A stretch of DNA of 64,000 bases from Hyphomicrobiaceae bacterium (GTDB lineage Bacteria; Pseudomonadota; Alphaproteobacteria; Rhizobiales; Hyphomicrobiaceae), in NCBI GenBank assembly GCA_002919265.1, contig PKEY01000051.1, forward strand, positions 36,947-100,946, written 5' to 3'. The position numbers and the translations under genes were made by a program. Positions 1 through 64,000 of the stretch are shown one piece after another. Numbering within the stretch: position 1 is the stretch's first letter; each line of letters begins with the position of its first letter. Below the pieces are notes generated by a model, which made no database searches, was not told the origin of the DNA, and worked only from the letters and a program-made list of their open reading frames with translations.

Positions 1-1
1 G

Positions 2-598
2 GGCTCCATGCTGATGGCCATCTCCAACAAGTTCGGCAGCATGCTGGTGACCACCGGCAACAAGTCCGAGATGTCGGTGGGCTACGCGACCCTCTACGGA
101 GATATGAACGGGGGCTTCAACCCCATCAAGGATCTCTACAAGACGCAGGTTTACCGGATCGCGCGCTGGCGCAACGCGAACGTTCCCAAGGGCGGTAAGG
201 GGCCGGCCGGGATCGTCATTCCCGAGAGCATCCTGACCCGCGCGCCATCCGCGGAACTGCGCGAAAACCAAACCGACCAGGATTCGTTGCCACCCTACGA
301 CATTCTGGACGACATTCTGGAATGTCTGGTCGAGCACGAGATGCCGCTGCCCGACATCGTCGCTCGCGGGCATGACCGCGAGACGGTGAAGCGCGTAGAG
401 CGCATGCTCTATCTCGCCGAGTATAAGCGCCGACAGGCGGCACCCGGCGTCAAGATCACGTCGCGCAGCTTTGGTCGCGATCGCCGCTATCCGATCACGA
501 ACAAATTTCGCGAGGACGTGAACGCGTCAGCCCCTCGGTTCGAGGAAAGGGGACCTCGGCTGGTTGCGCCGCGCGCCGATGGCGGCGAGATCTCTTGA
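2..598 (+). CDS. nadE: NAD+ synthetase (glutamine-dependent type), C-terminal part; truncated at window start
   Basis: Frame open from the left edge; [32 protein letters not shown] is characteristic of NadE. Confidence 0.93.
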
Positions 599-625
599 AG
601 GCGCTTACAACCATCCGAGGCACGA

Positions 626-1402
626 ATGCCCGAGCTGACCCTCCAGGCACGCGCACTGCAGCTCGCTGAACGCATCGATCTCAAGGGACTGGAGCGCGAG
701 GATCAGCTTTCCAGCAACCCGCTGGCGTTCGGCCTCGGCCCGCACGGGATGGTGGTGCTCTTCCGCTTCGGCGCGGTCGTCTTCATCGGGCTCAACCCGC
801 TTCAGGAAGAGGAGATCATCGCCAGCCTCAAGGGTCGGCTGATTGAGCCGCTGCCGGTGCGCGAGGAAGAGTCGGTGACCATCCTGGTGAAGCCTGAGGC
901 CGACGACTCCATCGTTGCCGGGAATGTGGAGCTGAAAAACACCGCTCCTGAGCGCCTTCTGCTGATTGCCGAGGCGTTGGCTGTCAGCGTGGCGCTCGCT
1001 CACGACGAGCAGCGGATCGGGCAGGCCTTCGATCGCATCGAGCCAGTGGCAAGCAGCCTGAAGCGCCGAAAACTGCTCCGCGGCAGCCGGGGCGACCTCC
1101 TCGAACAGATTGGCGAGGCGCTGCACATTCAGCAGCGGCTTGCCGGCCGTCTCGAGGTCGACCGACCGGATGTCCTGTGGGACCATCCGGAGCTCGAACG
1201 CCTCTGGGTCAAGCTCGCCGACGAATACGACCTCGCCTTGCGAGCGCGGGCCATCGGCCAGAAGCTGGAAGTGATCCGCGAAACGGCCGATACCATGGCT
1301 GACCTTCTCTCCACCCGGACGAGTCACCGGCTGGAGTGGTACATCATCCTCCTGATTCTGGTGGAGATCCTGTTGGGCCTCTACGACCGCTTCTTTTCAT
1401 GA
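626..1402 (+). CDS. RMD1/YagE (DUF155) family protein with C-terminal transmembrane helix
   Basis: RRKLLRGSRGDLLEQIGEALHIQQRLAGRLEVDRPDVLWDHPELERLW...LEVIRETADTMADLLSTRTSHRLEWYIILLILVEILL is DUF155-like. Confidence 0.82.
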   Translation: MPELTLQARALQLAERIDLKGLEREDQLSSNPLAFGLGPHGMVVLFRFGAVVFIGLNPLQEEEIIASLKGRLIEPLPVREEESVTILVKPEADDSIVAGNVELKNTAPERLLLIAEALAVSVALAHDEQRIGQAFDRIEPVASSLKRRKLLRGSRGDLLEQIGEALHIQQRLAGRLEVDRPDVLWDHPELERLWVKLADEYDLALRARAIGQKLEVIRETADTMADLLSTRTSHRLEWYIILLILVEILLGLYDRFFS

Positions 1403-1483
1403 CGAACACCGCACTTGGGCGCGTTGGCGCCCGCGCGAACGCCGTGTAGGGTGCCCGGCAAACCTAACCCATCGAGCGCATTC

Positions 1484-2854
1484 ATGACCGTTACCGCCCG
1501 TTTCGCCCCGAGCCCCACAGGCAGATTGCACATTGGCAATGTGCGCACGGCCGTGCTCAACTGGCTGTTCGCGCGGAAGCACGGTGGCACTTTCATCCTG
1601 CGGCTGGACGATACGGATCGCCAACGCTCGACCGAGGAGTTCGCGGAAGGCATCCGTGAGGACCTGCGCTGGCTCGGTCTTGTCTGGGGCCGCGAGGAGC
1701 GGCAGTCGAGCCGCACTGCGCGCTACGACGAAATGGCCGAAAAGCTGAAAAAGGCGGGCCGACTTTATCCGTGCTACGAAACGGAGGAAGAGCTCGAACG
1801 TCGCCGCAAGCGCCAGCTCGCGCGCGGTGAGCCGCCCATCTATGACCGGTCGGCCTTGCGGTTGACGGACGAGGACCGCAGCAAGCTCGAGGCTGAAGGA
1901 CGGCGCCCTTACTGGCGCTTCCGGCTCGACAATTCCGAGCCGTCCAATCCCCTCAAGCCCGTGCCTACGCTGGTGGACTGGGTCGACCTCATTCGACGGG
2001 ACCAGTCGGTCGATGTCGGATCGCTTTCCGACCCGGTGATGATCCGGACCGATGGGACGTACCTCTACACCTTCACGAGCGTGGTCGATGACATCGACTT
2101 CGGCGTCACGCACGTGATCCGAGGTGAGGACCACGTCACCAACACAGGGGTGCAGATTCAACTTTTCAGAGCTTTGGGCGCCGAACCACCGATCTTTGGC
2201 CATCACTCCCTGCTGGTGGGCGCAGATGGGCAGGCGTTGTCGAAGCGGCTGGGCCACCTTTCAGTTTTGGCCCTGCGGGAAGCCGGGTTCGAGCCGATGG
2301 CGGTGCTGAGCCTCGCGGCACTTCTGGGCACCTCAGAGGCTGTCGAACCGCATCAGAGCCTCGATGAGCTCGCAAAGCTGATCGACTTCGATCACATCTC
2401 GCGTGCACCCGCCCGCTTCGATGAAGCGGAGCTTCGCTCCGTGAACGCGCGGCTGCTACATCAGACCCCGTACGAGACGGTAAAGGACCGCCTCGAGAGC
2501 ATGGGGATCACCGGCGGCGAGGCTTTCTGGTTTGCGATCCGCGGCAACATCACGTTCCTCGCTGATACAAGGGAATGGTGGGAGGTCGTCTCCCAACCGC
2601 TCACGCCGACAATCGAGGATGAGGCCTATTGCCGGCGAGCCGCCGAGCTGCTGCCACCGCCACCGTGGGACGAGAGCACGTGGTCCAAGTGGACAGACGC
2701 CATCAAGGCGGACACGGGCCGCAAGGGCCGCGCGCTGTTCCATCCCCTGCGCCTGGCGCTGACCGCGCGCGAGCAGGGGCCGGAGCTGAAAGCTCTTCTG
2801 CCGCTGATCGGTCCCGAGCGGGCGGCAGCGCGGCTCAGAGGCGAAGTGGCCTGA
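1484..2854 (+). CDS. gltX: Glutamyl-tRNA synthetase (class I)
   Basis: Starts [23 protein letters not shown] (HIGH motif); [10 protein letters not shown] (KMSKS-like); start moved to ATG 1484. Confidence 0.93.
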
Positions 2855-2879
2855 CGGTCCGCGCTGCCGGACTGCTGAC

Positions 2880-3500
2880 TTACCCCGGAAACGGCTTGAG
2901 GGGCGGCTCCACACCGTCCGGCAACGGCGTGCGCGCTACGTTGAGCACCATCGCCAGCGTCGTGTAGTGGCCGCAAATGGCGCAGAGATCGATCACGCCT
3001 TGCTCGCCAAACAGTTCTACCACGCGCGAATAAGTCCGATCACAGACAGTGCCGTTCCGGTGAAGCTCCGTGCAGAAATCGTAGACGGCCGCCTCATCCT
3101 CAGCGAGCGTTTCGGGACGGCGCCCCTCGGCAATGGCATCGGCAATTTCGGCCGCGAGGCCTGCGTGCATGGCGACCTGGCGGTGCGTGTACCACTCGTA
3201 CTGTTGCGTCCAGCGCCGCGCGGTGATGAGGATGGCGAGCTCCTTCAGCTTGGAGGGGATGGGGCTGTCGAAACGCAAGTAGCGACCGAGATGGTCGGCA
3301 GCCTTGAAGATTTCCGGGCTGCGGATCAGCGTCAGGAACGGACCGCTGATCTCGAACCCGCGCTTTTCCTTGAATTCTTCCGCAACCGCCCGCTGCGCCT
3401 CTGTCATCCGCTCCGGAGGGATAGGGGGCATGCGATCGTCCGGCGAGGTGCCGACCTGCGGCATGATCTTCATCTCGGGCGGAATGTCCTTATGGCTCAT
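2880..3500 (-). CDS. Carboxymuconolactone decarboxylase family protein
   Basis: PIPSKLKELAILITARRWTQQYEWYTHRQVAMHAGL is an AhpD/CMD-like signature. Confidence 0.8.
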   Translation of the reverse strand: MSHKDIPPEMKIMPQVGTSPDDRMPPIPPERMTEAQRAVAEEFKEKRGFEISGPFLTLIRSPEIFKAADHLGRYLRFDSPIPSKLKELAILITARRWTQQYEWYTHRQVAMHAGLAAEIADAIAEGRRPETLAEDEAAVYDFCTELHRNGTVCDRTYSRVVELFGEQGVIDLCAICGHYTTLAMVLNVARTPLPDGVEPPLKPFPG

Positions 3501-3523
3501 TTTCTCGTCTGCCTTTCTCGATC

Positions 3524-4342
3524 TCAGTTCGCGTCGCCGGCAAGGCGCACCGTAGCGGCGAGCCCGCCATCGACGACCAATTCAGCGCCGGTGATGTAGC
3601 GCGCCTCGTTTGAGGCTAGGAAGAGGGCCGCATGTGCAACATCCCATGCCGTGCCCATGCGCCCCATCGGCGGCTGGGAATTGCGGCGGCGGCGCAGGGC
3701 CTCCACATCCCCTCCGGCCCGCTCGTTTGCCAGCCGCATCTCGACGAGCGGTGTATCCATCAGACCCGGCACGACGATGTTGCAGCGGACGTTGTCGCGC
3801 GCGTAGCGCACCGCGGTGACGCGCGTGAAGTGGATGAGGCCGGCTTTTGCCGCCGAATAGGCGACGACATCAGGGCCGAAGTGGGCCAGCGCCGCGATAG
3901 AGGCGAGATTGACGATCGCGCCGCCGCCCTGCTGGACCATGATGGGGATGACGTGCTTGCAGGTGAGGAAGACGTAGCGAATGTTCGTGTCGAACTGGCG
4001 GTCCCACACCTCGAGCGGCATGCTGACGACGTCACCAGGCGCCGAGCCGCCGACATTGTTCACCAGCACGTCGATCCGCCCGTAGGTTTTTATGCAGGCT
4101 TCAACCATCGCTTCGATGGAGCGCGGATCGGTGACATCGACCTCCCCGATGGCGGACGTGCCGCCTTCTTCCGCGATGAGGCGCTGGGTATCGGCGGCAG
4201 CTTCGAGATTCCTGTCCGCGCCGAAGACCTTCGCGCCTTCCCGCGCAAACAGCACCGAGATGGCGCGTCCATTGCCCCAGCCGGGCCCCACGGAACCTGA
4301 CCCCACGACCAGCGCGACCTTGCCTTCCAGGCGCCGCATCAT
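3524..4342 (-). CDS. SDR family oxidoreductase
   Basis: N-terminal Gly-rich nucleotide-binding motif, NNVGG, YSAAKAGL catalytic motif, C-terminal GAELVVDGG. Confidence 0.9.
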   Translation of the reverse strand: MMRRLEGKVALVVGSGSVGPGWGNGRAISVLFAREGAKVFGADRNLEAAADTQRLIAEEGGTSAIGEVDVTDPRSIEAMVEACIKTYGRIDVLVNNVGGSAPGDVVSMPLEVWDRQFDTNIRYVFLTCKHVIPIMVQQGGGAIVNLASIAALAHFGPDVVAYSAAKAGLIHFTRVTAVRYARDNVRCNIVVPGLMDTPLVEMRLANERAGGDVEALRRRRNSQPPMGRMGTAWDVAHAALFLASNEARYITGAELVVDGGLAATVRLAGDAN

Positions 4343-4425
4343 TGATCTCCCGATTTGTGTTTGCCCCGCCGCATCCTAGGGCGCGACGCCAACGTCTGGC
4401 CAGTCGTTAGCTGGCCTGCGAACTG

Positions 4426-4456
4426 AAAAGAAAAGGGCTCCCACAAGGGGAGCCCC
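4426..4456 (-). terminator. Rho-independent terminator for the DUF2076 gene
   Basis: GGGCTCCC/GGGAGCCC stem (4435-4442/4448-4455) followed on the minus strand by TTTTCTTTT. Confidence 0.75.
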
Positions 4457-4495
4457 ATGCTCGCTCGATCATCTCAACTTGAGAGTGCTGGTTAA

Positions 4496-5209
4496 TCAGA
4501 TGTCGAAGTCACCGCCGCCCCAGTCACCCCAGTCGCCTGCGTCCGCTTCATAATCGGCGTCCTGCAGGTGAGCGTCGGTATCGTAATCTGTCTGTTCGTC
4601 AGCCGTTTGCTGGGTCTGCGGCTGATCCTGTTGCTGCGGTTCGGTTGTTGGTGTGGCCGCTGCGTGAGCGGTTGAACCGCCACCCAGCAGGCTTGTGATG
4701 GTGTTGGCGAGCAGCATGCCGCCGGCAACGCCTGCGGCTGTGGCCATAGCCGACTGCAGGAAGCTGCCGCCTGCCGGCTGCGGGGCCTGCTGTTGCTGGC
4801 CGAGGGGACCGCGCGGCGCGCCGATTGGTCCGCTGCCATTTGAAAGGCCCGATCCTAGCTTGCTCCCGGCCGAGGGAACACTGCCCGAGCTCGGTCGCGC
4901 GGCGGGCGCAGCGGGACGGGCGCCGCCGCCGAACAATCCGCTCAGGAAGCCGCCGGATTGCGCAGGAGCCTTCGCCGCCTGCCGCTCCAGCTCGTTGACG
5001 CGCGCCTCAAGCTCACGAATGCGCTGATCGGCTTGCTGAAGGGCGTGCTCCTGGACGAGGACCGACTGCACCAGCATGTAGGCCGCGTCTGGAATTTGCT
5101 GCACGGACTCCCGGATCAAGGCCTCTGCCTCCGGGTCCTTCTGCGGGCTCCCAAACGAGCGCATGCGGTCGAACAGACCGGAAATGAGCTGTCGTTCCTC
5201 TGGTGTCAT
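4496..5209 (-). CDS. DUF2076 domain-containing protein
   Basis: MTPEERQLISGLFDRMRS...DPEAEALIRESVQQIPDAAYMLVQSVLVQEHAL; Gln/Pro-rich middle, acidic WGDWGGGDFDI tail; start trimmed to ATG at 5209. Confidence 0.85.
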   Translation of the reverse strand: MTPEERQLISGLFDRMRSFGSPQKDPEAEALIRESVQQIPDAAYMLVQSVLVQEHALQQADQRIRELEARVNELERQAAKAPAQSGGFLSGLFGGGARPAAPAARPSSGSVPSAGSKLGSGLSNGSGPIGAPRGPLGQQQQAPQPAGGSFLQSAMATAAGVAGGMLLANTITSLLGGGSTAHAAATPTTEPQQQDQPQTQQTADEQTDYDTDAHLQDADYEADAGDWGDWGGGDFDI

Positions 5210-5303
5210 CACGGTCTCCTGGCGATTGCACACGAGCGGACATGTAAGGCGATTGAACCGCCCTACAAGGGGTGCGGAAGGAAATTTGAAGGGACTTTGG
5301 CGA

Positions 5304-6443
5304 TCAGAAAATCGCGCCGCGCGCAGCCACTGGCCAGACCGCCTCGACGTGCGCATCCGGCGTGTTGAATCCACGGACGCAGACGTACCAATCGTGGAGG
5401 TTCACGGTCGGGTCACAGTGGCCGGGGATGAGGAGCAGCTTATCTCCCAGCTGCGGCCGGTGCTCGCACTCGGTGAGATCGAGTACGCCATGCTCGTCCG
5501 AGGGCCGATGATATTTGGCACCGGGCAAAAACGGCACTTCCGGAAAACCGGAATCATTGCTCAGAGCTTTGTGCCCGGCGTCGATCACTGCACGCTCAGA
5601 CGTCGGAGTACTCATGACTGTGGCGAGCAGGAAGAGGGCATGCTCGAACGTGTCAAAGCGGCTGCCGTCCGCCTTCTGATTGCGGGCGTAATCCGCGTCC
5701 ATGAAGATGTAGGAGCCCGGTTGAAGCTCGTTCCAGATGCCGCTTGAGGCTTCGATCTCGCAGGTGCCGGTGCCTGCGCCGGTGATGAGCGGGCAGGCGA
5801 GGCCTGCGCGGTCGAGCTCGGCAAGCGTTTCCTTGACGCGCTCGCCTGCGCTGGCAATGGCGCTCCGACGTTCTGCATCCGTACGGAAATGCTGGGCAGA
5901 GCCATAGTAGGCCTGCAGGCCGGCGAACGTGAGATGCGGGGAACCGGCGATAACCTTGGCAAGCTCGGCCGCCGGGCGTCCCGGTTCTACGCCGCAACGC
6001 CGCCCTCCGCAGTCGATCTCCACCAGCACATTGAGACGAACGCTGGCACGCGCGGCAGCGGCTGCCAGATCCTGAACATTCTGCAGGCTATCCGTGCACA
6101 GGGCGACGTGCGCTTCTCGTGCCAGAAACGCCAAACGTTCGAGTTTCCGCGCGCCCGCAATTTCGTTGGTAATTAGCACGTCGCGCACACCGCCGCGGAC
6201 CATGACCTCCGCCTCAGAGACTTTCTGACAGCAGACGCCGACTGCCCCGTGCGCGATCTGCCTGTGCGCGATCATCGGCGATTTGTGTGTTTTCGCATGG
6301 GCTCGGACGCGGACACCATATTTCAGGGCCAAATCCTGCATGCGCTTGAGATTGCGCTCGAACGCATCAAGGTCGATGATGAGCGCTGGCGTGTCGATCT
6401 CGGAGAATGGCATGCCCGGCAGGGCGGGCGGCGGCATAGTCAC
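5304..6443 (-). CDS. DSD1/D-threonine aldolase family PLP enzyme (similar to 3-hydroxy-D-aspartate aldolase)
   Basis: AHAKTHKSPMIAHRQ (PLP Lys), GVCCQKVSEAEVM, VEIDCGGRRCGVEPG, IPGHCDPTVNLHDWY (metal-binding HxC). Confidence 0.87.
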   Translation of the reverse strand: MTMPPPALPGMPFSEIDTPALIIDLDAFERNLKRMQDLALKYGVRVRAHAKTHKSPMIAHRQIAHGAVGVCCQKVSEAEVMVRGGVRDVLITNEIAGARKLERLAFLAREAHVALCTDSLQNVQDLAAAAARASVRLNVLVEIDCGGRRCGVEPGRPAAELAKVIAGSPHLTFAGLQAYYGSAQHFRTDAERRSAIASAGERVKETLAELDRAGLACPLITGAGTGTCEIEASSGIWNELQPGSYIFMDADYARNQKADGSRFDTFEHALFLLATVMSTPTSERAVIDAGHKALSNDSGFPEVPFLPGAKYHRPSDEHGVLDLTECEHRPQLGDKLLLIPGHCDPTVNLHDWYVCVRGFNTPDAHVEAVWPVAARGAIF

Positions 6444-6745
6444 TTCGCGTCGTCCTCTGATTTTCGCGGCGTGTCGCCAGCCTGCGGATAGCGACCCGAA
6501 TCGAGCAGCCGCGATGTGTACTCCTCATAAGTCAGACCCGCCGCAGCGGCGCGGCGCAGGCGAAACAGCGCGATATCACGCGGCGGCGTTTTCCAGACCT
6601 CGGCGTGAGCCGCCTTCCAGGCGTAACGAACGAAGAGCCGCTTGCCCGGTGGCTCCTCATCGTCATCGAGCGGCGGACCGCCGTTGTGGCCGATGCCAAA
6701 GGTCGGCCAGTCTTTCGGTCGAACCCAATACTGCTCGTTGATCAC
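6440..6745 (-). CDS. Small uncharacterized protein with GIGHNGGPPLDDD motif
   Basis: 4-nt overlap with the downstream aldolase gene; GIGHNGGPPL motif recurs in alphaproteobacterial small proteins. Confidence 0.65.
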   Translation of the reverse strand: MINEQYWVRPKDWPTFGIGHNGGPPLDDDEEPPGKRLFVRYAWKAAHAEVWKTPPRDIALFRLRRAAAAGLTYEEYTSRLLDSGRYPQAGDTPRKSEDDAK

Positions 6746-6888
6746 GCGCAGCTCCTGCCGCTGCTGCTCTCCGGGACCAGTCTCGAGCTAACCGGGGAGA
6801 TGATCGAAAACAACCGGGAAAGATTGGCCAACTGAGTTGAAAAATGAGCAGGCAGAACGTGCAGCCCACCGGCAAGGCAACGCAGGGG

Positions 6889-7395
6889 TTAGGAACCCTC
6901 GCCAGCAGCTGTGCCAGCCTCATCGACATTCGTCGCTACGACTGTTCCGCCGCCGACGGCTTCTGCGAATTTCGCGAAAAAGGTGTCTGCGTTTTTCTTG
7001 GCGACGCTGTTGATGAGGCGCGAGCCAAGCTGGGCGATCTTGCCGCCAACGTTGGCCTCGACGTCGTAGATGAGGCGCGTGCCGCCATCCTCGGCCGGTT
7101 CCAGGCGAACGGTGGCCCCGCCCTTGGCGAAGCCGGCAATGCCGCCTTCGCCTTCACCGCTGATCTTGTAGCTGTTCGGCGCGTCGATGTCGCTCAAAGT
7201 GACCTTGCCTTTGAAGCGCGCATTGACAGGGCCGATCTTGACCCGCGCTACGGCCTGGAAGGTGTTTTCACCATCCAGCTCGAACGTTTCACAGCCGGGA
7301 ATGCAGACCTTCAGCACCTCGGGATCATTGAGCATCGCCCAAACGCGTTCCCGATCGGCTGCGAGGATGACCTCGCCACTCATATTGACGGCCAT
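6889..7395 (-). CDS. coxG: CoxG-like SRPBCC domain protein
   Basis: MSGEVILAADRERVWAMLNDPEVLKVCIPGCETFE is CoxG-type; adjacent to coxMLS-like genes. Confidence 0.87.
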   Translation of the reverse strand: MAVNMSGEVILAADRERVWAMLNDPEVLKVCIPGCETFELDGENTFQAVARVKIGPVNARFKGKVTLSDIDAPNSYKISGEGEGGIAGFAKGGATVRLEPAEDGGTRLIYDVEANVGGKIAQLGSRLINSVAKKNADTFFAKFAEAVGGGTVVATNVDEAGTAAGEGS

Positions 7396-7436
7396 GATGA
7401 AGTGTTCCGATCTGCAGTTCCCTGGACTGTCGAACC

Positions 7437-8237
7437 TCAGGCTGCTGCGGCCTGAACCGCACGCCGGGCCATCACCGTCACCAGATGGGCGCGGTAGTTG
7501 GCATCGCCATGGATGTCGGAGTTCATGAGCGAAGGATCAACACTAATGCCCTTGAGAGCATCCGGCGTGAACGCATTCGTCAGTGCCGCTTCCATGTCCG
7601 TCGCGCGGAAGACGCCGTTCTGGCCCGCACCCGTCACGGCGACACGCACGCCTTGCGGGCCCTTCGCGACCGCAACGCCCACCATGGCGTAACGCGAGGC
7701 CGGGTTTGGGAACTTGGCGTAGCCGAACCGCTCCGGGATCGGGAAGGAGACGCGGGTGATGATCTCATCCTCCTCGAGTGCTGTCGTGAACAGCCCTTGG
7801 AAGAAGTCATCCGCCGCGATCTCGCGTTTGTTTGTATAGATCGTTGCAGCGAGCGCCAGAACCGCCGCCGGATAGTCTGCCGCCGGATCGTTGTTGGCCA
7901 GCGAGCCACCGATGGTGCCGCGATGGCGGACGTGCGGATCGCCGATGCCTTCCGCCACGTTGCACAGGCCCGGGATGGTGGAAGCGACGACGGCACTCTC
8001 GGCCACTTGCGCGTGCGTGGTCATCGCGCCGATCACCAGCCGGTCGTTCGTACGGTCGATGCCTCTGAGCTCGGCAACGTCACGCAGGTCCACGACCAGA
8101 GGTGGGCTAGCGAGCCGTTGCTTCATGGTGGGGATCAGCGTCTGGCCGCCTGCGAGAAGCTTGGCGCCAGAGCCATTAGCCAGAAGCGCGGCCGCTTCGT
8201 TCACAGTGCTGGGCCGCTGATAGTCAAAAGCGTACAT
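7437..8237 (-). CDS. coxM: FAD-binding medium subunit of a xanthine dehydrogenase/CO dehydrogenase-type enzyme
   Basis: MYAFDYQRPSTVNEAAALLA, AKLLAGGQTLIPTMK, RHRGTIGGSLANNDPAADYPAA. Confidence 0.88.
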   Translation of the reverse strand: MYAFDYQRPSTVNEAAALLANGSGAKLLAGGQTLIPTMKQRLASPPLVVDLRDVAELRGIDRTNDRLVIGAMTTHAQVAESAVVASTIPGLCNVAEGIGDPHVRHRGTIGGSLANNDPAADYPAAVLALAATIYTNKREIAADDFFQGLFTTALEEDEIITRVSFPIPERFGYAKFPNPASRYAMVGVAVAKGPQGVRVAVTGAGQNGVFRATDMEAALTNAFTPDALKGISVDPSLMNSDIHGDANYRAHLVTVMARRAVQAAAA

Positions 8238-8249
8238 CTCGCGCCTCCC

Positions 8250-10616
8250 TTATTCCGCCGCCATCTTCCGCACTGAAGCCTGCGCCGCGCGCCAGACGGC
8301 TTGTGGCGTTGCCGGCATGGAGATGTTCTCGTGGCCGAGTGCATTGGTGATCGCGTTGATGAGTGCAGCGGGCGCTGCGATCGCGCCGGCCTCACCGCAT
8401 CCCTTGATCCCCAGCGGGTTGGACGGGCACGGCGTGTTCGTCATCGCGACGTTGAACGAAGGCAGGTCATCCGCCCGCGGCATGCAGTAGTCCATGAAGC
8501 TCGCCGTCAGCAGCTGGCCGGACGAGTCGTAGACCGCGCGCTCGAGCAGTGCCTGGCCGACGCCTTGGGCGATGCCGCCGTGGACCTGCCCCTCGACGAT
8601 CATCGGATTGATAATGACGCCGAAGTCGTCCACCGCCGTCCACCGGTCGATACGCGTCACGCCGGTCTCAGGATCGATCTCCACCTCGGCGATGTGCACG
8701 CCCGACGGGAAGGTGAAGTTCGTCGGATCGTAGAAGCAACTCTCCTTCAGACCCGGCTCGATCTCCGAGCTGTCGAACTTGTGGGCGACGTAAGCCTGCA
8801 GGGCGACCTCGCCGAAGGTCATCGACTTGTTAGTGCCGCGAGCCGAGAAGACCCCGTCGTTGAAGTCGACCGTATCCTCCGGCACCTCCATGCAGCGCGC
8901 AGCGATCTTGGTGGCCTTGGCAACGACCTTGTCGAGCGCCTTGGAGATGGCCGACATGCCCACGGCGCCTGACCGAGAGCCGTAGGTGCCCATGCCCATC
9001 TGCACCTTCTCGGTATCGCCGTGAATGATCGAAATTTGATCGATCGGGATGCCGAGGCGGTGCGAAACGAGCTGCGCGAAGGTGGTTTCATGACCCTGGC
9101 CGTGGCTGTGCGAACCGGTCAGCACTTCGACCGTGCCGATCGGGTTGACGCGGACTTCTGCCGACTCCCACAGACCAACGCCCGCACCGAGCGCTCCGAT
9201 CGCCCGGCTGGGAGCGATGCCGCAAGCCTCGATGTAGGCCGAGAAGCCGATTCCCCGCAGCAGCCCCTTGCGCTCGCTTTCGGCCTTCCGCTGCGGGAAG
9301 TTGGCATAGTCGGCGAGCTCCAGCGCCTTCTTCATGCACGCCGCGTAATCACCCGCATCGTACGTCATGATAACCGGGGTCTGATGCGGGAAGCTCTTGA
9401 CGAAGTTTTGCATCCGGAACTCTGCCGGATCGCGGCCGAGCTCGCGGGCTGCAACCTCCACCAGCCGCTCGACGACGAAGGTGGCCTCCGGGCGGCCGGC
9501 GCCGCGGTAGGCGTCCACCGGTGCTGTGTTGGTGTAGACGCCGTCTACCTCGCAATAGATCGCCGGAATGTCGTACTGCCCCGAAAGCAAGGGGGCGTAG
9601 AGGTACGTCGGGACCGACGACGCGAAGGTGGAGAGATAGGCGCCGAGGTTGGCCTTTGTCTTCACGCGCAGTGCCAGGATTTTGCCTGAGCTGTCGACTG
9701 CTAGCTCTGCCGTGGTGAGATGATCGCGACCGTGCGCATCGGCGAGGAACGCTTCCGTACGTTCTGCCGTCCATTTCACCGGACGGCCGACTTTCCTCGC
9801 CGCCCAGACGCAGACCGTCTCCTCGGCATAGATGAAGATCTTCGAGCCGAAACCGCCGCCCACATCCGGTGCGATCACACGCAGTTTGTGCTCAGGCGCG
9901 ATGCCGATGAACGCCGACAGCACTAGGCGCGCAACGTGCGGGTTCTGGCTGGTGGTATAGAGCGTGTAAGAGTCCTGGCCGCGATCATACTCGCCAATGG
10001 CCGCCCGCGGCTCCATGGCGTTCGGGATCAGACGGTTGTTGACGAGCTCGAGCTTTGTGACGTGCGCTGCCTTGGCAAAGGCGGCATCTACAGCGTCCTT
10101 GTCGCCAAGGTGCCACTCGAACACCGTATTGTTGGGCGCCTCGGCATGGATCTGCGGCTGGCCGGGATCCTGGGCCCGGGCGAGATCAACGACCGCTGGC
10201 AAAACCTCATAGTCGACCTCGACGAGCTCCGCGGCGTCCTTCGCCTGATTCAGAGTTTCAGCGATCACAACGGCGACGTGATCACCGACATAACGCACCT
10301 TCTCCAGGGCGAGCGCCGGATGTGGCCCCACCCTCATCGGCGTGCCATCCTTCGAGTGGATCATCCACCCGCAGATCAGCCCACCGATCTTGTCGGCTGC
10401 GAGATCCTTGCCGGTGAAGACGGCGAGCACGCCGGGCGCGTTCAGAGCTGCGCTGGTATCAATGTTCTTGATGATCGCGTGCGCGTGGGGCGAGCGGACG
10501 AAATAGGCATAGACTTGGCCCGGCCGGCTGATGTCGTCGACGTACTGCCCGCTGCCCGTGATGAAGCGAAAGTCCTCGCGGCGCCGTACTGGAACGCCGA
10601 TGCCCGTGCTGGTCAT
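8250..10616 (-). CDS. coxL: Molybdopterin-binding large subunit, form II CoxL-like
   Basis: 788 aa; [12 protein letters not shown] active-site loop (form II) rather than AYxCSFR (form I); [30 protein letters not shown]. Confidence 0.9.
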
Positions 10617-10640
10617 GGTGTCGTTCTCCTCCCGTGCGCC

Positions 10641-11135
10641 TTATTCCGCTGCCTGCCGGAACTCGCCCGCGCCCATGGCCGCGGCGCCTGCAGCAATGGC
10701 TTTGACGATGTTGTGGTAGCCCGTGCAGCGGCAGATGTTGCCTTCGAGCTCTTCGCGGATGGTCGCCTCGTCGAGTTGCGTGCCCTTGCGGTTCACGATG
10801 TCGATCGCGGCCATGATCATGCCGGGCGTGCAGTAGCCGCACTGCAGGGCGTGATACTCCCGGAAGGCTTCCTGCATCGGATGGAGCTGCCCGTCCTTCG
10901 CAAGCCCTTCGATCGTGAGGACTTCGGACCCGTCGCAGGAGACGGCAAGCGTGGTGCAGGACTTCACCGCGCGGCCGTCGACATGCACGACGCAAGCCCC
11001 GCACTGGCTCGTGTCGCAGCCGACGTGCGTGCCCGTCAAACGCAGATGCTCTCGCAGGAACTGGACGAGGAGAGTGCGCGGCTCAACCTCAGCCGTCACA
11101 CTTTTGCCGTTCACGATCATCGTGACTTGGGTCAT
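10641..11135 (-). CDS. coxS: 2Fe-2S small subunit of the CO dehydrogenase-like enzyme
   Basis: [16 protein letters not shown] and [14 protein letters not shown]...[15 protein letters not shown] two [2Fe-2S] motifs. Confidence 0.92.
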
Positions 11136-11393
11136 GCATTTCCTCCCACATGCCTCGCTGAGTCTCGATCAGCGAGACCAAAAGCTCGACGCAGCCGAAA
11201 AAACTCAAGCGCTATAGGCATGTCACACCGCAGCTGCTCAGCGTGACAGGCGCTGCTTGCCGACCACTAGGATTGTATCATGTTCTGGTGTTCCGCAAGC
11301 TTTACCGGCGGCAGATACCTAGACAACGCAAGGCTTTCCCAAAATGAAAAAACGCAGGCGTTAGGCCCGCGTTGTGATGTCTCCAGAAATGCG

Positions 11394-11420
11394 AAGGGCC
11401 GCTACCGCGGCCCTTTTCAC
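11394..11420 (+). terminator. Hairpin with T tail (candidate terminator)
   Basis: AAGGGCCGC-TACC-GCGGCCCTT followed by TTC. Confidence 0.5.
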
Positions 11421-11511
11421 TTGAGATTTGCCTCTACCCGGGAGCCGGGAGCGGGCACCGCTCCCGCGATGCTCCGCTCCACTTTGGCGCTCTGGGCTTG
11501 TGGCGCCAATC

Positions 11512-12735
11512 TCAAGCGGCCTGTGGTGCTAAGGCCGGCAATTTCTTATCCTCCCAACTTTCAGGAATTGTTCGCAACGCTATACCCATATATCGCGTCT
11601 TATTTCCGGCCTTTTGTCGTTCTATGCCCATTTCTTCGAGACAATCTCGGTAGAAGATGGGTTGTGCCAGCGGCTCCTTACCGAGTTGTGCGCACCAATC
11701 GAGGTAGTCCTCGTACAGTTCAGGTGGCGTAACGCTTGAGTTTGGTTTCCTGACAACCCTCTCCTTGAAATACCGCTGCACATCCGACTCTGGCGGCATG
11801 AGCTTCGTAACAGTCTTGTTGTCGTTGGCACTGACCTGAGCCGTGTTGACGACCTCCACGCTTGCAACCGGCACGGCCAGCTCGGTGGGCTCGTTTTGGG
11901 TGCGAGCGACCGTCGCGATGGCCGGCGCTTTCGGAGCGTACCGATCATCAATGCGCCACTGGCTGAACGCGATATACATGCCGAAGCCGGAGCCAACCTC
12001 GAGCAGCAGAGCGATGAAGATGGTCAGTGCGGTCTGCATGTCCTCCACGGTGGTGGACGGCATGAAGATGCCAGCCAACTTCGTGAGAACAGCAGCCTGC
12101 GGATCAGCCTCGGCCATCACACTGCCAGAGTCGATCTTGGCGAGCTCGGCCTGAATTTCGGCGATGCGCGCCTCAAGCTTCTGGGCTTGCTCGGCGGAAG
12201 CCAACTCAGCAACGAGACCGTTGTACTGACCGCAGAACGTCCGGCCTTTCGGCCCGGTGACCTTCGTGCAGCCTTCGGTCCACTGCCACTCGCGACTGTT
12301 CTTCAAAGTATCGATTTCACTCTGAACCGCGGCCGCGGGACGATGCTGCGGCACCCAGCTCAGCTGCTCCTTGGCGCGCTCCAAGTCGGCACGCAGGTCC
12401 TTGTAGGACTGCGCCTCGACAGCGCGCTGACCAGCGGTATCCATCCTGTTCAGCGCCGCATGGCCAAGAGCAGAGGTAAGGGAGTAGGCGGTGACGACCA
12501 CCCACACCATGGCGGAAGCGGCCGCTTGCGACCACATCCTGTTTCTGACTGCGGCGAAGAAGAAGAACGGCACAAGCGCCTTAAGGCAGTCCGCCGCCGC
12601 GCTCGCCGCTCCATAGATCAGGCCATCGAACTCGGTCTTGCCGAGCGAGTAGCCAAATCTCCAGTTCATAGCAGCCGACACGGCGAGTAGTACGCCGGCC
12701 GCTAGAACGCCTATCACGCCCAGAGCATGTCTCAT
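11512..12735 (-). CDS. Uncharacterized membrane protein with coiled coil and C-terminal D5-primase-like winged helix
   Basis: Multiple hydrophobic segments, long Glu/Ala/Lys coiled coil, soluble C-terminus LYEDYLDWCAQLGKEPLAQPIFYRDCLEEMGIERQKAGNKTRYMGIALR; start trimmed to MRHALGVIG. Confidence 0.6.
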   Translation of the reverse strand: MRHALGVIGVLAAGVLLAVSAAMNWRFGYSLGKTEFDGLIYGAASAAADCLKALVPFFFFAAVRNRMWSQAAASAMVWVVVTAYSLTSALGHAALNRMDTAGQRAVEAQSYKDLRADLERAKEQLSWVPQHRPAAAVQSEIDTLKNSREWQWTEGCTKVTGPKGRTFCGQYNGLVAELASAEQAQKLEARIAEIQAELAKIDSGSVMAEADPQAAVLTKLAGIFMPSTTVEDMQTALTIFIALLLEVGSGFGMYIAFSQWRIDDRYAPKAPAIATVARTQNEPTELAVPVASVEVVNTAQVSANDNKTVTKLMPPESDVQRYFKERVVRKPNSSVTPPELYEDYLDWCAQLGKEPLAQPIFYRDCLEEMGIERQKAGNKTRYMGIALRTIPESWEDKKLPALAPQAA

Positions 12736-13401
12736 TGCATTGCCCTCTTCGAAGTCGTCTGGAGCCCCGTACGCGCACCTCAGGGCGTGGCTCCGCTGCT
12801 GTGAGGAGTGCTTGCGACCCAGTTCAGCGTTCAAAAGCCGGAGCCGCTAACCGGCACATGAGAACGACCCCGCTATCTCGCCGTTGAGCACTGACTCCTG
12901 AGCAGGGAGTCCCGGCAAGGCCTGGATCGCACGCATGGAACGTTCTGGAACGCGGATGCCGCCGAGTTTTCAACAGTCGATCATCGCCGCTCAATTCTCG
13001 ACTGTGCATATCTCGAAGCGGCAGAAGCAAAACGAGCGACGCAATACGGACAGAATCCCCCTCGCGCGGAAACCTAAGCGATTCGAAAGGGTTTGTTAAA
13101 CTTTCCGCGGCCGCTTTCTCATTCGGCGTGCCAGTTCCTTGCGGAAGCGTGGTGATCTCTACCCAGACGTTATCCCCAACGGTCTTCGGAAGTTATCCAC
13201 TTTCGCTGCGAGCAGCATGCACGAGATATCCACAGGTGGTGCCAGATGATGGCGCGCGTGATCGTCATCGGTCCCCAGAGAGGCTGCTCGGGCGCGGCAA
13301 TTGGGGCGTGCGGTCAAAACGACGTGAGAAGCGTGGAACCAAGACGATCAACGCTTGGTTTTCCGTCGTCCGCAACCTAACTAATCGAGCACGTCCGGAG
13401 C

Positions 13402-14220
13402 ATGTCGAACGGTTTCAGCTGGGCCCCGAAGAAGGTCCAGTTGCGAGTCAAGGTCGCGTTGAGGGTCGCTGTGGTTCGTCTGTGGGTGGGGTTGATCTTC
13501 CTGCTTTCCGGTGCCGCGTTCGCCTACGTTAACCTGCAGCCTCCGACACGACCCACGAATATCGAGACGGCGCTTCTCGCTGGTCACGAGAAATCTTCGA
13601 CGCGTCGGACTGTATCTGCCTCAAGGACAGCGGATGGGCGCTTGGACGGCAGCGCCATTGTCGTCAGCAGCCTGGGCGGCCAGACGTTAAACGACGGAGA
13701 TCGGGTCGTCGATCGATTGAGCGGTCCCGACCTTGTTCGTGCCGTACAGGAAGAATTGCGGCGGGTCGGCTGCTACAGCGGAGCCATCGATGGCCGGTGG
13801 GGACCCAGGTCGCGCGCGGCCATTAGCAGCTTCCTCGAGCGTGCCAACGCGATGCTTCCGGCAGAAAAGCCGGATTATGCCCATCTGCGTTTGTTGCGGA
13901 CCTTCGAGGGACGAGCCTGCGGGACGTGTCCTGTTGGCCAAACGTACAGAAACGGCCGCTGCATCCCGAGCGATATGTTGGCCTACCAGCCTTTGACCGG
14001 CGAGAGCGAGGACTTCCGGCCGAGGCCCGCGCCCTTGCCTGGCCGTATGTCGGTTGGCGCGCATGTCGGTGGAAGCGAAAGCGAGCCCCGCGTGCGGACT
14101 TATAGACGAAGTGAGAGTCGACGTGTCGTCGAGCGTTCGTCGGGCGGCTCGCGTTCGTCCGGTTCGTCCGGCCGGAGACACTGGACCGAGACGATCTTCG
14201 ACAATATCGCCAATCGATAG
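13402..14220 (+). CDS. Membrane-anchored protein with a peptidoglycan-binding-like domain
   Basis: One N-terminal TM; LVRAVQEELRRVGCYSGAIDGRWGPRSRAAISSF (PG_binding_1-like); CGTCPVGQTYRNGRC. Confidence 0.72.
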   Translation: MSNGFSWAPKKVQLRVKVALRVAVVRLWVGLIFLLSGAAFAYVNLQPPTRPTNIETALLAGHEKSSTRRTVSASRTADGRLDGSAIVVSSLGGQTLNDGDRVVDRLSGPDLVRAVQEELRRVGCYSGAIDGRWGPRSRAAISSFLERANAMLPAEKPDYAHLRLLRTFEGRACGTCPVGQTYRNGRCIPSDMLAYQPLTGESEDFRPRPAPLPGRMSVGAHVGGSESEPRVRTYRRSESRRVVERSSGGSRSSGSSGRRHWTETIFDNIANR

Positions 14221-14241
14221 AGCCGCACGGCTGGGCGGAAG

Positions 14242-15549
14242 TTAGAGAGGGCGCCCGATGCTGCTGTAGTTGAAGCCGGCAGCGATGGCATCGCGCGGCT
14301 GGTAGATGTTTCTGAGGTCAACCAGCACATCCCCCCGCATGACGCGTTTTGCAGCCTTCAAATTGAGTGCGCGGAACTCGTTCCACTCCGTCATAACCAC
14401 GAGAATGTCGGCGCCGGTTGCGGCTTCCAGTGAGCTGCCGCACCAGATGACGCCCGGCAAAAGCTCTTCGCCGTACTTGCGTCCCTGCGGGTCATAGACC
14501 CGAACGGTCGCGCCCCGTTCTTGCAGCATCGGAATGACCACAAGGCTGGGGGCCTCCCGCATGTCGTCCGTATTCGGCTTGAACGTGACGCCGAGGACAG
14601 CGACCGTCTTGTTGCGAACAGAGCCGCCGGCCGCGCGCTCGATGCGGCTCGCCATCGAGATTTTGCGCTCATCGTTGATCCGCTGCACCTGCTCGACGAG
14701 CGACAGTGGCGAGCGCGCCTCGCGGGCGGTGCGGATGAGGGCGGATACGTCCTTCGGGAAGCATGAGCCGCCGTAACCCGGGCCAGGGTGGAGGAACTTC
14801 TCGCCGATGCGCTGGTCCTTGCCGATGGCGCTGGCAACCTCCTGGACGTTGGCGCCCACTTCCTCGCAAAGGTCGGCGATCTCGTTGATGAAGCTGATCT
14901 TCATCGCGAGGAAGGCGTTAGCTGCGTACTTTGCAAGTTCCGCCGACTCCGGGCTCACAAACATGATCGGCGCGTTGCGCAGCGCGAGAGGCTTGTAGAC
15001 CCGCTCCATAATCTCCCGCGCGCGGGGATCATCGCAGCCGACGAGCACGCGATCAGGGTGCGTAAAGTCGTGGATCGCCGAGCCTTCGCGCAAGAACTCC
15101 GGATTTGAACAGACGGCAAAATCGGCGTCGGGCCGCAGCTCTCTCAGCCGGCGCGCAATCTCCCGGCTGGTGCCAACGGGGACGGTCGACTTGGTGGTGA
15201 TGACGGTAAACCGCGTGAGATGAGGGGCAAGTTCGGCGACCGCCGCATATACGTAGGACAGGTCGGCGTGGCCATCGCCCCGTCTCATCGGCGTACCAAC
15301 GGCTAGAAAGATCAGATCGGCTGATTGAATGGCCGGTCCAAGATCACACGAGAAGGTCAGGCGCTTGGCCGCCAGATTGCGCTCGAGCAGATCATCGAGG
15401 CCGGGCTCATAAATGGGAACTTCGCCGCGCTGGAGCTTCTCGATCCTCGCGCGGTCCTTGTCTATGCACGTGACGGTCCAGCCGAACTCGGAAAAACAGG
15501 CGGCGGAAACAAGGCCCACGTAACCGGCGCCGATCATGCAAATGTTCAA
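14242..15549 (-). CDS. ugd: UDP-glucose 6-dehydrogenase
   Basis: MNICMIGAGYVGLVSAACFSE, HPGPGYGGSCFPKDVSALI catalytic Cys motif. Confidence 0.95.
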   Translation of the reverse strand: MNICMIGAGYVGLVSAACFSEFGWTVTCIDKDRARIEKLQRGEVPIYEPGLDDLLERNLAAKRLTFSCDLGPAIQSADLIFLAVGTPMRRGDGHADLSYVYAAVAELAPHLTRFTVITTKSTVPVGTSREIARRLRELRPDADFAVCSNPEFLREGSAIHDFTHPDRVLVGCDDPRAREIMERVYKPLALRNAPIMFVSPESAELAKYAANAFLAMKISFINEIADLCEEVGANVQEVASAIGKDQRIGEKFLHPGPGYGGSCFPKDVSALIRTAREARSPLSLVEQVQRINDERKISMASRIERAAGGSVRNKTVAVLGVTFKPNTDDMREAPSLVVIPMLQERGATVRVYDPQGRKYGEELLPGVIWCGSSLEAATGADILVVMTEWNEFRALNLKAAKRVMRGDVLVDLRNIYQPRDAIAAGFNYSSIGRPL

Positions 15550-15735
15550 GGCTGTCCCTCGCGAGCGGGTGGTTGGACCGTAGCTTCAACGGAAGCGTGG
15601 TCTGCCGGGCTAGAAGAAATTTCTGGCGGCTTCAAGTTGGTCTTTCGCGATTTGTTGAAATCGGGCAAACACGAAACTGAACGTCCACTCTAACGGCGCA
15701 GGCAGTCCGCCGGGCATAAGGCACGAAGGCATCGG

Positions 15736-16680
15736 ATGACCCTTTCCTGGAAAGATGGCCGCGTAGTTTCGGTTGGCGAGTGCATGGTGGAGCTGGCTCG
15801 GGAGCCTGACGGCCGATTTGGCCTCAAGTACGGTGGGGACACCTTCAATACGGCCGCCTACCTTGCGCGAGCGGGAATGCAAGTTGCTTATGCCACGGCA
15901 CTCGGAGATGATCCCTACAGTGCTGGCATCCGGAACCTGGCGGTGGAGGAGGGCGTCGGCACCGATCTTGTCCTCACGGTTCCCGGCCGTCTTCCCGGGC
16001 TTTATCTCATCGAGACATCGCCGGAAGGAGAGCGGACCTTTTATTACTGGCGCGACCGGGCGCCCGCGCGAGAGCTGTTCGAGCTGCCGGATGCGGGCCG
16101 CGTTGTCGACGCCCTGAAGCAGGCCGCGTTGATCTACTTCTCGGGCATTACGTTATCGCTCTACAGCGCCGGCGGATTGGATCTGTTTGAAGCCGCGCTC
16201 AAGGCCGCCAAGCAATCGGGCGCCCTTGTCGCCATGGACAGCAACTACCGCCCGCGCGGTTGGGGCGGGGACACGGCCAGGGCACAGCGCTCCTTCGAGC
16301 GCTTTTGGCGTATTGCGGATATCGCGCTGCCGACTTTTGACGACGAGCAGGCGTTGTGGGGCGATGCCGACGTTCAAGCGACGGTCCGTCGTTTGCAGGC
16401 TCTCGGCGTGACGGAGATCGTGATCAAGCTCGGAGAGCAGGGCGCGTACGTCACCGAAAACGGATCCGGGCGAATTGTGCCAGCCGAGAGCGGCGTGAAG
16501 CCGGTCGACACGACCGCGGCGGGCGATTCATTCAACGCCGGATATTTGGTGGCACGGCGGTCTGGCGCCGGGCTAGCGGACGCAGCCCGGCTCGGAAACA
16601 GGCTCGCGGCTGTCGTCATTCAGCATCGCGGCGCCATCGTGCCGAAAGCAGCCACGGCGCCGGTGTTGGGAGCGACGTGA
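15736..16680 (+). CDS. kdgK: 2-keto-3-deoxygluconate kinase (PfkB family)
   Basis: GGDTFNTAAYLAR and DTTAAGDSFNAGYL PfkB signatures. Confidence 0.88.
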   Translation: MTLSWKDGRVVSVGECMVELAREPDGRFGLKYGGDTFNTAAYLARAGMQVAYATALGDDPYSAGIRNLAVEEGVGTDLVLTVPGRLPGLYLIETSPEGERTFYYWRDRAPARELFELPDAGRVVDALKQAALIYFSGITLSLYSAGGLDLFEAALKAAKQSGALVAMDSNYRPRGWGGDTARAQRSFERFWRIADIALPTFDDEQALWGDADVQATVRRLQALGVTEIVIKLGEQGAYVTENGSGRIVPAESGVKPVDTTAAGDSFNAGYLVARRSGAGLADAARLGNRLAAVVIQHRGAIVPKAATAPVLGAT

Positions 16681-16686
16681 TCTTAG

Positions 16687-17328
16687 TCAAAACCGCAGGG
16701 CCGCGGCTTCGCGCGCGAGTTGGGTGATCCTGTCCCAGTCCCCCGCCTTGATGGCGTTGGCCGGTGCCACCCACGAGCCGCCGACCGACACGACATTGGG
16801 CAGCTCTAGATATTTCCGTGCCTTTTCGAGATCGATTCCGCCCGTCGGACAGAACTTGATGTCGGATAGCGGCGCAGCCAGGGCTTTCAGCGTGGCCACG
16901 CCACCATGCGGTTCCGCCGGAAAAAACTTGAGCACGTGATAGCCGAGATCGACGAGCGCCATGGCCTCCGAAGGCGTTGCGGCGCCAGGCAGAAACGGCA
17001 CCGACCATCCGTCGGCTGTTTGCACGAGCCGCGGCGTCATTCCCGGCGAAACCAAGAAGCGCGCGCCCGCAGCAATGGCGCTGTGACCCTGATCGGGCGT
17101 GCGCACTGTGCCAGCCCCTACCAGGACTCCACGGACTTCTTGCGAGATACGGCGGAGGGCTTCGAGACTGGCCTCTGTCCGCAGCGTCACCTCCAGGATG
17201 CGCAGTCCGCCGGCCACAAGGGCCTTCGCCAGCGGAACCGCGCTTTCGACGGAGTCGATGGTGAGCACCGGAACGACAGGAACGGTGCGAAGCTCTTCGG
17301 CCAGTCGCGGGTTAAGCTTGTGCTGCAT
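16687..17328 (-). CDS. eda: KDPG aldolase (2-dehydro-3-deoxy-phosphogluconate aldolase)
   Basis: [51 protein letters not shown] can extend to 17406, but the 17328 ATG avoids overlap with cutA. Confidence 0.88.
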
Positions 17329-17368
17329 GCTTACTGCCTTCGCGAAAAATGGGACGCTGCCGATTTCG

Positions 17369-17740
17369 TCAGCTATTCGTGGCCGGCTGTCGGGTTTGTT
17401 CTGCAATCCATTTCAGGAATTCCGGCGAGCCGGACACAACGGGCAGCGTCAGAAACGCCGGGTTCGTATACGGATGTTGCCGCTTCGCCTCCGCGATGGC
17501 CGCATCCGCGATGGCCGCGCGGGTCTTGATGATCATTACCACCTCGCTGTCCCGCTGGCGTTTACCTTCCCAGATGTAAATCGAGGTCATGCCCGGCCAG
17601 ATATTGACACAGGCAGCCAAGCCCTGATCTACGAGCCGCGTCCCGACCTCCTCGGCGGATTCAAAGGTCGGGAATGTCGCGTAGATGAGAACGGCCTTGT
17701 CGTTTTCCTGCACTTGAGCGAGCCTCCTCGAGCCGGCCAT
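17369..17740 (-). CDS. cutA: CutA-type divalent cation tolerance protein
   Basis: [33 protein letters not shown]...[13 protein letters not shown]. Confidence 0.93.
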
Positions 17741-17770
17741 CCGCCGGCTTACCTAACGACCTCGATCAGC

Positions 17771-18553
17771 ATGCCAAAGTCGAAAACGAAATTCGAGAAG
17801 ATCGCTTTCGTTGCAAGCGACAACCCGGAAGCACAGCAGGCTTTGGCGCGGCTGACGGAGCTATACGGCAACGTGCCCCCGGAAACGGCGGACGCGATCG
17901 TAGCGCTGGGCGGCGACGGGCTGATGCTGCAGACGCTGCACAGGTTCATGAACGACCGCATTCCCATCTACGGAATGAACCGTGGTTCGGTTGGGTTCCT
18001 CATGAACGAGTACCGGGAGGACGGTCTCATCGAGCGGTTGGAGGGAGCCGAGATCACCTGCATACACCCCCTCAAGATGCGGGCGCGCGACATCCAAGGC
18101 GTGGTCCACGAGGAGCTGGCGATCAACGAGGTCTCGCTCTTCCGGCAGACCTACCAGGCAGCCAAGCTCCGCATCCTCATCGACGGCAAGGTGCGGATGG
18201 AGGAGCTCATCTGCGATGGCGTGCTTGTGGCCACGCCGGCGGGCTCGACGGCCTACAATCTTTCCGCCCACGGCCCGATCCTGCCCATCAATGCCCCGCT
18301 CCTCGCACTGACGCCCATCAGCCCGTTTCGCCCCAGGCGCTGGCGCGGCGCGCTGCTCCCCAATGTGGCCAAGATCCGGATCGACGTGCTGGAGCCGGAC
18401 AAGCGCCCCGTGAGCGCGGTCGCCGACCACTTCGAGACACGCTCTGTCGTCAGCGTCGAGGTCGAGGAGGAGCGCTCCATCGATCTCTTCATGATGTTCG
18501 ACCCTGGCCACAATCTCGACGAGCGTATCCTGTCAGAACAGTTCGGCTACTGA
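17771..18553 (+). CDS. nadK: NAD kinase
   Basis: [13 protein letters not shown] (GGDG), [26 protein letters not shown]. Confidence 0.94.
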
Positions 18554-18592
18554 ATCCCTAGTCCAATCACGTCGGTGCAAGGAGGAAAGACC

Positions 18593-19051
18593 GTGCGGGG
18601 CCTGTACTACGAGGAGTTCGAGGTCGGCCACGTGTTCGAGCATGCCGTCGGGCGGACCGTGACCGAGATGGACAACATGCTTTTCTCGTGTCTCACCCTC
18701 AACCCGCAGCCTCTCCATATCGATCACGCTTTCGCGGCGCAGACGGAGTGGGGGAAGCCGCTGGTGAATAGCCTGTTCACGCTGGGCCTGATGATCGGAA
18801 TTTCCGTATCCGACACGACGCTGGGCACGACGATCGCCAACCTCGGCATGACGGACGTAAAGTTCGGAAAGCCGGTGTTCCATGGCGACACGATCAGGGT
18901 GAAGACCGAGGTCGTGTCCAAGCGCGAGAGCCGTTCCCGGCCGGATGCCGGTATCGTCGAATTCCACCACCGCGCCTATAACCAGCATGGGGAACTGGTG
19001 GCCGAGTGCCGCCGTCAGGCTTTCATGCGCAAAAAACCGAAGGACAACTGA
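18593..19051 (+). CDS. MaoC-like (R)-specific enoyl-CoA hydratase family protein
   Basis: HotDog MaoC motif [15 protein letters not shown] start at 18593 chosen because AAGGAGG sits 7 nt upstream. Confidence 0.85.
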
Positions 19052-19054
19052 CAC

Positions 19055-19936
19055 ATGCGCTCACTTCTCTTCGTACCCGGCGACAGCGATCGCAAGCTCG
19101 CCAAGGCGCTGTCATCGGGCGCAGATGCCTTGATCCTAGATCTCGAAGACTCGGTCGCTCTCGACCGGAAGGCCGAGGCCCGCGCGATGATCCGAGATTT
19201 CATCGCGTCGGCAAAAGGGCAGGAAAAGCGGCCGCGGCTTTACGTTCGCATCAACAGTCTCAATACGGATTTTTGGAGCGCCGACCTTGAAGGTGTCATG
19301 CCGGCAGGGCCGGACGGCATCATCCTGCCGAAGCCGCGTTCGGGGGAGGACGTGCATCGGCTATCCCTGGCGCTCGATCATGCCGAGGAAGCCGCGGGCC
19401 TGAAGCTCGGCTCGACCCGCATCATTGCGATCACCACGGAAGTTCCGATCTGCGTGCTCAACATGCCGAGCTTCATTGGCTCGAGCACGCGGCTCGAGGG
19501 CCTGACCTGGGGTGCGGAAGATCTGTCGGCGGAAATTGGCTCCACGGCTACCCGCGAGCCGAACGGCGCTCTGACGTCGCCTTATCGTTTGGCTCGCGAT
19601 CTCTGCCTGTTCACGGCTGTTTCGGCGGGCGTACAGCCCATCGACACCGTGTTCATCGACTTCCGCGACCAGGATGGCCTCAGGGCAGAGGCGGCTGCCG
19701 CGGCGCGCGACGGCTTCACCGGCAAGCTCGCCATTCATCCGGATCAAGTGGCGATCATCAACGAGGCCTTCACGCCGAGCCAGCGTGAGATCGATCACGC
19801 ACGCGACATCATCGCCATGTTCGCCGCATCCCCGGACGCGGGCGTCATCTCGCTCAACGGCCGCATGTATGACCGGCCGCATCTGACCCGCGCCGAGCGT
19901 GTGCTGGCGAGGGCAGGGCTGGCGAACAAGGAGTGA
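19055..19936 (+). CDS. HpcH/HpaI aldolase / citrate lyase beta-like (CitE) protein
   Basis: MRSLLFVPGDSDRKLAKALSSGADALILDLEDSV; GKLAIHPDQVAIINEAF. Confidence 0.9.
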   Translation: MRSLLFVPGDSDRKLAKALSSGADALILDLEDSVALDRKAEARAMIRDFIASAKGQEKRPRLYVRINSLNTDFWSADLEGVMPAGPDGIILPKPRSGEDVHRLSLALDHAEEAAGLKLGSTRIIAITTEVPICVLNMPSFIGSSTRLEGLTWGAEDLSAEIGSTATREPNGALTSPYRLARDLCLFTAVSAGVQPIDTVFIDFRDQDGLRAEAAAAARDGFTGKLAIHPDQVAIINEAFTPSQREIDHARDIIAMFAASPDAGVISLNGRMYDRPHLTRAERVLARAGLANKE

Positions 19937-19993
19937 CGTTCAGGGAAGGGTGCAAGAGGACTTCGTGTTTCCGAGCACCCTTCAATTGTCAAA

Positions 19994-20644
19994 TCACTCC
20001 GCCGCCTTCGGCACGTCGATGAGGTTGCCTTCCTCATCCACCTTCGGACGGAAGATCGTGAACTGAGTTTCGGGGGTCACCACCGAATAATCCATATAGC
20101 CAAGCCGCGCGATGGGGCGCATGGAGGTGGTGTCGACGAGGCCGTCCTTGATGAAGCGGTCGTCGATGTAGATGCCGACCACACGGCCAAAAACCACGAA
20201 ATGGCCGGAGCCGTTGCCGTCTTCATCGGGCAGCTCGATCGTCTTCCAGTATTTGCACTCGAGGGCGACCGGGCTCTCCTTCACGCGCGGCGGACGAACA
20301 AGGCACGACGGCGCGGTCGTAAGCCCGGACAGCGAAAACTCGTCGACGCCAGGCGGCACGTCGGCGGAGGTCGTGTTCATGTGATAGCGCAGCTCCCAGG
20401 TCGCCAGTGAACAGACGAACTCGCCCGTTTCCTCGATGTTGCGCACGCTGTCTTTCTTGCCGCCGGAGCCGAACAGCACGTAGTGCGGATGGCTGCTCAT
20501 CGCGTTGAAGAAGCTGTAGGGTGCGAGATTGCACACGCCGTCCTTGCTGATCGAGGAGATCCAGCCGATGGGCCGCGGCACCACCAGCGCCTTCCACGGG
20601 TCGCGCTTGAGGCCATGGTTGTTCAGCTTGGGCTCGTAGAACAC
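19994..20644 (-). CDS. Flavin reductase family (FMN-binding) protein
   Basis: KALVVPRPIGWISSISKDGVCNLAPYSFFNAMSSHPHYVLFG. Confidence 0.9.
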   Translation of the reverse strand: MFYEPKLNNHGLKRDPWKALVVPRPIGWISSISKDGVCNLAPYSFFNAMSSHPHYVLFGSGGKKDSVRNIEETGEFVCSLATWELRYHMNTTSADVPPGVDEFSLSGLTTAPSCLVRPPRVKESPVALECKYWKTIELPDEDGNGSGHFVVFGRVVGIYIDDRFIKDGLVDTTSMRPIARLGYMDYSVVTPETQFTIFRPKVDEEGNLIDVPKAAE

Positions 20645-20811
20645 GTGAAATCTCCTCGCTTCTTTTGGGCTGTGCTAAGCGTGGGCTTTCGCTCTGCCTC
20701 AGCTACTTCTCCAACACGTCAGCGACCTGGAGGTCTGAAGGGTTGCCTGCCCGCTATATAGGCCGCGCTTCTCCTTCTGCCGAAGGCAAGTTGATTTGGT
20801 GCCAGCGCAAC

Positions 20812-21381
20812 TCATCCCTGCCAACGGGTGACGATGTCGGACAGGGCTGGGCGCTCGCGGTCCTGCTGCTTCTCGCTCTCCGTACCAATGTAGATGAAGC
20901 CGGCGATTCGCTCGTTGTCGCCGAGGCCAAGCGCTTTCCGCACGCCAGGGCTGAAGGCGTACCACTCCGTGATCCACGAGGTGCCGTAGCCGAGCGCGTT
21001 CGCTGCAAGGCAGAGATTGAAGCAGGCGGCGCCAGTGGACAGGATCTGCTCCAGCTCTGGCACCGCAGGGTTCGGTACGATGCGCGAGATCACCGCCACC
21101 ACGACGGGCGCGCGCATGAACCGGCCCCGCTCCGTTTCCAGGCGCACCGGCGAGGGTTCTTTCTCCTCGGCTGCGCAAACCTCAGCGAGCACTTCGCCGA
21201 ACTTCGCGCGCGCCTCGCCCTCGAACACGATGAAGCGCCAGGGCACGAGCTTCTTGTGATCGGGCACGCGGGCGGCGGCGGTCAGAATCTTCTCCAGCTC
21301 CTCCGGGCTGGGGCCTGGCTCGCGCAGCAGCGCCGGCTTGGATGAGCGGCGCGTCAGCAGGAAGTCGATGAGAGATGGCAC
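20812..21381 (-). CDS. Nitroreductase family protein
   Basis: VPSLIDFLLTRRSSKPALLREPGPSPEELEKILTAAARVPDHKKLVPWRF; GTG start at 21381; the longer ORF is antisense to the VWA gene. Confidence 0.88.
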   Translation of the reverse strand: MPSLIDFLLTRRSSKPALLREPGPSPEELEKILTAAARVPDHKKLVPWRFIVFEGEARAKFGEVLAEVCAAEEKEPSPVRLETERGRFMRAPVVVAVISRIVPNPAVPELEQILSTGAACFNLCLAANALGYGTSWITEWYAFSPGVRKALGLGDNERIAGFIYIGTESEKQQDRERPALSDIVTRWQG

Positions 21382-21481
21382 TGTGCGTGACCTCGTGTAG
21401 CCAGTGTCGGTTGGGTCCTCGCTATCGCAATTCGTATTGCGGTACAATCGGCGGGCAGAGAGCGCGGAGGTCAACCGGGAA

Positions 21482-23503
21482 ATGTTGCGCGGAGTTTCAG
21501 GCATGCTGCGGTGGGGGCATCGGCGCGCGGGGAATGCGGTGCTGACGGCTTTCGCCGTGGCTGTGGCGGCGATGACGGCGGCTGTTTCGCAGCACGCTCT
21601 AGCCCAGACGCCGCCACCGCGCACGCAGATCATTGTCGACGGCTCCGGCTCCATGTGGGGGAAGATTCCGGGCGACTCTGCCGCCAAGTTCGTTCTGGCG
21701 CGCGAGGCGTTGCGGCAGATCCTGCCGGCGCTCGATCGCACGGCGGAGGTGGGGCTCGTGCTTTTCGGCCATCGTCGGCGCGGCGACTGCTCAGATGTGG
21801 AGCAGGCCGTTTCGGTCCGGCCGCTCGATCCGGCGCGGTTGTTGGCGCCTCTGGACGCTCTCAATCCGAAAGGACGCGGACCGCTCACGCTGGCGATGGT
21901 AGCGGCGGCGGACGTCCTGCCCAACGATGAGGGCAGGGCGAGCCTGATCCTCATCCACGATGACTTCGATAATTGCCAGGCTGATCCGTGCCAGATCGCG
22001 GGCGAGCTGCACCGCGCGCGGCCGAACCTGGCTGTGCACGTGGTGAGCATCGGCGCGAAACCGGAGGACGCGGAGCGCATGGCCTGCGTGCCACGCATCA
22101 CGGGGGGCCGGCACTTTGTCGTAACCGACGCGTCCGAAGTCGGGCCTGCCATCGCCGAGGCGCTGCGGCTGGCGACACTTGCGCAGCCCCCGGTGCTCAA
22201 CGTGCCGGCGCCGCGGGCGGCCACGCGCGATATGCTGGGCCCGCCGGGGCTACGGCTGTCGGCTGTTCTGGGAGAAGGCAACGAGCCACTTGCCGAGCCG
22301 CTAACCTGGCGCATTTTTCGGGAAGGACAGGAGGCTTCGGGTCCGATCGCGGAGATAACGGACGTGTCTCCACATGTGCCACTGGAGCCGGGTAAGTACG
22401 TGGTCGAAGCATCCCGTGATCTCGTCACCGCACGGCAGACAGTGGAGGTTGCGGAAAGGCGCGCGACGCCGGTGAATGTGCAACTCGAGGCCGGGATCAT
22501 TCAGCTTCCGGGAAAACCTTCCGCCGGTGAGAGTGAAGAAGGTCCATCTGCTTCCGTCGTCAGCCTTGTGGCAGAGGGCGAGGGTGCAGGGGAAGCGAGC
22601 CGCGTCGTATGGGTGGGCCCTGCTGAAGCGCAGGAGCTGTTGGTCCCGCCGGGCACTTATCGTGTCATTCTTCAGGACGGGGCCTACCGCGCCGAGCGCA
22701 GCATTGTCGTCCCGAGCGGCAGTCGTGGCGCGCCCCCGCTGGCGACGGGCGTAGGGCAGATCCGGGCCGAGGCAAAGGACCATCTCGGGGCGGAAGATCC
22801 GGCCGAAGGCGTGCTGTTCTTCGTGCAGGAGGATGATCCGTCGGCACCAGACGGCCGGCGGGAGGTGGCGCGTTCGGCAGCGGCCCAGGCGCAGTTCGCT
22901 TTGCCTGCGGGGACCTATCACCTCGTTGCGCGGAAAGGCCCTGCCGAAGTGCGCGAGGTGGTGGCGCTGAGAGCCGGCGATGATGTGGCCCGCACGCTGG
23001 ATCTTAAGCTTGCGCGCCTTTCCCTCTCTGCTCAGCTCGCGGGCGCGACCGATCTCTCGGCCACGGACATTACGTGGCGGGTCGTCCGCCTGGAGGACGA
23101 TGAGAGAGGTGAGGTCGCGCGCTCCGTCGAGGCGAATCCAGAGCTGCAGCTTCCCGCGGGGAAATACCGTGTTGAAGCCCGACTGGGTCGGCTCAATGCT
23201 GTGGCCAGCCGGGAGGTTACCCTGACCGAGGGCAGCACTGAACATCTCACATTGCGGCCCGATGCGGCGGAGCTTCACCTGCGTTTGGCGCACGGCGGCC
23301 TTCCGCTCAGCGGGGGCGACGTGTTCTGGGAAATCCGCGATAGGGCAGGGCAGGTCGTCTGGCGGACGATGGAGTCGGAGCCGCGGGCTTTCCTTGCACC
23401 GGGCAGGTATATCGTTCGCGCAGAGCTGCGAGAGCGTCAGCTCGAACAGGCAGTAGACCTCAATTCAGGTGACAAGCGAGTTGTGGATCTGACGCTCGAA
23501 TGA
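21482..23503 (+). CDS. Exported VWA-domain protein with C-terminal tandem beta-sandwich repeats
   Basis: Signal-like N-terminus; IIVDGSGSMWG (MIDAS DxSxS); recurring PGKYVVEA / PPGTYRVIL / PAGTYHLVA / PAGKYRVEA / APGRYIVRA. Confidence 0.8.
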   Translation: MLRGVSGMLRWGHRRAGNAVLTAFAVAVAAMTAAVSQHALAQTPPPRTQIIVDGSGSMWGKIPGDSAAKFVLAREALRQILPALDRTAEVGLVLFGHRRRGDCSDVEQAVSVRPLDPARLLAPLDALNPKGRGPLTLAMVAAADVLPNDEGRASLILIHDDFDNCQADPCQIAGELHRARPNLAVHVVSIGAKPEDAERMACVPRITGGRHFVVTDASEVGPAIAEALRLATLAQPPVLNVPAPRAATRDMLGPPGLRLSAVLGEGNEPLAEPLTWRIFREGQEASGPIAEITDVSPHVPLEPGKYVVEASRDLVTARQTVEVAERRATPVNVQLEAGIIQLPGKPSAGESEEGPSASVVSLVAEGEGAGEASRVVWVGPAEAQELLVPPGTYRVILQDGAYRAERSIVVPSGSRGAPPLATGVGQIRAEAKDHLGAEDPAEGVLFFVQEDDPSAPDGRREVARSAAAQAQFALPAGTYHLVARKGPAEVREVVALRAGDDVARTLDLKLARLSLSAQLAGATDLSATDITWRVVRLEDDERGEVARSVEANPELQLPAGKYRVEARLGRLNAVASREVTLTEGSTEHLTLRPDAAELHLRLAHGGLPLSGGDVFWEIRDRAGQVVWRTMESEPRAFLAPGRYIVRAELRERQLEQAVDLNSGDKRVVDLTLE

Positions 23504-23565
23504 CCACAATCAGCAGCTATATCAGCGGGCTGAAATCTCACATCTCGCGATCACGGGGGTGGTGA

Positions 23566-24552
23566 ATGCACGCGATCCTAGCGTGGTTGTTGGCGATTGC
23601 GGCCGTGCTGGCATTGCCGCCTGCTGCTGGCGCTCAGCCTCAGCCGCCGGCCACGTCAAGCTGGGATGTCAACACCCAGCCCATGGGGATTCCCCAGGAC
23701 CTGTTGCTGCCGGCGCCGAACACGACGGTCATTCCCTGGACACCATCCACCACGCCGGACAGAAAGTCGGGCAACGCATCAGGCGAGTCCCAGGTAACCC
23801 TCGTCGCGCTCCTCACGCAGGATGGGCAGCGCATCGAATCCGGCCTCGTCTGGCGCGTCTATAAGAAGGATGAAAACGCCAGCGGACCAGGGAGCAACCG
23901 GCTCATCCTGACGCGTCGCGAAGCGAGCCCCGTTTTAAAGTTGGACCCCGGCGATTACTTCGTGAACGCCGCGTTCGGCCGGGCCCACCTCACGCGCCGC
24001 ATCACCGTGAAGCCAGGCGAGCAGACGGTCGAGCAGTTCGTTCTCAACGCTGGCGGTCTGCGGGTTACCGCGTTGGTGAACGATGGAGAAACGGCACCAC
24101 CCAATACCGTGACCTTCGACGTCTACTCGGATGAGCGCGACCAGTTCGGTAATCGCACGCTCATCATGGAGGATGCCCGGCCCGGAGTGATCATCCGCCT
24201 TAACTCAGGCATCTACCATATTGAGTCGACCTATGGCGACGCCAACTCGCGGGTGAGCACGGATGTGACGGTGGAGGCCGGGAAGCTTACGGAGGCGACG
24301 CTCAAGCACTCCGCGGCCAAGGTTACCTTCAAGCTGGTACGCCAGGCGGGTGGCGAGGCGTTAGCCGATACGCAGTGGAGCATCCTCGACGAGGGTGGCG
24401 GGGTCGTAAAAGAAAGCGTCGGTGCCTTGCCGGTCCATACGCTGGCGCCCGGCAAATACACCGTGACCGCACGATCCGCCGGACAAGTCTTTCGCCGGGA
24501 CTTCTCGGTTGAACGCGGCGAAATCGCCGAGGTGGAGGTGGTGATGCAGTGA
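23566..24552 (+). CDS. Exported protein with the same beta-sandwich repeats as the upstream VWA protein
   Basis: Signal peptide MHAILAWLLAIAAVLALPPAAGAQ; repeats DPGDYFVNAAFG, NSGIYHIESTYG, APGKYTVTARSA. Confidence 0.72.
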   Translation: MHAILAWLLAIAAVLALPPAAGAQPQPPATSSWDVNTQPMGIPQDLLLPAPNTTVIPWTPSTTPDRKSGNASGESQVTLVALLTQDGQRIESGLVWRVYKKDENASGPGSNRLILTRREASPVLKLDPGDYFVNAAFGRAHLTRRITVKPGEQTVEQFVLNAGGLRVTALVNDGETAPPNTVTFDVYSDERDQFGNRTLIMEDARPGVIIRLNSGIYHIESTYGDANSRVSTDVTVEAGKLTEATLKHSAAKVTFKLVRQAGGEALADTQWSILDEGGGVVKESVGALPVHTLAPGKYTVTARSAGQVFRRDFSVERGEIAEVEVVMQ

Positions 24553-24558
24553 CATCCG

Positions 24559-25635
24559 CTAGCGGAAGGGCGGCGCCTGCATCAGTCCGCCTTGGGACCA
24601 CAGATTGTTGATCTGCCGTTCGAGCTTGAGCGCCGAGTTTTTCCCGAGGTTTCGCTCGAAGATCTCGCCGTAATTGCCGACCTGCTGGATGGCGTCGTAG
24701 GCCCAGGTCCGCGAGAGGCCCAGCGACGCTCCGAGGTCACCTTCCGTACCCAAGAGCCTCCGGACCTCAACGAAGTTCGAGGCCTTGGCAGATTCGACAT
24801 TTGAGCTGGTGATGCCGTACTCCTCGGCGGTTAACAGGGCAAAAAGAACCCACCGGATGATGCCGAACCATTGCGGATCGTCTTGGCGCACCGCTGGCCC
24901 ACGCGGCTCTTTCGACAGAACCTCCGGAAGAAACTGGTGCTCATCAGGGTCTGGAAGGGTGGTGCGTGTTAGAGCCAACGTCGACATGTCAGCGCTCAGC
25001 GCCATGCAGCGCTTGTTGGCATAGCCCTGCACAGCCTGATCCCAGCTGTCGGAGGCAACCAGCGTAAAGCGCATGCCGCGATGGCCAAAGAATTCCCGTA
25101 CGTTTTGTTGCGCGGGGCCGTTGGCGAGCAGGCAGATGCTCGCGCCGCTGAGTTCGAGAACGCTCGTGATCCCTTGCGAGCGCCGGACCATCATGGCCTG
25201 GCCATCGTAGAACAGTGTGTCGACGAACTTGATGCCGAGATCCATGTCGCGGCTCAGCGTCCACGTCGCGCTGCGTGCCAGCAGATCGACATCACCGGAT
25301 CTCAGGGCAGCAAATCGTTCTGCCGCTGGCAGAGAGCGGAATTTCACCGCAGACTTATCTCCAAAGATCGCCGCGGCCACAGCCGCGCAGAAATCTACCT
25401 CAAGACCTGACCACCGGCCTTGCTCGTCGACGTGAGAGAAACCGAGCGGACCATCGGCGACACCGCAGAGAAGATGTCCGCGGCTCCTTACGTCATCAAG
25501 TGTCGCCGCTTCGGCTGTCGCCGAGGCCCCAAGAGTAAGAAGAACACCGGCAACCGCGCCGATGACGCGGCGTACCGTCTTCACGGCCAGGGAAATCATG
25601 ACAATCAGGTTTGCGAAAGTCCGTACTGACAACAC
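24559..25635 (-). CDS. Amino-acid ABC transporter substrate-binding protein (AapJ-like); no permease/ATPase adjacent
   Basis: LDDVRSRGHLLCGVADGPLGFSHVDEQGRWSGLEVDFCAAVAAAIFGD. Confidence 0.88.
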   Translation of the reverse strand: MLSVRTFANLIVMISLAVKTVRRVIGAVAGVLLTLGASATAEAATLDDVRSRGHLLCGVADGPLGFSHVDEQGRWSGLEVDFCAAVAAAIFGDKSAVKFRSLPAAERFAALRSGDVDLLARSATWTLSRDMDLGIKFVDTLFYDGQAMMVRRSQGITSVLELSGASICLLANGPAQQNVREFFGHRGMRFTLVASDSWDQAVQGYANKRCMALSADMSTLALTRTTLPDPDEHQFLPEVLSKEPRGPAVRQDDPQWFGIIRWVLFALLTAEEYGITSSNVESAKASNFVEVRRLLGTEGDLGASLGLSRTWAYDAIQQVGNYGEIFERNLGKNSALKLERQINNLWSQGGLMQAPPFR

Positions 25636-25694
25636 CCCGGGTACTTACCTAGGGCATCCGAGGTAACATGGTTCTTGGGTCACCGCCTCTTTGG

Positions 25695-26861
25695 TCACAC
25701 AGGCATGGCGGTCTCCACCAGCCTGACCCAATAGGAGACACCGACGGGAATGGCCTCGTCGTTGAAGTCATAGGCGGGGTGATGCAGGCCTGCGCTGTCA
25801 CCATTGCCGAGGAAGATGAAGGCGCCGGGCCGCGCTTCCAGCAGGAACGAGAAATCCTCGCCTCCCATCACTGGAGGTACGCTGAAGTCGACGTTTTCTT
25901 CGCCCACGACCTGGGCCGCAACGGCCGCCGCGAACTTTGCCTGCTTCTCGTGATTGCGTGTGACTGGATAATCCCGGCGATAGATGACTTCTGCCGTCGC
26001 GCCAAAAGCCGTGGCCGTCGATTGAACGACCTCTTTGATACGCTTTTCCAACAAATCCCGCACTTCAGGCTTCAGCGAGCGGGCCGTTCCGGTAAGCTTC
26101 GCCTGTGCCGGGATGACATTCTGCGCGTCGCCGGCGTGGAACATGCAAATCGACACGACGCCTGACTCCAGCGGATCCACGTTGCGCGAAACAATGGACT
26201 GCAGCGCCGTGATGACGTGGGAGCCCACAAGCACCGTGTCGACACATTGATGCGGCTTTGCGGCGTGGCCGCCGACGCCGTCGATCGTGATGTAGACCCG
26301 ATCGGAAGAAGCCATCAGAGGGCCGGGCCGCAGCGCGAACTGGCCCACCGGCAGGCCGGGTTGATTGTGAATCCCGTAGACTTCCTGAATACCGAACCGA
26401 TCGAGAAGGCCGTCCTCGATCATCGCTTTCGCGCCGGCGCCGCCTTCCTCTGCAGGCTGAAAGATCAAGACAACGGTGCCATCGAAATTGCGCGTTTCGC
26501 AGAGATAGCGCGCCGCGCCGAGCAGCATTGTCGTGTGACCATCGTGCCCGCAGGCATGCATGCGGCCGGGAACGGTCGAAGCATACGGCGCGCCTGTCGC
26601 CTCCTGAATGGGGAGCGCGTCCATATCCGCGCGCAGACCAATCACCTTGCCGGAGGTGTTCGTCCGGCCACGAATGACGCCGACCACACCCGTGCGACCG
26701 ATGCCCGGCACCACCTCATCGCAGCCCCAAGCCTTGAGCTTTTCCGCCACGATGCCGGCTGTCCGATGCACCTCGTAAAGAAGCTCAGGGTGTGCATGGA
26801 AGTCGCGTCGCAGCTCCGTAAGCTCCTGCTGCATCGCCGCGACTCGGTTCACGATCGGCAT
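25695..26861 (-). CDS. M20 family amidohydrolase (hippurate hydrolase-like)
   Basis: RRDFHAHPELLYEVHRTAGIVAEKL; MHACGHDGHTTMLLGAARYL; VMGGEDFSFLL. Confidence 0.94.
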   Translation of the reverse strand: MPIVNRVAAMQQELTELRRDFHAHPELLYEVHRTAGIVAEKLKAWGCDEVVPGIGRTGVVGVIRGRTNTSGKVIGLRADMDALPIQEATGAPYASTVPGRMHACGHDGHTTMLLGAARYLCETRNFDGTVVLIFQPAEEGGAGAKAMIEDGLLDRFGIQEVYGIHNQPGLPVGQFALRPGPLMASSDRVYITIDGVGGHAAKPHQCVDTVLVGSHVITALQSIVSRNVDPLESGVVSICMFHAGDAQNVIPAQAKLTGTARSLKPEVRDLLEKRIKEVVQSTATAFGATAEVIYRRDYPVTRNHEKQAKFAAAVAAQVVGEENVDFSVPPVMGGEDFSFLLEARPGAFIFLGNGDSAGLHHPAYDFNDEAIPVGVSYWVRLVETAMPV

Positions 26862-27139
26862 GGTTCGGTGGTCTCCCTCTGAACGGACTGGCGTCTGGCG
26901 CGCCTCGATTGCTGATTTTCTTCGAACCTAGACTGATTGCGCGGCTCGGACAAATGCGACGGAGGGCCGTCAAAATCCCGGAACTGCTACAACTTGCGAT
27001 AGCGTAGTCACGCCCGGCCGCGACGCGTGGGACGCATGACATCAAAGGGTGAAGTTGCACGTGCGGATGGTCAAGCGTTGTCGACATTACGACGAGGCCG
27101 CTTGGACTGGAGACGGCAATAAACGGGAAATGAGTCGCC

Positions 27140-28867
27140 TCACGGTATGGCTTCCGGCTGAGTTTCAGCTTGAGCGGCCGGTCTCACCTCTGAAAAGGCC
27201 TCGGAATAGGCATAGGCCCGGATTGGTTGGTCGTGGCCGCGCATCGGTACTTCGCGAAGGACCGAGCCAGGGGGCTTTGTCCCCGCTGCCTGCACGACAG
27301 CTTCGGAGACGAGCATATCCGCGAGCAGTTCTTTCGTGGCCTGCTCAAGCCTGCTCGCAATGCTGATCGTCTCGCCCAGGGCAGTGATGACATAGCCACG
27401 TTCATCGTCACCGACGCGGGCTATGACGGCAGATCCGCAGTGAATGCCAATGCCGACTCGGAATGGTAGCGGCAACGCAGAGCCAAGTTCGTCGTCCAGC
27501 ATTCGGGCGGCGCGAAGAATTGCGTGTCCGGCTGCCAGAGCGTTTCGAGCACCCATGCCGCGCTGCCCGCCAAGGCCAAAGATCGCCATGACGCCGTCGC
27601 TGAGAAACATGCCGATACGGCCACCGTGGGCTTCGACGGCCTGCGCGATTTCGCCCAGAAACCGATTGATAAGGAGCACGGTGTCGTGTGGGAGCTGTTT
27701 TTTGGAAAGCGAGGTGAACGCACGAATGTCGACGAACAATATCGAGACATTCCGATCGACACCCCACTTGTAGGCTTCTTCCTCCCAATCCAGTCCGGCA
27801 TCACGCGCAATGGTAGGAAGGAGAATTTGCACCGCAATGGGTTGTTTCGGACGAATTTGACACGCAAGGCGCACGTTCTTTGGCGCCGAAATTCGGCTCA
27901 ATACCATTCTTTCTGAGTATGTTGGTTCGGGCAGTGTTTCGAGCCCCGAGAGCACGAGGACTCGGCAGGTGGCACAACGGCCGCGGCCACCACATAAGGA
28001 CGGGTGTGGAATGCGGTTTTGGCGGCTTGCATCGAGAAGCGAGGCGCCGGGCCGAAGAGCGGTTTCACCATGCCCGACGTAGCGGACGGGCACTGTCCCT
28101 CTCCAGCTCCGGGCAACTTCCGTTGCAACGAGCGCGCCGACAATGAGGAGACCGCCCGCGATCAGTAGCTGGTACGAGATTTCGACCACCTGTTGAAGTC
28201 CGGTTACCTGCTCAGGTGCGAGCGCGATTTCGGAATGCACAGTCGAGGCTGCCTCGCGGCCTGCGGCGAGAAAGCCGGCAATTGCAAGCAAGGGAATGGA
28301 GAAGGCCAGCGCAAAACCAATTTCGCGCACGCGTTCAAACCACGGTTTATGTCGGACGACATAGTGAATTCCGATGATGCCATGGAACCAGGCAACAAGG
28401 ACGAGGATCGTCTGCCAGGCGATTTGGTTCGGGTAAATGCGGGTCAAGACAGCCGTGTAAGAATCGTCCGTGCTCAATATGGAGCTGCCGTACCTCGTGT
28501 TAAGCGCGTGTTCGAGAACGAGCGCCGGAATTGCGAGACCAAGCACAATTTGCAAGCCTTCTTCAATCGGCATTCGGCAGGGCGTGCGTAGCGCGATCCG
28601 CTTCAAGGTCAATCCGACGTGCAGGGCCGCAGCGCCATAAAGCGCCACCGTTCCTGGCCAGCTGCGCCAGATGAAGACGCGCCAGTGCTGAACGGCTTCC
28701 ATTGTGGGTACGCCCAACACCCCGATGGCGTGGTTCAAGAGGTGCATTGTCACGAAGGCGAAGAGAACGAGACCGGACCACAGGCGAATTTCACGTTCCC
28801 AATGCACATTGCGCAATGCCGCGCGGTATCGGGAGAGGGCTGCCAACATGGAACTAAGCAGGGGCAT
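27140..28867 (-). CDS. Class III nucleotide cyclase-like protein: SDH-like diheme-b-type membrane anchor, 2Fe-2S ferredoxin domain, cyclase domain
   Basis: Hydrophobic N-terminus with TM histidines (MHLLNH, ALHVGL, LEHALN, WFHGIIGIH); CGGRGRCATC...LACQ; SILFVDIRAFTSLS...FLSDGVMAIFG...GIHCGSAVIARVG. Confidence 0.82.
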   Translation of the reverse strand: MPLLSSMLAALSRYRAALRNVHWEREIRLWSGLVLFAFVTMHLLNHAIGVLGVPTMEAVQHWRVFIWRSWPGTVALYGAAALHVGLTLKRIALRTPCRMPIEEGLQIVLGLAIPALVLEHALNTRYGSSILSTDDSYTAVLTRIYPNQIAWQTILVLVAWFHGIIGIHYVVRHKPWFERVREIGFALAFSIPLLAIAGFLAAGREAASTVHSEIALAPEQVTGLQQVVEISYQLLIAGGLLIVGALVATEVARSWRGTVPVRYVGHGETALRPGASLLDASRQNRIPHPSLCGGRGRCATCRVLVLSGLETLPEPTYSERMVLSRISAPKNVRLACQIRPKQPIAVQILLPTIARDAGLDWEEEAYKWGVDRNVSILFVDIRAFTSLSKKQLPHDTVLLINRFLGEIAQAVEAHGGRIGMFLSDGVMAIFGLGGQRGMGARNALAAGHAILRAARMLDDELGSALPLPFRVGIGIHCGSAVIARVGDDERGYVITALGETISIASRLEQATKELLADMLVSEAVVQAAGTKPPGSVLREVPMRGHDQPIRAYAYSEAFSEVRPAAQAETQPEAIP

Positions 28868-28930
28868 CAGCGCCTCGGCTCACGAAACTCTTGTATTGGG
28901 GAGATTGGCGTCGCTACTCGGCGCATCTCC

Positions 28931-31606
28931 TTAAGCAACGGCGGCCGCCAGTTCCGGATCCATTTTGAGCCTCGCCCCGTCGAAGTTTAGGGCCATGTCG
29001 AACTCCTCAGCGGCAGCGGGATCGCTGACGGTTGCTATCAAGGTTCGCCCGGTCATCACTTCCCGCATACGCCCTAGAATCGCGCGTTCATCGTCAGATC
29101 CGAAAACGGACAGTGCGTTGTCGAGAACAAGGATATCTGGGCGTTTCACCAGAGAGCGGGCGATGTTGATCGCCACGCGTTGCGGCTCGTATAGAAGACG
29201 CCCGCCGTGTCCAACGTCAGTTTCGAGGCCGATCCGGTAAACGACGCGCTCCAGGTCATAATCAGCTATGACCTGCCGAACGACTTTCCAGACGCGCTTT
29301 TCGGCCCGTGAGCCTACGAACGCCATCCGGCCGAAAAGGATATTATCGCGGATGGGTGCGGCCATCATAAACTTGTCGAGACCGTAAAACTCGATCTTGC
29401 CAGCCAGCTCGCTCGGCATGTGGCGCATGAAACTGCATCGGGCGCGCAAAATTCGATTTTGGAAGGCCTCGTCCAGCAAATTCAAACGGTGGCGAGGTTC
29501 GATATAGCCAAATGCGAGCGCAATGAGCCGTGTCCGCGCGCTAGGAGATAAATGGGCTCGCCCACCAGGCTGTTGCACGACATCCAACAGTCGATGGTAA
29601 TGCTCCATTTCGTCGGCTTGAATGAGCGAATATCGCTCGAACAGCGGATGGCCGGGGGGTAGGCCGGCAAACATTTCGGCTGTTAGCTCGGCAATCCGAA
29701 GGCCTAGCTCGGTCAAAGGTTCCTCGAGACCTTCAGCTTCGAGAATTGAGCGCACATAGGGCTTGGCGGCGAGCTCAGTGCGGGTTGGTCCTTCGCCGAC
29801 GGGTACGCCGAACAGCAAATTCTCGGCTATGGTAGCGTGCAGATTGTAGCGGGCGGGATCGAATGCCTCGACTAGATCGCTTAGATTTTGTTCTCGGAGG
29901 ACCTCCTGCACAGCCCATCGCGCCGCGATGAAGCGATCCAGAAGCTCCGGTTGGGTTCCGGGTTCAAGCTTACCGTTGAGGCCAAACCAATAGATTTCTT
30001 CATCCAGTCCCACAACCGAAAGGGCACGAAGAATCGCGGCGTCCAGTTGCTCAGGAGTTTCGACCCCGGCAGCTTCGTAGTCGAGCCAACTGTCGTCGAG
30101 GCGAATTTCCGTGGTGCCGTTGACAAGCGACTCATCCAATAGCCGGTGAATGGGAAGATTGACGTTTTCCAGATTTGGCAAAGGCGCTCTTCGGCGCAAG
30201 GAATAGGTGACATTATCTCGGATCGATCCGCCAAAAAGGAGCGGATCTGGCCCTGCGTAAGCAATCAAGCGGCCGGCAGTTTCATCGGAAATGTCCCGAA
30301 GTTCACGTTTTCCGAGCCGGACCGATCCCTGGTATTCGGTAATTTGACGGCCGAGAACCTTGACCAACGTCTCGCGACCGCTGCTGCCCGACCCAACCAG
30401 GGCGATGTGTGATGGCCGGTCAATGGTGATCGAAAGCCCGTCGAGCAGCGGCGATCCACGCCGGTCAACCACGCGGAGGCTTTCGATACGAAGAGGCCCC
30501 TCGAGATTTTCCGGCTTTTCTTCCTCGGCCTCTGGCAACAGCTTGTCGACGGTGAATTGCGAGATCACTTGCTGGTATTTCACCGCGACATCGATGCGCT
30601 GCTGGTCCCAGTCGATCAACTCCTTGATGGGCGGCGGCAGATCTCTGTAAGCGGCAATGACCGCGACGAGCTGGCCAAGGTTGAGACTGCCCTTGAGCGC
30701 GAAATAGCCGCCAACAGCGTAGAAGAAGAACGGTGTGATCTGCGCCAGCAAATTGTTTAGGTATTTGACAGCGAATTTCCGCTTGAAAAGCGCAACCCGA
30801 ATATCAAACAGCTGCGCAAGGCGTTTGCTGATTTCGGCCTTATCGAAGGCAGCGGTTCCATGGATGTGGACCGCAGGAGCCACCTGAACGACTTCTCCGA
30901 TGCGGCCAGCAAGGCGGCGAGCTGCAATCTGTCGTTCACGGCCAAGCCGAATTTGCTCCCGCCTGAGCCGAGGAATGACGACAGCTTGGACCATCACGAC
31001 GGCCAGCGCAATGAAGCCAAGCCAGAAGTTTTGCAGCATGATGAAGAAAAGGGCGGTGAGCGCTTGTGTGCCCAGGAAAACGGGCTGCACGAAAGCATCG
31101 CCGACAAAGCCACCGATTGGCTCCACTTCGTCTTTGATCATGCTGGCCGCTTCCGAAGGCTTTACCGACCTGATGTCCTCCGGACGGAAGCGCAATAGCG
31201 TAGCGAACAGCTCGTAGCGCATTCGTCGCAAAATGCGCTCGCCCATAATGCCCTTGCGGATGTTGATGACGTATTTGAAGGCGCCGTTGATCAGGACCAG
31301 TGCAAGGAAGAGAAAGCTCAGGGCCATAAGGTAGGAGAGCCGGTCGAGCTCGATACCTTCGCTCAAGACAACCTTGCTGCCGCCGAGAAATTCCGGCAGC
31401 GTAATAGCCCAAGCAAAAACATTTGCAGTCGTGCGTCCGTCTGGAAAAGCATGCCCCTGAAGTGCATCGCTGACGATGATCCGCGGCACGTCGAGCGAGG
31501 CGAAATAGAATGGCAACGACGCGAGGATCAGCAGTAGTATCCCGATCTGCTCGCGGCGGCTATGGCGCCAGACGAACCTGAATAGGTTTGGGTCCAATGC
31601 GCGCAT
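28931..31606 (-). CDS. ABC exporter-like protein (TM domain plus degenerate, expanded nucleotide-binding domain)
   Basis: 891 aa; N-terminal TM helices; GSGSSGRETLVKVL in the Walker A position; DILVLDNALS in the Walker B position. Confidence 0.75.
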   Translation of the reverse strand: MRALDPNLFRFVWRHSRREQIGILLLILASLPFYFASLDVPRIIVSDALQGHAFPDGRTTANVFAWAITLPEFLGGSKVVLSEGIELDRLSYLMALSFLFLALVLINGAFKYVINIRKGIMGERILRRMRYELFATLLRFRPEDIRSVKPSEAASMIKDEVEPIGGFVGDAFVQPVFLGTQALTALFFIMLQNFWLGFIALAVVMVQAVVIPRLRREQIRLGRERQIAARRLAGRIGEVVQVAPAVHIHGTAAFDKAEISKRLAQLFDIRVALFKRKFAVKYLNNLLAQITPFFFYAVGGYFALKGSLNLGQLVAVIAAYRDLPPPIKELIDWDQQRIDVAVKYQQVISQFTVDKLLPEAEEEKPENLEGPLRIESLRVVDRRGSPLLDGLSITIDRPSHIALVGSGSSGRETLVKVLGRQITEYQGSVRLGKRELRDISDETAGRLIAYAGPDPLLFGGSIRDNVTYSLRRRAPLPNLENVNLPIHRLLDESLVNGTTEIRLDDSWLDYEAAGVETPEQLDAAILRALSVVGLDEEIYWFGLNGKLEPGTQPELLDRFIAARWAVQEVLREQNLSDLVEAFDPARYNLHATIAENLLFGVPVGEGPTRTELAAKPYVRSILEAEGLEEPLTELGLRIAELTAEMFAGLPPGHPLFERYSLIQADEMEHYHRLLDVVQQPGGRAHLSPSARTRLIALAFGYIEPRHRLNLLDEAFQNRILRARCSFMRHMPSELAGKIEFYGLDKFMMAAPIRDNILFGRMAFVGSRAEKRVWKVVRQVIADYDLERVVYRIGLETDVGHGGRLLYEPQRVAINIARSLVKRPDILVLDNALSVFGSDDERAILGRMREVMTGRTLIATVSDPAAAEEFDMALNFDGARLKMDPELAAAVA

Positions 31607-31721
31607 CCTGTGGGTTGGGACTATCGAAGGTAGTAACGCTAAGCGAAGGCAACAAGAAGCGGCGCTTACGCGCGACCGATTGCACGCCCACTACAGGGTG
31701 GATGCGATGGGGGGAGGGAAC

Positions 31722-32840
31722 ATGAGAGTTGCATTTTATGCGCCGTTAACACCCTGCGATCACCCAACGCCATCCGGTGAACGATTGATGGCGCGGCTTT
31801 TGCTGAAAGCGTTGCAATCAGCGGGTTGCGATGTTCGAATTGTGAGCAATTTACGCACCTATTCCCGCGACCCGGATCTAGGCATTTACCAAGATTTGAA
31901 ATCTGCCGCGCTGAGCGAGGCGTCAAAACTGCTTGAAGCTTGGTCCCAAAAGGGGGATTGGCAGCCTGATTGCTGGTTTACCTATCACCCTTACTACAAG
32001 TCCCCCGATTGGATCGGTCCGGAAATCTGTACGAAACTTGGTATTCCGTATGTAACTGCCGAAGCGTCTTATGCTCCCAAACGCGATTTGGATGCCTGGG
32101 CAATCTGGCAGGCCGATGTGGTGTCGGCTCTTCGTGTTTCCTCGGCGAATTTCTGTTTTACCGTCCGCGACAGGCAAGGGCTTGAGCAATTGCGCGACTT
32201 GCCTGGTCGGTTGATTGATTTGCCCCCTTTTGTGGATCCACCGCCCATTCCGCCGAGGCTTGCGCGTTCTTCTCGAGCAGCGCCACGGCTTGCCGTCGCA
32301 GCGATGATGCGGCCAGGCGACAAGCTGACGAGCTACGTGGTTCTCGCTCAAGCCTTGCAAACGCTGCTCGAACTACCTTGGCGATTAGCCGTTATTGGCG
32401 ACGGTGAAGCCCGCGCGGATGTTTTGACGGCGTTTTCGGCTATCCCACCGGATCGTATCGATTGGCTCGGCCAACTGGAGCCCGAGGCTGTCCTCGACGT
32501 GCTGAGCGCGTGTGACATCTATGTGTGGCCGGGAATCGGCGAGGCTTATGGCATGGCTTATCTCGAAGCCCAGGCCATGGGGCTGCCGGTGGTGGCCCAG
32601 GATACGGCCGGCGTATCTGCCGTCGTGCAGTCTGGAGTTACCGGCCGGCTCACGCCGGCAGGCGATCTCGCAGCCTTTGCAGCGGCTGTGAAGCAGCTTC
32701 TTCTCGAACCCGGCATGCGCAATCAAATGGGGCATGCCGCAACACGGTTCGTTCGCGAGCAACGGAACGTGGCTATGGCAGCTGATGTGCTGCGCAATGC
32801 GCTTTTTGCCATCGTGCCCGTCGGGCGGGGTGATGGATGA
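31722..32840 (+). CDS. GT4-type glycosyltransferase
   Basis: MRVAFYAPLTPCDHPTPSGERLMARLLLKAL; CDIYVWPGIGEAYGMAYLEAQAMGLPVVAQDTAGVSAVV; GGAGGG ribosome site before ATG 31722. Confidence 0.88.
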   Translation: MRVAFYAPLTPCDHPTPSGERLMARLLLKALQSAGCDVRIVSNLRTYSRDPDLGIYQDLKSAALSEASKLLEAWSQKGDWQPDCWFTYHPYYKSPDWIGPEICTKLGIPYVTAEASYAPKRDLDAWAIWQADVVSALRVSSANFCFTVRDRQGLEQLRDLPGRLIDLPPFVDPPPIPPRLARSSRAAPRLAVAAMMRPGDKLTSYVVLAQALQTLLELPWRLAVIGDGEARADVLTAFSAIPPDRIDWLGQLEPEAVLDVLSACDIYVWPGIGEAYGMAYLEAQAMGLPVVAQDTAGVSAVVQSGVTGRLTPAGDLAAFAAAVKQLLLEPGMRNQMGHAATRFVREQRNVAMAADVLRNALFAIVPVGRGDG

Positions 32841-33613
32841 CGCGGAGCAGGGGTTACGCGTCGAAGTGGGAACCCCTTCGTCGCGAGCTCGCGGCTTGGG
32901 AGCAAAACCACGTGGCTGCTCGCTTGTGGCTCCGTGATGATGACGCGGTAAGCGTTACTCCGGCACTTGTGCGGTTGACCGAGCGTTGCGCTGAGCACGA
33001 CGTTCCTTACCTCATCGCAGTCATTCCGAGCCAAGCTGATACGGATTTGGCGAACTATCTTTCGCAACAGCCATTGGCCGAAATCGCAGCGCACGGATGG
33101 ACGCATAGAAACCACGGTGGTCTTGGGTGTAAGGCCGAATTTCCAGAGCAGCGGTCCAGGGTGGAAATCGTGCGTGATTTGCGCCGCGCACGAGATCGTA
33201 TGGAGGCTTTGTTCGGAAGCGGGGCCTTGCCGATCTATGTTCCCCCATGGAACCGCATGGCAGCGGAGGTCGCAAACCTGCTTCCCGTTGCCGGGTTCGA
33301 AACGCTGTCCGTTATCGGACGAAATAGAATCGCAGGACTTTACGGCGAACTCGGGCAAATCAACGTCCACCTCGACATTATTGATTGGCGTGGTTCGCGT
33401 GGGGGTCGTGATCACAAGGAGCTCGTCGACGAACTGGCGGCTCACCTAGCATGGGCGCGCGAGAACGATCAGTCACCCATAGGCATTCTCACGCATCATC
33501 TAGTCCACGACGAACGAGCTTGGACATTTCTGCAAGAGCTTTTTGCCGAAACGGCCCATCATCCGGTCGTGCGCTGGAGCCGCGTAACTGATTTACTCGC
33601 GTCGCAAGTTTGA
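32837..33613 (+). CDS. NodB-like polysaccharide deacetylase family protein
   Basis: ARLWLRDDDAVSVTPAL; AAHGWTHRNH; YVPPWNRM; 4-nt overlap with the glycosyltransferase. Confidence 0.72.
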   Translation: MTRSRGYASKWEPLRRELAAWEQNHVAARLWLRDDDAVSVTPALVRLTERCAEHDVPYLIAVIPSQADTDLANYLSQQPLAEIAAHGWTHRNHGGLGCKAEFPEQRSRVEIVRDLRRARDRMEALFGSGALPIYVPPWNRMAAEVANLLPVAGFETLSVIGRNRIAGLYGELGQINVHLDIIDWRGSRGGRDHKELVDELAAHLAWARENDQSPIGILTHHLVHDERAWTFLQELFAETAHHPVVRWSRVTDLLASQV

Positions 33614-33685
33614 GCAGAGGGCAACGCGTTGACCAAACAGCGCCGACCGCGCCAAACTTGCCACGAATGAACGAGGAGCTTGCGC

Positions 33686-34141
33686 ATGACACCCGAAGAA
33701 AAGCTGCAATCGCTGGGCCTTTCTCTCCCCGACGTGCCGACACCTGTCGCCAATTACGTTCCGTTCCGGCTGGTCGGCGACATGATCTATCTCTCGGGCC
33801 AAGGTCCGCGGAAGCCGGGCGGCTACCACACCGGCAAGGTTGGCCGCGATGTGACCATCGAGGAAGCCTATCAGCATGCGCGCATCACTGGTCTGGGCCT
33901 GCTGGCGGTGGCCAAGAAAGCGGCCGGCGATCTTTCGCGTGTCGAAGTGGTCAAGGTGTTTGGCATGGTGAACGCCGTGCCCGAGTTTGCCGATCATCCG
34001 AAGGTGATCAACGGCTGTTCTGATCTCTTTGTTGAAGTACTCGGCGAGCGTGGCCGCCACGCCCGCTCTGCGATCGGCATGGGATCGCTACCGAACAACA
34101 TGACGGTGGAGATCGAGGCGATCATGCGCATCGTGGGCTGA
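33686..34141 (+). CDS. RidA family (YjgF/YER057c/UK114-like) protein
   Basis: YVPFRLVGDMIYLSGQGPRKPGG; LSRVEVVKVFGMVNAVPEFADHPKVINGCSDLFVEVLGERGRHARSAIG. Confidence 0.9.
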   Translation: MTPEEKLQSLGLSLPDVPTPVANYVPFRLVGDMIYLSGQGPRKPGGYHTGKVGRDVTIEEAYQHARITGLGLLAVAKKAAGDLSRVEVVKVFGMVNAVPEFADHPKVINGCSDLFVEVLGERGRHARSAIGMGSLPNNMTVEIEAIMRIVG

Positions 34142-34228
34142 GGCAGCTTTGCCTCGGCTCTTCTAGTGCCTCACGAGAAATTCCCGCGTTTGGGGCGGCC
34201 TAGCCGCATTGTTCTGGAGCCTTTTTGA

Positions 34229-35314
34229 ATGAGCATCGAAACCTTGAAGGCGCGGATCGCCAAAGAGTTTGGTACGCCAGCCGTCGTTATCGACCTTGAT
34301 CGGGTCGAACGCAATATCGCGCGCGCCCAGGCGATGTGCGACGCGGCGGGGGTCGCGAACCGGCCGCACATCAAGACGCACAAGAGTCCGCTGCTGGCCC
34401 GCATGCAGTGCGATGCGGGCGCGCGGGGCATAACCTGCCAGAAGCTCGGGGAGGCCGAGGTGATGGCAGACGGTGGGTTGGACGATATCCTTATTAGCTA
34501 CAACCTTCTCGGCTCCCAGAAGATGGGCCGGCTGGGCGCACTGCTGCGCCGGGTCAACGTCACAGTTGCAGCTGATAACCCGACCGTCGTCGAGGGACTG
34601 ACGGAAGCCGCGCGCATCGCCGAGCGGCCGCTGCCGGTTGTCGTTGAGTGTGATACCGGACGAAAGCGGGCCGGCGTGGAGACGCCAGGTGAAGCGGTCG
34701 AGCTGGCCAAACTTATTGCGCGGCTGCCGGGGCTCGAGTTCGCCGGCTTCATGTTCTACCCGACCGAACAGTCGTGGCCGGAGACACAGCGGTTTTTCGA
34801 CACGGCTTGCGAGGGGATCAAGGAGGCGGGGCTCGAGCCGAAGATCGTTTCGACCGGCGGTACGCCCAACCTCGCCAACCTGGGCAAGCTCCAGGGCGCC
34901 ACGGAGCATCGACCGGGCACCTACATTTTCAATGACCGCATGATGCTCGAATACGGAGCGGCGACGCTCGATGACTGCGCGCTAATGGTCTATGCAACCG
35001 TAGTCAGCCGAGCCGCGCCGGAGCGAGGCATTCTCGACTCAGGATCAAAAACACTGACCGCCGATACCGGAGGAGGCCTCGACGGGTTCGGTCTCATCCT
35101 GGAGCATCCGCAGGCCCGTATTCACGCGTTCTCCGAGGAGCACGGGTTCCTGGATCTCTCGGCCTGCAATGAGCGTCCGAAGGTTGGCGACATCGTCCGC
35201 ATCATCCCCAACCACGTCTGCGTGGTCGTCAACATGGTTGATCAGATGATCGCCGTGCGCGGGGACGAGATTGTCGACGTCATTCCCGTGGCCGCGCGCG
35301 GAAAGCTCACGTAG
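34229..35314 (+). CDS. Second DSD1/D-threonine aldolase family PLP enzyme
   Basis: RPHIKTHKSPLLARMQCDAGARGITCQKLGEAEVM; VVECDTGRKRAGVE; IIPNHVCVVVNMVDQ. Confidence 0.87.
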   Translation: MSIETLKARIAKEFGTPAVVIDLDRVERNIARAQAMCDAAGVANRPHIKTHKSPLLARMQCDAGARGITCQKLGEAEVMADGGLDDILISYNLLGSQKMGRLGALLRRVNVTVAADNPTVVEGLTEAARIAERPLPVVVECDTGRKRAGVETPGEAVELAKLIARLPGLEFAGFMFYPTEQSWPETQRFFDTACEGIKEAGLEPKIVSTGGTPNLANLGKLQGATEHRPGTYIFNDRMMLEYGAATLDDCALMVYATVVSRAAPERGILDSGSKTLTADTGGGLDGFGLILEHPQARIHAFSEEHGFLDLSACNERPKVGDIVRIIPNHVCVVVNMVDQMIAVRGDEIVDVIPVAARGKLT

Positions 35315-35377
35315 TCTAAGACGACTTTGATGGAGGGCTCCGCGCGGGCTGCGAGAGCCTTCCTTCTGTTCTCGGCG

Positions 35378-36304
35378 TTACGGCCGTGTATCGAGCACGA
35401 ACAGCTCGTCCGGCGGTATCGTCAGGTCGTAGGCCATACGGAAGCAAACGGCGAGAACAAGCAGCGCCAGCAGAATCCGAAGCTGCTCCGCATTGAGCAG
35501 CTGCCCGATCCGCACGCCGTATTGAGCGCCGACAACGCCCCCGACCATCAGCGGAATGGCCAGTAGCAAATCTACGCTGAAATTCTGCGTGGAATGGAGC
35601 AACGTCGAATAGGCTGCAACGAAGATGACTTGGAATACCGACGTTCCGATGGCCACCCGCGTCGGCACGCGCATCAGGTAAATCAAGGCAGGAATGATCA
35701 CGAAGCCGCCGCCCACGCCGATAATTGCAGTGAGCCAACCGACGAAGATGCCTATAGCCACTGGCGGGATGGCGCTCACGTAAAGCTTCGACGTGCGAAA
35801 TCGCATCTTGAAGGGAAGTCCCTGGATCCAGGTGTGTTGGCCGCCCCGACGGGCCGAAACGTGTGGCTGGATCTGGTGCTTGCGCAGAGCTCGAAAGCTT
35901 TCGAGAAACATCAGCGTTCCGATCACCCCCAGCACCAGCACGTAGCTCAGCGAAATGAAGACATCGAGCTGGCCTAGCGCTTTGAGCAGGCGCTGCAGGG
36001 CAACGCCCGTCGTTGCGCCGATGATGCCGCCGCCGAGCAGCAACAGGCCCATCTGAAAATCGATGTTGTTGCTGCGCCAATGGTTGATGGCGCTGGAGAC
36101 GGAGACGGCGACCACCTGGCTCACGCCGGTTCCCACAGCCACGAGAGGCGGTACGCCCAAAAGGATCAGGAAAGGCGTAATGATGAAACCGCCGCCAATT
36201 CCGAACATCCCCGAAAGCACGCCGACCGACAGCCCCATTCCCAGCAGCATGAGGGCGTCGAGCGCCATTCCAGCGACGGGAAGGTAGATCGGTAGCAACA
36301 TCAA
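35378..36304 (-). CDS. TauE/SafE family sulfite/anion exporter
   Basis: Multi-TM; VGVLSGMFGIGGGFIITPFLILLGVPPLVAVGTG; second copy FVGWLTAIIGVGGGFVIIPALIYLMRVPTRVAIGTS. Confidence 0.92.
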   Translation of the reverse strand: MMLLPIYLPVAGMALDALMLLGMGLSVGVLSGMFGIGGGFIITPFLILLGVPPLVAVGTGVSQVVAVSVSSAINHWRSNNIDFQMGLLLLGGGIIGATTGVALQRLLKALGQLDVFISLSYVLVLGVIGTLMFLESFRALRKHQIQPHVSARRGGQHTWIQGLPFKMRFRTSKLYVSAIPPVAIGIFVGWLTAIIGVGGGFVIIPALIYLMRVPTRVAIGTSVFQVIFVAAYSTLLHSTQNFSVDLLLAIPLMVGGVVGAQYGVRIGQLLNAEQLRILLALLVLAVCFRMAYDLTIPPDELFVLDTRP

Positions 36305-36443
36305 CAGGCCGTCAACAGCGTTGATAAGCTAAGGCTATTCCAACGGGGTAAAGGAGAGCCCCATGCTCGGCACCTCCTAAGTGCTTGCAACTGGACTTTT
36401 TCAGGGCGACTGTCCAGAGCGAACCTTGCTTGGGAGAAAAACT

Positions 36444-37136
36444 ATGCTCGAAGATCCTCCATTGCTCGTAATCCGCAAATCATTTCATCGGCCGCCCGCC
36501 GCCAAGCTCGCGCAGCTCCGGGGCGCTCAGACCAGCCATGTCGCCGATGCTATGGATGGGCGCGGGGCTCTCGATCCAACGATCAAGCCTGTTGATCCAC
36601 AGCAGTCACAGTTCATCGGCACAGCGCTGACCTGCGAAACGGGGCCGTCCGATAACCTCGCCATTCTGGCGGCGGTTGCACTGGCTCAGGAGGGCGACGT
36701 CATAGTGGCCGCGTCCGATGGATTCACCTCGACCGCGGTTGTCGGCGACATCGTCTCCCAGATGGCAAAGAATGCCGGCGTGCAGGCGATCGTGATCGAT
36801 GGCATGGCGCGGGACTCCAAGGGCATCGTTGAGGTTGGATTGCCTGTTTTCTCGCGGGGCATCACGCCAAACTCGTGCGTCAAGACCGGACCCGGACGGG
36901 TCGGCTTCCCGATCGTTGCCGGAGGTGTCGCCATCGAACCCGGTGACGTTGTGATCGGCGATCAAGATGGTGTTGTCATCGTTCCGCAGCGGATGCTGGA
37001 CGGCGTCATCGCGCGGGTCCAGGCGATCCGAGAGGCTGAGGCCAAGGTAATCGCCAACATCACAGAAAACCGCCTGAGCGCTATGCCACGCATCGCAGAG
37101 CTGCTGAAGTCCGATCGTGTGAAGTACGTCGACTGA
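36444..37136 (+). CDS. RraA-like / HMG aldolase family protein
   Basis: TSHVADAMDGRGALDPTIKPV; VAASDGFTSTAVVGDIVSQMAKNAGVQAIVIDGMARDSKGI; start moved to ATG 36444. Confidence 0.85.
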   Translation: MLEDPPLLVIRKSFHRPPAAKLAQLRGAQTSHVADAMDGRGALDPTIKPVDPQQSQFIGTALTCETGPSDNLAILAAVALAQEGDVIVAASDGFTSTAVVGDIVSQMAKNAGVQAIVIDGMARDSKGIVEVGLPVFSRGITPNSCVKTGPGRVGFPIVAGGVAIEPGDVVIGDQDGVVIVPQRMLDGVIARVQAIREAEAKVIANITENRLSAMPRIAELLKSDRVKYVD

Positions 37137-37179
37137 CGGGCAATACTGCATTCAAAGATAGCTCAAGGAGGAGCGCCCA

Positions 37180-38472
37180 ATGGCCGGCAAAAATGAAAGC
37201 GGTTCGGAAGAACTCGTCGCGCGCAGCAAGCGTGTGCTGCCGGGTGGCACGTTCGGCAACCTGCCTGCGGAGATCATTATTCGCGAGGGGCGAGGTTGCC
37301 GGGTGTGGGACGAGAACGGAAACGAATACATCGACTTCGTCCTGGGCTCGGGCCCCATGGTGCTTGGTCATGCCCATCCGGAGGTCGTGGCAGCAGTACA
37401 GGAACAGGTCGCTCGCGGCTCGACATTCTTCGCCAACAACAGAGCGGGCATTGAGCTGGCCGAGGCCATCGTTGAGGCGGTGCCTTGCGCCGAAAAGGTA
37501 CGGTTCGTTTCGACGGGTACCGAGGCGACGCACTACGCAATGCGTCTCGCCCGTGCCTATCGCAAGCGCGACAAGCTCATGAAATTCGAGGGCGGCTTCC
37601 ATGGCATGGGCGATTGGGCCCTCATGAGCATGGCGCCCAGGCAACCCGGCAATTTTCCGCAAGCCATTCCCGACTCTCCTGGAATTCCACGCTCACTTAC
37701 GCAGGAGATGTTGATCGCGCCTTTCAACGATGCCGAAACGGCCGTTGCGCTGATCGAGGAGCATGCGGACGAATTGGCGGGAGTCATTCTCGAGCCGTTC
37801 CAACGCCTGATCCCGCCAAAGCCGGGATTTCTGCAGGCTCTTCGCGAGGCGACCTCAGCCCACGGCATTCCGCTGATTTTCGATGAGATCGTAACGGGGT
37901 TCCGCTTCGCATACGGCGGGGCGCAGGAGTATTACGGGGTTGTGCCCGATCTGGCGGCCCTCGGAAAAATCCTGGGTGGTGGCTACCCGCTGGCAGCCGT
38001 TGCAGGGCGCGAGGAAATCATGCGCCTGCTCGATAAATCCGCGGTCGGTGAAGAAAACTTCGTCCAGCAGACCGGAACCCTCAGCGGAAATCCCGTGGCC
38101 GCTACAGCCGGGCTTGCCACGCTTGCGGTGCTCCGCCAACCGGGGACTTACGAGAAACTTTTCGCCACCGGCCGCCAGCTCATGGACGGCCTTCAAAACG
38201 CGTTCCGCAACGCAGGCATCACGGCGACGGTGCTTGGTGAGCCACCACTGTTCGAGGTCTTTTTCGCAGATGGTGACTTATCGAACTATCGCGCAACGTT
38301 GCGCTCTGACATGAACAAGCTGCGGCGGTTCAACCGCCTGCTTCTGGAGCGCGGCGTGCTCAAGCCCGAAACGAAAATCTATGTTTCCCTCGCGCATGAT
38401 GATGAGGCCGTGGCCAAAGCCATAGCGGCGTTTGAGGATGCCGCGCGGCAGCTCGCACGGGAAACGAGGTGA
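37180..38472 (+). CDS. Class III aminotransferase / glutamate-1-semialdehyde aminomutase-like
   Basis: SKRVLPGGTFGNLP; EYIDFVLGSGPMVLGHAHPEVV; IFDEIVTGFRFAYGGAQEYYGVVPDLAALGKILGGGYPLAAVAG. Confidence 0.9.
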   Translation: MAGKNESGSEELVARSKRVLPGGTFGNLPAEIIIREGRGCRVWDENGNEYIDFVLGSGPMVLGHAHPEVVAAVQEQVARGSTFFANNRAGIELAEAIVEAVPCAEKVRFVSTGTEATHYAMRLARAYRKRDKLMKFEGGFHGMGDWALMSMAPRQPGNFPQAIPDSPGIPRSLTQEMLIAPFNDAETAVALIEEHADELAGVILEPFQRLIPPKPGFLQALREATSAHGIPLIFDEIVTGFRFAYGGAQEYYGVVPDLAALGKILGGGYPLAAVAGREEIMRLLDKSAVGEENFVQQTGTLSGNPVAATAGLATLAVLRQPGTYEKLFATGRQLMDGLQNAFRNAGITATVLGEPPLFEVFFADGDLSNYRATLRSDMNKLRRFNRLLLERGVLKPETKIYVSLAHDDEAVAKAIAAFEDAARQLARETR

Positions 38473-38726
38473 CGCAACGGGGAATTTTTGCCCATCCCGC
38501 ATCAAAGTTGAGCGACGCAGGACGTTGACGCGCCACCTGCCCGTGATACTGTCTGACATGGTTGTCAAATTCTCTACCGGCGTGGCTGGTGGAGTGCGCA
38601 GATCTTGCGCGAAAAGGAGGTGCCGCAACGTCCGCTTCAACGGCGTTATTCATGCAAGGCTTCATAGCGCAATCCCAATAAAAAATTCGCTGTTATTCTC
38701 GTTTAGTCTGCGATCAGAGGTGTGAC

Positions 38727-39833
38727 ATGAAGATCGAATTCAAATCGGCATCGAGCGGGAGGATCCGCCGCTCATTAGGTGCGATTGCAATTGCGGCAGG
38801 TTTTGTGTTCGCTACCGGCCATGCTGCCGCTCCCGCCGTTGCAGCCGAATACACCATGGCGATCGCTCACCTCTTGCCCGAGGACATGAACAACGAGGTG
38901 CAGCCTGCACTCATTCACTTCAAGTCTCTTGTCGAATCCGGGACGAACGGAGCTGTTGAGGTCCAAATTTTCGGCGGCGGCCAGCTAGGATCCGAGGTCG
39001 AAACTGGCAAGCAGGCTCAGGATGGCAAGCTCCTGCAGTCGACCGTCATTTCGTCGGGAGCAATGTCCTCATTCTATAAGAAATACCAGGCAATTACGGC
39101 GCCTTTTCTCTTTCCCAATTTTCAGGTCGCGCACGCCTTTCTCGACGGCGAATGGTTCGCAAACTTCATGAAGGGAACCATCGATGAAGCAAGATTACGC
39201 TATCTCGGGACATTTGACGACGGAGGTGGTTTCGTTGCCTTCACCACGAACAAGCGGCTGATTAAAACCGCGGACGACATCAAGGGCCTGAAAATCCGCG
39301 TTGAGGAAAATCCATCGCACGTGGCCGTTATGCGTGCTCTCGGGGCATCTGCGACGCCGCTGCCGTGGGGTGAGGTTATCACGGCGCTGTCGACTGGCCT
39401 TGCCGATGGGCAATTCAACGCCCCAGGTGTCAGCAAGTTTTTCAAGCTATGGGAGGTTAATGACTACACCACGCTGAGCCGCCACGTATACAACACGCAA
39501 TCCTGGCTGGTGAGTGAAGATTGGTTCCAAACGCTTCCGGAGGAATATCGCAAGGTCATTATCCAGGCCGCTCGTGAGTCAATTGCCCTTGCCCACGGCA
39601 TGTCAGCCCTGCAGGCAATCGACGGTTGGAACGAGTCCTGTAAGAAATTCAAGGAATGCTACATTCTGCCGGCGGAAGAGCGGGAAAAGATGGCAGCGAT
39701 TGCCCGTCCAGCCTGGAAAGAATGGATCGTCAAGGATTTCGGCCTCGAGGAAAAGCTCATCGACGAGCTATTCGCTGAGGTTGCGCGCGTCGCAGCGGAG
39801 GTCGAAAAGTATAATCAGACTTACGCGAAGTAA
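38727..39833 (+). CDS. dctP: TRAP transporter substrate-binding protein (DctP family)
   Basis: YTMAIAHLLPEDMNNEVQPALIHFKSLVE; GLKIRVEENPSHVAVMRALGASATPLPWGEVITALSTGLADGQFN. Confidence 0.93.
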   Translation: MKIEFKSASSGRIRRSLGAIAIAAGFVFATGHAAAPAVAAEYTMAIAHLLPEDMNNEVQPALIHFKSLVESGTNGAVEVQIFGGGQLGSEVETGKQAQDGKLLQSTVISSGAMSSFYKKYQAITAPFLFPNFQVAHAFLDGEWFANFMKGTIDEARLRYLGTFDDGGGFVAFTTNKRLIKTADDIKGLKIRVEENPSHVAVMRALGASATPLPWGEVITALSTGLADGQFNAPGVSKFFKLWEVNDYTTLSRHVYNTQSWLVSEDWFQTLPEEYRKVIIQAARESIALAHGMSALQAIDGWNESCKKFKECYILPAEEREKMAAIARPAWKEWIVKDFGLEEKLIDELFAEVARVAAEVEKYNQTYAK

Positions 39834-39940
39834 GTTTGCGAAAGGAGGGAGCCGGCAATCGTGCCGGCTCCAACGCTACCGGGCGATCCGGCTGATCTGA
39901 CGCCCGACCTGTGAACCTATCCTATGATCTGGGAAGTTGA

Positions 39941-40522
39941 TTGACCGTGATGCCTCGTCTTTCGCGGATCAGCGATGTCTTGGACATGGCCGTAACGATA
40001 TTCTGTGTCGGCTGTGTCCTTGCCATGCTGGGGATTTCCTTCGTTGGTTCCTTTTACATGTTCATCACAGGGGACGCGCTGAGCTGGACTTATTCGCTCG
40101 CGCGGCTGTTCATACCTTGGCTCGGTCTGCTCAGTATCACGGTCGCATTCCGGCGTGGCGAGCACATCGCGATGACGTCGCTCAGGGATATTTTCCCTAT
40201 GCCCGTCGTTCGCGCGCTCAAGGCGGCAAACTATGTAATCGTGGGTGTCTTTGCCGTTCTGCTGATCTGGTACGGAACCGAGTATGCGATAAGATCGCGT
40301 GATCTCTACATGGTTTCCGATCAGATCCAAATTCACGCCCGTTGGGTTGCGAGCGCCATCCCGGTCACTGGGGTCATTCTGCTCATTCATGTTCTATGCG
40401 GGGTTAATCTTTTTGATCCACCGGGCGTGCTTGACGACGTCGATCTGAATGTTACCCGCGAGCAATTGATTGAAGCTGGTCTGGAGCCCCGGGCTGAGGA
40501 CAGCAAGAGGGGCTCGGCATGA
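39941..40522 (+). CDS. dctQ: TRAP transporter small permease (DctQ family)
   Basis: 4-TM protein between DctP and DctM; SWTYSLARLFIPWLGLLSITVAFRRGEHIAM. Confidence 0.88.
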   Translation: MTVMPRLSRISDVLDMAVTIFCVGCVLAMLGISFVGSFYMFITGDALSWTYSLARLFIPWLGLLSITVAFRRGEHIAMTSLRDIFPMPVVRALKAANYVIVGVFAVLLIWYGTEYAIRSRDLYMVSDQIQIHARWVASAIPVTGVILLIHVLCGVNLFDPPGVLDDVDLNVTREQLIEAGLEPRAEDSKRGSA

Positions 40523-41796
40523 CCTCAGCAATCTCGGTCTTCATCGTTCTTCTTCTCATCGGCACTCCGATCGCCGTTGTCATGGTCATGTCTGGCCTTG
40601 CCGGCGCGATGGAGCTTGGTGGAACGAGATTTCTCGGGATTATTGCGGAACGCATGTTTTCCGGCGTCGGCAGTTACCTGCTGATGGCAATCCCGTATTT
40701 CATCTTCACGGCCGAATTGATGAACCGTGCCGGCCTGACAGAACGATTGATCGCTTTCAACAATGCTCTTTTGGGGCGCATTCGTGGAGCGCTCAGCCAT
40801 GTCAACGTAGCGGTGAGTCTCTTTTTCTCCGGCCTCACTGGTGCGGCAATAACCGACACCGTAGCGCTCGGAAAAATTCTGATCCCCGCGATGAAGCGGG
40901 AAGGATACACGGCTGAGTATGCGGCCGCCGTCACCGCATGCTCATCCATTATCGGGCCGATCATTCCGCCCAGTATCGTGATGGTGGTTTACGCCTCCAT
41001 CCTGCATAACGTATCGGTTCTGCAGCTTTTTGCAGCTGGCATTCTCCCTGGGCTTTTGATGACAGCTGCTTTGCTCGTAACGAGCGGCATTCTGGCGTGG
41101 CTTTACAAATTTCCCCGCCACGGAAACACGAACCTTCGAGCAGCGGCGCGGGCCTTTGTGCCAACCATTCCCGCATTGCTCGTGCCGATCATCATATTGG
41201 GCGGCATTCTGGCTGGATTGACGACTGTGACCGAGGCCTCGGCCTTTGCCGCGGTCTATACGATTGCCTTGGGCGTATTTGCCTATCGGACGCTGAAGCC
41301 GCGCGACCTGTGGGAAGCGCTTGTCGCAACGGTTCAGTTCAGCGGTGTCGTCTTCTTCCTTCTTGCAGCCTCAACGGTCCTCGGCTGGTTTGTGACCCGG
41401 TCCGGCATCGCGCGCGAGGCCGCCAGCATGATTGCGTCCATCAGCAAGGATCCGATCGTTCAGATCATGCTGGTGAACGCACTGCTGATCGCGATTGGCA
41501 TGGTCATCGATGTGCTGCCGGCTCTTGTCGTTGTGGCGCCAGTGCTGGTGCCGGCGATGGTGCAGCTGGGATTCGATCCGCTCCATTTCGCCATTGTGAT
41601 GATCCTGACTTTGAACCTCGCCAACATCACGCCGCCTGTTGGGATGACGTTGATGACAGCTACGCAAATTGCGGGCGTTTCCTATGAGCGAGCGATCAAG
41701 GCTTCAGTGCCATTTTATGTGTGCCACCTGGTCGTGATCATCATCGTCTCGTTGTGGCCAGGGTTTGTTCTTTGGCTGCCCAACCTGCTGAAATGA
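40519..41796 (+). CDS. dctM: TRAP transporter large permease (DctM family)
   Basis: IPYFIFTAELMNRAGLTERLIAF; ITACSSIIGPIIPPSI-type motif; TPPVGMTLM; 4-nt overlap with dctQ. Confidence 0.95.
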   Translation: MTSAISVFIVLLLIGTPIAVVMVMSGLAGAMELGGTRFLGIIAERMFSGVGSYLLMAIPYFIFTAELMNRAGLTERLIAFNNALLGRIRGALSHVNVAVSLFFSGLTGAAITDTVALGKILIPAMKREGYTAEYAAAVTACSSIIGPIIPPSIVMVVYASILHNVSVLQLFAAGILPGLLMTAALLVTSGILAWLYKFPRHGNTNLRAAARAFVPTIPALLVPIIILGGILAGLTTVTEASAFAAVYTIALGVFAYRTLKPRDLWEALVATVQFSGVVFFLLAASTVLGWFVTRSGIAREAASMIASISKDPIVQIMLVNALLIAIGMVIDVLPALVVVAPVLVPAMVQLGFDPLHFAIVMILTLNLANITPPVGMTLMTATQIAGVSYERAIKASVPFYVCHLVVIIIVSLWPGFVLWLPNLLK

Positions 41797-41817
41797 GGCG
41801 GCGCAAAGGAGACAGTC

Positions 41818-43065
41818 GTGCAACTGAGGTGCGTTGACTGCGGCCACGCAATGCCGGCAGACGTGCGTTACGCCTGCGAAAAATGTGGCGGCATTCTGGA
41901 GGTCGAAGAGCCCATCGGAACGAGTATTGGCGACCATGCCTATTTGCGGCGAACCATGTGGCGCTATGCCGACCGTCTATCTGTGGCAGACGCTGGGGCC
42001 ATCGTCTCGTTAGGGGAAGGCTGCACGCCGCTGCACAGGGCAAAGCGACTGGAAGCAAGCATTCCGGGTTTCAAAGGTGAGATTTGGATCAAGGATGAGA
42101 CGATCAATCCAACTGGCTCGTTCAAGGATCGCCTGATCAGTGCAGCTGTCAGCCGGGCGCGGGAGCTTGAATGCAGGGGCATCATTTGTGCGTCCAGCGG
42201 AAACGCTGGCGCATCGACAGCTGCTTATGCCGCTCGTGCCGGCATGGACGCCATTATCGTTGTTCCGACCCGCACGCCTGAAGAAAAGCTGACCCAAATC
42301 GCGTCCTATGGCGCGCTTCTCGTAAAGGTGGACGGCCACTATAGCCATTCCTATGACGTTGCGATACGGCTGGCAGAGGAACAGGGGCTGTTCAACGTCA
42401 CGACGACCTTCCTAAATCCTTATGGTGTTGATGCCCTCAAAGTTGTCGGCGAAGAACTCGCGGAGCAGCTTGGAGGTCGCGTGCCGGACTATGTGCTGGT
42501 GCCAACCGGAGCAGGTCCGCTGGTTAAGGGCGTTGTTCAAGGTTTCGCCGAACGACCGGGAGGGCGATTACCTAAAACGGTAGCTGTTCAGGCAGCCGGC
42601 TGCGCCCCGATTGTACGCGCTTTCGAAAGGGGCGAAGAGACGGTGACCGCTTGGGGTGAGCCGCAGACGATTGCGTCAGGTATTTCCGATCCATTGATCG
42701 GCTACGAGCGTGACGGGAGCTATACGCTTCGGCTTGTTCGGCAATCCGGCGGGCTCGCTGCGGCGGTCTCGGATGATGAGATTCGTGCAGCTATGTCGGA
42801 CCTCGCGAGAATGGAGGGGCTTCTCGCAGAGCCGACTGGTGCAAGCTCTTTCGCTGCGGCTCGAAAACTCATCGAAACGGACCGAATTTCTCGGGATGCG
42901 ATCGTCGTGTGCATGGTCACGGGCCACGGCTACAAGGACATGAAAGTTTTCCGCAGCTTGCCAATCCGCGTTAGCCATCTTCCTGCGGAGCCTGATGCAG
43001 CGCAACTTGCCAGTGTGTTGGAGGCACAGGCGGCTCGTCGGATTAAGCTGATGATCGTTTCTTGA
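41818..43065 (+). CDS. Threonine synthase-like PLP enzyme with N-terminal zinc-knuckle
   Basis: LRCVDCGHAMPADVRYACEKCGGILEVE; NPTGSFKDRLISAAVSRARE; SSGNAGASTAAYAARAGM. Confidence 0.88.
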   Translation: MQLRCVDCGHAMPADVRYACEKCGGILEVEEPIGTSIGDHAYLRRTMWRYADRLSVADAGAIVSLGEGCTPLHRAKRLEASIPGFKGEIWIKDETINPTGSFKDRLISAAVSRARELECRGIICASSGNAGASTAAYAARAGMDAIIVVPTRTPEEKLTQIASYGALLVKVDGHYSHSYDVAIRLAEEQGLFNVTTTFLNPYGVDALKVVGEELAEQLGGRVPDYVLVPTGAGPLVKGVVQGFAERPGGRLPKTVAVQAAGCAPIVRAFERGEETVTAWGEPQTIASGISDPLIGYERDGSYTLRLVRQSGGLAAAVSDDEIRAAMSDLARMEGLLAEPTGASSFAAARKLIETDRISRDAIVVCMVTGHGYKDMKVFRSLPIRVSHLPAEPDAAQLASVLEAQAARRIKLMIVS

Positions 43066-43068
43066 CGC

Positions 43069-44670
43069 TTAGGCTGCCGGCCTGCGCAGCAGATAGGCGC
43101 GCATGGGGCCCTTTCCGGTCAGCTGGACGGTGCCGCGAGATTCAAAGACGTACCGGTCGCGGAGCCGCTCGTAAACGGCCTCTGTCACGTTGATTTCGCC
43201 GGGAAGACCGTGGGATTCCATCCGGCTGGCGGTATTCACCGTGTCGCCCCAGACGTCGTAAATGAACCTGTGGGTTCCGATAATACCGGCGATGACGGGG
43301 CCGGTGTGGATGCCGATGCGCAGCTGAAGCGGAAGGCCCAGGAGCTCGCTCGTGTTACTGGAAACTTCCAGCATCTCGAGCGCCATCCGAGCGACATTTC
43401 CTACATGATCCGCCGAGCGGTCGGTCAATCCGCCAGCGACCATGTAGGCATCGCCGATCGTTTTTATTTTCTCCAGACCGAAATTGAGCGAAAGACGGTC
43501 GAAATCAGAAAAAAGCATATTCAGCAGCTTGATGAGCCGCGTCGCCGATAGCTGAGCCGAAAGACCGGTGAAGCCGACGAGATCTGCGAACAGAATGGTG
43601 GCATCCGGAATATGATCGGCAATGATCGTTTCGCCGAGATTGAGCCGTGCCACGATGGGCATCGGCAAGATATTGAGCAGGAGTGCCTCGGACTTTTCCT
43701 TTTCCGCCTGCAATTGCTTGATGAAAATTTGCTCCCGCTCACGCAAACGCTTTTTCTCGATGCTCGCATTGATGCGGGCACGGAGCAGAACCGGGTTGAA
43801 GGGCTTCGGCATATAATCTTCCGCGCCGGCTTCAATGCAGCGCACGACGCTGTCGATCTGATCCAACGCCGAGATCATGATGACGGGAATGTCGCGAAGC
43901 CTTGGATCGCGTTTGAGCCGCCCGAGCACCTCATAGCCGCTGATGCCGGGCATGATCAGATCGAGCAGGATGAGATCGAACGGATGGGTTTCGGCCAACC
44001 GCAACGCTTCAGCGCCATCGGCGGCCACGGTGACGACGTGGCCATCCCGCGTCAGCCGTCGCGAGAGCAAATCGCGGTTCGATTCATGGTCGTCGACGAC
44101 TAGAATTCGGCACGAGCGAGTGGCCTCGCCGGTGTCCTGTTGCGCCGGCTTGGTGATAAGATCGATGGCATTACTTGCGGCCAGAAAATCCGGGCGGAGC
44201 GCTTGCGGTCTATCGCGGGGCTCCACCGCCAGAGCAGCCAAATCGTCAATTCGTCCGAGCAGCCTTTCCGCCTCGTGGAGCAGTTTCTGGAGGTCGCGTG
44301 CAAACGGCTCCGGCAGAGTTTCCTCGAGCAGCATCTCCCCATAGCCTTTGATGGCGTTAAGCGGTGTGCGGAGGTCGTGCCGCAGCCCGCTGCCTGTCGC
44401 TTGGGAATCTTGCGAGGCGCCATCGCCAAGAAAGGTGAGGTTATCGCCCTTGAGAACACGCGCCACCAATTGCTGGAGAGACGAGGCCGCGCGCTGCATC
44501 CGCGCGATATCTGAAACGAATGCGTCGAGGCCGTATTTCGGAGCATCTTCCGCCAGGAGCTCGACGTAGCCGACGATGGCGGCCACTGGCGCCTCGAAGT
44601 CCTGACGGATGTGGGCAAGGAGTATGGCTTCCGATTGACTATCTGGGGACTGGGGATGTGCTGGCGCCAT
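43069..44670 (-). CDS. HisKA-like domain - receiver - class III adenylate cyclase
   Basis: [76 protein letters not shown]; no HATPase motifs. Confidence 0.9.
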   Translation of the reverse strand: MAPAHPQSPDSQSEAILLAHIRQDFEAPVAAIVGYVELLAEDAPKYGLDAFVSDIARMQRAASSLQQLVARVLKGDNLTFLGDGASQDSQATGSGLRHDLRTPLNAIKGYGEMLLEETLPEPFARDLQKLLHEAERLLGRIDDLAALAVEPRDRPQALRPDFLAASNAIDLITKPAQQDTGEATRSCRILVVDDHESNRDLLSRRLTRDGHVVTVAADGAEALRLAETHPFDLILLDLIMPGISGYEVLGRLKRDPRLRDIPVIMISALDQIDSVVRCIEAGAEDYMPKPFNPVLLRARINASIEKKRLREREQIFIKQLQAEKEKSEALLLNILPMPIVARLNLGETIIADHIPDATILFADLVGFTGLSAQLSATRLIKLLNMLFSDFDRLSLNFGLEKIKTIGDAYMVAGGLTDRSADHVGNVARMALEMLEVSSNTSELLGLPLQLRIGIHTGPVIAGIIGTHRFIYDVWGDTVNTASRMESHGLPGEINVTEAVYERLRDRYVFESRGTVQLTGKGPMRAYLLRRPAA

Positions 44671-44696
44671 TTGGATAACCCCAGGTATTGCCGCAT

Positions 44697-45071
44697 TCAG
44701 GTTTGTCTGGCGGCTAAGAGAGTTTGGATTTTTTCGAGGAGCCTGGGCAACTCGATCGGCTTGGTATCGTAATCATCGCAGCCCGCTTCGAGGGCCTTTT
44801 CGCGATCTCCAGCCATCGCATGGGCGGTCAGTGCTATTACCGGAATTGAGCGGGTCGATTGGCTAGCTTTCACCCGCCGGGTTGCTTCCCAGCCGTCGAT
44901 GACGGGCAGGCTCATGTCCATAAGAATGAGGTCCGGGTTCTCCGAAGTCGCCATACGGATGGCCTGCTCCCCGTCCTCCGCCATGATCACTTCGAATCCT
45001 TTCCGGACGAGCCGCCGTGAAAGCATGTCCCGATTTGCTTCGTTGTCTTCGACCAGAAGGATTTTGGGCAT
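44697..45071 (-). CDS. Single-domain response regulator (DivK/CheY-like)
   Basis: MPKILLVEDNEANRDMLSRRL; DLILMDMSLPVIDGWEATRRVK; VIALTAHAMAGDREKALEAGCDDYDTKPI. Confidence 0.93.
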   Translation of the reverse strand: MPKILLVEDNEANRDMLSRRLVRKGFEVIMAEDGEQAIRMATSENPDLILMDMSLPVIDGWEATRRVKASQSTRSIPVIALTAHAMAGDREKALEAGCDDYDTKPIELPRLLEKIQTLLAARQT

Positions 45072-45088
45072 TGCGTTTCTCATCCCTC

Positions 45089-48000
45089 TCAAGGTTCTGC
45101 TGGTTCAGCCGAGCTCGTTTCCCGTTCTACTTTTTTGATGGCATTGCCAAGGCACTTGCGGATGGCAGCAACAAGCTCGTCGTTGGTACCGGAATGCTTT
45201 TTCAGGATTTTCTCTGTTGATCCGGTCAGAGTTTCGATTTCCTCCGGGCTCAACTCCTTCGCCGTGAGCACGACAATTGGAATGTTGCGCAATTCAGCGC
45301 GCTCCTGGACCTCTTTGAGAAACTCGAAACCATCCATTACGGGCATCATGAGATCCAGCAAAATGAGGTCGGGATGCGGATTACTCGCCAACCAGTGGAG
45401 GCCATCAACTCCATGGGCGGCTTCCACAACGTTCAGGCCGAGTTGCTGCAGAACCCGACGTGTTGAATCCCGGCTGGCCGGATCGTCTTCCACCAGCAGA
45501 ACGGTCGACGTCGCACCGGAGGAAACATAGCGCCGCAACAGGGTCTTCAATGCGGCGCGATCGACCGGTTTTGTCATGAAGTCGGAAGCGCCGAGCGAAA
45601 AGGCCATTCCGCGTTCCTTGAGCACGGTCACCATGATGACGGGAATATCCCGCAATTCCGGATCGGCTTTGAGGGCTGAAAGCACAGACCAGCCGTCCAT
45701 ATGCGGCATCAGCACATCGAGTGTGATCGCCGCAGGGCGATGCGCTCGCGCCTCTTCGAGAGCCTCCCTGCCGGTTTGCGCTTTGATGACGTCGTACCCT
45801 TCCGAGGTTAGCGTTTTGCTCAGCAAGCGCAATGCTGCCGGATCGTCGTCGACGACGAGAATTTTGGCAGGGCCGTCCTTATGCTCCTCGCGCACGGACT
45901 GTTCAGTCGCGGCCTCGCTTGCGGTGGTGGCCTGATCCGGCAGCGAGATCGTGAATGTCGAACCTTTTCCGGCTTCGCTCCGGACGGTCACATCGCCACC
46001 CAGCATGAGGCAGAAATGCTTGGTGATGGCGAGTCCAAGGCCGGTGCCACCAAAGCGCTTTGTGGTCGTCGTATCGGCTTGGGTAAACGTCTGGAACAGC
46101 TTCTTCTGCTGTTCCGGAGTCATACCAATTCCTGTATCACGAACCTCGAAAAGCACATTGGAGCCGGATGGCGTTTCCTCCCGCCAGATGGTCAAAGTAA
46201 TTTTCCCGTCGCTCGTAAATTTCGCGCTGTTGCTCAACAGGTTCAGCAGGCTCTGCTTGAGCTTTGTAAGGTCCGTCCGCATGTGGCCGATATTGGGCGG
46301 GCAAACGACCTGCAGCTTGTTGTTGTTCTTGGCCACCAAGGGACGGATGATCGACTGAAGCTCGCAAACGAGAGCCGAGATGTCGATGTCCTCGACATAA
46401 ATGTCCATACGACCCGCCTCGATTTTGGACAGATCGAGGATGTCGTTGATGATGCCAAGCAGATGGCGGCCTGCCGCTTCAATACGTTCAATGTCGGGCA
46501 AGAGATCGTCGAGGCCGTTGTCGGCTGCATCCTCTTTCAGAATTTCGCTATATCCGATGATGGCATTGAGTGGCGTTCTGAGTTCATGGCTCATGTTTGC
46601 GAGGAAGGCACTCTTGGTGCGGCTGGCTTCGTTCGCCTGATCGCGGGCGACCTCCAGCCGCGCCACGAGATCCGCGAGTTCGAGCTCGCGATTTTTCAGG
46701 GTGCTAATATCGGCCCAGGTGGTCACGCGACCGCCTTCCTGCGTCCGGCGCGTGCCGACCCTCAGCCAAGTTCCATCTTCTAGCTGGATCTCCTCATCGC
46801 TTTCGCCGGCCCGGTGCAACGCGATCTGGCGCGCGATCCACGCTTCTGAATCATCGCTCGATTGGTGATCCCGAGCGCGCCGCTGGGCCAAGTCACGGAC
46901 CAGTGCCTCGAAGCCGAGTCCGTGAACAAGCGGCGTTGCGAGCTTCAGAAACTCCTGGCAACGATCATTGAAGGCAATCAGCCGATCTTCCGGATCCCAA
47001 AGTGCGAAACCGTCTGAAATGCTCTGAATGGCGTCGCTCAAACGATTGCGCGCGATGTCGATTTCCTTCTTTGCTTCCACATAGCGCGTGACGTCCGTGT
47101 ACATCGTCACGAAGCCGCCGCCCGGAACCGGGTTTCTTTGGATTTCGAGCACCCGGCCATCCGGCAACGTACGATGTCCCACGAACGGCTGATCCAGGGT
47201 CTTCATGCGATCACGCAGCATTTCGTCCGGATCGCCTGGACCAAGATCGCCCCGTTGGGTGAGGAAGCGAATGAAGCTTTCTGTCGTGGTGTTTTCGTTG
47301 ATGACGTCCTCGGGCAAATCGAGTAGCTCGCGGAATTGCCGGTTCCACGCAAGAAGCCGGCCATTGCCATCGAACATGGAGACGCCCTGCGCCATGTGAT
47401 CGAACGTGATTGTGAGAATGTGGTTTGCCGCGGTGACCTCGTCCCGGGCGATTTCCAGGCGCCTTAAAGCTTGCTCGCGCTCTTCCGAAAGGCGGTTGCG
47501 CTCGATAAGTCCGTCACGGAACATGGCGAGCGTGTGCGCCATCTGGCCGAGCTCATCGTCGCCACCACGCGGAATGTCGATATCTGTCCTGCCGCTCGTC
47601 AGAGCGCGCATCGCCTCGGTGAGCCCTGAAAGCGGGGTGACGATCGAACGAAGAATGAGAAACGTCAGCGCAAGAGCCAGCGCGCCGGCAGCGAGCACAA
47701 TGGTCCACGATACCGCGACGGCTCCTGCCGCGCGGTGTCGCGCTATCTCGCTCGCAGCTGCTGCCTCCTGCCGCAACTTGGCAACGAGCCGCGCCAGGGC
47801 TTCATCGACAGCAGCAATGTGAACGCGGGCTTGTGATGAAAGCATGTTGCCGATGACACGCCGATCATCCGCATAGGCGTTGACGGCGTCGAGCGAGCGG
47901 CTCATGACCAGCTCGATTTCCCGGCGGATCGTACGGACCGCGTCGGGATCGTGAGGCTCGAGGTTGGTCAATTCGGCATCCAGCCGAGCCTTGGCTTCAC

Positions 48001-48286
48001 GTGCGCGCTGTTCTGAGAGGTTGAGCAGGCTAACGGCCGCATCGGTCAGCCAATATTTCAAATCGCCAAAAGCCTTTTCGGCATCGCTGGCGTTGCGCAG
48101 ATCTTCGACGTACTGGGCCTCGGCCACGAGCGCCTCGGCTCCAAGCCGCAGCTGTTGGTTCATATACATGTTTGTGCCGACAAGAGCTGCGATGAGCGCG
48201 GCCGACAGCAGGATGAGGCGATATCTGATCGGAAGGCCGGACAGACCCGGCCAGCCAGAATTTGAAGATCGTTGCCGGGGCGTCAT
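45089..48286 (-). CDS. Hybrid sensor histidine kinase: TM, HAMP, PAS-like domains, HisKA-HATPase, two receivers
   Basis: [53 protein letters not shown]; two REC Asp motifs ([24 protein letters not shown]). Confidence 0.95.
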
Positions 48287-49074
48287 TGGTTGTTACGGAA
48301 CAAGGTGATGCTGATTACGCCCCCAAGATCGCCTTCGCTGGCTCCTTCTTTGGGATAGCCGGTGATGTCGATCTCGCCTTTTGGGCCTCCGTGGCATGTA
48401 AGGCAGGAGGCGGCATAGTATTCCGGCACCATCACGCGGAAGACGCTTTGAACGCCATTCTTCTGCGCTTCCGAATAAACCTGTCCGCGCGTCCAGTCCG
48501 GCGAAAGAAACTTGGTTTCGATGATTTGTTGCTCCCATTCGTCGGGCCGCGCTTTTCGGTTCCGCACGAGGGGAGGAGGAGCGGTGATCTTGATCTGCAG
48601 CTCCGTCGCGACCTTGTCCCTTAGCCGCTCCGTGACGAGGCGACCGAAAACGGCTGGTATGAATCCTTTGAAACCAAGGCCCTTTTCATTGATGAGGGTT
48701 TGGCTTTCGTCGACGACTTCCCTGATGGCGTCGAGCTCGGCACGCATCAGGCGGCCTTCGCGGGACTGAGGGTCGAAATCTCGCGGGTCGTGGCCGGTTG
48801 CCTTTCTGTACTGCTCAATGGTTTCTGCCAGCACGCGTTCACCGGTCAGTCCCTTGTCGCCGACTTCAGGGTCATTGATGAGGTTCTGATGGTTCGAAAT
48901 GACGGTTCGCGCGGACTGGAGGAGCTTGGCCAGATCCAGAGCCAATTTCATTTCGGCCTGTTCGTCGTTTTGGGTTTGGCCTGGAACCGAGGTCGCGGCT
49001 GCGAATGAAAAAAACACTGCGCTAACGGCCAGGATGAGGATCACGCCACGGCCGGCATTCATCATTGAATTCAC
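48283..49074 (-). CDS. DUF3365 (Tll0287-like) exported heme-binding domain protein
   Basis: Signal peptide; [42 protein letters not shown]; CxxCH; 4-nt overlap with the kinase. Confidence 0.88.
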
Positions 49075-49882
49075 TGACCAAACTCCTCCACATCAAAACT
49101 CTTGGCCGGCCGTAAGAAATACGGAACGCCCATTTTGTTTGCACGGTTCGATCCACTTGCGGACCGAAAAGCGAGCGAGTGCCCGCCTGATGCGTCCGAT
49201 ATCGAAGCAGCGCGCACCGGAAAGTCGCCGGGAATTCTATCGCTCGCAAATGGTGGTTGCAATGAATTGCCGATGTCAAACCGATCGTGTCGCTTAATTT
49301 TCCAGGTACATAGGCGAGATCGCATAATGTTTAGCAAAGTCCATGCCATATGTGATTGAATCGATGAGTTCCGATATTCAATTGAAGCTGCCAGAGGGCT
49401 TATTGCTGACCAGTCGCTTGCTTGCTTAACCAAATTCGACCTAGGCCTCCGCTTCTGAAGTTCGCGGCGCAAATGGACGTGCGCTGCGCATCGGCGCATA
49501 CAGGCGACGAATGGCCGTCCACGTACTTTTATGCTGCCGTTTGGTTCGTCAGCTATCGTCGTAAATTCCACCGGGCGTCGTAGGCGATCTTCAAACGCCA
49601 GTGGTCGGAGGAAGCCCAACCGTACTCCAGGCCTTTTCAAATCTTTGAGACTATGCCTTCTCCGCCTGGATCGGCTGCGTCGTTCGCCCTAGTCTAGCCC
49701 TAAACTTTCCGCCATCTCTTGTACATTGTGGCAGTTGCAACCCCTTCAACTGGTGGGTCGACAGACGATCGTCCGCGGGGGCTGTTGCCAAGCATGGTCA
49801 TGCTGCGGCAGTGTGCTGCGGTGCAAGATCACCGCTGAAGCAATTTGTTGTCGGAGTTTGGGGCAGTAAGGGGGAAGCTACC

Positions 49883-51037
49883 GTGTCAGCCTTGTGTTTG
49901 CGCTGGACCATTCTCATCTCGTGCCTTGTGGCGATGATTATTCCGGCCGGGGCGCAGCAAGGCCAATCCGCCACCAAGGGGCGCGCGGCGGCGACGGCAG
50001 CGGCGGCGGCCGCCCCCTCCGACCTTGCCGAGCGGCTCAACGCCAACACGGTGACAATCGTCTCGGGGACGCCGGCCGGCACATACCTTACGGTCGCCTA
50101 TGACATGGCCGCCGTTCTCGACAAGGACGACGAGCTCCGTGTGCTGGCGATAGCCGGAAAAGGCAGCCTCCAGAACGTTCGGGATATTCTGTACCTGCGC
50201 GGCGTGGACATGGGCATCGTCCAGTCTGACACACTCACGCACCTCAAGCAGACGGGCGAGCTGGGGCGTAACATCGGCCAACGGCTGGTCTACATCACCA
50301 AGCTCTATAATGAGGAGATGCACATCGTTGCTGGTCCTGGCATCAACAGCCTGGAAGACCTGAACGGCAAGACAGTCAATTTCAGCGATGCGGGGAGCGG
50401 CACGGAGCTTTCGACCCAGATCGTCTTCAATCTTTTGGGCATCAAGGCCAATAAGGTGAACATGGGGCAGGCGGATGCCCTGGTGAAGGTCAAGTCGGGC
50501 GAGATCGCGGCGACCGTGTTCATTGCCGGTCGGCCTGCTTCGGCGATCTCCAAGCTGCCGAAAGATCCGGACTATCGCATCCTTGAGATCCCCTTCACGC
50601 CGGAGCTGGAGGAGGCAAGCTATCTCCCGGCTACGCTGACCAGTGAGGACTATCCGAACCTGATTCCCGAGGGGCAGACCGTCGAGACCATTGCGGTGGG
50701 CGCGGTTCTTGCCGTCTATAACTGGCCTCCGAACACGGATCGTTATCGCCGCGTCGAGAACTTCATCAACGCGTTGTTCAGCAAATTCGAGGAGTTCCAG
50801 AAGCCGCCGCGCCATCCGAAGTGGCGGGAGGTCAATCTTGCCGCGAATCTCCGTGGCTGGCAGCGCTTTCCCGCGGCGCAGGAATGGCTCGACCGTGCGG
50901 CCGCGGAGAACCGGTCGCCCGCCATCAACATGGAGTATGCGCGGCAGCAGGCTGCGCGCGTTGCGCCGGGTGATGTCGCCGAACAAGAGCGCCTCTTCCG
51001 CCAGTTCCTGGAATGGGTAGAGCGCCAACGGCAGTAG
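49883..51037 (+). CDS. TAXI-family TRAP solute-binding protein
   Basis: NTVTIVSGTPAGTYLTVAYDMAAVLDK; GVDMGIVQSDTLTHLKQ; GKTVNFSDAGSGTELSTQIVFNLLGIKANKVNMGQADALVKVKSGEIAATVFIAGRPA. Confidence 0.82.
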   Translation: MSALCLRWTILISCLVAMIIPAGAQQGQSATKGRAAATAAAAAAPSDLAERLNANTVTIVSGTPAGTYLTVAYDMAAVLDKDDELRVLAIAGKGSLQNVRDILYLRGVDMGIVQSDTLTHLKQTGELGRNIGQRLVYITKLYNEEMHIVAGPGINSLEDLNGKTVNFSDAGSGTELSTQIVFNLLGIKANKVNMGQADALVKVKSGEIAATVFIAGRPASAISKLPKDPDYRILEIPFTPELEEASYLPATLTSEDYPNLIPEGQTVETIAVGAVLAVYNWPPNTDRYRRVENFINALFSKFEEFQKPPRHPKWREVNLAANLRGWQRFPAAQEWLDRAAAENRSPAINMEYARQQAARVAPGDVAEQERLFRQFLEWVERQRQ

Positions 51038-51082
51038 TGCTGCTCGTCTCGCCCTGTTGGGCTCTTTCGGAGGGGTAGAGCA

Positions 51083-51955
51083 ATGCCGGTACAAGCATTT
51101 GGATGGGTTATGCAACACTACCGGCAGGTGGCGATCGTGATCCTGGCTGGCATCGCGGCATCATTGGGCCTTGGCAACATCACGGCTGCCCAGGCGCAGG
51201 GTGAGGGCATTGCGATCAACGTCGCTGCTGTCATCTTGGCTGAGCCGGGGGTGGAAACGCCTTTCCCCATTCAGATCGCGACCGCCGGTGTCTTACCCAA
51301 AAACAGCTTCATCCGCATACGGGGATTGCCGGCGTCCGCAACGCTTTCGGAGGGGCATGTCGTGGCGCCGGGCTCCTGGGCCGTGCCTTTGTCGGCGCTT
51401 CCGTCGCTAAAGCTGGCCGCACCCATCACCGAAACAGGGCGGTCCGAGCTCACCATCGCCCTCGTAGGGATCGACGGAAAGGTGTGGGCCGAAACAAAGG
51501 CGTCTTTGGCCATCATTTCCGCAGCCGCGTTACCTGTCGAATCTCAGTCACCGCCCGCACAAACAAATGTGGCCGCCACGGGTCCAGCAGGCGCGCCGCC
51601 TCCAGGGCTCGAGGTTCCTAGCGCAGGAGTGCAGACGGTGCCCGGACCGCGCACGCTCACGCCCCTTTCGCCCAAGGATGGCGAGCGTGCGCGCAGGTTC
51701 GTCGAGCGTGGCAACCAGATGATGGAAGATGGGGACGTTGCTGGCGCGCGCCTGTTCTACAAGCGGGCTGCGGACATTGGATTGGCCGAAGGTGCCATCG
51801 CCCTTGCCGAAACCTACGACCCCAACGAGCTCCGGCGTTGGCCGGTGAGGGGGCTGGAGGGGAATATCGATCTGGCTCGCGAATGGTATGAGCGCGCCCG
51901 CGAGCTTGGTGCCCCGGAAGCAGAAGCCCGCCTCAGGCGACTGACGGCCCGCTAA
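51083..51955 (+). CDS. Uncharacterized exported protein with C-terminal Sel1/TPR-like segment
   Basis: RARRFVERGNQMMEDGDVAGARLFYKRAADIGLAEGAIALAETYDPNEL...LAREWYERARELGAPEAEARLRRL. Confidence 0.68.
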   Translation: MPVQAFGWVMQHYRQVAIVILAGIAASLGLGNITAAQAQGEGIAINVAAVILAEPGVETPFPIQIATAGVLPKNSFIRIRGLPASATLSEGHVVAPGSWAVPLSALPSLKLAAPITETGRSELTIALVGIDGKVWAETKASLAIISAAALPVESQSPPAQTNVAATGPAGAPPPGLEVPSAGVQTVPGPRTLTPLSPKDGERARRFVERGNQMMEDGDVAGARLFYKRAADIGLAEGAIALAETYDPNELRRWPVRGLEGNIDLAREWYERARELGAPEAEARLRRLTAR

Positions 51956-52129
51956 ACTTTCGCGAGCTTCTACAACTCTCCATGCCGCGCCCTTGAGCGC
52001 TGCGCCCGCCGATGCGGACGGCTGGCTGTCACCTACAATGGCCGATATAGTGTCATGTCATGCGGGGAATCTGAGACGCCCGCGTGAGGTGCCGCGTCAT
52101 GTTCGCGGACGTCATTGGGCGGAACGCGG

Positions 52130-53272
52130 ATGAGCGCCAAGGGCGAAAAATTCCAGATAAGCCTTCGGGAGCTGAGCGGCGCGCTTGGTGACCTTGGTAC
52201 CCTGTTGCCGCTGACTCTCGGCGTGATTGCCGTTGCTGGATTGGCGCCAACGCCGATTTTTCTTGGGTTCGGCATCTTCTATGTGGCGACGGCTCTCTAT
52301 TACCGCCTGCCGATTCCGGTGCAGCCGATGAAGGCTGTTGCCGCCGTGATGCTGACGACGGAAGTTACAGCCTCCGGACTGGCTGCAAGCGGCGTCATCA
52401 TCGGCTTAATGCTGCTCTTGCTCGGGGTAACCGGGTGGATCAGCCGACTGGCGCGGCTGGTGCCACAGTCGGTTCTTGCCGGGCTGCAGCTGGGTTTGGG
52501 AATTGCCCTCGCGATTGTCAGCCTGGAACTGATGGCGACCGAGCCATTGGTCGGAGCGATCACTGCTGGCCTGCTGATCGTGCTGTTGTTCTTCCCGCGC
52601 TATCCGTCGGCACTCACCGCGCTTCTCGTTGCCGTGGTGCTGGGGTGGGCGATGGGCGCAACCAGGCTCGAGCTTGCGGCCGTATCAGCCACGATCTCCA
52701 TCCCACCGTGGCCCAGTCTCCAGAATTTCGAGCAGGCTGTATCCGTGCTGGTGGTGCCCCAGCTGTCGTTGACGTTAACGAACGCCGTGCTGCTCACCGC
52801 CCTGATAGCGTCGGACTATTTCGGTGAGCGCGCGGCCCACGTGACGCCGGCCCGCCTGTCCATCACGAGCGGCCTGGCGAACCTCGTGCTGACACCGTTC
52901 GGGGCCTTGCCGATGTGTCACGGAGCTGGCGGATTGGCGGCGCACTACCGATTTGGTGCGCGCAGCGGAGCGGCACCGCTTTTTCTTGGTCTTCTTCTCA
53001 TCGCCTTGGCTCTTTGGCCCGGAAACGCTGGCCTGATGACCCTTGCAGCAATTCCGGCAGCGGGTTTGGGTGCACTTCTCCTGATCGCTTCCGGTGAGCT
53101 GGCGCTGACGAAACGGCTCTTCGACTGCAAACCGTCCTGCTGGCCTGTGATTGCCACAACAGCTGCCGTTACTGTTTGGGCAGATCCATTTTGGGGATTG
53201 CTGGTAGGATCAGGTGCGGAGCTGGTGAGGCAGGTAATCGTCCGCGCTCTCACAAATGAGGCGAGGAGATAA
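52130..53272 (+). CDS. MOT1-like putative sulfate/molybdate transporter
   Basis: FQISLRELSGALGDLGTLLPLTLGV; YYRLPIPVQPMKAVAAVMLT; FGALPMCHGAGGLAAHYRFGARSG. Confidence 0.88.
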   Translation: MSAKGEKFQISLRELSGALGDLGTLLPLTLGVIAVAGLAPTPIFLGFGIFYVATALYYRLPIPVQPMKAVAAVMLTTEVTASGLAASGVIIGLMLLLLGVTGWISRLARLVPQSVLAGLQLGLGIALAIVSLELMATEPLVGAITAGLLIVLLFFPRYPSALTALLVAVVLGWAMGATRLELAAVSATISIPPWPSLQNFEQAVSVLVVPQLSLTLTNAVLLTALIASDYFGERAAHVTPARLSITSGLANLVLTPFGALPMCHGAGGLAAHYRFGARSGAAPLFLGLLLIALALWPGNAGLMTLAAIPAAGLGALLLIASGELALTKRLFDCKPSCWPVIATTAAVTVWADPFWGLLVGSGAELVRQVIVRALTNEARR

Positions 53273-53392
53273 GGTGTCTTAAGCGGGGTTCCGCGCTGTG
53301 GCCGCCCAAGTGGGCAGGCCCCGCGCGGCGGTTCAATGCACTTCCGTTGCTATCGGGAAAATTGCTTGGAGATCAATCGCTTAACTGCGACC

Positions 53393-53469
53393 TGGTAGCG
53401 GGGGGCGGACTTGAACCGCCGACCTAGGGATTATGAGACCCTCGCTCTAACCACCTGAGCTACCCCGCC
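53393..53469 (-). tRNA. tRNA-Met (CAT), elongator type
   Basis: Minus strand GGCGGGGTAGCTCAGGTGGTTAGAGCGAGGGTCTCATAATCCCTAGGTCGGCGGTTCAAGTCCGCCCCCCGCTACCA folds as a cloverleaf; loop CTCATAA; encoded CCA. Confidence 0.93.
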
Positions 53470-53618
53470 GTCCGGGCGCGATATAAGAAGGGCGATCGGC
53501 TTCTGTCAAGCAAGCCCAAGCCGAAATTGGACGTGACCAAGCGTCCGAAATCATGTCCCAGAATTTGGGAGCCGTCGCGCCGGATCCCAAGTGCCTTAAA
53601 CCAAGTGCCTCAAAGCTC

Positions 53619-54341
53619 TCAGGCCGCGTCGCGCTTCTTCAGCCGAAGCATCGTGAAGATGCCCATGGGCTTAAGAGCCCGCCGCTCGATGACCTTGAGG
53701 TCGTCGCACACAAGGACCTGACTGACGTCAAAAACAGGTCGCCACCCGAGCTGATCAGCAAAGGGTGCCATACGGCGTTCGACCCAGCCCCGAATGCCCT
53801 GATCCTGGCTAAAGTGATTGACGAGGATCACTTCACCGCCGGGTTTGCAGACGCGCGCCAGCTCCTTCATCACGCGCACCGGCTCCGGCACGACGGTCAT
53901 GACGTACATCGCGACGACCGTGTCGAAGGATGCATCGCTGAACGTGAGGTGCCCGGCATCCATCTCGTACAGGCCGGTCACGTGGTCCAGACCTTCGTTG
54001 GCCACGCGGGCGCGCGCCTTTTCGAGCATGTCGGGGGAGAGGTCGATGCCGACAATCTCCAGGTGCCGCTTGTACAGCGGGAGAGACAGGCCCGTTCCAA
54101 CGCCCACCTCGAGGACGCGGCCCGTGAACGTGTTGATCAGCTCGACGGCCTGCCTGCGACCCTCAGCGGCGATCCGCCCAAAGGTATGATCGTAAATCGG
54201 GGCCCATCGGCGATAAGCAGTGAGGACGGACGTCTCGTCCATGTCCGGCATGGACTTGGCCGCCAACGTTCCCCCCAACGGACCGCGGCTTTGTTTCCGA
54301 ACTCGACCGCCAAACACTGTCCTCTCCCACTTGCTCGTCAA
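53619..54341 (-). CDS. SAM-dependent methyltransferase, phosphatidylethanolamine N-methyltransferase (PmtA)-like
   Basis: TAYRRWAPIYDHTFG; VLEVGVGTGLSLPLY; YVMTVVPEPVRVMKELARVCKPGGEVILVNHF; start may be internal (MPDMDETSV). Confidence 0.82.
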   Translation of the reverse strand: MTSKWERTVFGGRVRKQSRGPLGGTLAAKSMPDMDETSVLTAYRRWAPIYDHTFGRIAAEGRRQAVELINTFTGRVLEVGVGTGLSLPLYKRHLEIVGIDLSPDMLEKARARVANEGLDHVTGLYEMDAGHLTFSDASFDTVVAMYVMTVVPEPVRVMKELARVCKPGGEVILVNHFSQDQGIRGWVERRMAPFADQLGWRPVFDVSQVLVCDDLKVIERRALKPMGIFTMLRLKKRDAA

Positions 54342-54357
54342 TTGCCCTCAGTCCCCG

Positions 54358-55590
54358 TCAACCGGCCATACTGGCTACGGGGGATGCTGTCGACCAGCGC
54401 GATACGTCCTCACCCATGGAGGCACGTGTTCTTACGATCCATCCGCCGCCAAGAATGCGCGCGTTCGGAGCATCATCGGAATAAAAAACGCAAGCCTGGC
54501 CCGGCGCAACGCCGTGTTCACCACCAGGGAGATAAACGTAGGCGGTTCGATCCGCCTCGTTCAACTCGAGCACGGCTTCGACTGGAGAATGGGTCGAGCG
54601 GATCCTGGCACGAATATTGAGCCCGGACTTCGCGGCTTCAGCCTCATCAGGGCGGCCGAGCCAGTTCACATCCCGAAGCTCGATCACGCTGATCCGCAGG
54701 CACTCACGGGGCCCGACGATCACCTGTCGGCGCTCCGGATCAATCTTGACGACATAAAGGGGGCCTTGCCCGGCCAGCTTCAGGCCACGACGCTGGCCAA
54801 TCGTGTAGTGCATCACGCCTTCGTGGCGCCCCAACACGCGGCCGTCAACGTGGACGATGTCTCCCGGTTCGGCGGCACCGGGGCGCAGCCGCTGGATGAC
54901 GTCGGCGTACCGCCCCGAAGGTACGAAGCAGATGTCCTGACTATCCGGCTTGGAGGCGACGGGCAGAGAGAAGCTGCGGGCCAGCTCTCGCACCTCCGAC
55001 TTGCGCATACCCCCAAGCGGGAACCACAGGCGGTTTAGCTGCTCGCGTGTTGTTGCGAAGAGGAAATAGCTCTGGTCTCTGTCCGGGTCCGCGGCACGAC
55101 GCAGCTCTGGTCCGTAAGGCCCGTCGCAGCGCTGGATGTAGTGTCCGGTCGCCAGAACATCGGCACCAAGCTCCGTCGCGGTGTCCAGAAGATCGCGGAA
55201 CTTGATCTTCTGATTGCAGGTCACGCAGGGAATAGGGGTCTCGCCGGCGAGATAGCTCTCGGCGAACGACGAGATTACGGACTCCTTGAACCGCTCTTCA
55301 TAATCCAGGACGTAGTGCGGGATACCGATCGCTTCGGCCACCCGGCGGGCGTCATAAATATCCTGGCCGGCGCAGCAGCTTCCCCGCCGGCCAGTGGCGG
55401 CGCCGTGGTCATAGAGCTGCAGGGTGATGCCGATGACCTCATGGCCCTCGCGCTTCAGCAAAGCGGCAACGACCGAAGAGTCGACGCCGCCCGACATGGC
55501 AACGACAACTTTGCGGCGCGCGCTGCTTCCGTTGTTTACCTTCGAGGCTGCTGAAGCGTGGCCCGCTGTCATGCTGAAAATCGTTTCCAA
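54358..55590 (-). CDS. mnmA: tRNA 2-thiouridine(34) synthase
   Basis: [17 protein letters not shown] (PP-loop); [30 protein letters not shown]. Confidence 0.95.
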
Positions 55591-55933
55591 ACTCTATCTG
55601 CTGCCTGCAACACACGCGCGGGTAGCGATCATGGATGTCGGGCAGCTCGCCGCGGCAACATATGGCGCCGTTAGCCTGCCGAGGCAAGCTGTATGGTGAA
55701 TGTGGCGCAATCCAGCCATACGGAGAGACTGCTCGAACGGTCCGTTAACCTTTTTCAACTGTAGATTCTACGTAAGCTTGCACCTCTTAGGTCGCTGCAA
55801 CATAAAGATAAATGCCCGCGCCCATCTGCGTGGTATACTGTTAGAGAGTTTATTTACCCATCGGCTTAGAGCCTAATTAAGGTCCGTAGGTGCATAAATC
55901 TCGCGTGGTGTGACAAGTATTGCGTAGAGTGCC

Positions 55934-56212
55934 ATGGCCGAGCAACAGTTCAGATCTCGGGTGCGTTATGTCATTGGACCGGACGGCAGTCCTTTGACGA
56001 TTGCGGATCTTCCCCCAAAAGACACCAAGCGCTGGGTTATTCGCCGGAAGGCGGAGGTGGTCGCCGCTGTCCGCGGCGGGCTGCTGAGCCTGGAAGAAGC
56101 CTGCGAGCGGTACGCTCTCACCGTAGACGAATTCCTGAGTTGGCAGCGTTCGATTGACAAGCACGGGCTGCCGGGCCTCCGTGCGACGCGTATTCAGGAT
56201 TATCGCGACTAA
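55934..56212 (+). CDS. sciP: SciP-like CtrA inhibitor (DUF1153)
   Basis: RVRYVIGPDGSPLTIADLPPKDTKRWVIRRKAEVVAAVRGGLLSLEEACERYALTVDEFLSWQ. Confidence 0.93.
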   Translation: MAEQQFRSRVRYVIGPDGSPLTIADLPPKDTKRWVIRRKAEVVAAVRGGLLSLEEACERYALTVDEFLSWQRSIDKHGLPGLRATRIQDYRD

Positions 56213-56678
56213 GCCGTGATCCAGCGGGAGCCTGCGAGCTCAGTGTGCAAGGCAAGTTCCACCGACAATCAGGTGACGAATTAGGTTGGGTGACTACAAG
56301 AGCAGTCAACCGTCTGACGATCCGTGCGGGCGGTCCCTCGGATTGTGACCGCGCCGAGGCCCTCTCTATTCCAGACAAACTTCTGCATCTGGGGGCGCCA
56401 AACCCGGTGTCGGGTATACAGGTGCAAGTCCTCCCGGCAATTCCTTTTTATGTGGCAGTGACTTGGGTCCTGTCCCTAATACTGGTTGGTGATGCAAGTG
56501 TCAGCAAACAGCCAGCCTGGCTAGAGCACCAGCAGCTTTCGGCTTAGACCTGCGACGGTCGGGGAGTGGCTGGACTGTCGCTCGACCGCATGTCTCAAAT
56601 TAAAAGCGACCCAAGATCGAATGTTCGATCTCGGGTCAACTGACCAAAACGCGGTTATCGAAACGGCCGCGCCGCAAT

Positions 56679-57068
56679 TCAGCGGCGAAGCGTAGCCGGT
56701 TGCTCGACCCTGCGCCCCAGATGCCGGGGGAAGGGACCTGTCTCGAGCTGAGCATCGGGAACAAGCCGTTCGAGCTCGGCGCATGCCTCGTCGCGCTCGC
56801 GCACCGCTTCCTCAAGTTTTGTGTGCAGATTGGCGATGGACGCACGCAGGTTGTCCCGCCGTTGTGCGGCCGCCTTCGCGAAAGTGGAGTAAGCGAAGTG
56901 GGACTTGTCGCGAATTCCGGTCCGCTCCTCCTCCGCCTGGATTTGACGGTCCAGTTCCTGCGCCATGTGCTCGAACTCGCGGATCATGTGTTCGATGTCC
57001 GCAACCTTGCGGCGCTTTTCCTCTGCGAGAAAGCGTTTCAGGCGGAGGCTGGTTTCACGAGATTTCAT
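56679..57068 (-). CDS. fliJ: FliJ-like flagellar export protein
   Basis: MKSRETSLRLKRFLAEEKRRKVADIEHMIREFEHMAQELDRQIQAEEERTGIRDKSHFAYSTFAKAA; between sciP and ctrA. Confidence 0.82.
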   Translation of the reverse strand: MKSRETSLRLKRFLAEEKRRKVADIEHMIREFEHMAQELDRQIQAEEERTGIRDKSHFAYSTFAKAAAQRRDNLRASIANLHTKLEEAVRERDEACAELERLVPDAQLETGPFPRHLGRRVEQPATLRR

Positions 57069-57698
57069 GTTCGATACCCCTGACATATTCGAACAAACTC
57101 TCTGGCAGCCTCTGTACAAGAAGCATGCCAAACGACACCTGCGGCTATCGCCGTTCTGTCCCTGTCGTGCCGGCTCCGACCCGTTCCCGTCCCCACGAGC
57201 GGCAGAGGGGATATAGCATTAACGTACAGACCACCGCTTAAGTTGCGGTAAAGTCACGACAGTTCACGGATGAGTCCAAAAAGCCAACGAAGGCCATCAA
57301 TCGGTCGCCAGACTCTAGGGCAAGCGAACGAATTCTGTTAATTGTTGATTCGGCACTGGCCATGCGAACCGCACCTGAGTGGGGGCCCGGGTAAGGGCGC
57401 GTGGTTAGCCGGCGCACTGTTCCCTCCTCGTAAATTGTCAACATCCGAGACCTGCATGTGCGGAGACCAACCCGGTTTCCGTTACGGGAGAGTTGCTGTC
57501 AGTGTCAGTCCTGACCCGAGGAGACGAGCGACGCCCAAGTTGTTCCGCAAGTTCTGTAGCAGTAATCTTGAGACGATTAGCCTTTGTTAACCTCTCAAGA
57601 GTAAAATCTAGGCGATTAAAAGGCAGATTTCGACTGCGTGCTCTTCAGACGGGGGCAGCGGGCTGGGAGTAATCCTGGCTCTTGAAGAGAGGATTGGC

Positions 57699-58406
57699 AT
57701 GAGAGTCCTTCTGATCGAAGACGACAGCGCAACCGCGCAGAGCATAGAGTTGATGCTCCAGTCGGAAGGCTTCAACGTCTACACGACTGATTTGGGCGAA
57801 GAGGGCGTAGATCTTGGCAAGCTTTATGATTATGACATCATATTGCTTGACCTGAACCTCCCGGACATGAGCGGCTACGAAGTCTTGAAAACCCTTCGGG
57901 TCAGCAAGGTTTCGACGCCGATCCTTATCCTCTCAGGCTTGGCGGGCATCGACGACAAGGTTCGTGGTCTCGGGTTCGGGGCCGACGATTATATGACCAA
58001 GCCCTTCCACAAGGATGAGTTGATTGCCCGCATCCATGCGATCGTGCGCCGGTCGAAGGGCCACGCGCAATCGATCATCCAGACCGGCGAGCTCACGGTC
58101 AATCTCGATACAAAGACGGTCGAGGTCAACGGCCAGCGCGTGCATCTGACCGGCAAGGAATATCAGATGCTCGAGCTGCTTTCACTCCGCAAAGGCACGA
58201 CACTCACCAAGGAGATGTTCCTAAACCATCTCTACGGCGGGATGGACGAGCCCGAGCTCAAGATCATCGACGTCTTCATCTGCAAGCTGCGTAAGAAGCT
58301 TCAGGCAGCGACCGGCGGCCGTCATTACATCGAGACGGTTTGGGGGCGGGGATACGTGCTTCGCGATCCCGATGAGAAGCCTGCCGACAAGCATGCGGCT
58401 GCTTGA
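57699..58406 (+). CDS. ctrA: Cell-cycle response regulator CtrA
   Basis: [63 protein letters not shown]; OmpR-type DNA-binding domain. Confidence 0.96.
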
Positions 58407-58531
58407 TTGATTTGAGCGATTTGCTTGGCAGTTGAGGGGGCTTGGGCCCCCTAAGCTGTTTTCCAGGGTAGACATTGCCTCGCGGTCGTCTATGCATGCG
58501 GTGAACCCGAGCGACAAACCGCGAGCGAGCC

Positions 58532-59200
58532 ATGGCAGCAGAGCCGCAAACTCAGCCAACCTCTTCCAGCGCCCTAAAGGCGGCCATTGTTCCCGTTACG
58601 CCTTTTCAGCAGAACTGCACGCTCATTTGGGACGAGACGACCAAAGCTGGCGCCGTCGTTGACCCCGGCGGCGATCTCGAAAGGGTCCGGCGCGCCATTG
58701 CCGAGGTCGGAATGACGGTCGAGAAGATCCTGCTGACGCATGGCCATATCGATCATGCGGGCGGCGCGGCGGAGTTGCGCGAGGTACTTGGCGTTCCGAT
58801 CGAGGGGCCCCATGAGGCGGATCGGTTTCTTCTAGAAGGTTTGGAGGAGCAGGGCCGTGCCTACGGCATTCCGGCGAGGGCGGTTACGCCCGATCGCTGG
58901 TTGAACGAAGGGGACCCCGTCGAGGTGGCTGGCCACCATTTCGACGTCTTCCATTGCCCCGGCCATTCACCAGGTTCCATTGTTCTCTACAACTCGAAAC
59001 AGCGTTTCGCGCTGGTTGGTGACGTGTTGTTCCGTGGCTCGATCGGTCGCACGGATTTTCCCTACGGCGATCACGATGCGTTGATTTCCGCGATCAAGAC
59101 GAAGCTGCTGCCGCTCGGCGACGATATCGTGTTCATCTGCGGTCACGGGCCCACGAGCAGCATCGGCGTCGAGCGGCGCACGAACCCGTTCATAGTCTAG
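58532..59200 (+). CDS. MBL-fold metallo-hydrolase (glyoxalase II-like)
   Basis: LLTHGHIDHAGGAAEL (HxHxDH); FHCPGHSPGSIVLY; ICGHGPTSSIGVERRTNPF. Confidence 0.93.
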   Translation: MAAEPQTQPTSSSALKAAIVPVTPFQQNCTLIWDETTKAGAVVDPGGDLERVRRAIAEVGMTVEKILLTHGHIDHAGGAAELREVLGVPIEGPHEADRFLLEGLEEQGRAYGIPARAVTPDRWLNEGDPVEVAGHHFDVFHCPGHSPGSIVLYNSKQRFALVGDVLFRGSIGRTDFPYGDHDALISAIKTKLLPLGDDIVFICGHGPTSSIGVERRTNPFIV

Positions 59201-59216
59201 GCGAGAAGGGAGAGGG

Positions 59217-59579
59217 TCAGAAGCTCCGCTCCCAGCGCAGGCAGCCCAGTAGTCCGCATTCGGTGTCGATGGCGTCGCGGCCAGCTCCGCGATTTTCCCA
59301 GAAGTCGACCGTTTCCACACGGAGCGTCTCGGAGCAGCTCCGCCGACATTGAATCCACGTGCCGCCCGGCATGCGCACTTCGTAACCCGTCGGTGTCCGG
59401 CGTACCGGCCCGGAAACCGTTCCGTGCCCGAAACGACTTTCGGCCACGACATAGCCTTCTATCGGGCCGTAAGCGCCAGCGTGCCGCTTCCATTTTGCTG
59501 GCCCGCCGGCGAAGGCCGAGCCTATTGACAGGCATGTGACGCCAATCGCGGCCAAGAAAAACGACTTTGGTAACGCCAT
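59217..59579 (-). CDS. Small exported protein of unknown function
   Basis: Signal peptide MALPKSFFLAAIGVTCLSIGSAFAGG; four Cys in the C-terminal part. Confidence 0.62.
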   Translation of the reverse strand: MALPKSFFLAAIGVTCLSIGSAFAGGPAKWKRHAGAYGPIEGYVVAESRFGHGTVSGPVRRTPTGYEVRMPGGTWIQCRRSCSETLRVETVDFWENRGAGRDAIDTECGLLGCLRWERSF

Positions 59580-59700
59580 ACCGGCTTCCCCTTTGGTCAA
59601 AACCATGACATCTGTCATGGCCGTTATACCATTTTCGGGTTAGCGGATCGTTCCGATCTGGCCAAGTTATTCAGTTTGCCGGCTGTCGTTTTCGGTTGGG

Positions 59701-60456
59701 ATGTGTTCTTTAGAAGACGTTTTGTGGGAGGGGGTGCCTGAAATGTCTCCAACCCCGATTTGGAGTTCGGCGTTAGACTTTACTTACAAAGTGCTTGAAG
59801 CCCGTAGCGGGCCTGAGGTTCAGGACCTGCTCTTGGCCTTTGCACGTAGCTGGGGTTTTGAATACCTCGTTGTTTGCGATCTCCCAACGCCCGGCCAGTC
59901 CTTCAAAGTTGACGTTTGCAACTGGCCGGAAGACTTCCTGGAGGAGTGTGCACGCGATCTTTTTCGCTACGATCCGCTGCTAAGGCATGCTGCGCAAACC
60001 ACCGAGCCATTCTCGTGGTCAGAGGTCGAATGGGATCGCAGCAGGGGATCTCCTGAACAGCGCGTGATGGACCTGGCGGCCTCTTACGGCCTCAAGGATG
60101 GTTTCGTTGTGCCAGTAGTCGGTCTCGACGGCGAGCAAAGCTTGATTGGTCTCGCCGGCGATCGCGCAAAGTTGTTGGATCAGGAGCGACGAGCGCTACA
60201 CCTGGTGTGCCTCTATGCGCATCATGCCATTAAAGCAGTTAGAAAGCCTTCCAAGCATCGCATCCAAAAAGGTGCCCTTCAAGACTGCCTCGCCTACGCT
60301 TTTGTTGGACTGGACACGGATGCGATAACCGAGCGCACATCGTTGTCGGCCGGTGAAGTGCGCGCAGCCTGGAAAAGGGCTCAAGATGATCTGGGCGTAA
60401 GAGATCCTATGGGGGCGGCAGTCAAGGCCGCGGTGTTGGGAGCGATCAACCCTTGA
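59701..60456 (+). CDS. LuxR-family protein with autoinducer-binding-like domain and divergent HTH
   Basis: NWPEDFLEECARDLFRYDPLLRHAAQTTEPFSWSEVEW...YGLKDGFVVPVVG; C-terminal helix-turn-helix-like end DLGVRDPMGAAVKAAVLGAI. Confidence 0.82.
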   Translation: MCSLEDVLWEGVPEMSPTPIWSSALDFTYKVLEARSGPEVQDLLLAFARSWGFEYLVVCDLPTPGQSFKVDVCNWPEDFLEECARDLFRYDPLLRHAAQTTEPFSWSEVEWDRSRGSPEQRVMDLAASYGLKDGFVVPVVGLDGEQSLIGLAGDRAKLLDQERRALHLVCLYAHHAIKAVRKPSKHRIQKGALQDCLAYAFVGLDTDAITERTSLSAGEVRAAWKRAQDDLGVRDPMGAAVKAAVLGAINP

Positions 60457-60578
60457 AGCGTCGTGCGCTCAGGAAGGCCATCCCGGCTTGGCCGAGCCAG
60501 GCGGGATCCAATCAACGTATACGCGTTGCACGTGGCATATCGTATCCCAAGGGATGCAGTAGCGGATCGCCACTTGCG

Positions 60579-61250
60579 GTGACGCAGCCGGATTTTCTCG
60601 TGCACGTCGTCACCGCGGAAAACCGTCACTTCTACGAACGCGAACTCGAAGAGAGTTTCCGGCTGCGCCATCGCGTCTATGCGATGGAATATGGCTGGGG
60701 GGCGTTCCGTCGACCTGATGGTCGCGAAACCGACCGGTACGATTGCTCCGAAGCCATCTATCTTCTGGCATTGGAGGAGGGGACCGGGCGATTGATTGGT
60801 GGCGCGCGCCTGGTGCCTACCATTGAGGGGCCGACCTTGAGCGGGCTAAGAGGGCTGACGACCTTCTCGGTGCCCCGCTCGCCGTTCATCTATCACCTTT
60901 CTCGTATCGTCGTGGTGCCGGAACGGCGTGAATACCCGGGCCTCAACCTCGTAGCCTCGGCCCTTCTATGTGCAGCGCAGGAGTATTGCCTGGCCGAGGA
61001 CATCGAGCAGCTTACATTGCTCATCCGCACGTCCCAGCTACCTCAGTACCTGGCGCTTGGATGGAACCCGCAGCCGCTTGGCTTGCCCGTAAGCCTGTGG
61101 GGGGCGTCCCTCATCCCCATAATCGTTGACGTGTCGGAGGCGGCGCTCAACACCACCAGGACGAAGCGATCCATTCGGGGCTCAGTGCTCGTTCGGAGGG
61201 GCATCACGCTTCCCGCCGTCAAAGTTCGGTCCGTGGGTCGCCTGAACTGA
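60579..61250 (+). CDS. LuxI-family acyl-homoserine lactone synthase
   Basis: FRLRHRVYAMEYGW...DGRETDRYD (E, D, D); IGGARLVPT; HLSRIVVVPE; GTG start at 60579 preferred, TTG at 60453 possible. Confidence 0.88.
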   Translation: MTQPDFLVHVVTAENRHFYERELEESFRLRHRVYAMEYGWGAFRRPDGRETDRYDCSEAIYLLALEEGTGRLIGGARLVPTIEGPTLSGLRGLTTFSVPRSPFIYHLSRIVVVPERREYPGLNLVASALLCAAQEYCLAEDIEQLTLLIRTSQLPQYLALGWNPQPLGLPVSLWGASLIPIIVDVSEAALNTTRTKRSIRGSVLVRRGITLPAVKVRSVGRLN

Positions 61251-61330
61251 AAGGTTGACCCTATGCAATTCAATGAGAGTCGCTACGATGGCACCCGGAT
61301 TCTGGGTCTGCCAAGGAGGACACATAAGGC

Positions 61331-62089
61331 ATGACAGGTACAGGAAAAGTAGCCCTCGTGACTGGCGCCGGCAGCGGTATTGGGCGCGCTTCAGCGCTTG
61401 CGTTGCAGCGTAACGGCTATCACGTGGTTCTGGCGGGGCGGCGGAAAGAGGAGCTCGAAAATACCGCGAGCATGGCGAAGGAGGGCGGGGGGCGTATGCT
61501 CGTCGTGCCTACGGACGTCAGCGACGCAAATTCGGTGAAGGCGCTGTTCGCAAAGACGGTCGAAACGTTCGGGCGGCTAGACGTCCTCTTCAATAACGCC
61601 GGCATGGGAGCGCCAGCCGTACCCATGGAGGACCTGCCGCTGGAAACCTGGCAGAAGGTCGTGGACGTCAACCTGACCGGCTCGTTCCTGTGTGCGCAGG
61701 AAGCGATCCGGATCATGAAGTCTCAGACGCCCAAGGGCGGCCGGATCATCAACAATGGCTCGATCTCGGCGCACGCGCCGCGTCCCAACTCCGTTGCCTA
61801 TACGGCCACGAAGCATGCGATCACTGGTCTGACGAAATCGATTTCGCTGGATGGTCGTGCGCACGACATCGCGTGCTCGCAGATCGACATTGGCAATGCC
61901 GATACGCCGATGGGTGGCCGGATGAAGTTCGGTGTGCCGCAGGCGAATGGCACCGTCGCGCCCGAGCCGGTGATGGACGTCGAGCATGTCGCGGATGCCA
62001 TCGTCTTCATCGCCAACCTGCCGCTCGATGCGAACGTGCAGTTCATGACCATTATGGCGACGAAGATGCCCTTCGTGGGCCGTGGCTGA
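61331..62089 (+). CDS. SDR family oxidoreductase
   Basis: [50 protein letters not shown]. Confidence 0.93.
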
Positions 62090-62212
62090 AGCAGGTAAAA
62101 GAAGCAAACGGATGCGCGCACGGGGCGCGCATCCACTCCGACGTCTGAGGGAAGAAATACAGCGCCGAGCCCGAACCCATCCGGCCGTTCCATCCAAACG
62201 AAAGCGTTCAGC

Positions 62213-62707
62213 TCAGCTACGCGACAAGGCGATCGTCACGCCTTTCAGGTTGGATCCCTCCGTCGAAATCGAAACGGCTTGACGCGAGCCTTCCGTGGAG
62301 ACGGACATGGATGCCGTCAGACCGCCGCCGACGATATCCATGTTGATCTTGCCAGCTGAGGCCCTGCCGGTCACTTCCCCGGAGGCGTTGAAGGTCCGCT
62401 CTTCCCAACGGCCAGTCAGGCGACCGTTCTGATTGATCAGACTGGCACGGATCTCGATCTTGTAGCTTGCAGAGGCGCAACGGATAGCAAGACCGAGCTC
62501 TGCACCCGCGCTCTTAGGATTGTAATAGGCGCGGCAGGTAATCTTTTCGGATTTGCCATCCGAAAAACGCACGCTCCCTCGACCGCTCCAGCTCCCGTCG
62601 AGCTCAGAGAACAGGCTACCGGCCGATTGAGCGTGGGCTCCCCCCACCGCAATGAGAGCCACGAAGCCGATGGCCATGGCAAGACGGGAGAAAAGCGGAC
62701 GCGGCAT
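62213..62707 (-). CDS. Small exported protein of unknown function
   Basis: MPRPLFSRLAMAIGFVALIAVGGAHAQS signal peptide; WSGRGSVRFSDGKSEKITCRAYY. Confidence 0.75.
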   Translation of the reverse strand: MPRPLFSRLAMAIGFVALIAVGGAHAQSAGSLFSELDGSWSGRGSVRFSDGKSEKITCRAYYNPKSAGAELGLAIRCASASYKIEIRASLINQNGRLTGRWEERTFNASGEVTGRASAGKINMDIVGGGLTASMSVSTEGSRQAVSISTEGSNLKGVTIALSRS

Positions 62708-62863
62708 CACAGCGGGATCCTCCTGCTGCTGACGTTGCGAATAATTCGAATCTATTTTGGAGGCCGGATTGCGCCGGAGCAAGTCGTGACTGTCCCAATC
62801 TAGCAACAGAAGCTTGAAAAACTGTAAGCGCAACTCCGACAACTCGGAACAAGAATTTCGGCA

Positions 62864-62896
62864 AAACAAAAACGCCGCTGGTTATCCAGCGGCGTC
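62864..62896 (-). terminator. Rho-independent terminator for cspA
   Basis: ACGCCGCTGG-TTAT-CCAGCGGCGT (62872-62895) followed on the minus strand by TTTTTGTTTT. Confidence 0.85.
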
Positions 62897-62924
62897 CAAA
62901 TAGTTCGCAGATCTTGCGTGCGCC

Positions 62925-63137
62925 TTAGGCGAGCGCGATTTGGCCGGCCTGCTTGCCGCGGCCGCGGCGATCCTCCTCGAGGACGAAGCTGACGCGATCG
63001 CCTTCGTTCAACGAACGAATGCCCGCGCGCTCCAGAGCGGTCGCATGTACGAATACGTCGTTTCCGCCTTGCTCTGGTGTAATGAAGCCGTAGCCTTTGG
63101 CCGTGTTGAAAAATTTCACGGTGCCTGTCAGTCGCAT
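62925..63137 (-). CDS. cspA: Cold-shock domain protein
   Basis: TGTVKFFNTAKGYGFITPEQGGNDVFVHATALERAG. Confidence 0.95.
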   Translation of the reverse strand: MRLTGTVKFFNTAKGYGFITPEQGGNDVFVHATALERAGIRSLNEGDRVSFVLEEDRRGRGKQAGQIALA

Positions 63138-63407
63138 AGGGTAGTACCTTCTTCCCGTTCAAACGCGTGCAGCAAGCCAGTCATTGGGTCCCACGCTACA
63201 GACCCAGAGATCTCAGATTGTCGGGAAAGAAACGGCCGGTGAGGGTCGCGCAGCTATCCGATATCTTGAGGGCGCACGCCACAGCAGCGGGCACCGGCAA
63301 AGCTCATATGACGTGTCGGCGGGGTAAAAGCAAGGACGAAATGAGATTTGCCGCAGTGGCTGGTTCGATTTCATCACGCCTGCGATTCCCCTTATGCGCG
63401 TCGCTGT

Positions 63408-63448
63408 GAAAAAAGTGCCCGGAAGAAGGGATCATCAAACCGGGCACT
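63408..63448 (-). terminator. Rho-independent terminator downstream of the DJ-1/PfpI gene
   Basis: AGTGCCCGG (63414-63422) / CCGGGCACT (63440-63448) followed on the minus strand by a T run. Confidence 0.75.
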
Positions 63449-63539
63449 CTGTCCGCCAAAATGCGCATACGACGCGCACTTGTCAGCGAGGTTTACAACT
63501 CGTGAACGTTCCAATGGTTCCTCATGCGTTCACGTTTTT

Positions 63540-64000
63540 TCACGCGGCCTTACGTCGGTCGTGATGCCGGCCTTCCTTTATTTCCTCGATGATCTTCGCG
63601 ACAAAGGGCTCGAGGTCTCCCGGATTTCGGCTTGTGATCAATCCGTTATCCACCACAACTGGCTCATCGCGCCAGTTCGCGCCAGCGTTGATCATGTCCG
63701 TTTTGATCGACTTGTAAGACGTTGCGTTCGCGCCTTTCACAACGCCGGCCTCAATCAGCAGCCATGGCCCATGGCAGATAGCGGCGAGCGGCTTGCCCGT
63801 TTCATAGAACTTCCTGACCAGCTGAACCGCTTTCTCATTTGTCCGCAGGAGATCAGGATTGATCTGTCCACCGGGAATGACCAGGGCGTGATATTGCTCT
63901 GGGTCGATATCCTCGAGATCTTTGTCGACCGGGATCTCCTGGCCCCAGTCCTTCATATCCCAACCGCGGATCACGTTGGGGCGCTGACGGTTCTTGGGCG
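63540..64000 (-). CDS. DJ-1/PfpI family protein, truncated by the right edge of the window
   Basis: YHALVIPGGQINPDLLRTNEKAVQLVRKF; LAAICHGPWLLIEAGVVKG (nucleophile Cys); frame stays open to 64000. Confidence 0.92.
   Translation of the reverse strand, partial: PKNRQRPNVIRGWDMKDWGQEIPVDKDLEDIDPEQYHALVIPGGQINPDLLRTNEKAVQLVRKFYETGKPLAAICHGPWLLIEAGVVKGANATSYKSIKTDMINAGANWRDEPVVVDNGLITSRNPGDLEPFVAKIIEEIKEGRHHDRRKAA

Follow-up and report, generated by a model that had tools for sequence, protein, structure and literature searches.

Pseudo-ABC exporters of Alphaproteobacteria with eroded catalytic motifs, a triplicated Q-loop/helical unit and a linked cyclic-nucleotide-binding protein

Results

The locus and its degenerate exporter gene

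The window analysed here is the whole stretch of 64,000 nucleotides of Hyphomicrobiaceae DNA, and the gene under study lies within it on the minus strand, between a nucleotide cyclase gene and a divergent pair of glycan-related genes (Table 1). It starts with ATG and encodes a protein of 891 aa without internal stops. The protein matches the Pfam family ABC_membrane (PF00664) with 37.6 bits at a cut-off of 28 and, partially, ABC_tran with 36.7 bits. Read against canonical exporters, such as one from contig C18 of its own genome, this ABC-exporter-like protein has lost Walker A, the Q-loop, the signature, the Walker B glutamate and the H-loop. Re-reading of the sequence bears out the ORF at 28931-31606 and all NBD motif readings of the original prediction, which suggested, as one of two possibilities, an ABC exporter derivative without ATPase function. 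That proposal also holds as far as a sequence can tell, with all catalytic NBD motifs gone. The absence of ATPase activity is inferred, and it is highly probable, in our view, that in this organism the protein does not work as a pump that hydrolyses ATP.

Table 1. Coordinates of the genes, domains and motifs at the locus (residue numbers refer to the 891-aa protein).
Feature	Position	Strand	Remarks
Class III nucleotide cyclase: N-terminal membrane part, 2Fe-2S (Fer2), Guanylate_cyc	27140..28867	-	63 bp downstream of the pseudo-ABC gene
Pseudo-ABC exporter CDS	28931..31606	-	Pfam ABC_membrane and ABC_tran; AF2 pLDDT 89.5; Foldseek type IV exporters
Six-helix type IV transmembrane domain (TMD), residues ~8-350	30557..31585	-	Most conserved part of the protein, entropy 0.91 bits vs 1.9 for NBD
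First half of split NBD, residues 366-480	30167..30511	-	Holds degenerate Walker A and Q-loop
Degenerate Walker A GSGSSGRETL, residues 405-414	30365..30394	-	Lys to Arg, Ser/Thr to Glu; family counts
Repeat unit A, residues ~437-545	29972..30298	-	Q-loop strand, SIRDNVTYS and helices, with internal insertion; hhalign to B and C
Q-loop position AYAGPDPLLF, residues 449-458	30233-30262	-	Gln absent
NBD insertion between Q-loop half and signature half, residues 481-742	29381..30166	-	Mostly helical, predicted with high confidence; ~900 alignment columns vs ~575-residue exporters
Repeat unit B ARYNLHATIAENLLFG, residues ~551-635	29702..29956	-	N596 invariant; hhalign to C
Repeat unit C KFMMAAPIRDNILFG, residues ~712-795	29222..29473	-	N755 and G759 invariant; hhalign
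Second half of split NBD, residues 743-885	28952..29380	-	Degenerate signature, Walker B and H-loop
Signature position GHGGRLLYEPQR, residues 799-810	29177-29212	-	Reads RLLYEPQR, LSGGQ not met
Walker B DILVLDNALS, residues 824-833	29108-29137	-	Catalytic Glu to Asn
H-loop TVSDP, residues 859-863	29018-29032	-	His absent
GT4 glycosyltransferase, divergent, upstream	31680..32840	+	Like neighbour in 60/109 family loci
Polysaccharide deacetylase overlapping GT4 gene	32837..33613	+	Like neighbour in 40/109 family loci

An exporter fold with a large NBD insertion and a triplicated unit

AF2 predicts a confident fold for the window protein (mean pLDDT 89.5, pTM 0.85, from an alignment with 93 relatives). 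Foldseek comparison of this model with the PDB places type IV exporters on top, with E-values from 4e-14 and with TmrAB, MsbA and PCAT1 among the matches, and half-transporter chains reach TM-scores of up to 0.61 on target length. The alignments extend over ~900 columns for targets of 575 residues, indicating an exporter with a large insertion in the NBD. The insertion adds ~290 residues between the Q-loop and signature positions, and the distance from Walker A to the signature is ~394 residues, compared to ~105 in the canonical exporter of the same genome. No hidden intact NBD was found in the insert, which matches only Q-loop/helical units. The LLDEA sequence at residues 710-714 was considered as a hidden Walker B and rejected, as it is not conserved.

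Segments recur in the window protein at residues 460-469, 592-600 and ~752-759. The NBD region contains three N-x-x-(F/Y)-(G/S) segments, and none of 5000 shuffles of this region gave three. Alignment by hhalign of family profiles made from 150 non-redundant relatives relates unit B to unit C with E = 3e-18 over 84 columns, unit A to unit C with E = 1e-7, and unit A to unit B with E = 2e-6. The unit in common consists of a helix, a short strand and a YDPxRYNxxAxxxxNxLFG stretch, followed by helices. Residues R563, N596, R723, N755 and G759 are invariant over 93 diverse members and occupy equivalent places in units B and C, and the order of structural elements in the AF2 model is the same in these two units. 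The profile alignments, the matching invariant columns and the order of elements together identify a genuine triplication of a Q-loop/helical-subdomain unit.

These results agree in most respects with the original prediction. The membrane domain said to be intact is supported by both the Pfam match and the AF2 model, and the structure prediction and exporter overlay proposed as a check return a type IV exporter with a big NBD insertion. The Q-loop-like segment described as present three times proves to be a true triplication by profile E-values and shuffles, and the suggestion of a rearranged, internally repeated NBD is upheld at the level of sequence by the insertion and the family profiles. 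Only the spacing of about 250 residues between the Walker A and signature halves was too small.

Distribution and motif states of the family

Relatives are encoded at at least 573 of the 592 pattern matches listed in genome contigs (best 80 kept). The family occurs in about a third of the sampled alphaproteobacterial genomes: genome searches give a match in 99 of 298 genomes at the level of the order and in 132 of 385 at that of the class, and all but one of the 32 matching genomes in a phylum sample fall inside the Alphaproteobacteria. It is also found in plasmid records from Rhizobium, Sinorhizobium, Azospirillum, Ruegeria, Phaeobacter and others, under the product names 'ABC transporter ATP-binding protein' and 'ABC transporter transmembrane domain-containing protein'. 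No NCBIfam model at cut-off, no PADLOC model and none of the open-licence literature searched describes the family, and these pseudo-ABC exporters are apparently undescribed.

The motif states were counted in 150 non-redundant members (<75% identity) with pattern searches, which are approximate. Walker A GK is present in 45 members and lost in 105, and GK[ST] is present in only 4. Fourteen members have the Q-loop Gln and 6 have Walker B DE; 40 have a His in the H-loop region, or 18 under a stricter pattern, and none has the SGG signature. Of five canonical features, 97 members have none, 44 have one, 7 have two and 2 have three; the full catalytic set is met in 0 of the 150. Several catalytic residues are kept in a few members (L127, L174, L175, L135 and L165), and L174, L127 and L175 retain K, DE and H. 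In a membrane-domain phylogeny built with FastTree, GK changes state at least 19 times, Gln at least 11 times and DE at least 6 times, so that the loss in relatives looks relaxed and piecemeal rather than like a single fixed replacement. The loss of every motif is therefore a property of the window protein and not a fixed trait of the family. Homologs with canonical Walker A or Walker B, which the original prediction named as evidence against itself, do exist, but they are few by the GK[ST] and DE counts, and none has the full set. In those parts of the family that keep the Walker A Lys, with a few DE and a possible His, ATP binding and perhaps even turnover may persist.

Purifying selection with inverted conservation

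The family is under purifying selection. In 70 close pairs within the family, omega has a median of 0.077 in the membrane domain; the first NBD half, the insert and the second NBD half have medians of 0.175, 0.130 and 0.122, respectively. A decaying pseudogene, also raised at the outset as a possible refutation, is rejected by these values of 0.08-0.18 and by ORFs that are intact in at least hundreds of relatives. The NBD of an exporter is usually at least as conserved as its TMD, and a canonical exporter taken from 30 genomes of the order as a control has mean column entropies of 1.12 bits in the TMD and 1.05 bits in the NBD. In samples of 30 from the family, the corresponding values are 0.91-1.01 bits for the TMD and 1.45-1.93 bits for the NBD parts. 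The conservation is inverted compared to that of a working exporter, with a tight membrane domain and a loose NBD, which indicates a shift of constraint away from ATP chemistry and onto the membrane domain. Nineteen residues are invariant over the 93-member alignment, and no catalytic NBD position is among them; the invariant NBD residues are G427 and the five residues of the repeat units named above.

A cyclic-nucleotide-binding partner

The commonest gene directly downstream in family loci encodes a stand-alone cyclic-nucleotide-binding (CNB) protein of ~150 aa (PF00027, E = 5.6e-18), a kind of protein that serves as a sensor of cyclic AMP. Among loci of relatives with room for such a gene, the window not being included, 202 have an adjacent CNB gene in the same orientation, at a median gap of 47 bp, and in 22 the CNB domain forms a C-terminal fusion, which makes 224 of 230 loci. 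The loci without an adjacent or fused CNB are L009, L127, L111, L135, L140 and L204. The window locus itself has no adjacent or fused CNB gene; L009, which encodes a 72% relative of the window protein, likewise has no adjacent CNB gene. A CNB gene of the family type does exist on a different contig of the window genome (C96:8672-9106; 193 bits, against 94 for the second-best match), so that a partner acting in trans is possible. This near-universal partner is the most informative feature of the family and was absent from the first reading of the sequence.

The two proteins also co-occur across genomes. A CNB match of at least 135 bits is present in 56 of 150 genomes of the order, and all 56 encode the pseudo-ABC protein (Fisher P = 8e-36, a value that ignores relatedness between genomes, which are not independent). 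Five of the 61 genomes with a pseudo-ABC protein fall under the CNB bit cut-off, and three of these (G032, G072 and G087) have a lower-scoring CNB at the locus. In 33 CNB members, the phosphate-binding cassette has an invariant G83, with E84 and R93 conserved at 90% or more, and the conserved cassette Arg is lost in the CNB proteins of some Bosea. PDB matches of the CNB proteins include the regulatory domains of PKA/PKG and also CRP. It is very likely that the pseudo-ABC protein is functionally coupled to the CNB protein, and a physical contact between them is inferred. A natural CNB fusion folds confidently by AF2 (pLDDT 90.7, pTM 0.82); the first ~8 residues of the CNB rows in its alignment are misplaced near position 147, and the model is used for fold confidence only. 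All AF2 models are of single chains, and no CNB-NBD interface is claimed.

Neighbouring genes and membrane-domain-only paralogs

Of 157 family loci with room for such a gene, 68 have a relative of the window cyclase downstream. The window cyclase has a Met at the class III substrate-binding Lys position, which leaves its activity uncertain, and Bosea relatives have other residues there. In Rhizobium, Sinorhizobium and Mesorhizobium, the flanks contain at least two glycosyltransferases, together with either a peptide-type ABC importer or a sugar dehydrogenase, methyltransferase and cyclases. The glycosyltransferase and deacetylase neighbours point to an envelope-glycan context of the family loci. 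Near the homolog on pRL11 of R. johnstonii 3841, the tags pRL110043, pRL110044 and pRL110056 appear in papers; they were considered as the homolog itself and are most likely its neighbours. No published phenotype or experiment on the family was found in the open-licence literature searched.

Several genomes carry paralogs of ~345-450 aa that end after the membrane domain. Such paralogs are rare, and the eight examined require at least two changes on the FastTree tree. Four (L222, L325, L326 and L327) lie within copper-resistance clusters. By Pfam, genes for multicopper oxidase and cupredoxin are present at L222, L325 and L326, and at L327 they are recognised by matching gene order; CopB is present at L222 and L326, and PCuAC at L222 and, under the cut-off, at L325. 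In addition, L223 lies near MerR and cation-efflux genes, L328 adjoins glycosyltransferases, and L324 adjoins sugar-kinase and dehydrogenase genes. L328 and L229 may be truncated. The existence of these paralogs shows that the membrane domain of the family is usable without any NBD.

Discussion

On balance, we lean towards an ATP-independent membrane gate or transporter that is controlled by a cyclic nucleotide and works in an envelope-glycan neighbourhood; its mechanism is inferred. The protein retains the type IV membrane domain, and its NBD, no longer an ATPase, would have turned into a mostly helical regulatory platform, enlarged by the triplication of the Q-loop/helical subdomain. A class III cyclase, often co-located, would make the cyclic nucleotide, and this effector would be read by a dedicated CNB protein, encoded next door, as a C-terminal fusion or elsewhere as here. 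The CNB protein would bind the nucleotide while resting on the pseudo-NBD. The Q-loop units of ordinary exporters touch the coupling helices, and the repeated Q-loop-like units would relay the change to the membrane domain, causing it to open, close or redirect. The membrane domain itself would, in the service of envelope glycan synthesis, be a gated, ATP-independent channel or transporter, or else a membrane signalling unit. We consider it fairly probable that a cyclic nucleotide controls the state of the membrane domain, with the identity of the ligand and the gating both inferred. Whether a solute or lipid really passes, as opposed to pure signalling, we judge to be evenly balanced, and the cargo is likewise an inference.

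Chief among the alternatives is a signalling receptor in the membrane, which would sense the envelope or redox state and relay it through the pseudo-NBD and CNB protein to a cyclase or glycosyltransferases, with nothing crossing the membrane. Such a receptor would suit the strong CNB linkage, the frequent linkage to Fer2-bearing class III cyclases, an NBD freed from catalysis and the glycosyltransferase neighbourhood. We nevertheless find it rather unlikely, because the tightest constraint falls on a complete exporter membrane architecture, and the membrane-domain-only paralogs in copper-resistance clusters suggest a transport-type role.

ATP could still bind as a slow regulatory ligand, making the NBD a nucleotide sensor modulated by the CNB protein. 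SUR1/SUR2 and CFTR (ABCC) are the precedent for an exporter fold turned regulator or gated channel, and they still bind ATP at conserved NBD motifs. The Walker A GK of 45/150 members, the possible H-loop His of 18-40/150 depending on strictness, and the K, DE and H kept by L174, L127 and L175 are compatible with such a sensor. However, the window protein has Arg for Lys and Glu for Ser/Thr and lacks the Q, E and H, and the many changes of Walker A GK on the membrane-domain tree are what would be expected of relaxed positions, not of a conserved site, which leaves this explanation improbable. Differing from SUR1/SUR2 and CFTR, with which no subfamily relation is implied, the window protein has lost the motifs, and the sensor linked to the family for its ligand is a CNB domain.

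A third alternative is that the protein is the degenerate half of a heterodimeric ABC exporter, paired in trans with a competent half and driven by ATP. Heterodimers with a degenerate site, such as TmrAB, are well known, and Walker A is kept in both of their NBDs, since both bind ATP. MsRv1273c/72c is another of this type (PMC12038006), and it is found with TmrAB among the fold matches; several complete exporters are also encoded in the window genome. We consider this pairing very unlikely because Walker A itself is lost, with the Lys gone in the window protein and GK in 105/150 members, and no half-transporter is linked: a gene for a competent half is absent from the conserved neighbour clusters examined, and the co-occurring partner is the CNB protein instead. 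The conservation of the NBD is also far too low. A Pycsar-like anti-phage system, in which a cyclase and a CNB-controlled membrane effector would damage the membrane on infection, has a similar logic of cyclase, CNB and membrane protein, with 58 bits for the window cyclase against PADLOC Pycsar cyclase models and matches of the CNB proteins to the CNB part of Pycsar effectors, but it is only a remote possibility, as these matches may reflect nothing more than the folds common to cyclases and to CNB proteins, no PADLOC model is matched by the pseudo-ABC protein, the cyclase is inconstant (68/157), the pseudo-ABC/CNB pair is widespread in the class, and the neighbours are glycan and transport genes.

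Extending the preferred reading of a cyclic-nucleotide-controlled gate to the whole family is more speculative. These proteins may be ABC-derived, ATP-independent gates, widespread in Alphaproteobacteria, in which ligand gating through a CNB subunit on the triplicated Q-loop platform replaces the power stroke and controls envelope glycan export or assembly, and a branch pared down to the membrane domain may have been co-opted for copper handling; we offer this only tentatively. The annotation 'ABC transporter ATP-binding protein' is in use for the family, yet ATP hydrolysis is very probably beyond most members. Control by a cyclic nucleotide, if true, would represent a new way to drive or gate the exporter fold and would give cyclic-nucleotide signalling in bacteria, plant symbionts included, a direct target in the membrane. 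The family also lends itself to asking, as in a natural experiment, which NBD residues remain important after catalysis has been abandoned.

Compared to known systems, the protein is closest to the type IV (ABCB/MsbA-like) exporters MsbA, TmrAB, PCAT1 and P-glycoprotein, with which it shares the six-helix membrane domain and the NBD frame; the family profile matches P-glycoprotein-type chains with E 6e-77. It differs from them in lacking the Walker A Lys/Thr, the Q-loop Gln, LSGGQ, the catalytic Glu and the H-loop His, and the family differs further in the 290-residue insertion, which consists partly of two extra Q-loop/helical units, in the inverted conservation and in the CNB partner. HetC and NHLM/PCAT-type exporters are reportedly associated with a CNB-like domain, which is a lead only; in the window family, by comparison, the CNB domain is either fused at the C-terminus or encoded by a gene of its own downstream, and the degenerate NBD carries an insertion. 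The window cyclase is like the redox-regulated adenylate cyclase CyaC in having a class III domain behind a membrane part (PMC10463352). It differs in its Fer2 domain, ferredoxin being unmentioned for CyaC (PMC10463352), and in its catalytic-site substitutions. MsbA2 of S. meliloti (SMb21191) is an MsbA-like protein encoded in a glycosyltransferase operon on pSymB and is reported to be important in symbiosis (PMC3687685, PMC12239276), and SMb21188 lies at 938 kb on pSymB (PMC3687685). The pSymB homolog of the window protein, which in strain 1021 is matched only with two query pieces, lies at 841.7-844.4 kb, and orthology to MsbA2 is rejected by this map position, ~95 kb from the MsbA2 operon.

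Homologs and variants of the pseudo-ABC family

The pseudo-ABC homolog of Sinorhizobium meliloti 1021 was matched only by two separate pieces of the query, which suggests a frameshift in that record; in strain RCAM1750, the homolog is one gene. Another variant, about 870 aa long, still has a recognisable triplicated pseudo-NBD (nucleotide-binding domain) at profile positions ~365-890, but its membrane domain has diverged strongly.

Locations of relatives and window genes
Feature	Location	Strand
Homolog, S. meliloti 1021	L252:8001-10665 (pSymB 841717-844381)	
~870-aa variant	L168:67-2655; L169:1396-4035; L170; L221; L230	
Membrane-domain-only ABC-exporter relatives, lacking the NBD, inside copper-resistance clusters	L222:4917-6158; L325:6034-7377; L326:5531-6730; L327:5501-6700	
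Membrane cyclase with 2Fe-2S ferredoxin domain	window 27140-28867	-
Second class III cyclase, with HisKA and response-regulator domains	window 43069-44670	-
Hybrid histidine kinase (1065 aa), adjoining second cyclase	window 45089-48286	
Tll0287-like protein, near second cyclase	window 48283-49074	

Gene neighbourhoods and cyclases

On Mesorhizobium sp. WSM1497 pWSM1497, the pair encoding pseudo-ABC and the cyclic-nucleotide-binding protein is surrounded by two cyclase genes, a DUF3095 gene, four glycosyltransferase genes, and genes for a polysaccharide deacetylase and a nucleotide-sugar dehydrogenase. The copper clusters, taken as a group, encode multicopper oxidase, cupredoxin, CopB, PCuAC and a P-type ATPase with a heavy-metal binding domain. 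The ferredoxin domain of the window membrane cyclase is placed between its membrane part and catalytic domain, and Met occupies the position of the usual catalytic Lys, where Bosea relatives carry different substitutions.
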